Positions 1 through 38,215 are shown, numbered from the stretch's first letter. The stretch is DNA of 38,215 bases from Thermotogae bacterium (GCA_021161835.1 JAGGZV010000059.1:1-38215); one strand, 5' to 3'. Notes: generated from the letters alone by a model not told the origin. Program-made: numbers and translations.

Positions 1-365
1 AAAAATATGAGGTCACCATGCTGAAGTCTGTCAAACGTTGTGGGGGAAGAATTGTAAAGGTAAAGAGCCTCGGAGTTGATATCGTTCACCAGATAGCCCC
101 GATATACGAACCATTCGACGCCGATTTGATTGTAAAGATAAACGATGAGTCCCGAACAATCGAATCCTTCTTCTGGGTTTTGTCCTCCCCATTTGTAAGG
201 TGTGCCTTCGAGAGTCGGCAGGATGTCAAACCATGTACCAATGTCCTCGGTGGATAGATATTCCTGGCGCCAATGTTGGGGAGGCAGTTTGATAAGGTTG
301 ACGCATGAAGAAAGAAACATGATCATCAGAATCACAATGACCATCGATACCATCATGCGTTTCAT
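1..365 (-). CDS. NlpC/P60-family cell-wall peptidase lipoprotein (partial, C-terminus beyond window)
   Basis: This gene reads leftward from an ATG at 365-363 and runs off the window edge, so only about 121 residues are visible. The first 21 residues form a lipoprotein signal peptide with lipobox LSSC and acceptor Cys21. The segment TPYKWGG then GFDCSG (Cys70) is the N-terminal half of an NlpC/P60 papain-like domain, with Cys70 as the expected nucleophile. The visible end reads HGDLIFF, matching the conserved GDLxFF strand of the family. The catalytic His lies outside. NlpC/P60 enzymes hydrolyse peptidoglycan peptide links, so a membrane-anchored extracytoplasmic wall hydrolase is likely. A clear AAAAGGAGG ribosome binding site (complement of 372-381) precedes the ATG. 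Signal and motif are seen directly; the substrate is inferred from the family. Confidence 0.85.
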
Positions 366-590
366 CGCGATTCCTCCTTTTCAATATCTGTACAAGTTTC
401 TGCTGTCCATCCCATATCTTGCTATTTGGTAGTGTACAACAATTGCTGTAAAGATGAAATAAGCCCCGCTCCTTGAGGAAGGAACAGGGTGGTGAATGCG
501 GTTCCAAAAGATAGGTCATTACCTGGACTTGCAGTGGCAATGTTGATAGACATAAACGAAGAATAGCTAACGGGAAGGAGCTGCCTCAAT

Positions 591-719
591 ATGGATGAGT
601 TTCTGGACTCCAGTTGTAAAGAAGTAATGGAAAAATTTTATAGCAAATTCTTGACGCAACTGTTGGGTAAAACAGGTAAAGATGCAAAAAACATTCCCCG
701 CACGAAGCGAGGAATGTGA
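591..719 (+). CDS. Doubtful small ORF (42 aa) in an otherwise gene-poor stretch
   Basis: The stretch 366-738 holds no gene I can support firmly. The only candidate is a 42-residue ORF from ATG 591, preceded by GGGAAGGAG about ten bases upstream. Its product begins MDEFLDSSCKEVMEKF and is helical-looking and charged. I recognise no family. Its last 25 bases overlap the terminator hairpin of the opposite-strand locus, which argues against it being a conserved gene. It could be a decayed N-terminal fragment of something larger, or chance. Confidence 0.18.
   Translation: MDEFLDSSCKEVMEKFYSKFLTQLLGKTGKDAKNIPRTKRGM
685..717 (-). terminator. Rho-independent terminator closing the minus-strand lipoprotein locus
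   Basis: Read on the minus strand, ACATTCCTCGC pairs with GCGGGGAATGT around the loop TTCGT, with one internal mismatch, and is followed directly by a run of six T (complement of 686-691). It lies 21 bases after the last stop codon of the decayed locus at 739. This suggests the remnants once belonged to one transcription unit ending here. Confidence 0.8.
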
Positions 720-738
720 GAACAAATTCAAATTAATT

Positions 739-897
739 TTACGGTTTCAACTTTACTATCCAATAGTCTTCTAGTCCATGATTTCCACTCACATTTCCAT
801 CGTTTGATCCTGTCCACCCAGCAACGATGTAGCCTCCATCTGATGTTTGCTGGATATTATATGCATGATCATAACTACTACCTCCCAAACATTTCTG
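739..897 (-). pseudogene. C-terminal remnant of a SDGGYIVAG-type repeat protein
   Basis: The minus strand carries an open stretch of about 52 codons ending in TAA (739-741). It encodes segments such as HAYNIQQTSDGGYIVAGW, SNDGNVSGNHG and DYWIVKLKP. This is the signature of the long beta-propeller-like surface repeat proteins common in some bacteria, where each unit has SIQQTSDGGYIVAG followed by DYWIVKL. Only one unit survives, with no start codon or signal peptide of its own and a stop (898-900) directly before it. I read it as the 3' end of a lost gene still attached to the old terminator. The repeat type is recalled from general knowledge; the truncation is seen directly. Confidence 0.6.
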
Positions 898-1046
898 TCA
901 CTCAATTCGGGTTATCGTTTCTCCCACAACCATTCTTTTTGCGGATGGATATACATCATATGTCAACTCATCTCCATCCGGATCTGAACAACTTCATGAT
1001 AGCGTTGGTATTAGTGATTTCCTGCTACATCAGCCGGGCTATCTGG
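898..1046 (-). pseudogene. Remnant of a fibronectin-like lipoprotein segment
   Basis: In one minus-strand frame the DNA reads TLS, a TGA stop at 994-996, then SCSDPDGDELTYDVY, ending at TGA 898-900. In a neighbouring frame just before it, PDSPADVAG is legible (1020-1046). Together these mirror the Fn3-like N-terminal region of the adjacent lipoprotein at 1053-1883, which has DPADGATGVSVNVALSWQC and DPNGDALVYDIYF. The TGA stands where the neighbour has TGG (Trp). So a second copy of this domain once lay here and has since gained a stop and a frameshift. Confidence 0.5.
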
Positions 1047-1052
1047 TATGCT

Positions 1053-1883
1053 TTATGGATTATTCCCGGAAACCTTTCCGGTGTGTTTCACATCGTGATG
1101 AAACATAGGCCATGGAGTATCTGCTACTCCCATCGATGTCGAACCGATAGCGTAAAGATAATTATCATTCGATCCCACATATATAGTTCCATCTTTTCCT
1201 ATTGCTGGACTGGAAAGTATATCACCTCCAGTTCCAAACTTCCACTTCAGCGTTCCATCTGGATTTATGGCGTAGAGATAATTATCATACGATCCCACAT
1301 ATATGGTTCCATCTTCTCCAATTGCTGGACTGGAACGTACATAACTTCCAGTTCCAAACTACCATTTCAGCGTTCCAACTGGATTTATGGCGTAAAGATA
1401 ACCATCATTCGATCCCACATATATGGTTCCATCTTCTCCAATTGCTGGACTGGAGCGTACCCAATCTCCTGTTCCAAACTTCCATTTCAACGATCCGTCC
1501 GGAACGGGCATAGTGGTAAACCTCCACACTGGTCCTTCTGTTACTCCTCCTTTTCCATCTTTTGCCACTATTTTCCAATAATACGTTGTTTCGTAACTCA
1601 ACGTTCCAGGGTTGTATGAAGTTGATGCATGGTTACTTTCAACAAGAGGAGGATTTTCGCTCGTACCAAAGTATATGTCATATACCAGCGCATCCCCATT
1701 AGGATCGTTACATTGCCAGCTCAATGCTACGTTTACCGACACACCTGTCGCCCCATCTGCCGGATCCGGATCCCGGGGTACATCTGGAGGATTATTCGGT
1801 GCGACAACACATGAGATGATAGCAAACATTGAGAGAAGGATAAGAAGTGCCAGTATTGATATGATTTTCACGAATTTTCTCAT
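1053..1883 (-). pseudogene. PQQ-repeat (beta-propeller) lipoprotein interrupted by an in-frame amber codon
   Basis: Translation starts at ATG 1883-1881 behind GGGAGGAA. It begins with a signal peptide and probable lipobox (FAIISC) and continues with an Fn3-like domain (residues about 32-128). It then has three 40-residue units with the pattern SSPAIGxDGTIYVGSxDxYLYAINPxGTLKW, a PQQ/outer-membrane-assembly-like propeller repeat. The frame is open for 174 codons, then meets TAG at 1361-1359, where the other copies have AAG (Lys) in LKWKFGTG. The same frame continues to TAA at 1053 with the expected C-terminus (DTPWPMFHHDVKHTG). A single A-to-T change explains the break. It may be a true nonsense mutation, a sequencing error, or rarely readthrough. 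Likely role when intact: surface or periplasmic binding or scaffold protein; ligand unknown. Confidence 0.75.
1156..1502. repeat. Tandem 120-bp coding repeat, about 2.9 copies
   Basis: Units beginning AGATAA(T/C)(T/C)ATCAT start at 1156, 1276 and 1396, an exact 120-bp period. Identity stays high to about 1502 and then fades. Each unit encodes one 40-residue PQQ-like propeller blade on the minus strand. DNA-level similarity between units suggests recent duplication or gene conversion within the locus. Confidence 0.9.
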
Positions 1884-1932
1884 AAAATTCCTCCCTTTCT
1901 TTCTTTTGTTATGAATTGCATTCGTCAGGAAA

Positions 1933-1962
1933 ATATTACACTTTCGAGGCTGGTTATGTCAA
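1933..1962 (-). promoter_or_regulatory. Sigma-A-type promoter for the PQQ lipoprotein locus
   Basis: Read on the minus strand, TTGACA (complement of 1957-1962) is followed after 18 bases by TAATAT (complement of 1933-1938). This is a near-consensus housekeeping promoter about 50 bases upstream of the start codon at 1883. It is the best promoter in the window, although the gene it drives is broken. Confidence 0.75.
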
Positions 1963-2074
1963 GGATTTGCTGTAATGTACAATAATTGGGGATATAGTTG
2001 CTGCAACCAACTATTAACCATTCTCAACGAAATTATAAACGGGTTTCTTGAGGGCAATAAAGGGGGAGAAAACC

Positions 2075-2980
2075 GTGAAGGCTGGTCAAGTGTTTGGGGA
2101 AGATGAGATTTCTATGGGTGATGCTGAATGCGATGAGCTCCATCCTGTGATCGTGTCTGTAAGCAGGAGAACAGATGTTCCTGCTTTCTACATGGACGAG
2201 TTCTTGAGGGTATGGAGGCGTGGATACGTATTCTGGCAGAATCCGTACAATCCTGCGCAAATAAAAAAGGTGTGTTTCGACGCTGTGAAACTCGTTGTTT
2301 TCTGGTCAAAGTACCCTGCCGGTTTATTGAAACGTCTCAGGAAAATCGACTTCGATTTCCTGCTTTTTTACACTGTCAACGATTATCCCAATATTGTGGA
2401 ACCCGGTATGCCATCCATTGAAGTACGCTTGAATCTGTTTAAGGAACTTTCCAGGTTGTTGGGAAAAGAAAGAATATTGTGGCGTTTTGACCCCATTTTG
2501 CTTATAAAGGAGAAATTGGAAAAGGAGGAACTTTTGAAGCGTGTGGAGGGGGTAGCAAAAGAGCTGAGTGGTTATACCAGCCGGATGATCGTCAGTTTCG
2601 TAACACCTTACAGGAAAGTCCTCGCCCGTTTCAAAAATGCTGGTATGGAACTCATAGATTTCGATAGATCTACTGAACTGGTGGATGAAATAGCTGCGGG
2701 TATAGGAGAGATTGGAAGAAGATATGGTTTTGAAGTGCAAACCTGTGCAGAAAGATTCAATGTATTCGGCCAACTGGAGCGTTTCGGTTTAAAAAAGGGA
2801 GCGTGTGTGGATAAAGGATATATAATGCAGGTATTCGCATCCAACAAAGAACTTGTGGAAAGCGTACGCCACCTGAAAAAGGACAAGGGTCAAAGATCAA
2901 TATGCGGTTGTGTGGAGAGCGTGGATATAGGTAGGTACGGCACATGCAGGTTTAAGTGTCTCTACTGCTATGCAAGATGA
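2075..2980 (+). CDS. DUF1848 protein with C-terminal radical-SAM-like cysteine cluster
   Basis: The product (about 301 residues) carries the hallmarks of DUF1848: SVSRRTDVPAFY near the N-terminus, NPYNPAQIKKV and VVFWSKYP, then WRFDPI in the middle. The C-terminus has ICGC followed by DIGRYGTCRFKCLYCYAR. The final CX3CX2C spacing is that of a radical SAM 4Fe-4S site, but it sits at the extreme C-terminus instead of the N-terminus, with an added CxC pair. The biochemical role of the family is unknown to me. I chose the GTG at 2075 because AGGGGGAG lies six bases before it; a TTG at 2048 and an ATG at 2114 are alternatives. The gene stands alone between a divergent lipoprotein and a convergent glycosidase and has its own terminator. 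Confidence 0.85.
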   Translation: MKAGQVFGEDEISMGDAECDELHPVIVSVSRRTDVPAFYMDEFLRVWRRGYVFWQNPYNPAQIKKVCFDAVKLVVFWSKYPAGLLKRLRKIDFDFLLFYTVNDYPNIVEPGMPSIEVRLNLFKELSRLLGKERILWRFDPILLIKEKLEKEELLKRVEGVAKELSGYTSRMIVSFVTPYRKVLARFKNAGMELIDFDRSTELVDEIAAGIGEIGRRYGFEVQTCAERFNVFGQLERFGLKKGACVDKGYIMQVFASNKELVESVRHLKKDKGQRSICGCVESVDIGRYGTCRFKCLYCYAR

Positions 2981-2989
2981 GTCTGGAAC

Positions 2990-4499
<1,510 letters not shown>

Positions 4500-4516
4500 T
4501 TATCAGAATCTTTAAG

Positions 4517-4546
4517 AGTATAACGTATTTGTTCGTTACAAGTAAA
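4517..4546 (-). promoter_or_regulatory. Probable promoter of the GH4 alpha-glucosidase gene
   Basis: On the minus strand TTTACT (complement of 4541-4546) is separated by 18 bases from TATACT (complement of 4517-4522), about 40 bases upstream of the gene start. The -10 is good and the -35 matches four of six positions. Confidence 0.45.
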
Positions 4547-4599
4547 TATTCTTTGGCTTTTTCCAGGTGGGGGTTAGAATCTTATCAGGGGTGATGGGT

Positions 4600-5043
4600 A
4601 TGGTACGTTTCAAACAATTGGCCGAAATGTTTGAATTTCTGGCGCGGCTTGTGGAAATGGTGGGTGATAATCCTTTCAAAGCCAGGACTTATCGTTTCGC
4701 TGCCGCTAAGATGAGGGAGATCGGTGGTAAAGAGGTGACAAAAGCGGCTGTGAAGGAACTTTCGAGGATAAAGGGTATAGGAAAAGCGGTGGTGGAAAAG
4801 TCTCTTCAATTTCTTGAGACCGGGCACATAAAGAAGATAGATGAATTCGAATCGCTGGTATCACCTGTCTTTTTTCTCCTTGCCAGAGATTCGGGTCTTT
4901 CCGGGAAGATTCTCAACAAACTGTACGTTGAACTCAAGGATCTGAACTGTGATGAGATCGTGAGTATACTGCGGGAACGTAAGGACGAGCTGGAATTGAG
5001 TGAAGAGATTCTTAAGCGTTTACAGGATTTGTGCACTGAATAA
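4600..5043 (+). CDS. Stand-alone helix-hairpin-helix protein resembling the N-terminal domain of PolX
   Basis: This 147-residue protein starts with a helical segment containing GDNPFKARTYRFAAAKM, typical of the 8-kDa N-terminal domain of family X DNA polymerases (PolX). A helix-hairpin-helix follows, LSRIKGIGKAVVEKSLQFL (residues about 53-71). The polymerase palm and PHP phosphoesterase domains of full PolX are absent, and the C-terminal 70 residues are helical and charged. It probably binds DNA ends or gaps through the HhH motif; a catalytic role is not indicated. I chose ATG 4600 because AGGGGTGAT precedes it at five to seven bases; GTG 4567 and ATG 4594 are possible. It is divergent from the glycosidase gene and followed after 73 bases by panD. 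Confidence 0.7.
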   Translation: MVRFKQLAEMFEFLARLVEMVGDNPFKARTYRFAAAKMREIGGKEVTKAAVKELSRIKGIGKAVVEKSLQFLETGHIKKIDEFESLVSPVFFLLARDSGLSGKILNKLYVELKDLNCDEIVSILRERKDELELSEEILKRLQDLCTE

Positions 5044-5057
5044 TATCACTGTATACA
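5029..5057 (+). promoter_or_regulatory. Possible promoter upstream of panD
   Basis: TTGTGC (5029-5034), a 17-base spacer and TATACA (5052-5057) lie about 60 bases before the panD start, overlapping the end of the HhH gene. The -35 matches only three positions, so this is weak. Confidence 0.3.
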
Positions 5058-5116
5058 GCGTGGTGTAAAATCGGTTGGAGGAAAAGCGGGATTTTTCATG
5101 GGGAGGCGCGGGAGTA

Positions 5117-5461
5117 GTGCAAAGGATTATTTTGAAATCCAAGCTTCATATGGCGCGTGTAAACAAAAAAGTATTGGATTACGAGGGAAGCATTGAGATA
5201 GATGAGGAGTTGATGGAACTGGCGGATCTCGTGGAAGGGGAGAAAGTATTGGTTGCCAATGTGGATAATGGTGAACGTTTTGAAACGTACGTTATAAAAG
5301 GAAAGCGTGGGAGTAGAGTAATAGGTCTAAACGGTGCCTCTGCCAGACTTGCAGAGATAGGTGATAGACTCATCATCATGGCATTCGGGATATTTGAAGA
5401 GGGTGAAAAGGTCGAACCGCGTATTGTGGTGCTGGATGAGGAGAACAGGGTGGTAAGGAGG
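5117..5461 (+). CDS. panD: Aspartate 1-decarboxylase proenzyme
   Basis: PanD converts L-aspartate to beta-alanine for pantothenate and coenzyme A synthesis. The proenzyme cleaves itself at a Gly-Ser bond to make its pyruvoyl cofactor. Here the site is YEGSIEID with Gly24-Ser25, exactly the usual position, when translation starts at GTG 5117. Other family features are LKSKLH near the start, the [11 protein letters not shown] strand and [12 protein letters not shown]. Length is 114-115 residues, usual for small PanD. The start fits GGGAGG about ten bases upstream; an in-frame TTG at 5075 would add 14 residues without family support. The stop codon lies in the AAGGAGGTGA ribosome binding site of the next gene. 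No other pantothenate gene is in the window, so its neighbours do not explain its location. The frame closes with TGA at 5462-5464. Confidence 0.93.
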
Positions 5462-5468
5462 TGAAAGT

Positions 5469-5942
5469 GTGGAAATGTGGATGTTCTGGACGATACTGGG
5501 CGTTGTCTGCGTAATCATCGAGGTCATAACACCTTCCTTTTTCATTCTCTGGTTCGGAATAGGGGCTTTTATCAGTGCACTTATGAGTCTTTTCATGAAA
5601 TCTGTTACTTTGCAAGTTCTAGTATTTGCAGCTGTTTCCGCCGTTTTGGTCATTTTCACCAGACCACTCGGTAAAGCTCTGGTGGGGAAAGCTACCAGGA
5701 AAGCAGGTGTAGATGCTCTCGTTGGGAATGAGGGCGTGGTGATAGAAGAAGTCAATCCCGATACAGGAAAGGGATTGATAAGGGTTGGTAGTGATGTGTG
5801 GAGAGCGAGACCGTCCGACGGCAGTTCGATGATCTCGGTTGGTCGCAGGGTGCGAATAACCGGAGTGGATGGGACACACTTGATCGTCGAGGAAGTGAAG
5901 CGTGAACCCTTCCATTCTCAACAGGAGAAGGAGGGAGAATAA
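5469..5942 (+). CDS. NfeD-family membrane protein
   Basis: The 157-residue product has three to four hydrophobic segments (residues about 3-23, 27-43 and 48-68) ending in [12 protein letters not shown]-terminal beta-rich OB-fold-like domain follows (about 85-145: [46 protein letters not shown]). This is the short-form NfeD layout without the ClpP-like protease domain. NfeD proteins are almost always encoded next to a stomatin/SPFH protein and are thought to bind it in the membrane; the next gene is one. The start is GTG 5469, seven bases after the GGAGG that overlaps the panD stop. The TAATG junction with the stomatin gene shares one base, implying coupled translation. Confidence 0.85.
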
Positions 5943-6859
5943 TGTTGGGTTTGTTACTTATAATAGTTTTATTTATTGTGTTCATAGCCGCAAAGGGAAT
6001 AAGGATAGTTCGACCGTTTGAAAAAGGTCTGGTCGAGCGTTTGGGTCAGTTCAAAAGGGTGGCTAACCCAGGAATACATTTCATCATACCGTTTCTTGAG
6101 AGAATGATAAAGGTCGATATGCGGGAAAAATTGATAGATGTACCACCGCAGGAAGTTATAACGAAGGATAATGTTATTGTAACTGTCGATGCTGTTATAT
6201 ACTATGAAGTTGCTGATGCATTTAAGGTGATATACAACGTGCAGAATTTCCAGAACGCTGCGGTTAAACTGGCACAGACCAATTTGAGGAATGTGATAGG
6301 TGAGCTGGAATTGGACCAGACCCTGACTTCGAGAGAACAGATAAACACTAAATTGAGGGAAGTGTTGGATGAAGCCACAGACAAGTGGGGTGTCAGAGTG
6401 ACAAGGGTGGAGATCAAGAAGATAGATCCCCCCGCGGATATCATGGAAGCCATGAGCAAACAGATGAAGGCAGAGAGGATGAAGAGAGCGGCCATTCTGG
6501 AAGCGGAAGGATACAAACAATCTCAAATATTGAAAGCGGAGGGCGATAAGACGGCGGCCATTTTGAAGGCGGAAGGTGAAGCCGAAGCGGTGAAACGTGT
6601 GGCGGAAGCGCAGAGGTATAAGTACATAACCGAAGCTGAGGGACAGGCCAAAGCCATCGTGAGTGTGTTCACAGCTATACACGAGGGAAAACCCACCAGC
6701 GATCTCATAGCGATACGCTATCTCGAGGCGCTGAAAGAGATAGCTGACGGTAAAGCAACGAAAATATTCCTTCCGTTTGAAGCCAGTTCCGTTCTTGCCA
6801 GCATTGGTGCCATGGCTGAACTCTTCAAAACTTCCAGGCCTGAAGAGGAGGAGAGATGA
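5942..6859 (+). CDS. Stomatin/prohibitin-like SPFH membrane protein
   Basis: A single N-terminal hydrophobic helix (residues 2-18) is followed by the SPFH domain, with [28 protein letters not shown] and [21 protein letters not shown] long Ala/Glu/Lys-rich helix follows at about 170-240, with repeated ILKAEGDK and [11 protein letters not shown] units predicted to coil. Length (305) is normal for bacterial paraslipin/QmcA-like proteins. Such proteins form large oligomeric rings on the inner membrane and organise membrane microdomains or proteases. It sits between NfeD and a small membrane protein and overlaps the latter by ATGA, so the three are probably one complex or operon. Confidence 0.9.
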
Positions 6860-7422
6860 TTTTCAAGGTCGATGTCCTCTCTCCTTTTAAAGGTGTTTTT
6901 CAGTTATTCATAGATCTTTTACCATATACTGGAGTTGGTTTCGTGCTTTCTCTGTTTTATCTTCGATGGATGTTTCTGAAGAGAGGTCGTGCTCTTGTTG
7001 TTGTGGGTATGGGAAACTTCGGGGTTGTTGTTGGTGTCGTCGGCGTGGGTGTATGGAGTTATTATGTGGGTCTGATACCACCGGTAGGTATAGTTTTGAT
7101 CGTGATGATACTAGGTTTTCTCTTTTTTGTAAGCAAGATAGGTAAGGAATTGTGGAATTTCGATTCCCATGTCAGACCCCTGGCCTTCTCTTTCGGTATA
7201 CCGGAGGGATCTTACACATGGTCTTATCTTTTTTTCAGAAAGGGATTGTGGAGCTTGATATACAATTTCATACTCTTTCAGTTCGCTATATCCTTCACCA
7301 TGTGGATGGCCTTTGTTCTTTGTCTGCGTTTTTTAGACACCATAATGTGGCTTTTCGTATTTTTCGTGTTTTTGGGTGTATTGCAGGGTATACGTGATTA
7401 TGCAATTTTAAAGAAATGTTAA
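6856..7422 (+). CDS. Multi-pass membrane protein of unknown function next to stomatin/NfeD
   Basis: I do not recognise this 188-residue protein. It is very hydrophobic, with about five predicted membrane segments (near residues 22-38, 47-67, 73-93, 128-150 and 155-175). A more polar central loop ([17 protein letters not shown]) is followed by an aromatic-rich stretch. It starts in the ATGA that ends the stomatin gene, so it is translationally coupled to it, and co-function with the NfeD-stomatin pair is a fair inference. No enzyme motif is visible. Confidence 0.65.
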
Positions 7423-7439
7423 TCGGAAGTTTGCGATTA

Positions 7440-7470
7440 TTGGGTATTCTATACCCGGTAGGGGTAATAT
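7440..7470 (+). promoter_or_regulatory. Possible promoter with an operator-like palindrome before the oxidoreductase gene
   Basis: The perfect inverted repeat GGGTAT-TCT-ATACCC occupies 7442-7456. It lies between a TTGGGT (7440-7445) and TAATAT (7465-7470), which could act as -35 and -10 with a long 19-base spacer. GGAGG follows at 7478-7482. A palindrome in the spacer of a promoter is a common operator position, but the promoter itself is weak. The preceding bases TTGCGATTATTGGG resemble a site upstream of the ROK operon (13774-13786). Confidence 0.35.
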
Positions 7471-7491
7471 GTGAAAGGAGGTTAAACTGGT

Positions 7492-8151
7492 ATGGCTCTT
7501 CTGGACAAAGAGGTTTCAAAGCAGGTCAAGAACATGCTCGGTGACATGGAAAGAACGGTAAAGGTGTTGTTTTTCAAGTCAGATGATGAGAGCGAGTGTG
7601 AATACTGTTCCACTATTGAGCAGCTCCTGGCGGAGTTGTCGGAACTCAACGATAAGATATCTGTGGAGATCATCGATGTTGATGAAGAAGAGCAAAAAAT
7701 GGAAGAATATGGTATAGAGATGATTCCTGCCCTCGTGCTGCTTACAGAGGACGGAAAGGATTTGGGAGTGAGATTTTACGGTATACCTGCGGGACACGAG
7801 TTTTCAACGTTTTTGCAGGACATACTCGTCTTTTCAAAAGGAGCTATTCCGCAACTGTCGGAAGAAAATCTGAAAAAACTTCAGGGTGTTGAAAAACCTG
7901 TAAACATAAAAGTCTTTGTGACGGTAACATGTCCTTATTGTCCGCGCGCGGTTTTCACCGCTCATCAGCTTGCTATGGCGAATGACAGGATAACAGCTTC
8001 AATGGTGGAAGCCAATGAGTTCATGGAACTTTCAGCGAAGTTCGGTGTGAGCAGTGTTCCGCACGTGGTCATAAATGATGAGCATTTCTTCGTTGGGGCC
8101 TATCCTGAAAAGGATTTTGTTGAAGAAGTACTCAAAGTTGCCAAGGGGTGA
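7492..8151 (+). CDS. Glutaredoxin-like protein disulfide oxidoreductase (two thioredoxin folds)
   Basis: The 219-residue product has two thioredoxin-like domains of about 110 residues. The first has a CEYC site (Cys36/Cys39) and the second a CPYC site (Cys147/Cys150), each followed by the expected cis-Pro segment (MIPALV in domain 1, SVPHVV in domain 2). This is the layout of PDO proteins of thermophiles, which shuttle electrons to protein disulfides in the cytoplasm. The thioredoxin reductase gene follows at once, and in Thermotoga maritima the two are also adjacent as I recall (TM0868/TM0869). So the reductase most likely reduces this protein. Start ATG 7492 is ten bases after GGAGG. Both active sites look intact. 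Confidence 0.92.
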   Translation: MALLDKEVSKQVKNMLGDMERTVKVLFFKSDDESECEYCSTIEQLLAELSELNDKISVEIIDVDEEEQKMEEYGIEMIPALVLLTEDGKDLGVRFYGIPAGHEFSTFLQDILVFSKGAIPQLSEENLKKLQGVEKPVNIKVFVTVTCPYCPRAVFTAHQLAMANDRITASMVEANEFMELSAKFGVSSVPHVVINDEHFFVGAYPEKDFVEEVLKVAKG

Positions 8152-8159
8152 AAGAACGA

Positions 8160-9113
8160 ATGTTCTTCGATGTGGGCGTTGGCAAATCCGAAATCAAAGA
8201 AAGTTACGATGTGGTGATAGTTGGTGGTGGCCCTGCAGGTTTGACCGCTGCTATATACACGAGACAATCCGGCCTTTCCGCACTTGTAGTTGAGAAAAAT
8301 CTTGAGGGAGGTTACATGAATCTCACAGAGCTGGTGGAGAACTATCCCGGTTTCACCAGTATAAGAGGAGAAGAGCTTGGGAGCAAGATGGTGGAACATG
8401 CCTTGCATTTCGGCGCAGAGCTGGTAACAGACAATGTGGAAAAAATACAGGTGGAGGGAAAAGACAAGTTTGTACATCTGAGTTCTGGAAAAACGGTGAG
8501 AGCCAGGGTGGTGATAGTAGCCACCGGTTCCACACCCAGAAAACTGGGAGTGCCTGGCGAGGAACAATTCAGAGCTCGTGGTGTATCGTATTGTGCCACG
8601 TGTGATGGTCATTTCTTCAAGGATGGTCATGTGATTGTGGTGGGGGGAGGAAACTCCGCATTCGACGAGTCTCTCTTTCTAGCCAAAATGGTAAGAAAGA
8701 TTACCGTGGTTCATATTCTGGAAAAACCGACAGCTGATGCACGACTGCGCGAAAAAGTTTTTGCTAACGAGAAAATAGAATATCGTCCTTTAACGGAACT
8801 TGTACGAATAGAAGGCGACGAAAAAGTGGAAAAAGTGGTGCTGAAAGACCTCAAGGAAAACAAGGAGTACACCATGGATGTCGATGGTGTGTTCATCTTC
8901 GTAGGTATGAATCCAAATTCCGAACTTTTGAAAGACCTGGCTGATCTCGATGAGTGGGGATATATCATAACCGATGAAAACATGGAGACCAAAACGCCGG
9001 GTATTTTCGCGGTAGGAGATGTCAGGAGCAAAGGATTACGTCAGATAATAACCGCGGCAGCTGATGGTGCCATAGCTGCATCCATCGCGGCAAGGAAGTA
9101 TTTTGAGACCTGA
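8160..9113 (+). CDS. trxB: Thioredoxin reductase (FAD-dependent), unusual pyridine-nucleotide motif
   Basis: It is a low-molecular-weight thioredoxin reductase (317 residues from ATG 8160). The FAD motif VGGGPAG is at 21-27, ENYPGF at about 60, and the redox-active CATC at Cys145-Cys148. A second dinucleotide fold has VVGGGNSAF, and the C-terminal FAD segment reads GIFAVGDVRSKGLRQI. The NADPH 2'-phosphate-binding HRRxxxR of E. coli TrxB is replaced by HILEKPTADARLREK, so it may prefer NADH or accept both cofactors. Thermotoga reductase is reported to use NADH as well as NADPH, as I recall. The ATG follows GGGGTGA at good spacing; a GTG at 8148 overlapping the previous stop is an alternative. 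It very likely reduces the upstream PDO protein. Confidence 0.92.
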   Translation: MFFDVGVGKSEIKESYDVVIVGGGPAGLTAAIYTRQSGLSALVVEKNLEGGYMNLTELVENYPGFTSIRGEELGSKMVEHALHFGAELVTDNVEKIQVEGKDKFVHLSSGKTVRARVVIVATGSTPRKLGVPGEEQFRARGVSYCATCDGHFFKDGHVIVVGGGNSAFDESLFLAKMVRKITVVHILEKPTADARLREKVFANEKIEYRPLTELVRIEGDEKVEKVVLKDLKENKEYTMDVDGVFIFVGMNPNSELLKDLADLDEWGYIITDENMETKTPGIFAVGDVRSKGLRQIITAAADGAIAASIAARKYFET

Positions 9114-9117
9114 GGAT

Positions 9118-10467
9118 ATGCGTATCCTGCTGATAAATCCATGGATATGTGACGTTGCCGCCTACGATTTCTGGTTGAAACCCCTAGGTATACTTTACGT
9201 TGGTGCGATTCTGGAAAGATGGGGAGTGGAGGTTGAGCTTCTGGATTTTATGGATAGGCACTCCCCATTTTATGTTTCGTTTCTGGAAAACAGCGGTTTG
9301 AGGATACGTCAGGGCAGATACGGTTCGGGCAAGTTCTACCACGAGGAATTGTTCCCACCACCTCCTCAACTTCAGGGCATTCCCAGACGTTTCAAGAGAT
9401 ACGGTTGGCCGAGAAAAATAGCAGAAGAAAGGGTACGAAAGATCATTCGGAGATTCGATGCCGTTTTCATCACCTCGTGCATGACCTACTGGTATTGGGG
9501 TATCGTGGAAACGGTGAAACTCATCAAGGAGATATGTAATCTTCCAATTTTTCTGGGCGGGATTTACGTGAACCTTGTAGAATGGCATGCCAGAAGCCTG
9601 GGTAAAGAGCATGGATTCGAGGTGGTAAAGGGTGTAGGTGTAGCTCCTGTCATCGAGGCTATGAGGAAACTCACCGGATATGAATATTCAGGCGATTTTG
9701 ACTGGTTCGAGGATCTGCATCCAGCGTATCATCTTTACAACCATTCCCTGCCGTACGGTGTGCTCATGACTTCCGTAGGATGCCCGATGAGATGTACATA
9801 CTGTATAACTCCTCGACTCTGGGGTGGTTTGAAAAGCAAGAAGGCAAAAAAAGTGATATATGAGGTGGACATGCTAATCGACATGGGTGCTGAGAACATC
9901 GTGTTTTTTGACGATGCATTCTTACTGAATCCTGATGTGGATGAAGTGTTGGATCTTCTTGCAAAGTATGCTGGAAAGGTTCGCTTTTTGTTACCAAATG
10001 GTGTGCATGCAAGGTTGCTAACAATGGAATTGGCTTGTAAATTGAAGCGTGCCAATTTTGTTTTGATATATCTCGGATACGAGTCTTCAGGTTCACTCCA
10101 GTACAAAACGGGTGGAAAGGTAACGGATGAAGATCTGAAAAAAGCTGTGCACAATCTCAAGAAGGCGGGATACGGTCCAGAAGAAATAAAGGTGTACATA
10201 ATGGTGAATATGCCGGGTCAGAGGAAAGAGGATGTGGAAAAAGCCATAGAATTCTGCGAAAATCTTGATGTGGATTACTCTTTGAATGAGTATACACCTA
10301 TACCCGGCACGCTGGACTGGGTAGGACTGGTGAAAGAGGGGAAACTGGATCCTGATGTTGATCCACTGCTGCTGAACAACTCCGTACTCCCTTACTGGTG
10401 GGAGCACGGAATGGACGTGGAAACGATCGAAAAGTTGAAGAGAATCAAAAATCGTCGTTTAAGGTGA
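9118..10467 (+). CDS. Radical SAM protein with N-terminal cobalamin-binding-like fold
   Basis: The 449-residue protein starts MRILLINPW and continues with a Rossmann-like region (KPLGILYVGAILE, VELLDF), as in B12-binding radical SAM proteins, but without the DxHxxG cobalamin-His motif. The radical SAM domain has the CX3CX2C cluster site at Cys222, Cys226 and Cys229 (GCPMRCTYCITP). It is followed by FFDDAFLLNPDVDE and a C-terminal part with EYTPIPGTLDW. These are features of the Elp3/MiaB/NifB-like class known as B12-binding-domain radical SAM proteins. The substrate is unknown. ATG 9118 gives the family-typical N-terminus; TTG 9103, with AAGGA before it, is possible. The 3' end overlaps the convergent glycosidase gene by 23 bases. 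Confidence 0.82.
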   Translation: MRILLINPWICDVAAYDFWLKPLGILYVGAILERWGVEVELLDFMDRHSPFYVSFLENSGLRIRQGRYGSGKFYHEELFPPPPQLQGIPRRFKRYGWPRKIAEERVRKIIRRFDAVFITSCMTYWYWGIVETVKLIKEICNLPIFLGGIYVNLVEWHARSLGKEHGFEVVKGVGVAPVIEAMRKLTGYEYSGDFDWFEDLHPAYHLYNHSLPYGVLMTSVGCPMRCTYCITPRLWGGLKSKKAKKVIYEVDMLIDMGAENIVFFDDAFLLNPDVDEVLDLLAKYAGKVRFLLPNGVHARLLTMELACKLKRANFVLIYLGYESSGSLQYKTGGKVTDEDLKKAVHNLKKAGYGPEEIKVYIMVNMPGQRKEDVEKAIEFCENLDVDYSLNEYTPIPGTLDWVGLVKEGKLDPDVDPLLLNNSVLPYWWEHGMDVETIEKLKRIKNRRLR

Positions 10468-11719
10468 TCCATCCTCTATTTTCTTCCAGTATCGTGTCCA
10501 GCAATTCTCTGGCTTTCTCGGCGCCTGGTCCCAGCGGGTGTGCAAGGATGGCCTTTATAGCTCTCTTTTTGGATTTTTTCATGTAGGCTTCTATGGTAAG
10601 TCGTTCATACATCTTGAGGGTATGTATATAGGCGAGTGCGAACTCATCGCCTTTTCCCAGGGAGATGGGCATGGGTTTGGCTCCTTTGATGTAGCAGGGA
10701 ATTTCAAGCACGTAATCATCCGGTAGATTCGAGATGGCTCCTTCGTTTCTTACGTTCACTATGTGTACTTTCCCGTATCCACTTTTTAGATCTCTTATCA
10801 AATGAGCAGCGGCTGTAGAATAGAGGCTTCCTCCGCGCTTTGAAAGTTCATCCGGTATGTCCTGCGCATCTTCATAGATATCCAGCAGCTGCTTCTCTAT
10901 TTCCATGACCTCTTCGGCTCGTGTTTTGTTCTTCTTCTTCATCTTGTTCAAAGCACTTTCTCTGAAAAGATAATATTTTAAGTATGGATTTGGAAAGAGC
11001 CCGATGGAATCAATCAACCATCTGGGAAAATCTTCCAGTGATATGTTTGCAGGGCTAAAATCTATTCTTCCGAGTATCTTCTGGGTGTAATCTTCATCCT
11101 TCACATAGACTCTTTCCACGAAGCTCAGATGGTTCAAACCATAGTATTTCAGAAAGATATCTTCCATCTCGCATCCCACCAGATCGGCTATGGATCTGAT
11201 GATGTTGATGGGTACATTGCAAAGTCCTATGAATCTTTCGAACTTCAGGTAATTCAATACGAATTCTGTTATATGACCCGATGGATTCGTGAAGTTTATC
11301 ACCGTAGCATTCGAATGACGTGCAACGGCATCCACGTATTTCTCTATGATGGGAAAGGCTCTCAGCGCAGCAGCGAATCCTCCCATACCTGTTGTTTCCT
11401 GGCCTATGAGGTTGAATTTCAGCGGGATGGATTCATCTCTGTATCGTCCTTCAAGGAACCCCGGTCTGAACTGAAAAATAACGTATTCTGCATCCATCAA
11501 AGCGTCCGATATTTCAAAGGTTTTTTTCAACCTAATGGATACACCATATTTTTCCACCATCCTTTTAGCGAGAGTGAAGACTTTATTGAGTTTCTCGCTC
11601 GATTCCGGGATATCGTATAGGACCACTTCATCAAGCATGACGACGGAACTTATATCTATGAACCCTTTTATCAATTCCGGTGTGTAGGTACTCCCACCTC
11701 CAAGGACTGTTACCTTCAT
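10445..11719 (-). CDS. bglT: GH4 6-phospho-beta-glucosidase (BglT type)
   Basis: This 424-residue enzyme matches Thermotoga maritima BglT (TM1281 as I recall) along its length from memory. It has the NAD+ motif LGGGSTYTPELIKG at 5-18, VIFQFRPG, LIGQETTGMGGF and NATVINFTNPSGHITEF. The metal ligands are Cys167 in GLCNVPIN and His197 in YYGLNHLSF, and TKRGG-like LSKRGGSLYSTAAAHLI follows. BglT hydrolyses 6-phosphorylated beta-glucosides such as cellobiose-6-phosphate, using NAD+ and Mn2+, in the cytoplasm. It is the last gene of a three-gene operon and its ATG overlaps the stop of the kinase gene by four bases. The kinase suggests how the phosphorylated substrate is made without a phosphotransferase system. 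The stop lies inside the convergent radical SAM gene. Confidence 0.92.
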   Translation of the reverse strand: MKVTVLGGGSTYTPELIKGFIDISSVVMLDEVVLYDIPESSEKLNKVFTLAKRMVEKYGVSIRLKKTFEISDALMDAEYVIFQFRPGFLEGRYRDESIPLKFNLIGQETTGMGGFAAALRAFPIIEKYVDAVARHSNATVINFTNPSGHITEFVLNYLKFERFIGLCNVPINIIRSIADLVGCEMEDIFLKYYGLNHLSFVERVYVKDEDYTQKILGRIDFSPANISLEDFPRWLIDSIGLFPNPYLKYYLFRESALNKMKKKNKTRAEEVMEIEKQLLDIYEDAQDIPDELSKRGGSLYSTAAAHLIRDLKSGYGKVHIVNVRNEGAISNLPDDYVLEIPCYIKGAKPMPISLGKGDEFALAYIHTLKMYERLTIEAYMKKSKKRAIKAILAHPLGPGAEKARELLDTILEENRGWITLNDDF

Positions 11720-12696
11720 CCGAACACCTCCTTCTTCATCTTCAGATATTCGCTGATCAATCTGTGTATCTCATTGTCTCCTGGTTCTATGCCAGCACTT
11801 TCCATAGCCAGGAGTACCGCTCCTATGACCGGATCATGCTCGGGTATGACAATTGTGAAATCGTTGCCAAGAGCGCTTTTAAGCATTTCCACGAGTATTC
11901 TGTTCACCTTTTTGAAGAACGTTCCTTCGAGTACCAGTTTTATGGGACGAGTTTCGAACCTCAGGGTTGTGAGATGGGCCTGTACGATTTTTAAAACCTC
12001 GTCTATGATTTCCATGAATATCTTCAATGCTCCATAGTCATATTTCTGTGCTGCTTCCGAAAGCGATTCGAGAAGGGTTATCACCATTTCCCTTATTTTC
12101 TCTTCGTGTCCATCATAGTCGTATTTCATCAAATCGGTTATGCTTTCGCCCATTCTGTCTTCCACAAGCTCTTTCATCACCGTCTTGGGACTTCTGCCAT
12201 CGAGAGAGCGGACGATGGTTGATGCCACCATACCAGCAACATGGTAGGAACCTAGCCGCTCACCAAAGAAGGGCGAAAAACCGCCTATTCTGTTCAATCT
12301 TTTTCCGTCAGAAGCATAGCTTATACTCCCCGTGCCGCAGCTCACCATTATCCCAACGTCATCTATGGTTCCTGCTTTCAGAGCGATGCGCCCATCGTTG
12401 TCGAAATCGTATTTTTTCAGTCCTATGCGTTCCAGGATCGAACGTATCGTTTCTAAATCGTACGAAAAATCGGCTCCTGCCACACCAAAATACGCGAAGT
12501 CGACGGAGTCCTTATCCACCCCCACCTTTTCCAATACCTTCTCAATGGTATCGTTTATCTCTTTAAAAGCTCTTTCTACTCCAACGGTTTGATAGTTTCC
12601 ACTTCCTCCTCGAACCCAGCCCAGGATGTGACCTGTTTCATCCACAACGATAGCATCGGTTTTTGTGCCACCCACGTCCACGCCCAGTAGTTTCAC
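11716..12696 (-). CDS. BadF/BadG-type ATPase, probable sugar (N-acetylglucosamine-like) kinase
   Basis: The 326-residue product is an ASKHA-fold (actin-like) kinase of the BadF/BadG/BcrA/BcrD ATPase family, to which eukaryotic N-acetylglucosamine kinase belongs. The phosphate-1 motif is GVDVGGTKTDAIVVDE (residues 5-20), the adenosine/phosphate-2 motif is VSCGTGSISYA (about 128-138), and GGFSPFFGERLGSY follows. The benzoyl-CoA-reductase branch carries iron-sulfur cysteines that I do not see here. Lying between a ROK regulator and BglT with four-base overlaps on both sides, it most likely phosphorylates the sugar or disaccharide later cleaved by BglT. This function is inferred from context and not proven by motif. 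Confidence 0.8.
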   Translation of the reverse strand: MKLLGVDVGGTKTDAIVVDETGHILGWVRGGSGNYQTVGVERAFKEINDTIEKVLEKVGVDKDSVDFAYFGVAGADFSYDLETIRSILERIGLKKYDFDNDGRIALKAGTIDDVGIMVSCGTGSISYASDGKRLNRIGGFSPFFGERLGSYHVAGMVASTIVRSLDGRSPKTVMKELVEDRMGESITDLMKYDYDGHEEKIREMVITLLESLSEAAQKYDYGALKIFMEIIDEVLKIVQAHLTTLRFETRPIKLVLEGTFFKKVNRILVEMLKSALGNDFTIVIPEHDPVIGAVLLAMESAGIEPGDNEIHRLISEYLKMKKEVFG

Positions 12697-13682
12697 CTTT
12701 TCAACACCCCTTTCAGATGTTCTTCAACGGCGAATATCGCGGCCCCACGCGCAACGGGATTTTCCTTCAATACTGAAGGTTCAAGGTTTATTGACTTGTT
12801 GAAAGGGTACGTCAACTTCTCTTCGAAGATCGCTTTCAGTTCTCCGATAAACCATTCCGGTACCTGCCTTCGTGAAAGTATCACCACCTTTTCGGGATCA
12901 AGAAGATGCACAGCTCTGTTTATCGCTTCTGCGAATTCATCCAGAAGAGAAGGAGAAAGTTCGTGATTCCCGAATATCATTTCCTCTGTTATGGGGATGT
13001 TTTCGAATTCCCCTGCGTATCCATGAGCTCCCAGAAAAAGTTGGCCATTGGCCATTATTCCTGCTCCTATACCTCTTGCTATGAACAATCCCAGGATATT
13101 CTGTTCTTTCTTTCGGGCATGAAATTCAGCCAGCACAGCGGCATTTGCGTCATTTATGGTAAAAGTGGGGACATTTATTCTGAAGCGAAGTGGTTCGAGG
13201 ACGTTCACTCCTTCCAGTTCTTCTATAGCCGAACTCACAAGGTTCTCACCATTTTCCAGTATACCGGGGAAAGCCAGACCGACGGCTGCTATTTCGTACC
13301 GCTCTATTTCCATAGTTATACTCTCTGCAACTTTTCTCAATAGTTTACCCGGATCCTTTTCTTCTATAAGTACGTTTTTCTTCTTCAACAACTGCATCGT
13401 GAAATCGTATATACATATCGAGATCTCATAGGAAGACATGTCGACACCACACACTCTCAGAAATCCTGGATTGACGCTGATTTTTAAAGGATTCCTGCCC
13501 GCTCCTACTTTCCTTATCGGTACCTCACGTATGAAATCCATGTTCCTCAATTCGTTGACCATCACGGTGACGACCGATGCGCTCAAGTTCAGCGCTCTGG
13601 CAATTTCCCCCCTGGTGGTGACCTGTTTTCTGAAAATGAATTCCATCAGTTCGGTGAGGGAACCTCTGACCTTTCTCGCCAT
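12693..13682 (-). CDS. ROK-family transcriptional regulator
   Basis: The product (329 residues) begins with a winged helix-turn-helix (residues about 5-65: TTRGEIARALNLSASVVTVM, then AGRNPLKISVNP). A ROK sugar-binding/kinase-fold domain follows, with GVDMSSYEISICIYDF, AAVGLAFPGI, NDANAAVLAE and GLFIARGIGAGI. The usual zinc motif CxCGxxGC after GYAGEFEN is missing, and about 60 residues of the common ROK C-domain are absent, so it is shorter than typical NagC/XylR members. I chose ATG 13682 because AGAGGTGATC precedes it at three bases; an upstream in-frame start at 13733 lacks support. It overlaps the kinase gene by ATGA and probably controls its own operon from the repeat array upstream. Confidence 0.85.
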   Translation of the reverse strand: MARKVRGSLTELMEFIFRKQVTTRGEIARALNLSASVVTVMVNELRNMDFIREVPIRKVGAGRNPLKISVNPGFLRVCGVDMSSYEISICIYDFTMQLLKKKNVLIEEKDPGKLLRKVAESITMEIERYEIAAVGLAFPGILENGENLVSSAIEELEGVNVLEPLRFRINVPTFTINDANAAVLAEFHARKKEQNILGLFIARGIGAGIMANGQLFLGAHGYAGEFENIPITEEMIFGNHELSPSLLDEFAEAINRAVHLLDPEKVVILSRRQVPEWFIGELKAIFEEKLTYPFNKSINLEPSVLKENPVARGAAIFAVEEHLKGVLKR

Positions 13683-13746
13683 GTGGATCACCTCTTCTTT
13701 ACCGATACTACATTTCCTTCGTGGGAAAGTCAAATATAATTATGAG

Positions 13747-13792
13747 CGATTACGCACGATTATACCCGATTGTTGGCGATTATGGGCCCATA
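13747..13792 (-). promoter_or_regulatory. Putative operator: four CGATTR repeats at exact 10-bp spacing plus a 12-bp palindrome
   Basis: CGATTA occurs at 13747, 13757 and 13777, with CGATTG at 13767, so four copies repeat every 10 bases, one helical turn. Directly adjacent is the perfect palindrome TATGGGCCCATA (13781-13792). On the minus strand a consensus -10, TATAAT (complement of 13759-13764), lies within the array, but no good -35 precedes it. The array is 65 bases upstream of the ROK regulator start. The intergenic region 13683-13971 holds no gene. A protein binding these sites would cover the promoter of the ROK-kinase-bglT operon. Confidence 0.5.
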
Positions 13793-13872
13793 TCATGTTA
13801 TTTCGTAAATTGAAATTATTTTCGAAATATCGGTTCTGTGCGATGGAATTTGTATAGTTTTGCTAACATTTT

Positions 13873-13902
13873 TTGATAGTGTTGTTAACATACATTCAAT
13901 AT
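13873..13902 (+). promoter_or_regulatory. Possible promoter of the decarboxylase gene
   Basis: TTGATA (13873-13878) and CAATAT (13897-13902) are separated by 18 bases, about 70 bases upstream of the decarboxylase start. The -35 is good; the -10 matches only three positions. Confidence 0.3.
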
Positions 13903-13971
13903 TTTAAATGATATCATTAGCTGGCAAAAGACCGTGGATTTCATGAGGACGATGGGAGGGAGCCGGACAGA

Positions 13972-15159
13972 ATGGAAATATCCTGGATCGTGAGGAAAGC
14001 CGTGGAAGTTTTCAAAACACCATTTTTGCTGATGGACCTTTCCATCGTACGGGATAACTATCGGCGTTTGAAAAAGTCTCTCCCGGACGGGGAGATCTTC
14101 TACGCCGTTAAAGCAAACTCGCATCCCCGCATCGTTAATGCTTTAAAAGATGAGGGAGCATCCTTCGATGTAGCCTCGAAGGGTGAGATGGTCAAGTTGC
14201 TGGAACTGGGTGTTGAACCAGAAAAGATGAGTTTCGGTAATACCATAAAAAAAGTAGAAGACATAGAGTTCGCTTATTCGGTTGGTGTTCCTCTTTTTGC
14301 AGCTGATGCTGAAATGGAACTTGAGAAGATAGCACGATACGCTCCCCATTCTACCGTATATCTCAGACTGGCTGTGGAACAATCGAACAGTGATTGGCCT
14401 CTTTCTAGAAAATTCGGCACCAGTGCGGAGCATGTTGTAGGGCTTGCCAAATATGGGGCTTCGCTAGGATTGGATGTGGCTGGCGTGAGTTTTCACGTTG
14501 GTTCACAGAGTTACGATCCAGGCGCCTGGTGCCGGGCGATAGAGCAGAGCGCATGGATATTCAAACAATGCAGAAAAATAGGCATAAGCATGTATCTTCT
14601 GAATGTTGGTGGTGGGATGCCTGTAAAACATACTAAACCTATTCCATCCATTGAGGACATTATGGATGTTATAAAACGCTCTGTGGAGGAGAATCTGTAT
14701 TTTGTGGATAATCTCAAACTCATGGTAGAACCGGGCAGGTCGATGGTCGGCGATGCAGGTATTATGGTGGCGAAGGTGCTGCTCCGATCGCAAAAACCAT
14801 CAACCGGTGAAGAATGGGTATACATAGATGTAGGTGTCTTTCATGGATTGATGGAAACCATAGAAGGATTCCAGTACGAAATAGTTGTTGACGGTAAGGA
14901 GACAGAAAAAAAGAAGAGTTTCATCCTGGCTGGTCCAACGTGTGATAGTGTCGATAAAATTTCGGATGATGTATTGCTGCCCGAATCCGTAACATATGGA
15001 GACGTGATTTACATATTGAACGCGGGAGCGTACACGGTGGAATATGCTTCCCATTTCAATGGTATGCTGGGTCCATCGGTTCATTTCGTGGATGAACTGA
15101 CGAAAATCATGGCGCAGGGGTCCGACGAGAAGGTGATATCCCTGGAAGATGTTTACTGA
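13972..15159 (+). CDS. Fold-type III PLP decarboxylase (ornithine/lysine decarboxylase type)
   Basis: This 395-residue enzyme has the alanine-racemase-like barrel of eukaryotic-type ornithine decarboxylases. The PLP lysine is Lys47 in FYAVKANSHP, followed by SFHVGSQS, LLNVGGGMP and MVEPGRSMVG. The catalytic cysteine is Cys324 in LAGPTCDSVDK, and ILNAGAYTVEYASHFNGM closes the domain. GPTCDS(V)D is the ornithine/lysine decarboxylase form; diaminopimelate decarboxylases carry a different motif there. It probably makes putrescine or cadaverine in the cytoplasm for polyamine synthesis; the exact amino acid cannot be told. GGGAGGGAG precedes ATG 13972 by about nine bases. It is divergent from the ROK operon, and no other polyamine gene is next to it. 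Confidence 0.88.
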   Translation: MEISWIVRKAVEVFKTPFLLMDLSIVRDNYRRLKKSLPDGEIFYAVKANSHPRIVNALKDEGASFDVASKGEMVKLLELGVEPEKMSFGNTIKKVEDIEFAYSVGVPLFAADAEMELEKIARYAPHSTVYLRLAVEQSNSDWPLSRKFGTSAEHVVGLAKYGASLGLDVAGVSFHVGSQSYDPGAWCRAIEQSAWIFKQCRKIGISMYLLNVGGGMPVKHTKPIPSIEDIMDVIKRSVEENLYFVDNLKLMVEPGRSMVGDAGIMVAKVLLRSQKPSTGEEWVYIDVGVFHGLMETIEGFQYEIVVDGKETEKKKSFILAGPTCDSVDKISDDVLLPESVTYGDVIYILNAGAYTVEYASHFNGMLGPSVHFVDELTKIMAQGSDEKVISLEDVY

Positions 15160-15174
15160 ACCCGGGTGAGTATC

Positions 15175-15807
15175 ATGCCTACCGATATGAAATTTGTACT
15201 TAAGGTGTTGTTGCTTTTCATATTTTTTCAGATGATACTCGCCATTCTGGTTGCTGTATTGCACCCATCTGAATCCTTGTACTACACCCTTACGATAGCC
15301 GCAAATCTGTTCATTTATTTTTATCTTCGTAAGAAGTTGAGTATGTATGGTTACCAGCTTGGGGATGTCCTGAAGAAAAATGTTGGCCGTTCTTTGATGA
15401 CAGCTTTTTTACTTTATCCAGTGGAAACTTTCATACTGATGCTCCTGAACATCATTCTACCTGTTTCATACAAGGGTGTTTACATGCTTACACGGAGCGA
15501 AGGTGGTTTTTCAATATGGCTGTTGGTGATTTCGGCTGTCATACTTGGACCGATTGTAGAAGAGGTGGCTTTCAGAGGGGTTATATATCCCAGTTTGAAA
15601 GCACGTATGAAACCCGAATTGGCTGTTATATTGAGCTCTGCTCTCTTCGCTTTCCTGCATCCACTGGAGATATTTCCTCATATTCTTGTCCTCTCCGTTT
15701 TCCTTGTTTATGCCTATGAACTCGCTGGTTCCGTACTGGCCAGCGTTTTTTTACACGTTTTGAACAACGGTATGTCGCTGCTTTTCATGATCATGTTGGG
15801 TGAGTGA
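15175..15807 (+). CDS. CPBP-family intramembrane metalloprotease
   Basis: The 210-residue protein has about six membrane helices and the CPBP/CAAX-protease motifs: EEVAFRGVIY (Glu-Glu with Arg), FAFLHP (His in the third motif) and a final FLHVLNNGMSLLF (HxxxN). These residues form the metal-dependent intramembrane active site in the Rce1 family. Bacterial members act in peptide maturation or immunity, or have unknown roles; no bacteriocin genes are nearby. ATG 15175 fits GGGTGA upstream; an in-frame GTG at 15166 is possible. It lies 15 bases after the decarboxylase gene, so the two are probably cotranscribed. Confidence 0.85.
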   Translation: MPTDMKFVLKVLLLFIFFQMILAILVAVLHPSESLYYTLTIAANLFIYFYLRKKLSMYGYQLGDVLKKNVGRSLMTAFLLYPVETFILMLLNIILPVSYKGVYMLTRSEGGFSIWLLVISAVILGPIVEEVAFRGVIYPSLKARMKPELAVILSSALFAFLHPLEIFPHILVLSVFLVYAYELAGSVLASVFLHVLNNGMSLLFMIMLGE

Positions 15808-15828
15808 TCGTTGTGGTATTATTTTAAG

Positions 15829-15848
15829 AACATTGTGAATGTTATAAT
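15829..15848 (+). promoter_or_regulatory. Extended -10 promoter for the pilus/secretion operon, with inverted repeat
   Basis: TGT-TATAAT (15840-15848) is an extended -10 element 26 bases upstream of the first gene of the long operon; there is no clear -35. The perfect inverted repeat AACATT-GTG-AATGTT (15829-15843) overlaps its upstream edge and could be an operator. Confidence 0.5.
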
Positions 15849-15874
15849 AAAGCGAGCAGAAGCGGGGGGATAAG

Positions 15875-17080
15875 ATGGCTTATTTCAGGTATGAAGCCGT
15901 TGACAGAAGTGGAAAGAGAGTGACGGGTCGAGTGGAATCTTCCAGTGAGCTCGAAGCAATACGCCTGTTGACGACCCAGGGACTGACGGTGGTAAGGATC
16001 GTGGAACGGAAGAAGACGAAGAGCTTTCTGGACCTTTCAGGTATGATGCAACTTTCCCTGTCTGAACTTGCCACCTTCTCCCGTCAGCTGTCCACCATGG
16101 TTGGTGCCGGCGTCAGGATACGCGGCGCTCTGATGGTCTTGAGCGAGCAACCGGTGTTTTCAAAAAGGTTTCGAAGATACATAAGAAACGTGGTCATAGC
16201 TCTGGAACAGGGTAAGAGCTTTGCAGATGCCCTGAAGGAGCAGAAAGTTTTCGATCCTATTTTCATAAATCTCGTGAGGGCTGGTGAAACCGGCGGAGTC
16301 CTGGATGAAACTCTGGATAAGATAGCGGCATTCTATGAGGACACCTTTACGATACAGAACGAAGTTAAATCAGCGATGGCATATCCGAAGTTCATCCTGG
16401 GATTTGCGGTACTCCTCGTTTTTGTTATAACCCTTTTCATCCTTCCTAATCTCATATCGGCTTTCGGAAGCGTGCCAAAAACAGGAATGCTTGGGCTTTT
16501 GATGGGTTTAAACAGATTGCTGAAGGCTCACTGGCCTGTACTCATGGTGGTCTTTGCCGCCGGATTCGTGGGTTTTAAGGTGTTCATGAACACAAGAAGT
16601 GGCAAGAGCTTCAAGGAATTCGTGGGTATGCTAATCCCACCTGTGAGAGCTCTTCGTATGGATATGAGTATGGAAAGGTTCTGTAAAACCTTCGCAACGT
16701 TGATAGAAAGCGGTGTAGGATTAGAAGAATCCCTGAGAATGGCAGCCGATGTATCGGAGAGTAATAAGATAAAAATAGCTGTGGAAGAGGCTATAGAGGA
16801 CATAAGGAGTGGTGAAACGGTAAGCAGGGCGCTCATGAAGAAAGGTATATTTCCTCGTCTCGTTATAAGCATGATATCCACGGGGGAAGAGACAGGTAGG
16901 GTTGGGGAAGTCATGGAAAAAGTCGCCAGATTTTACAGTGAGCGTGTACGGACGGGCGTGAAAAGATTGGTTTCCATGGTCGAACCCATTATGATAGTGA
17001 TGATAGGTGGATTCATAGCTTTTCTGGCCTACACAATGTACACCGCGATTTTCAGCATGCAACGGGCCATAGGTGGTTAA
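15875..17080 (+). CDS. Type II secretion/type IV pilus inner-membrane platform protein (GspF/PilC family)
   Basis: The 401-residue protein has the standard family layout. A cytoplasmic N-terminal extension (YFRYEAVDRSGKRVTGRVES) is followed by two T2SSF domains (about 68-190 and 270-395), each with LATFSRQLSTMVGAGVRI-like and LVRAGETGGVLDETLDKIA-like motifs. Membrane helices lie near 170-192, 220-240 and 370-393. It forms the inner-membrane platform that the assembly ATPase turns to extract pilins. It is the first gene of the pil operon, preceded by CGGGGGGA. The ATPase (GspE/PilB) and prepilin peptidase are not in this window. Length and motifs are complete. Confidence 0.93.
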   Translation: MAYFRYEAVDRSGKRVTGRVESSSELEAIRLLTTQGLTVVRIVERKKTKSFLDLSGMMQLSLSELATFSRQLSTMVGAGVRIRGALMVLSEQPVFSKRFRRYIRNVVIALEQGKSFADALKEQKVFDPIFINLVRAGETGGVLDETLDKIAAFYEDTFTIQNEVKSAMAYPKFILGFAVLLVFVITLFILPNLISAFGSVPKTGMLGLLMGLNRLLKAHWPVLMVVFAAGFVGFKVFMNTRSGKSFKEFVGMLIPPVRALRMDMSMERFCKTFATLIESGVGLEESLRMAADVSESNKIKIAVEEAIEDIRSGETVSRALMKKGIFPRLVISMISTGEETGRVGEVMEKVARFYSERVRTGVKRLVSMVEPIMIVMIGGFIAFLAYTMYTAIFSMQRAIGG

Positions 17081-17081
17081 T

Positions 17082-17447
17082 ATGCTTGTTGAATTGCTCA
17101 TTTCTTTGTTGATACTTTCCATCACCCTGCTGACCGTTTTACCATGGTTTGTCGTTCTGGATGCTATTTCATCACGCATGGATGCTCTGGCTTTGGTGAG
17201 TGCCAATGATTATGCCGTAACCTCATCACGCAATGGAAGGATCGTTGAAATCCTCGAATCGATCAGTCCAAAAGGGCTGTGGCTGGAAAAGAGAATCGTT
17301 ATACCCGGTGATTTCGAGATATGGACGCCGGACTATGGAGGATTGAAATACAAGGATGGGTACTGCATCAGAGGCGGTACGGTGCGGGCAGGGAAATATG
17401 TATTCAGTGTGATGCCTGTCACAGGGGTCATTGTGAAGAAGAGGTGA
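17082..17447 (+). CDS. Pilin-like protein lacking a type III leader peptide
   Basis: The N-terminus MLVELLISLLILSITLL is almost the mature N-terminus of a type IV pilin or pseudopilin (normally FTLVELL with Glu5), but translation cannot begin far enough upstream to encode the usual leader. The frame is closed by TAG at 17070-17072, and there is no Gly for prepilin peptidase. AGGTGG sits five bases before ATG 17082. The remaining 95 residues look like a small globular domain (VIPGDFEIWTPDYGG, VRAGKYVFSVMPVTG). It is placed between GspF and PilM, where minor pilins or pseudopilins may occur. It may insert without processing or be a degenerate minor pilin. Family assignment rests on the N-terminal helix alone. 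Confidence 0.6.
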   Translation: MLVELLISLLILSITLLTVLPWFVVLDAISSRMDALALVSANDYAVTSSRNGRIVEILESISPKGLWLEKRIVIPGDFEIWTPDYGGLKYKDGYCIRGGTVRAGKYVFSVMPVTGVIVKKR

Positions 17448-17454
17448 AGAATGC

Positions 17455-18501
17455 GTGGCACTCTTTAGGCACTTCGTGGTGTCGGTGACAACGAACCAGT
17501 TCAGGGTCACCGCGATGAGATGTAAACTCAAGGGCAGAAAACTGCTACCCATAGCTTATAAAACTGTCAACCTGGAGGCAGTTTCGGATGAGCAGACGGT
17601 GGTAAAAGCGTTCAGGAGTGCTGCCAGTAAAATCTCACCTGATCCGGAAGACTACGTGGTTACGGATATACCTTTGAACGAAGTCGTGTTCAGACGGTTC
17701 GAGGTCCCTGCTATTCTCGTGGAGCAGGGTAAAGGCCGTCGTAAGAACAGTGAGGCACTGAAATTGCATGTTGCAAATGAAATGGGCATAGATCCTTCCT
17801 CTTTCCTGGTACATCCCGTGAGCGTGAGCGCTGCCGGTGATAAAAGAAGGGTTCTCATGGTGGTAGTAAAGCAGGAAACGATTTCCAGATGGGTCATGAA
17901 CATGACGACAGGTGGCTTTCCTGAACCGGATGTACTGGACGTGAGCCCGTTGAAGTGGTTTTACGTCCTGGACTGGGCAAACATGGATGTTTCTTTCATA
18001 CTTGTGATGATAGACATGGATTACACCATGGTGAGTATCTTTTTGAACAAACATCTTTACAACCTTTCCATTTCATTAGATACGAATTTGATGGCGACGC
18101 TCGGCGCCCTCGCGGATGCCTTCGGTGCCGGTGAACACGATATATTCTCCATGATGCAGGAAGGGAGAGTCGATGAAGCGGTCTTACTGGATGTTTTTTC
18201 TTCAACAATGCTTTACGAGATTTCAAGAAATGTTTCCTTTCTGGTGAGTTCTACACCTGAGATGTCCACCGGAAGACTCGAGGATATTGCACCTGTAACG
18301 TACATAATGTCCCCGTGGAACAATGTAGGTGACATGGTCATAAGAGCATTCGAACGATTCGGCGCTTTCCCATTCCCGAATATAACTCTGAAGCGTGCTC
18401 CTCTTTTATACGGTATTCCGAAAAAAGTACCCCTGGAAGCCTATGCTCTCGCTTTAAGAGGGGGTAGTGATTTTGTTAAAGGTCAACCTTTACCCGCATA
18501 A
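17455..18501 (+). CDS. pilM: PilM-like actin-fold pilus assembly protein
   Basis: This 348-residue protein sits in the PilM position of a pilM-N-O-P-Q order. It has weak ASKHA-like strands (RVTAMRCKLKG, VVTDIPLNEVVFRRFEVP, FILVMIDMDYTMVSIFLN) resembling PilM/GspL cytoplasmic domains, but classic ATP motifs are hard to see, so identification depends mainly on synteny. PilM would bind the N-terminal tail of PilN on the cytoplasmic face; the next product starts with such a tail (LLKVNLYPHK). It starts at GTG 17455, seven bases after GAGGTGA, and its end overlaps pilN by 35 bases. Confidence 0.7.
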   Translation: MALFRHFVVSVTTNQFRVTAMRCKLKGRKLLPIAYKTVNLEAVSDEQTVVKAFRSAASKISPDPEDYVVTDIPLNEVVFRRFEVPAILVEQGKGRRKNSEALKLHVANEMGIDPSSFLVHPVSVSAAGDKRRVLMVVVKQETISRWVMNMTTGGFPEPDVLDVSPLKWFYVLDWANMDVSFILVMIDMDYTMVSIFLNKHLYNLSISLDTNLMATLGALADAFGAGEHDIFSMMQEGRVDEAVLLDVFSSTMLYEISRNVSFLVSSTPEMSTGRLEDIAPVTYIMSPWNNVGDMVIRAFERFGAFPFPNITLKRAPLLYGIPKKVPLEAYALALRGGSDFVKGQPLPA

Positions 18502-19045
18502 AATCAAGAGAATAAAATTGAAAACTTTTTTGATACTGCTTCTGGCACTCTCGCTGGCTGCCTTCTCCATCATATACTCATACTCGTTTTTCCTGTATTT
18601 GAAACAGATGAGTGTTGCCGCAAGATACCTTGCAGCCATATCGAAAGCTGGCATTGTTATAACGGGCAACCTTGAAAAAGACATAAGTAGTATAAAAACA
18701 CGGATCCAAGAGTATCAAAGACGGAGCAGGGTAATGACGTTGAGGATAAACAAAATGATCGATTTTTTGAGAGCGGAATATCCCGAACATCTGTTCTTTG
18801 GATTTCTTGCGGATATAACATCGAGTTCAGAAAGCGATCGACGTATCGTGAAAAACGTGATGTACGATGGAAAAAGTATGAAATTAAAACTTTGGGAGGT
18901 TACCAGCGACAGATCACAACTCCTTAAAGACCTCGAATTTTTGACTGAAAAGTATCAGCTGGCAGTAAAATCAAGGCGTTACTCCGAATATCACCTGGGA
19001 TCTCTGAAAATATCCGAGCTGTCTCTGGAGGTAGTGAAAAGATGA
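18467..19045 (+). CDS. pilN: PilN-like pilus assembly protein
   Basis: The 192-residue product starts with the short motif KVNLYPHKIKR. PilN proteins carry an IN(L/F)LP-type sequence there to dock into PilM. A single membrane helix follows (about residues 19-43), then a periplasmic part with a coiled-coil-prone stretch (ISSIKTRIQEYQRRS) and a ferredoxin-like domain. This is the PilN topology. It begins within pilM and overlaps pilO by ATGA. The start may be GTG 18467 or TTG 18473; the GGGGG upstream is better spaced for the latter. Confidence 0.78.
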   Translation: MILLKVNLYPHKIKRIKLKTFLILLLALSLAAFSIIYSYSFFLYLKQMSVAARYLAAISKAGIVITGNLEKDISSIKTRIQEYQRRSRVMTLRINKMIDFLRAEYPEHLFFGFLADITSSSESDRRIVKNVMYDGKSMKLKLWEVTSDRSQLLKDLEFLTEKYQLAVKSRRYSEYHLGSLKISELSLEVVKR

Positions 19046-19485
19046 TAGAAAAGATTCTATTGCGAAGAAAGCTCAGCATGCTGATGGCACTGCTGATATT
19101 CGCAACCATTTTGTTTATTGGTCTTTACCCTAGGGTGACAAGAGAAACGAGATTAATAGGAGAATTCGGAGAGGTGGTAAGACAGCTGGAGAGAGAGGTG
19201 AATGAATACGACCGTTTGAAGAGTATCTACGATAGACTCAAGGAATTCGTTGAACTGAACACCCGGTTGCCGGAAGAGGCGGTAAAACCTGATAGGGAAA
19301 TAGATTTTGTGTTCAAAGGTGAGTGGGAGAAGATGAACAGGCTGATCTCTGAACTCGTGAATAGCAGAAAGCACAGAGTGGAGTTACTCGTTATAGAAAA
19401 TGATCTTTCACTGCCATTCATGTTGATAACCACCGAAAATGAGGTTACCATGAAGTTGAAATTCTCGGAGATGATGGAAAGATGA
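19042..19485 (+). CDS. pilO: PilO-like pilus assembly protein
   Basis: This is a 147-residue bitopic protein with a membrane helix at about 12-30. A coiled-coil stretch with heptad-like spacing follows (EVVRQLEREVNEYDRLKSI), then a small C-terminal alpha/beta domain. PilO pairs with PilN in the periplasm as part of the alignment complex linking platform and secretin. It is short for PilO (often near 200 residues), but its order and topology fit. It overlaps pilN and pilP by four bases on each side. Confidence 0.68.
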   Translation: MIEKILLRRKLSMLMALLIFATILFIGLYPRVTRETRLIGEFGEVVRQLEREVNEYDRLKSIYDRLKEFVELNTRLPEEAVKPDREIDFVFKGEWEKMNRLISELVNSRKHRVELLVIENDLSLPFMLITTENEVTMKLKFSEMMER

Positions 19486-19955
19486 GCAAAAAAGTGAAAA
19501 TCTTCCTGCTGGTTGCCGTTGGCGTTTGGATGGTATTCCTGCTGGTATACATTTACCCGAAGTTGTTCGCTTCCACTCCTTCTGTTTCAAGCTCATCTGG
19601 CCGACCAACGGCAAGAAAAGTGTCGAGTTCAAAAGCATGGAATGAGGAAGAAATAGAGAAGCTTCTCACGATGGCCACACCGGTGGAATTGAGGATCAAC
19701 TTCGATCCTGTCAGGTTGGGTGGGGAAACGCAGGTTAACAGGATCTTGCTGGAAACAAAGAACGAGCTTCCTGCTTACAAATTTCTGGGATTTTCAAAGC
19801 GCGGCGATGAGGTGGTAGGTTTCTTCGAAAAAGAGGGTAAAACCGTTGAAGTACCAGTAGGTGGTAGAATAGATAATTATATACTGTATCATGTTTCGGA
19901 GCTTGGTGCTCTGCTTTTTCACCTGGATGAACACAAGATGTATGTGGTGAGATGA
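19482..19955 (+). CDS. pilP: PilP-like periplasmic pilus assembly protein
   Basis: The 157-residue product has an N-terminal hydrophobic anchor (about 6-28) without a lipobox Cys, then a Ser-rich linker (STPSVSSSSGRPTARKVSSS). A C-terminal beta domain follows, with NRILLETKNELPAYKFLGFSK and VEVPVGGRIDNYIL. The pattern fits PilP/GspC homology-region domains that bind the secretin. Canonical PilP is a lipoprotein, so this version is instead anchored by a helix. Position between pilO and pilQ, overlapping both frames by four bases, is the main evidence. Confidence 0.65.
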   Translation: MSKKVKIFLLVAVGVWMVFLLVYIYPKLFASTPSVSSSSGRPTARKVSSSKAWNEEEIEKLLTMATPVELRINFDPVRLGGETQVNRILLETKNELPAYKFLGFSKRGDEVVGFFEKEGKTVEVPVGGRIDNYILYHVSELGALLFHLDEHKMYVVR

Positions 19956-19984
19956 AAAGTCCTCGGGGAAGGGGTGAAAAGTGT

Positions 19985-22900
19985 ATGAAGAGGCTTTTCA
20001 TCGTGATTGTGGCAATATTAATGGTGGGAAATGTTTTTGCTGTCAGTTTTTTGCGCGTGGAGCCGTTGATACGCGAAAACGATGTGGGGGTAAAACTCGT
20101 ATTCGATGGAAAGGTTGAGAAGTGGAGACTCGGATCGAATCCTTCGAAAACTGTGTACACCCTCCAGATCGATGCTGAAGGAAAAGGTAATTTTGTACTT
20201 CCCATACAGGCAGGCCCTCTGGAAGCTGTATCGCTGATAGCTGGTGAAGGCCAGATATACGTCAATTTCTTTCACATAGTTCCCGTGCGCGAACCAACGA
20301 TCTCGGCTGATGGGAATACATTGAATGTAACCTTCAAGCGTGCAGCCCGTTTTTCAGAAGAGGAATACGTGTTCACGGGAGAAGAATGGCTTCTTAAGGA
20401 CATTCTTAAGTACATAATGGGAAAAAGTTATTTGAATCTAAACTATGTGATATCCGAGAAGCTGGAAACGGAGAAAGTTAAACTCACTATGCGACTGGCT
20501 GGAAAAGGTGCGGACGATGTATTCAGGGATATACTTCTTGCCAAAAGCGGCAGAATATCATATGCTTATTTACCGGATGGAACTCTGTACCTGGGAACAC
20601 CCGATGAAGTCAAGGAGCGGATAGATGAATTCTGGATGACCTACAGCGGAGTCAGGTTGACCAAAGCTACCATAGAGGAATTGCGTTCCAAATTGCCTTC
20701 AAACGTTCTTCTGGAATACTTCGGTGATAAGAGTGTACTTTTCGTATACGGTGATCTACAATCTCATCTTAAAATAGCCAATCTGCTTTCGGTGGTATCT
20801 CCGGTTGCGGAAATTACATATGACTTTTATCCACGCCTGGCTTCAGCAGGTGACAGAGAAAGCATAGCGAAACGACTGGAATCCCTTTTGAAAAATATAA
20901 GAGGTGACGAAACAGGAATACAGATAATCCCCGATCTGCGGTATTCCATCATCGTGGAAGTTGGAGAAGCGAAGATATGGGTACCTGAGAAGTACAGACA
21001 GATGCTCTTGAACTTCCTCGCCAGCTTCGAGTCCAATCTTCTTTCTGAAAAAGAAGAACCACCCGCGAGGGTCCTGAGAAGTCTGAGGATAGAAAACGAC
21101 TCTTTGAGATCCGATATGTCGAAAGTGCTTGATCTATTGGGTATAACAGCTTACAAAGAGGTGGAACACGGGTTGGAGATACTGTGTACACCGAACGAAT
21201 ATGAAGAAATCGTTGAAATATTTAAGGCTCTTAAAGAAAGATATGAACCCATTGTTACCGAAGTGCACAGAATTTCCAGCTATATAGATGCGGATATGGC
21301 CAGAGTACTGTTCGAATCGTTGAAATATACCGGTATAGTTTCTCTTGAACCTATCATTCTCAAAGATAGAAGCATGACAAACGTCATAAGAATAACAGGT
21401 AAAAAGCAACAAATAGAAGAGGCGTTGAAGGGTGTTGAGGAAATACTGGAGTTGCTTGGTGAAGAGAGTGTAAGGAAGCTGTTCAAAGTACCGGACGGTT
21501 CCGCTGAAGAGATGGTTGAAAAGATTTCTCGTGCGTATCCATACCTGGGGGTCGAAAGGGTCGGAGATATCATAATCATATCTGGAGAAGAGAAAGCTGT
21601 TAATGAAGCGTCGCAATTGCTGGAGAGTTTGAAACCTGTAGTGGTGGAACAGGTAGAAGAAATACTACCCATACCGCGCTGGGCGTTGGAAATGGGTGTA
21701 GTGGATACGTTGGAGAACCTGTTTCCTGATGTAGAGCTTAAAGGTTATGATAAGCTTGAGATTCTGAGCGTTAGAGCGAGTAAGAATGAGTATGAGAGAT
21801 TCAAAAAGAGATACGATGAAGTGATGAAAATAGCCAGGGAAAAACATGAGGAGCTGGAAAAGGAAACACTTTCCGCCACCCCGGCTGTGAGGGTTGCAAC
21901 GAACGAATCGACGGTCATAAGGATAGTACCGGTGGTTCCTCAGTTGGATGTAGAGAAGATAAAAGTTCTGGCTTCATTCGAGGGGCTGGACGTGCAGATT
22001 GAAGTGATACAACCATTCGGTTATTTCATAAAGGGTGCGGAGTCCGGCGTGGAAAAATTGATATCCTATATAGAGGGTTGGCGGACAGGTATACAGAAAA
22101 GGACCTTTGAAACTTTCAAACTCAAGGAGGGTATCGATCCATCCAAACTCGATGCTCTTTTCGAGCAGCTAGGGGTGGATGTCAACGTAATGAAAGTAGG
22201 GGATGTTACACTGGTCGTTGGTATGCGTGATGATGTGAAAAAAGCTGGTAAGATCGTGGATGAGCTTGATCTTAGAGTTTCCACCATCACGAGTGTTGCT
22301 ACTTCTGTCGGAGTGAAATTGCGGGAAAAGCCCGAGAGAATCTCCCGAATCTTCAGGGTGTTCCACATCGATCCTACGGTTGATATAGATTCTCTCAAGA
22401 TGTTGATGGGTAGGCTTGGATATGAAATAGATCTCATGAGAATAGGCGAAAAAACGGTTTTTGTTGGTGATCGTAAGGCTCTTGAAGTTTTCCAGGGTAT
22501 AATCGATGACATGCAGCTGTACGTCGAGGAGCAAACCATTCAAGCGGTTTCTACACGGACTACCGAACCTTCCAGAATTTTCAGGGTTCTGGATCTCGAT
22601 GGGCTGGATGTGGAAGAAGTGGCCAACGTGGTGAAGACGTTCTATCCAGATGTGATGGTTTCTCCGTTGGTCAAGTTGAAATTGCTGATCGTTCTTGGAC
22701 CGAAAGTGGATGTGGAAGAGGTAACCAAGCTGGTGGAGACCCTGAAAAGCGTTGCAAAGACCAGAGAAGAGACTTCCATGGTGTCCACCGATTTGAAGCT
22801 TGAACTTTCTGAAGAAACGGAGCATGCTTCCCCCGCGATTTCTGAGGTTGAGAATGAGCTACCATTTGAGTTTTCGGTTAATCCCGATGGCAGCTTTTCT

Positions 22901-24031
22901 ATAGATGTAGCTTCACAACCTCTTGGACTGGTGATCGAAGGTGTTGCTGAAAGATTAGGGAAATCTGTGGCTTTGGTGGATTATCCTGAGGAGAAAGTAG
23001 ATCTCAAGGCAAAGAGCATGACCTGGGAAGGGTTCCTGAATTTCGTGGAAGAGTTCTACGGATACTCTGTTGTGAGCAGGGGTTCTTTGACCATCATTCA
23101 AAAATCCCCGGTGGCGTCCACCGATACAACCGTTGGGATGAAGAAATACGTGTTCAGAGTGAGCCACAACATAGATGAAATAGCGAAACTTGTGGAATTC
23201 TATGGAGGCAGAGTTTATGAGGATAAGGTCAACGAACTTCTCATAGTTACAGGTATATCCGAGGAAACGCGTGAAGTGCTTGAGAGCCTACTTGAAAACC
23301 TGTCAAGACCCAAACCTGTTGTGAAGATATCTGCTGAAATAATCGATAAATCCATTCTCGAAGGTCTTGATCTTTCGCTTTCCTCACTCATCGACCTGGG
23401 ACACGCCGGTTTGACCCTCAGCAGTGAAGGCAACATTGCCGAACTCACATTGAGCAGTACGGTTATAGACATACTCGATTACAGGGAGCTCATGGAAGCC
23501 ATAGGCTCCAAACTTCGGTTTCAAACCACTTTGAGTCTTGACAAGTCCAAGTCAGGAGGGGATGTCCTCTCAAAACCTCAGATAACAACCGTTAGCGGTG
23601 AAGAAGCCAGAATGTTTGTGGGGCAAAAGATACCTTACATTCAGGGATACGATGAGGATGGTAAACCTATAATAGCGTATTCCGAACCTGGTATAGAGCT
23701 CAAGATAACGCCGATAGTCAAAAAAGATGGCACCATTTCTCTCGATATCTTCGTCAAGGTAAGTGATGTTGAATACTACAATCCGACACCCGATTTGACC
23801 TATCCCATAGAAAAAACCAGACAGGCAGAAACGAAAGTGATCGTGACGGAGGATCAGGCGGTGGTCATAGGAGGATTGGTGCGTACGTTTGAAAATGTTC
23901 AGGAATCCAAACTTCCTTTCTTGGGTGATCTGCCGTTCATAGGCCAGTTCTTCAGGAGTTATCAGAAAACACAGGAAAAATCTGATCTTTTGATATTCAT
24001 AACGGCGGAGGTGGTGCAACCTGGTTCGTGA
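19985..24031 (+). CDS. pilQ: Giant PilQ-type secretin with about ten tandem N-domain modules
   Basis: PilQ forms the outer-membrane ring through which pili or substrates pass. This one has 1348 residues, about twice the common length. In order: signal peptide (MKRLFIVIVAILMVGNVFA), an AMIN-like beta domain (about 20-115), and a first STN/N0 domain (about 124-206). Roughly ten related 60-90-residue modules follow (starting near 217, 278, 361, 425, 496, 557, 645, 706, 786 and 862). Then come a second STN domain (about 962-1040), one more module and the secretin barrel (about 1085-1348), with GGLVRTFENVQ and PFLGDLPFIGQFF. The modules have a beta-alpha-beta-beta-alpha look, as in ring-building secretin N domains. 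I chose ATG 19985 because AAGGGGTGA precedes it and it gives a normal signal peptide. ATG 19952, overlapping pilP, would add 11 residues. Confidence 0.93.
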   Translation: MKRLFIVIVAILMVGNVFAVSFLRVEPLIRENDVGVKLVFDGKVEKWRLGSNPSKTVYTLQIDAEGKGNFVLPIQAGPLEAVSLIAGEGQIYVNFFHIVPVREPTISADGNTLNVTFKRAARFSEEEYVFTGEEWLLKDILKYIMGKSYLNLNYVISEKLETEKVKLTMRLAGKGADDVFRDILLAKSGRISYAYLPDGTLYLGTPDEVKERIDEFWMTYSGVRLTKATIEELRSKLPSNVLLEYFGDKSVLFVYGDLQSHLKIANLLSVVSPVAEITYDFYPRLASAGDRESIAKRLESLLKNIRGDETGIQIIPDLRYSIIVEVGEAKIWVPEKYRQMLLNFLASFESNLLSEKEEPPARVLRSLRIENDSLRSDMSKVLDLLGITAYKEVEHGLEILCTPNEYEEIVEIFKALKERYEPIVTEVHRISSYIDADMARVLFESLKYTGIVSLEPIILKDRSMTNVIRITGKKQQIEEALKGVEEILELLGEESVRKLFKVPDGSAEEMVEKISRAYPYLGVERVGDIIIISGEEKAVNEASQLLESLKPVVVEQVEEILPIPRWALEMGVVDTLENLFPDVELKGYDKLEILSVRASKNEYERFKKRYDEVMKIAREKHEELEKETLSATPAVRVATNESTVIRIVPVVPQLDVEKIKVLASFEGLDVQIEVIQPFGYFIKGAESGVEKLISYIEGWRTGIQKRTFETFKLKEGIDPSKLDALFEQLGVDVNVMKVGDVTLVVGMRDDVKKAGKIVDELDLRVSTITSVATSVGVKLREKPERISRIFRVFHIDPTVDIDSLKMLMGRLGYEIDLMRIGEKTVFVGDRKALEVFQGIIDDMQLYVEEQTIQAVSTRTTEPSRIFRVLDLDGLDVEEVANVVKTFYPDVMVSPLVKLKLLIVLGPKVDVEEVTKLVETLKSVAKTREETSMVSTDLKLELSEETEHASPAISEVENELPFEFSVNPDGSFSIDVASQPLGLVIEGVAERLGKSVALVDYPEEKVDLKAKSMTWEGFLNFVEEFYGYSVVSRGSLTIIQKSPVASTDTTVGMKKYVFRVSHNIDEIAKLVEFYGGRVYEDKVNELLIVTGISEETREVLESLLENLSRPKPVVKISAEIIDKSILEGLDLSLSSLIDLGHAGLTLSSEGNIAELTLSSTVIDILDYRELMEAIGSKLRFQTTLSLDKSKSGGDVLSKPQITTVSGEEARMFVGQKIPYIQGYDEDGKPIIAYSEPGIELKITPIVKKDGTISLDIFVKVSDVEYYNPTPDLTYPIEKTRQAETKVIVTEDQAVVIGGLVRTFENVQESKLPFLGDLPFIGQFFRSYQKTQEKSDLLIFITAEVVQPGS

Positions 24032-24848
24032 ACCTGTGGTGGCGGGGAGTTTCTATCCTTCCGATTCTGAAGTTTTAAGACGATCTATTGAAGCGTGTTT
24101 TAAACATCCCGTTGGTCCTGGTGAGTTGCCCTCTTCTCCCGATTTTCTCCTCGCCGGAAAACTATCACTGGTGGTGCCACATGCTGGTTACGTGTTCAGC
24201 GGGCCTGTGGCCAGCTGGGCCTACCTCGAGGCTTCGAAAAGGGGAAAGCCCGGAAAGGTGGTCCTTATAGGTCCGAATCATACGGGTATCGGCGAAATGG
24301 TGGCCGTGTATCCTGAAGGTATCTGGAAAACTCCCATGGGTACGTTGAAAGTCGACGAAGAGATGGTGAAACTTCTTTTAAAGGAGAGCGATTTTCTGGC
24401 TCCCGATTTCAATGCTCATCTGTACGAGCACTCCCTGGAAGTTCAGCTTCCATTCCTCCAGTACATATACGGTGACGAATTCACCATCATTCCTATAACC
24501 ATGATGGATCAGTCGTTGAACACGGCACGGAAACTCGCCAAGCTTCTTGAAACCCTGTTGCCAGAAGGCACGCTTCTTATAGCCTCCTCGGATATGGATC
24601 ATTACGATGATCACGAGACGGCGTGTGAAAAGGATGAAAAGATAATAGCTGCTATTCTGGAGAACGATATGGAGAGAATGTACAACCTTATAAGGGAATA
24701 TGATATAACAGTGTGTGGTTACGGTCCCATAGCCGTGCTCATCTCCATGAGTCATGAGAAGGTGAAACTTTTGAAACATGCTACCAGTGGTGATACAGGT
24801 GGCGACAGGAAAAGGGTTGTTGGATACGCCAGCTTCGTGATAGAATGA
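24021..24848 (+). CDS. AmmeMemoRadiSam system protein B (Memo family), probable CTG start
   Basis: The product has the Memo-family landmarks: [11 protein letters not shown] at the N-terminus, [18 protein letters not shown] (metal-ligand-type His), [28 protein letters not shown] and [14 protein letters not shown]. Memo proteins share the fold of extradiol dioxygenases, and in bacteria are linked to AmmeMemoRadiSam proteins A and the radical SAM partner; neither is adjacent here. Family members start about five residues before the GTG at 24036. The aligned start is CTG at 24021, with GGAGG nine bases upstream; the first ordinary start (24036) lies about 24 bases from that site. CTG is therefore the likely start, overlapping the pilQ end by 11 bases. 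The enzymatic role is unproven. Confidence 0.88.
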
Positions 24849-24870
24849 TCAACCAGGGGAGGTGCATAGC

Positions 24871-25344
24871 ATGAAGAGAAAGCCCATATATCTGACAAGG
24901 GAAGGATACGAATCTTTGAAGAGAGAATACGAAGAACTGCGCAACAAATTATTCTATGATGTTGCTGAACGTATAAAGGAAGCCAGAGAGCTTGGAGATC
25001 TGTCTGAAAACAGTGAATACGATGAGGCAAAAAACGAGCAGGGACGTCTGGACTCTCGTATAAGAGAGCTTGAGAGCATTCTGGACAATGCGGAGATAAT
25101 AGATGAAGGTGAAGAGGTCACCGAGGTTTCGCTGGGATGTAAGGTTATTCTCAAGAACACCGACACCGGCGAGGAACGTACACTTGTGATAGTGAATCCT
25201 GCTGAGGCCGATATCTTCAAAGGCAAGGTTAGCGTGGAATCCCCCATAGGTAAGGGGGTTCTGGGGAAGAAAGTAGGGGATGTGGTACGTGTTAGAACCC
25301 CAAAGGGTGTCCAGACATACAAAATAATGGGGATATCGAGGTAA
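24871..25344 (+). CDS. greA: Transcription elongation factor GreA
   Basis: GreA reactivates backtracked RNA polymerase by stimulating transcript cleavage through its N-terminal coiled coil. The 157-residue protein has the coiled coil (residues about 10-75, [13 protein letters not shown] and [15 protein letters not shown] with the acidic tip). The FKBP-like C-domain carries [10 protein letters not shown]-like [21 protein letters not shown] 24871 follows GGGAGGTG; an in-frame upstream GTG (24862) lies within that site. lysS starts 19 bases after its stop codon, the greA-lysS pairing known from several bacterial groups. Confidence 0.96.
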
Positions 25345-25363
25345 CATTGGGAGTGATACGACT

Positions 25364-26851
25364 GTGGCAGATTCCATACGTCAACACAGGATCCAGGAGA
25401 TCGAGGAACTGAGGAAGCTGGGTATTGATCCTTATCCCTACAGGTATGAACGTACACATTCCTCACGGGATGCTCACAACGCTTTTGATGACGTGCTCAA
25501 AGCGGGTGAGGTTCTCGAAAACGAAAAGGTCAGCATTGCGGGCAGGGTCATGGCCTTAAGAAAGCATGGAAAATCCATTTTTTTTGTGCTTCAGGATGCC
25601 CATGGTTCCATACAGGCCTACATAAGAAAAAACGTGGTTGGCGAAGATAAATTTCGGATATTCGACAGGTATGTGAACATAGGTGATCATGTTGGCGTGC
25701 AGGGTTTTCCTTTCAAGAGCAAAACAGGTGAACTGACCATCTTCACAGAGAATTTCAAGATATTGTGTAAATCTCTCAGAACTCTGCCTGAAAAGTGGCA
25801 TGGTCTTAAAGACAAGGAGATAATATACCGTCAACGCTATCTCGACCTGATTTCCAACCGTGAAAGTTTCGAGCGTTTCATCCTGCGCTCCAAAGTGATA
25901 AGGTTTATACGCGAATTTCTCGATGCCCGAGGTTTCATCGAAGTGGAAACTCCCATTCTTCATAGTGTTACCGGTGGTGCGAATGCCCGTCCCTTCATCA
26001 CGCACATAAACGTCTTTGATATGGACCTGTATCTACGCATAGCACCGGAGCTTCATCTAAAGAGGCTTATAGTTGGTGGTTTTGAGAAGGTGTACGAACT
26101 GGGAAAGAATTTCAGAAACGAAGGTATATCCTATAAACACAATCCGGAATTCACCTCTGTGGAGATATATCAGGCATACGCCGATTACACTGACATGATG
26201 GAGTTAACCGAGGAAATGATAGTTTCACTGGTGCAGGAAATTTTTGGAACGCTCAAAGTAAAATATCAGAATGTTGAGCTGGATTTTACACCCCCATGGC
26301 GCAGAATCAGGATGCGGGATTTCATCATGGAACGTCTGAACGTGGATATACTGGAGGACCCTGATGAAAAGTTGATGCAGGTTCTGGAGGATAACGGTGT
26401 GGAAGTGGAATTCAGGGACAGAGGACATATGATTGAAAAGTTGTGGGATCTGGTGGAGGACGAGCTCACGGCCCCGACCTTTTTGCTGGATCACCCCGTA
26501 GAAATTTCTCCCCTGGCAAAACGCCACAGGGAGGATCCCAGAGTAACGGAGAGATTCGAGCTGATAATATTTGGAAGAGAAATAGCCAATGCGTTCAGCG
26601 AGCTGAACGATCCACTGGATCAGTTTGAACGCTTCAAAAAACAGCAGGCTCTCAGGGAGGCGGGCGATGAAGAAGCACAGATGTTCGACAGGGACTTCCT
26701 GCGTGCACTCGAGTATGGTATGCCACCCACTGGAGGCCTGGGAATAGGTATCGATCGACTGGTGATGATACTAACCGATTCTCAAAGCATAAGGGATGTT
26801 ATCCTCTTTCCACTTGTGAGACCGGAATCCGGGGAAGTGGTGGGAGAATGA
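25364..26851 (+). CDS. lysS: Lysyl-tRNA synthetase, class II
   Basis: The 495-residue enzyme charges tRNA-Lys. An N-terminal OB-fold anticodon-binding domain (about 50-160: [23 protein letters not shown]) precedes the class II catalytic core. Motif 1 is around [18 protein letters not shown], motif 2 reads [18 protein letters not shown] and motif 3 [24 protein letters not shown] and [12 protein letters not shown] are lysine-enzyme specific. It starts at GTG 25364 behind GGGAGTGA, and its stop overlaps the following membrane-protein gene by ATGA. The protein looks complete and normal. Confidence 0.97.
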
Positions 26852-28797
26852 AGAAACTTTCGCTCATTATGATCATCATGATCTTTGTTACATTGAACGC
26901 ATCGGATTTCGGCAAGGTGGTGGATATTTTCGAAGATTACATAAAAGATTACAAACGGGCTGATTCGCGGCTTCCAGAGGTTGTGAAAGTCAAAGAGGAG
27001 TTAAGGAATCTGGCGGTCTACAGGTTGTACAAAATTCAGATGGTGGGTAGTCTGGAGAAGAGGGAACTTTCACTGACCACAAGTGATTTCATGACGAAAC
27101 TCTACGATGTCTACGCACCAGAGGATCTACAGAAAAGGATAGCTTTTTCAGCTTTTCTTGCCTACCTTGCCAGTGAACTTTCAGGGCATCGTACCACGTT
27201 GAGTTCCATCATGAAACTTCCTGCCTTCTCTAAATCCTTTGATCTCTACCGTCAGCTGGTGAGGAAAAAATTTTACAATCTGTTCATTCATGACGTTGCC
27301 TATCTTCTGGGAATAGTGGAAACACCTTACATTGAAGGATTGCAGGGCAAAAAAGTTGCTGACCTTGATATGGGTGGAGTGCCACTCCCTGAAGTGCGCA
27401 GTCTTTCTTTCGAAGATCCCCTGGGTTTTATAAATTCCGACTTTCTGAAGTTGATGGTACAAAGGGCGAAGGAGCTGAAGGAGAGAATATCCCAGCGTGA
27501 GATAGAACCTCGCAGGATACTTGCGGAGTTGAGACGTGTGAGTTTGAGTCTCATAAATGAGAGGACAGGGCAGATGCAAAATGAAATTGCCAATCAGCTG
27601 GTGAGCGTGATACCAAAGAGAATCAATCTGTGGTGGATAAAATGGTTCATATACGCAGGATTGATTGTGCTCGTGGTGAAGAAGAGGAAACTTTACAGGA
27701 TCCTCATTCCGTCAATGCTCACTTTCGAGGGCGTTTACATTCTGGTTTTCATGGACCCCTTCTTCTCCCGTTTGGATGCTTACATATACGGGGTGAGCGT
27801 GTTACCTGTATTCATCTTTTCTGTGTTACTTTTCCTACCCAGAATCTTCAAAGAATTCGATTGGGTACACTCCATTTTGATCGCAACGATCTTCGTGGTA
27901 TTGCTTGGTTTCTTTGTGCCTTTATATGATGGTGCTGTTGAGTTACGAATGGATGCCTTTCCAACTTTCCACGATTCCGTGTACTACGGAATGTTGAAAG
28001 AAGATGTGTTTTTGGGAGACGTAGCGCAGGTGAAACGGGACATGGTAAGTTTGAGAAGTACTGTAGCCAAAGAGGTGAACCAAACACGGGGAGTCGTTAG
28101 AAAAACCGAAAAGTTTTTCAACGATTTGATCGAAGAAGGTGCGGTGAAGAGTGTGAGAAAAATAGGTACAACCTACAGACTTTTGCTGCCCACTTTCAGT
28201 GAGTTTTACGATACCATTAATGCCCAGAATTACAGAAACAGGTTCGCATCCTTTGCGAATTTCCTTTCTTCTTTCAATGTAGAGTCCCGGTCACGCCTGA
28301 AGGAAGTGCGGAGAACCTATGCAAAACTTGAAGATGCGTTCAGCAAGATCATACGGTATGGTGATGAAAAGTTCAGAACCGATCTATGGAATTACGTGGA
28401 CAGAAATCTCAGAAAGCAGGCTTACACAGCTTCTTATGGGAAAATGCTGATGGAGGAAATGGAAGAATTGCGAAATGTGGAGCCGGAACCTGCAAAGATA
28501 AGGGTGTTCCAGATACGCCATGGTATCATAATGTTGCTGGGACTCATGGTGGGAACTTCTTTCCTCGTTATTTTGAAAAGTCGAATGAGTGTGATCTTTT
28601 ACGTTGTTTCACTGATGGCAGCGCTGTGGAGTATGTTTACATGGGAGCATCTGAGAATTTTTGTGCAGTTCGGGATACCGTTACTGGAAGTTAAAGTGAG
28701 TGAAGGTTACGTGTGGTTTTTCCCTGTTATGGTGATGATTGTATCCATATTTACGATAGTCACATCATTATTGTTGAGGAGGAGGTTGACAGTATGA
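26848..28797 (+). CDS. Large membrane protein of unknown function
   Basis: I do not recognise this 649-residue protein. An N-terminal signal-like helix ([18 protein letters not shown]) is followed by about 245 mainly helical extracytoplasmic residues. A block of four membrane segments lies at about 265-375 ([44 protein letters not shown]). About 180 charged helical residues follow (with [17 protein letters not shown]), and three membrane segments end the protein. It overlaps lysS upstream and the nucleoside-binding-protein gene downstream by four bases each. That couples its translation to the transporter and suggests a shared task, but nothing in the sequence names one. No catalytic motif is visible. 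Confidence 0.7.
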
Positions 28798-29873
28798 GGA
28801 AGGCCTTATGGTTGTTGGTTTTACTGTTGGTGGTGGGCGTTCCCTTGTTGGCTTTCAAAGTGATAATGGTTACTGACACGGGAGGGCTCGGTGACAAATC
28901 CTTTAACGATGGTACGTGGCATGGTATCCAGATGGCAGCAGAAGAACTGGGGATCGAAGCGGAAGTCATACAGAGCTATGAGCAAGCGGATTACGTTCCC
29001 AATTTGACCAAGGCTGCACAGGAAGCCGATGTTGTATTTGCGGTGGGTTTCATGATGACGGATGCTTTGGCCAAGGTAGCTCCTCAGTTCCCCGATACGT
29101 ACTTCGTGGGCATAGACATCGTTCTTGAAGACTACCCACCGAACGTCATAACCTTCGTGTTCAAAGAAGAGGAGAGTGCTTTCACCGTTGGATACATAGC
29201 CGCTGCCATGACGAAAACAGGTATCGTAGGCTTTGTGGGTGGAATACCCATACCACCTGTGGAAAGGTTTAGGTACGGTTTCGAGACCGGAGTCAAGCTT
29301 TACTGCGATCTTCACGGTAAAGATGTGGAAATATTGAGGGGCTACACCATGGTGTTCGACGATCCGAAGAAGGGGAAAGACCTTGCCGTAAGTCAGTTCG
29401 CACAGGGAGCCGATATCATATTTGCCGCCGCCGGTGCATGTGGTAACGGTGTTATAGAAGCTGCGAAGGAGTACTTCACATCGCTTGTGGGAAGCGATGA
29501 CCTGGTGGATCTCATCGACTACTACTACAAAACCGAGCAGGGATTCTTCGCCATAGGCGTTGATGTCGATCAGGATTACATGGCTCCTGGTGCTGTCCTT
29601 TGTAGCTCTATGAAGAGGATAGATGTGGCATCTTACTATGGAGTGAAATGGGCATACGAGGGAACCTTTGAAGGCGGCTTGAAGAAACTGGGGCTCAAGG
29701 ACAAAGGTGTTGGTATAAGTCCGATGAAGTACACCAAAGGTCTAATACCAACGAAGGTCCTCGCAGAATTGCAGTACCTCATCTCGCTGGTGGAGAAAGG
29801 AGAATTGGTCATTCCCGATACGCAGGAAGAACTCGATGCTTTCGTAACACCTCCGATTGAGTTCCCGTTCTGA
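28794..29873 (+). CDS. BMP-family (PnrA-like) nucleoside-binding protein of an ABC transporter
   Basis: The 359-residue periplasmic protein belongs to the basic membrane protein family, whose characterised members bind purine nucleosides. It has VIMVTDTGGLGDKSFNDGTWHG after the signal peptide, then FVGIDI, FKEEESAFTVGYIAAAMTKTG, GFVGGIPIPPVERFRYGF and AAGACGNGVIEAAKE. The signal peptide (about 20 residues, PLLA before Phe) has no lipobox Cys, unlike PnrA lipoproteins, so it may be free or helix-anchored. ATG 28794 follows GGAGGAGG and overlaps the previous stop. A strong hairpin directly after the gene separates it from the ATPase and permease genes, fitting a need for more binding protein than transporter. 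Confidence 0.93.
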   Translation: MRKALWLLVLLLVVGVPLLAFKVIMVTDTGGLGDKSFNDGTWHGIQMAAEELGIEAEVIQSYEQADYVPNLTKAAQEADVVFAVGFMMTDALAKVAPQFPDTYFVGIDIVLEDYPPNVITFVFKEEESAFTVGYIAAAMTKTGIVGFVGGIPIPPVERFRYGFETGVKLYCDLHGKDVEILRGYTMVFDDPKKGKDLAVSQFAQGADIIFAAAGACGNGVIEAAKEYFTSLVGSDDLVDLIDYYYKTEQGFFAIGVDVDQDYMAPGAVLCSSMKRIDVASYYGVKWAYEGTFEGGLKKLGLKDKGVGISPMKYTKGLIPTKVLAELQYLISLVEKGELVIPDTQEELDAFVTPPIEFPF

Positions 29874-29891
29874 TGTTTTGAAAGTCATTCT

Positions 29892-29920
29892 GGGGAGCCG
29901 TGTGCCGGCTCCCCTTTAAA
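29892..29920 (+). terminator. Intra-operon terminator/attenuator hairpin after the binding-protein gene
   Basis: GGGGAGCCG (29892-29900) and CGGCTCCCC (29906-29914) form a perfect 9-bp GC-rich stem with loop TGTGC, followed by TTTAAAG. The short T-run suggests partial termination, or 3'-end protection of the binding-protein mRNA. The next gene's ribosome binding site follows within 15 bases. Confidence 0.75.
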
Positions 29921-29935
29921 GTTTGGAGGGATCGT

Positions 29936-31489
29936 ATGGGTCTCAATCCAAAGGATTACGCTGTGATGATGGTAGGCATAACCAAAAGATTTCCAGGTGT
30001 TCTCGCCAACGATCGTGTGGATCTTCAGGTAAGGAAGGGAGAGATTCATGCGATCGTTGGAGAGAACGGAGCAGGAAAAACCACGCTCATGAATCAGCTG
30101 TACGGTTTGCTCAAACCCGATGCCGGTGAAATATATATCTTCGGCAAGAAGGTTCATTTCCGCGGACCGGGTGATGCCATACGCGCAGGTATAGGTATGG
30201 TGCATCAGCATTTCATGCTGGTCGACAACCTCACCGTTGCGGAAAACGTGGTACTGGGTTCAGAACCCAGAAAGAGAGGTTTCTTCGACCTCGAAGAGGC
30301 GAGGGAGAGAGTCAGAAAACTCTCGGAAAGTTATGGATTGCTGGTTGATGTGGATGCGAAAATAGAGGACATCCCCGTTGGAATGCAGCAGAGGGTGGAG
30401 ATAATAAAAACGCTTTACAGAGGAGCGGAAATACTCATACTTGACGAACCAACTGCCGTTCTGACGCCCCAGGAGACAGAGGAACTCTTCGAAATTCTCA
30501 AACGTTTGAAAAAAAGTGGGAAAACAATAATTTTCATCACGCATAAGTTGAACGAGGTCATGGCGGTAACCGACAGGGTCACCGTCATGAGATTGGGACG
30601 GGTCACAGGGAATCTCATCACCGCCGAAACGTCCCCGCGCGAGATAGCGCGTCTCATGGTGGGACGCGAGGTCTTGCTACGCGTTACCAAAAAACCAAAG
30701 ACTCCCGGAGATGAAGTGCTGAATGTGAAGGAATTGTGGGTTAAGGATAATCGAGGTCTGGATGCTGTGAAGGGTGTGAGCTTTTCGGTACGTGCCGGTG
30801 AGATCGTGGGTATAGCAGGGGTCGCTGGCAATGGACAGACAGAACTTGTGGAAGCCCTCACGGGTTTGAGAAAAGCAGAGTCGGGGAAAGTGTTCCTGCT
30901 TGGTGAAGATGTTACCAATATGAGTGCTCGAGATCTCAGGAGTCGGGGTCTTGCACATATACCGGAAGATAGGCACAAGTATGGTTTGATTCTCGATTTT
31001 CCCTCATATTACAACGCCATCCTGGGAAGACATTACAGAGAACCTTTCTGTTCTGGTGGGTTCTTGGCTATCAATAACATAACGAATTTCGCGAGCGAGC
31101 TTTTCGAAACTTTCGATATAAGGCCCAGGATGCCGGACATGCTGAGTGGAAATCTTTCGGGTGGAAACCAGCAGAAGCTTGTGGTGGCCAGGGAAATGAG
31201 TTCCAACCCCCGGGTTATAATAGTTAATCAACCCACCCGGGGTCTAGATATAGGTGCGATAGAGTTCATTCACAAGACCATATTGAAATTACGAGATGAG
31301 AACGTTGCGGTGCTTCTGGTTTCCATGGAATTGGATGAGGTAATGTCCCTTTCAGATCGGATATTCGTCATGTACGAAGGTAAATTCATGGGTGAGGTTA
31401 AGCCAGACGAGGTGACCACCGAGGAGATGGGATTGATGATGGCTGGACACACACTGGATGAAGTGAAAGGGCGGGTGTCGGTGAAATGA
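29936..31489 (+). CDS. Nucleoside ABC transporter ATP-binding protein (two ABC domains)
   Basis: The 517-residue protein has two ABC domains, as in RbsA/NupA-type importers. Domain 1 has Walker A GENGAGKTT (about residues 43-51), an altered signature VGMQQRVEI, and Walker B LILDEPTAVLT. Domain 2 has a degenerate Walker A VAGNGQTELV, signature LSGGNQQKLV, and Walker B IIVNQPTRGLD, where the catalytic Glu is Gln. That division, one competent and one degenerate site, is normal for this family. It powers uptake together with the BMP protein and the two permeases downstream. ATG 29936 follows TTGGAGGG; an in-frame upstream codon (29900) lies in the hairpin and is unlikely. Confidence 0.94.
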   Translation: MGLNPKDYAVMMVGITKRFPGVLANDRVDLQVRKGEIHAIVGENGAGKTTLMNQLYGLLKPDAGEIYIFGKKVHFRGPGDAIRAGIGMVHQHFMLVDNLTVAENVVLGSEPRKRGFFDLEEARERVRKLSESYGLLVDVDAKIEDIPVGMQQRVEIIKTLYRGAEILILDEPTAVLTPQETEELFEILKRLKKSGKTIIFITHKLNEVMAVTDRVTVMRLGRVTGNLITAETSPREIARLMVGREVLLRVTKKPKTPGDEVLNVKELWVKDNRGLDAVKGVSFSVRAGEIVGIAGVAGNGQTELVEALTGLRKAESGKVFLLGEDVTNMSARDLRSRGLAHIPEDRHKYGLILDFPSYYNAILGRHYREPFCSGGFLAINNITNFASELFETFDIRPRMPDMLSGNLSGGNQQKLVVAREMSSNPRVIIVNQPTRGLDIGAIEFIHKTILKLRDENVAVLLVSMELDEVMSLSDRIFVMYEGKFMGEVKPDEVTTEEMGLMMAGHTLDEVKGRVSVK

Positions 31490-32544
31490 ACAGGTCCAGA
31501 TTCTACTCCTTTGCTGTGCCGGTTCTTTCTGTTGTCATAGCCCTGCTGATAGCTGCTGTCGTAATAGTGCTTGTGGGAAAGAACCCTGTTTACGCGTACT
31601 TTAAGATGATAGAGGGTGCGTTCGGCAGTAAGCAAGCCCTGGCAAACACAATAGTGAAAACCACTCCCCTTATATTGACGGGATTGGCGGTGGGGTTTGG
31701 TTTTAGAGCGGGTGTTTTCAACATAGGTGCTGAGGGTCAAATGGCCATGGGTGCTCTGTTTTCCACCATGGTGGCCATGAATTTAGGGGCTGTACCTTCC
31801 GTGTTTGCCATACCTATAACCCTGATCGTTGGTATGGCCATGGGTGCGGGATGGGCTGCCATAGCGGGAGCTTTGAAAGCCTATACTGGAGCTCATGAAG
31901 TTATCACCACCATAATGCTCAACTGGATAGCCTATTATCTTGGAAACTACATGGTAGCCGCACCGCTGGCAGTTGGTTCAGGCACACCAAAGAGTCCGGA
32001 GATTTCTGCTTCTTCGAAGCTTCCTCCTCTGTTAACCGTGCAGGCGACCGAGTTAACCAGCGGAATAATAATAGCTATAATAGCTGCTCTGCTGCTCTAC
32101 ATCCTTCTGGAAAAAACGAGTTTGGGATATGAGGTGAAGGCTGTGGGGTTCAATCCATATGCTGCCGAGTACGGCGGCATAAGCATTTCGAAAAACGTCG
32201 TTCTTTCCATGGCCATAAGTGGAGCACTGGCAGGATTGGCGGGAGCAGTTGAGGCCATGGGTGTTCACCACAGGTATCTGGGCGCTCTCACCGCTGGAAA
32301 AGGTTTCGATGGTATATCCATATCGTTGATAGGTCAGAACAATCCCATTGGTATCATATTCGCCGCATTTCTAATAGGGTCTCTGAGGACGGGATCCAAC
32401 GCCATGCAGTTCATAGGCGTTTCAAAACACGTGGTGATGATAGTACAGGGTATCGTCATCTTCCTGGTGGCGGCGGAGCGTATCGTACGCACGCTTATGA
32501 TATACATGCGCCTTAAGGGAGCGAAAGGCGGTGCTAAAGGATGA
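31486..32544 (+). CDS. Nucleoside ABC transporter permease 1
   Basis: The 352-residue polytopic protein has about nine to ten membrane helices and the BPD_transp_2 family features: NAMEGAFG-like MIEGAFGSKQALANTIVKT, FNIGAEGQMAMGALFST, GAHEVITTIMLNWIAYYLGN and GFDGISISLIGQNNPIG. This matches the larger permease of BMP-linked nucleoside importers (YufP/NupB type). It overlaps the ATPase gene and the second permease gene by four bases each. Confidence 0.93.
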   Translation: MNRSRFYSFAVPVLSVVIALLIAAVVIVLVGKNPVYAYFKMIEGAFGSKQALANTIVKTTPLILTGLAVGFGFRAGVFNIGAEGQMAMGALFSTMVAMNLGAVPSVFAIPITLIVGMAMGAGWAAIAGALKAYTGAHEVITTIMLNWIAYYLGNYMVAAPLAVGSGTPKSPEISASSKLPPLLTVQATELTSGIIIAIIAALLLYILLEKTSLGYEVKAVGFNPYAAEYGGISISKNVVLSMAISGALAGLAGAVEAMGVHHRYLGALTAGKGFDGISISLIGQNNPIGIIFAAFLIGSLRTGSNAMQFIGVSKHVVMIVQGIVIFLVAAERIVRTLMIYMRLKGAKGGAKG

Positions 32545-33497
32545 GGTGGATTCAGGCAATATTCGAGATATTCACCAATCCTCTGTTCTACAAGATCACC
32601 CTGACCGCATCGACTCCTTTCATCTTTGCCTCCCTGGGGGGCGTTTTCAGTGAAATAACGGGGGTTGTGAACATAGCGCTCGAGGGGATAATGCTCATGG
32701 GCGCGTTCGTCTCAATAGTTTTTACTTATTATCTCGGTTCTCCATGGATAGGAATCCTTTTTGCCATGCTGGTGGGTCTTGGTATGGCATGGTTACATGC
32801 ATGGGCCAGCATAAGATGGTACGGTAATCAGATCGTCACCGGTACAGCACTCATTCTCCTTGCACAGGGCGTGACAGGTTTCTTGATGGAGCCGATCTTT
32901 CACAGACCCGGTCAGACGGATCTCATAGGAAAAATAGAAGAAATACGTGTACCACTGTTGAAGGATATACCGTTCGTGGGTAAGGTAATAGGCGAACTGA
33001 ATCCCATGGTTTACATAGCCTTCGGGTGTGTGGCGTTCGCATGGTTTTTAATATACAAGACCACGCTGGGTCTGCGGATGCGTGCTGTGGGGGAGAATCC
33101 TGAGGCAGCCGATACTCTGGGCGTCAACGTGTACGGAATAAGATATTTTGGTGTTTTGATGAGCGGTATACTGGCGAGTCTGGGAGGTGCGTTCCTGAGC
33201 GTTGGTGAACTCGGGCAATTCAAGGAGCTCATGACGGGCGGGAGGGGATTCATAGCACTTGCTGCGATGATTCTTGGAAACTGGAATCCTGTCGGAGCTA
33301 TGTGGGCAAGTTTGCTCTTTGGAGCTGCTGAAGCTATGAATAACCAGCTTCAGAGCAGTCCCATCCTGCACGTTTCTGCATCCACCAAGCCGCTTTTCAA
33401 TATGTTGCCCTTCATAGTCACGCTTGTGGTGGTTTCTGGATTCATAGGTAGGACCCGACCTCCCGCTGCCGATGGTATACCGTATGTGAAGGAATGA
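32541..33497 (+). CDS. Nucleoside ABC transporter permease 2
   Basis: This is the 318-residue partner permease (YufQ/NupC type), with TASTPFIFASLGGVFSEITG, VVNIALEGIMLMGAF, GNQIVTGTALILLAQGVTGF and GRGFIALAAMILGNWNPVG, and eight or nine membrane helices. The two permeases would form a heterodimeric channel. It is the last transporter gene; a chemoreceptor follows after about 50 bases. Confidence 0.93.
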   Translation: MRWIQAIFEIFTNPLFYKITLTASTPFIFASLGGVFSEITGVVNIALEGIMLMGAFVSIVFTYYLGSPWIGILFAMLVGLGMAWLHAWASIRWYGNQIVTGTALILLAQGVTGFLMEPIFHRPGQTDLIGKIEEIRVPLLKDIPFVGKVIGELNPMVYIAFGCVAFAWFLIYKTTLGLRMRAVGENPEAADTLGVNVYGIRYFGVLMSGILASLGGAFLSVGELGQFKELMTGGRGFIALAAMILGNWNPVGAMWASLLFGAAEAMNNQLQSSPILHVSASTKPLFNMLPFIVTLVVVSGFIGRTRPPAADGIPYVKE

Positions 33498-33544
33498 AGT
33501 ACTTGAATTAATCGATGAGTAAATTTTCTGTGGAGGTGGGGGAC

Positions 33545-35926
33545 GTGAAAACAGGTACCAAGGTATTCGTGGGATATCTTGTGGTCATAGTCGCCCTGGG
33601 GATCATGGCCTTCATAATTTACGATGCTGTAAGGAGAGCTCGGGTTGCCAGCGAGGAAACCATGAACAGTTTGAAGATCAGTGAGGAGGTCATAGCGAAA
33701 TCACGTAATATCTCCGAAAGTTTCAAAGATTTCATGCATGCGAACGTGGCGATACTTTCCGTTGGGTACCTTGAAACCCTGGACGAATTCTTCGAAAAAC
33801 AGGATGAAGCAACGGAGCATATTCAGAAAGCTCGAGAGTCCTTAGCTCAGGTAGAAGCGACCACTTCTAATTTCTATAAGGAAGCGGATAGTATTCTCAA
33901 TGGGATCGAAACCATGGCCAGCATGTTGTCGGTGCAGGGCATGAACATAACTTCTCAGAAACAATCTTTGCGTGAGATAAAGGCGCGTATAGAAGCAAAG
34001 AAGAAGGAAATGGATGATCTGGAAAGTGAATTGGCCAAGATCGTCGCCAGTGACGATGATGCATGGATAGAGATCATCGGCAAGATTTCGGAGTTCGAGG
34101 ACATAGCTCCCGCCTACTCTTTTAACGTTAAAAAAGCCGAAGAGCTCAGGAAGAAAGTGGCGTCGGAGGTAGATCTCAACCGTTTGGGTTTATGGCAGAT
34201 CGAAAAGCTATGGGATTATACGATACTTCCCACCATAGGGAATGTACAGACAGATCTCAAAGATCTCATGCTGATAGCCAGAGAGTTGCTCACCCAAAGC
34301 GTTGAAGATCAGGAAATATCATTCCGAAAAATGGGTAACATCATAGCAAGCATAGAAGAGAATATAAAAGTAATCACCCGCGCTGGGTACGGCATAATGA
34401 ATCCGGTGGATGCGGAAGTAGTTTTGAGAAGTGCGAAGTTGTATGAAGAAAAACTTAAACAGTACATGGCTCTTTCCAACAAACTGAACGAACTTCGGAA
34501 GGATTATAACTCCCTTGTCACGACGTACATGGGTACACAGGAAAGCTTCGTGGCGTATATGGAAAAACTGGGCGAGGATTTCTCCAACAACATGCTTCCC
34601 AGTATAACTAAACTTGCAGAATTGTTCGAACAGAAACGTGGAGAACTTGACACCATGATAAACAACTCTATGGACACTTTGAGAAACACCGCTGAACAAA
34701 CCAAAAAGTCGATCATGGATATATTTGACCTTTTCATCGTGATAACCATTGTGGTGATAGCCGTTGTCATTCTTCTTACCTTCCTGCTTACCAGATCTAT
34801 CGCCACTCCTCTGAAGAAATTGGCAACGCTTGCGGAGAGAGTGGCGCAGAAGGATCTCTCTATGCTACCCGATGAAGTCAGACGTAGGGACGAGATAGGT
34901 CATGTACATAACGCCTTCGTTCAGATGGTGCGAACCTTGAGAGAGACTATTGGAGAGCTAAAAGATGTGTCCGGAGTTGTGAGTGAACAATCGCAGAATA
35001 TTGCCGCATCCGTTGAAGAAAGCTCGGCCACCTCTGAAGAGGTCTCCGCTGGTGTGAACGAATTCCACGATGGATTGACCGGTGCTGTGCAGAGCCTGGT
35101 GGGTGTGGTGAGCAAGCTCGAGGAGCTGGAAAAGTCTTCGGAGTTGATGAGTGAAGGAACCCGTGAAGTTGTGAACAGGATAGATAGATTCACCCGTGAG
35201 ATAGAGCAGGACAGCGACAACGTCGAAAAGGTTGCTGAGCTGGCCATAGGTATAGGCAAAAAGGTGGAAGACAACGTGAAGGAGATGGAAAAGCTCTCAG
35301 AAATAACCGATGTGGTGGCACGATTTGTTGAAAACATCAAGGGTATAGCCGAACAAACCAACCTTCTGGCGTTGAACGCTGCCATAGAAGCTGCGCGTGC
35401 CGGCGAAGCGGGAAGGGGTTTCGCTGTGGTGGCAGATGAAGTGAGGAAGCTTGCCGAGGAATCCAGCAGAATAGCGGTCGAGGTTCAAAACGCTATAGCC
35501 AAGGTGAATGAAAACGTGAACATGGTGGTAGATGCAACCACCGAAAGTGTACGGGATGTTGAAAAGATAGTCGAGAATGTCAAAGATATAAGTTCCAGAA
35601 TGAAGGAAATCGCAAGTGATGTGAAAAGTGTTTCGGAAAGTGTAAGGGAGTATGCAGAAACCATATTGAAGACGGGAAAAGATATAGGCCAGCTGGCCAA
35701 GGGAGCCAAGAACATAGGGGATAAATTCAGCGGCATGATAATGGGTATGGAAACCCTCAACGAATCTGTTGGCAACATAGCAAAATCTCTGGAAGATCTG
35801 GCCAGGGGGTCAGAACAGCTGGCGGATCTTGCAAGCAAGCTGGACGGTATAGTGGCGCAGTATCAGCTTGGTGAGGAAGGTGAAGAGCGGGAAGAAACCG
35901 GTGAAGAAATCGGTGAGGAAGAATAA
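33545..35926 (+). CDS. Methyl-accepting chemotaxis protein
   Basis: This is a transmembrane chemoreceptor of 793 residues. TM1 lies at about 7-27. A long, mostly helical extracytoplasmic sensor region of about 360 residues with coiled-coil character follows, then TM2 at about 392-416 ([19 protein letters not shown]). A HAMP domain (about 417-470) and the cytoplasmic signalling hairpin complete it, with tip [20 protein letters not shown] near 606-625 and [12 protein letters not shown]. The C-terminus is a very acidic tail ([17 protein letters not shown]) without a CheR-binding pentapeptide. I chose GTG 33545 for its GGAGGTG site; ATG 33515 is in frame but lacks one. Lying directly after the nucleoside transporter, it may sense the same ligand; this is inference only. 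Confidence 0.93.
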
Positions 35927-35932
35927 TATAAC

Positions 35933-35960
35933 AGGGGTGCTGCACTGCACCCCTTCAATA
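35933..35960 (+). terminator. Terminator at the end of the long plus-strand gene run
   Basis: AGGGGTGC (35933-35940) pairs with GCACCCCT (35947-35954) around TGCACT, followed by TCAATATT, a weak T-rich tail. It lies six bases after the chemoreceptor stop. Confidence 0.6.
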
Positions 35961-35971
35961 TTAAATTCAAG

Positions 35972-36651
35972 GTGTATCTTGCTGGTGTGGCGATGTCCGT
36001 GATATTCGGGCTGTCTTTCATGTTCACCAAGAACGCGCTTGACCATGTGGAGGTTTTTCAATTTCTTGGATACAGGTTTATACTCTCGCTTCTTTTCATG
36101 GTTTTTCTGTACTTCGCGAGGTTCATAAGATTCGAAAGGCGAAAGAATTATGCGAGATTGATCCCCCTGGTACTCTTTCAACCGGTTCTCTACTTCTCAT
36201 TCGAAACCCTGGGTTTGCAGCGCGTTCCATCGTCAGAAGGCGGAATAATCATAGCGACCATACCTGTTGTAACAGCATTTTTGACTCCCGTGTTCATGAG
36301 GGAAAAAGTACACGTTCTACAATACGTTTTCGTGGTGTGCAGTCTCCTCGGTGTTGTGCTCATGATGGGTGTGAACGCTTTGAAGGGGGACATATTGGGT
36401 GATCTGTTCCTTTTCATGGCTGTATTGACCGCGGCATTTTACAGTTTCATTTCCAGGAAACTTTCGAAGGATTTCACACCTCAGGAAATTACTTTTTTCA
36501 TGATGTTATATTTCCCTACCTTACCACGGTCGTGGCGGTACTGGCTGGAGTGGTGGTACATGCTGAAAAGCTGTTCTGGTACCATTTCATTGGCATGGGG
36601 CTGATACTGATGAGCAGCTGGGGCGTGAATCATGTGGGGTTTAAAAAATAG
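35972..36651 (+). pseudogene. DMT/EamA-family transporter, pseudogene (internal deletion and frameshift)
   Basis: The first part (from about 35972 to 36511) encodes five to six EamA membrane helices (VAMSVIFGLSFMFTKNAL, GLQRVPSSEGGIIIATIPVV). At about 36511-36516 the family sequence switches to another frame. It then reads PYLTTVVAVLAGVVVHAEKL and FWYHFIGMGLILMSSWGVN to TAG at 36649-36651, the normal C-terminal end of a DMT transporter. Some 70 residues of the second half (roughly helices 7 and 8) are missing between the two parts. In the original frame the protein would end in 30 unrelated residues at 36604. There is no ribosome binding site before the GTG at 35972, and the promoterless 5' end abuts the preceding terminator. 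EamA proteins export small metabolites; this copy is very probably dead. Confidence 0.8.
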
Positions 36652-36683
36652 TGAGTGATTTGTAAATAGGGGGAAATGTAATA

Positions 36684-36692
36684 TGATATAAT
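36684..36692 (+). promoter_or_regulatory. Extended -10 promoter for the lipoprotein gene
   Basis: TGA-TATAAT (36684-36692) is a consensus extended -10 about 90 bases upstream of the lipoprotein start; TTGTAA (36659-36664) is too far away (22 bases) for a standard -35. The AT-rich leader between them holds no ORF. Confidence 0.5.
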
Positions 36693-36782
36693 ATTTCTTG
36701 AACATAACCTTACAAGCAAAATTCAATAAAGAAAACAATAGCTACTTCGCTTTAAAAAATTTGGTGGAAGGAGGGGTATGCA

Positions 36783-38105
36783 GTGAAAAGATGGTTGTTT
36801 TTGGCTATTGTACTGGTGTTTCTTCTCTTTGGTTGTCTTCCCAAAGGAGTGCCTTATTACCGCATCGCTTCGAACATACCGGATAGTGGAGTGGTCGCAC
36901 CCAAATCTGTAATCGTTGTTTCCTTAAGAGATGATAAAGGGAATCCGGTTCCTAGCTCCCTAGAAGTTGTGAAAGATGGTACAACTTTTCTGGAAAAAGC
37001 TGACGCTGAATCCCATGTTTTCGCTGTGGAAGACGAAGGAGTTTATAAAATCGTGCTGAAACCGGTTGATTCATCGTTAAAACTTTCACTCAAATTCAAG
37101 GTCTTGAATTTCGAGCGAGAGATTTACGAAGATGGAGGTACTTATTACATTGATGAAATTCCAACTTCTCTCACCGACGCTGCCACAGATATCATGATAA
37201 GGTTTTATAAGTACGCTTCGGAAGTTCTGGAAACCACCACGGGTGAAGACGAGGAAATTGATAAGAGGGTGAGACTGAATCTCGTGGATACCGATGGTGA
37301 TGGAATATACGACAAGTGGGAGGAAGTCGAAACGAAGGACGAACATGAATGGATACAGCTTCCACACTCTTTCAATTACTACAATACGGAATGGCGTATT
37401 TGGACTCTCGTTTACAGTGAAGATAAGATAGTTGTTCGATACTACGGCGTATCGGGAGATTACGAGGGTCATTACATTCCTTCCACTCTAGCGGTTGTGG
37501 GCTTCGACTTGAACCTGCCTTACGCAAGATATATGGAAACGTACGATGGCAGTGCGAATGTTTACGGCATGTTCAAACTCCACGAAAGATACGATTCTTC
37601 GACCAAGCCAGAGTTTTACCTCACCTCGAGTGCTACCCAGGTCAGTCCCGGCGATGAGGTGGTTGTAAAGGTGAAAGCACCCAATGTGGCCAGATTCGCC
37701 GAGCTTTACGATGTGCGTTACATGCAGCTCACCATCAAGTTCAGTGAGAAACTATCTTTGAAAGATGTGCAGTTCCACAACTTCATGAAATATCTGAAGG
37801 ATATGTGTGCATACAGGGAATCATCCGTTGGAACGTCGGTGGCTCTTTACAGAGGATTCGTAATGGGCGAAGACGAAACAGAAGAACCTACCGACACTTT
37901 CGCGACACTGGTATTCGATGTGAGTGAAGAAGCAACCACGGGAGATTTGCTTACGGTGTCCATAGTGTATGAACCGTGGTGGACTACCTATGGCCTGTAT
38001 CCGGACGTTCCAAATCCCGTGTTCAGAAACGTGGAGAACGCCTGTGTTGATGGATTCGTTGTTGATGGTGCTCCTCTCACGTTCAGTGTAGGGGGTGATG
38101 AGTGA
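36783..38105 (+). CDS. Lipoprotein of unknown function with a calcium-loop-like motif
   Basis: The 440-residue product starts with a lipoprotein signal (MKRWLFLAIVLVFLLFGC, lipobox LFGC). A beta-rich region with an Ig-like first part follows (VVAPKSVIVVSLRDDKGNPVP). Near residue 175, LVDTDGDGIYDKWEE is a DxDxDG calcium-binding loop of the thrombospondin-3/dockerin type. The C-terminal half (SSATQVSPGDEVVVKVKAPN, then ATLVFDVSEEATTGDLLTVSI) resembles cohesin-like or PKD-like beta domains, a weak impression. It is probably anchored on the outside of a membrane. GGAGGGG precedes GTG 36783. Its stop overlaps the next start by one base, so the two exported proteins are probably made together. Function unknown. 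Confidence 0.8.
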   Translation: MKRWLFLAIVLVFLLFGCLPKGVPYYRIASNIPDSGVVAPKSVIVVSLRDDKGNPVPSSLEVVKDGTTFLEKADAESHVFAVEDEGVYKIVLKPVDSSLKLSLKFKVLNFEREIYEDGGTYYIDEIPTSLTDAATDIMIRFYKYASEVLETTTGEDEEIDKRVRLNLVDTDGDGIYDKWEEVETKDEHEWIQLPHSFNYYNTEWRIWTLVYSEDKIVVRYYGVSGDYEGHYIPSTLAVVGFDLNLPYARYMETYDGSANVYGMFKLHERYDSSTKPEFYLTSSATQVSPGDEVVVKVKAPNVARFAELYDVRYMQLTIKFSEKLSLKDVQFHNFMKYLKDMCAYRESSVGTSVALYRGFVMGEDETEEPTDTFATLVFDVSEEATTGDLLTVSIVYEPWWTTYGLYPDVPNPVFRNVENACVDGFVVDGAPLTFSVGGDE

Positions 38106-38215
38106 TGTATATCAGAAAAATGTTAACCATCGTTCTTTTGGCGGTTGTCTGTGGATCTTTGATTGCGGGTATAGTCGATGAGGCACGAGCCAAAGCGGTG
38201 AACGTATCGGCTGAC
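38105..38215 (+). CDS. Exported protein, N-terminal fragment (cut by window edge)
   Basis: ATG 38105 shares its first base with the preceding TGA. Thirty-seven codons are visible: a signal peptide (MYIRKMLTIVLLAVVCGSLI) and then VDEARAKAVNVSAD. No ribosome binding site of its own is clear, so translation is probably coupled to the lipoprotein. The family cannot be told from this fragment. Confidence 0.6.
   Translation, partial: MYIRKMLTIVLLAVVCGSLIAGIVDEARAKAVNVSAD

Follow-up and report, generated by a model that had tools for sequence, protein, structure and literature searches.

A giant PilQ-like secretin of Thermotogota with two STN domains and a long series of predicted ring modules

A stretch of 38,215 nucleotides from a Thermotogota bacterium (GCA_021161835.1 JAGGZV010000059.1:1-38215, referred to as a whole as the window) encodes a secretin of 1348 aa, in which a canonical core is preceded by a long extension carrying a further STN/N0 domain and ten predicted N-type modules. 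Secretin length across the phylum is correlated with the length of the SLH proteins that hold the toga away from the cell. The product is likely to be the outer-membrane secretin of a type IVa pilus; it would form a tall tower of stacked rings that spans the toga gap, with a length tuned by module duplication.

The secretin gene and its domains

The open reading frame runs from 19985 to 24031 on the plus strand. AAGGGG, resembling a Shine-Dalgarno sequence, lies just 5′ of the ATG at 19985; an alternative in-frame ATG at 19952 overlaps the upstream gene. Residues 1-20 resemble a signal peptide. Pfam Secretin (PF00263) matched residues 1188-1345 with E 6e-41 (140 bits, against a curated cut-off of 27.5), placing the product in the secretin superfamily and bearing out the identity and extent given to it in an earlier note on this DNA. 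Pfam Secretin_N matched residues 867-920 just below its cut-off (E 3.5e-6), and PDB sequence matches were obtained to 6ve2, 6w6m, 5wq8, 4av2 and 3jc8. The NCBIfam models for PilQ (TIGR02515, 122 bits, cut-off 284) and GspD (TIGR02517, 134 bits, cut-off 351) both scored below cut-off, GspD still giving the best NCBIfam score. The protein is PilQ-like and lies outside the curated TIGR02515 family.

The source genome is a 1.83 Mb Thermotogota MAG, ~86% complete, and this was the sole secretin found in it. A viral collection gave one weak match only. An assembly artefact or a fusion of genes was rejected, because a full-length homologue (1357 aa, 49% identical) is encoded in another genome and the window gene contains no module-length DNA repeats. 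The lack of such repeats also indicates that its modules are old.

AlphaFold2 was given residues 21-1180 and a ten-sequence alignment (mean pLDDT 63, pTM 0.26) and, in a separate run, residues 200-662 (pLDDT 70, pTM 0.50, most modules 65-88). From the N- to the C-terminus the longer model consists of a beta-rich domain, an STN-like domain, ten modules, a second STN-like domain and an eleventh module, followed by the barrel. The features of the gene, all on the plus strand, are as follows.

19985-24031, plus strand: giant secretin gene, 1348 aa (ORF, Pfam, signal peptide-like residues 1-20)
20045-20338, plus strand: beta-strand-rich N-terminal domain, residues 21-118 (AlphaFold2; AMIN-like by position)
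20369-20596, plus strand: first STN/N0 domain, residues 129-204 (model, PilQ N0 profile matches, Pfam STN in homologues)
20639-20788, plus strand: predicted ring module 1, residues 219-268 (AlphaFold2, low confidence)
20804-21046, plus strand: predicted ring module 2, residues 274-354 (both AlphaFold2 models)
21077-21241, plus strand: predicted ring module 3, residues 365-419 (both models)
21254-21457, plus strand: predicted ring module 4, residues 424-491 (both models)
21470-21628, plus strand: predicted ring module 5, residues 496-548 (both models; module HMM 3e-7)
21650-21871, plus strand: predicted ring module 6, residues 556-629 (both models)
21911-22090, plus strand: predicted ring module 7, residues 643-702 (AlphaFold2; module HMM 8.5e-6)
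22100-22264, plus strand: predicted ring module 8, residues 706-760 (AlphaFold2; module HMM 4e-14)
22346-22510, plus strand: predicted ring module 9, residues 788-842 (AlphaFold2; module HMM 9.7e-10)
22574-22780, plus strand: predicted ring module 10, residues 864-932 (AlphaFold2; Pfam Secretin_N; module HMM only 0.045)
22868-23104, plus strand: second STN/N0 domain, residues 962-1040 (AlphaFold2; 4ar0 match; hhalign to first STN)
23144-23302, plus strand: predicted ring module 11, residues 1054-1106, adjoining the barrel (AlphaFold2)
23318-24028, plus strand: secretin barrel/gate domain, Pfam part residues 1188-1345 (Pfam, NCBIfam and PDB matches)

Pfam STN did not match the window secretin itself, and profiles of homologues were therefore used for these domains together with the longer model, which has STN-like topology at residues 129-204 and 962-1040. 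A profile of the second STN, built from ten homologues, matched the N0 domain of Neisseria meningitidis PilQ (4ar0) with E 1.9e-9, as well as other PilQs. The profile of the first STN matched PilQ N0 entries with E 4e-4 to 1e-3; its stronger matches, to 'Cake' and 'Bagel' repeat proteins, cover only the short motif PDGTLYIG. The two profiles matched each other (hhalign, probability 94). Among the ten homologues Pfam STN was found in six at the first position and in four at the second. In the L080 secretin it exceeded the cut-off at the first position (E 5e-9). By eye, the secretins at L080:9845-13471 and L081:147-2408 have at least three tandem STN-like domains before the barrel. Pfam AMIN had no match in the window secretin, including its beta-rich residues 21-118.

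The modules share a predicted beta-alpha-beta-beta-alpha (strand-helix-strand-strand-helix) topology; ten lie between the STN domains (residues 219-932) and one after the second. Modules 2-6 were reproduced by the model of residues 200-662. The best Foldseek matches of both models were secretin N-domains (PilQ, GspD, EscC/InvG and DR_0774), with low whole-chain TM-scores, which a beads-on-a-string arrangement would be expected to give. Five window modules were matched by an HMM built from modules of the relatives; the E-value was 8.5e-6 to 4e-14 for four and only 0.045 for the fifth. Confidence is lowest for module 1 (219-268). In the longer model some modules are separated by linkers of 20-30 residues predicted with low confidence, and its low pTM means that the predictions bear on the order of the domains, not on their stacking.

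Models and profiles together thus place two STN/N0 domains and 11 N-type modules in the periplasmic part before the barrel. The earlier note had put STN domains near residues 124-206 and at about 962-1040 with about ten modules between them, and structure prediction agrees with it on each point: the middle region is predicted to be made of N-domain-type modules, and the second STN-like segment to have the STN fold. The last ~390 residues form the canonical core (STN/N0, N module, barrel), which is preceded by an extension made up of the beta domain, the first STN/N0 and ten N modules.

Secretin length and the toga spacer

PF00263 matched in 96 of 103 Thermotogota genomes. Most of the large secretins have 940-1620 aa, and those of family f7, which we take to be the Petrotogaceae, are shorter (625-910 aa). 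That the window protein is an isolated oddity was therefore rejected, comparable secretins being the norm of the phylum. On this point the earlier note needs amending: within Thermotogota the window protein is not unusual, and some secretins reach 4560 aa. The median was 473 aa among 61 secretins of other phyla, picked by similarity, and only one of these exceeded 800 aa (L110:7532-10567, Bacillota, 1012 aa). Its N-terminal part, by eye, repeats BON-like domains unlike the window modules, an independent way of lengthening a secretin. A further secretin, of only ~370-430 aa, is encoded in many Thermotogota genomes; the genome of the window, which is incomplete, yielded none.

The longest proteins are single intact secretin ORFs in the Kosmotogaceae-like family f9 (genomes G042, G044, G046, G050 and G051):

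L148:3709-17391: Kosmotogaceae-like secretin, 4560 aa
L149:3654-15398: Kosmotogaceae-like secretin, 3914 aa
L150:3588-15278: Kosmotogaceae-like secretin, 3896 aa
L151:3280-14946: Kosmotogaceae-like secretin, 3888 aa
L153:4798-12693: Kosmotogaceae-like secretin, 2631 aa

The module HMM detected 25-51 modules in these proteins, with a median spacing of 67-68 residues; two of the proteins also have Pfam matches to Secretin_N and to the secretin domain at the C-terminus. Two module pairs in G044 are 100% identical and one pair in G042 is 93% identical; the arrays are therefore still being duplicated or converted. No published description of the 2631-4560 aa secretins was found in the mainly open-access literature searched. 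'Mesotoga' and 'secretin' occurred together in no open-access paper found, an absence that is only suggestive. In a further genome (G014, L037:6575-14430) a giant secretin locus is split into a 1372-aa ORF, a secretin-module ORF on the minus strand and an 883-aa ORF, with exact 245-bp direct repeats (10280-10524 and 11507-11751) flanking an inverted GC-rich block. Contigs of the sibling genomes G033 and G043 break in the same region, and the arrangement is either a misassembly or a real inversion.

In Thermotoga the toga is kept ~50 nm off the cell by OmpA1, which has an SLH domain and a 316-aa coil (PMC3387000). SLH proteins with a hydrophobic C-terminus were collected from 39 genomes and compared with the length of the secretin before the barrel, so that protein lengths served as a stand-in for the toga gap. 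Mesotoga SLH proteins of 675 aa lacking a hydrophobic C-terminus, and one truncated secretin (G055), were left out. The two lengths were strongly correlated (Spearman 0.88 for the 39 genomes, 0.87 for 27 genus means and 0.84 without Kosmotogaceae). The correlation was retained in independent contrasts on a tree of barrel domains (r 0.73, p 1.4e-7) and in within-family permutation (observed value reached in 0 of 20000, p < 1e-4), and was also present in f7 and f10 taken separately. Among the neighbouring pilus proteins, PilN and PilO lengths had no significant link to spacer length; for PilP the link was negative, and for PilM weakly positive (0.53). On log-log axes spacer length rose with secretin length at a slope of only 0.3-0.4, so that the relation is not proportional.

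Estimated spacer coils were 31-35 nm in two f7 genomes with short secretins and 46.7 nm in the putative T. maritima genome; the published figure for OmpA1 is ~50 nm (PMC3387000). For the window's genome the estimate was 59.6 nm, and Kosmotogaceae gave 52-74 nm. The correlation with the SLH spacer proteins supports the proposal of the earlier note that a long stack goes with a wide toga gap, in 27 genera, but module number is no simple ruler. Taking ~3 nm per small module, an estimate from Thermus PilQ, which measures ~35 nm with its six rings and its barrel (PMC4463427, PMC5745081), the Kosmotogaceae stacks would come to roughly 80 to >150 nm against their coils of 52-74 nm, and would therefore be 2-3 times too long for their spacers if each module were a ring. 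Either some of these modules are not single-file rings, or the machine is placed in ballooned regions of the toga.

The N-domain modules might generally not form one ring each in single file, and be arranged instead as double walls, folded-back chains or flexible beads, giving a much shorter tower. The two- to three-fold excess in Kosmotogaceae speaks for this, as do the low-confidence linkers between some window modules and the low pTM. We think such an arrangement unlikely, because in Thermus PilQ and GspD each domain of this kind makes its own ring (PMC5745081), and no coiled-coil or membrane element between the modules hints at another arrangement. Equally improbable, in our judgement, is neutral tandem duplication, with cell size, lineage or another common cause, and not functional fit, behind the match to the spacer. 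The identical module pairs do indicate ongoing duplication, and the slope is far from proportional, but the correlation survives independent contrasts and within-family permutation, holds in f7 and f10, and has no counterpart in PilN and PilO. Our preferred reading remains a single-file stack fitted to the toga gap. In its most general form, in which Thermotogota secretins are evolvable rulers with one ring per module and a stack matching the gap, it is offered tentatively; Mesotoga would then have ~50 rings and a tower of >100 nm, the longest known.

Operon context and the proposed tower

A pilC-pilM-N-O-P-Q-like operon ends with the secretin gene. The same gene order, with nearly constant sizes, was found in the window and in the putative T. 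maritima, K. olearia and Mesotoga genomes.

15875-17080, plus strand: PilC/GspF-like platform protein (T2SSF, E 7.5e-60)
17073-17447, plus strand: small pilin/GspH-like protein (by position; no Pfam family match)
17455-18501, plus strand: PilM-like (TIGR01175, E 0.0016, below cut-off; conserved order)
18467-19045, plus strand: PilN-like (order, size, single N-terminal membrane segment; no convincing Pfam match)
19042-19485, plus strand: PilO-like (order and size; no convincing Pfam match)
19482-19955, plus strand: PilP/GspC-HR-like (order, size, C-terminal beta-rich region; no convincing Pfam match)

The pilM-N-O-P-Q assignment fits by order and size, PilM alone having a model match, a weak one. 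Elsewhere in the genome are genes for type IV pilins, for PilT (471 bits, over the NCBIfam cut-off of 319) and for a PilB homologue (566 bits, under the cut-off of 676) that carries a c-di-GMP domain of the MshE type. Homologues of both PilB and PilT, as expected alongside a PilQ, are thus present, that of PilB below cut-off. TM0088 and its relatives are listed as pilQ in the naturally competent genus Thermotoga (PMC5637354). From the operon order, PilT, PilB, the pilins and this listing (PMC5637354), the window protein is most likely a type IV pilus secretin. A role in type II secretion is very unlikely: GspD gave the best NCBIfam score (134 bits, cut-off 351), the PilC homologue scores as GspF and one pilin is GspG-like, but PilT well over cut-off and a PilM-N-O-P-like operon are features of type IV pili, Thermotoga is naturally competent, the locus is entered as pilQ for T. 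maritima and its relatives (PMC5637354), and the second STN matches PilQ N0 best. Further downstream, a 649-aa ORF without a Pfam match (26848-28797) lies between lysS-like and Bmp-family genes.

For a type IVa pilus secretin of this kind the following assembly can be proposed. A dozen or more subunits would assemble as in other secretins, each N-type domain adding a ring, to form a periplasmic tower of ~13 rings. At ~3 nm per small module, with base and barrel added, the tower would be near 50 nm, fitting its spacer. At the cell body the tower would dock, through its N-terminal beta domain and its first STN, on PilP and the PilMNO platform or on the cell wall, and the C-terminal core would sit in the distant outer membrane of the toga. 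PilB would drive the pilus and PilT retract it, with the tower guiding it across the gap. Duplication of modules in tandem would allow the height of the tower to follow, over evolution, the width of the gap that the SLH coiled-coil spacer imposes. The physical tower we infer from predicted domains; the ring per module, the docking of the N-terminus on PilP or the cell wall, the guided channel and duplication as the means of changing length are likewise inferred.

Comparison with known systems

How a trans-envelope machine is fitted to the distance between membranes is a long-standing question, studied mainly in flagellar rods, lipoproteins and T3SS needles. In the present case a single protein ranges, within one phylum, from 625 to 4560 residues by means of tandem ring modules, and its length tracks that of an independent spacer protein. 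Envelope matching thereby becomes directly testable, and the very tall towers predicted would be visible to tomography.

The nearest named relatives are the T. maritima TM0088 family, annotated pilQ, with the same operon order and a secretin of 1285 aa in the putative T. maritima genome. The open-access search found TM0088 only in the genome paper of Thermotoga RQ7, which lists it as pilQ and takes up neither its length nor its module stack (PMC5637354); no structural description of it was found in the papers searched. The PilQ of Thermus thermophilus (757 aa, N0-N5, C13) likewise belongs to a thermophile with a wide periplasm, and has beta-alpha-beta-beta-alpha rings under the barrel and PilMNO partners (PMC5745081, PMC4463427). 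It is ~35 nm long in a periplasm of ~70 nm, a length that its authors suggested to be adaptive (PMC4463427, PMC5745081); a fit between a long PilQ and a wide periplasm has thus been proposed before (PMC4463427). Thermus PilQ has six rings and one N0; in the window secretin there are two N0/STN domains, together with 11 modules. Canonical PilQ (N. meningitidis, P. aeruginosa, V. cholerae and M. xanthus) and GspD share with it the C-terminal core of STN/N0, N module and barrel. The solved PilQ chains that it matched have 571-901 aa and one N0, in contrast to its 1348 aa and two. The Kosmotogaceae giants have the same operon and the same type of module, recognised by one HMM, and differ in scale, with 2631-4560 aa and 25-51 detected modules compared with 11 in the window secretin.
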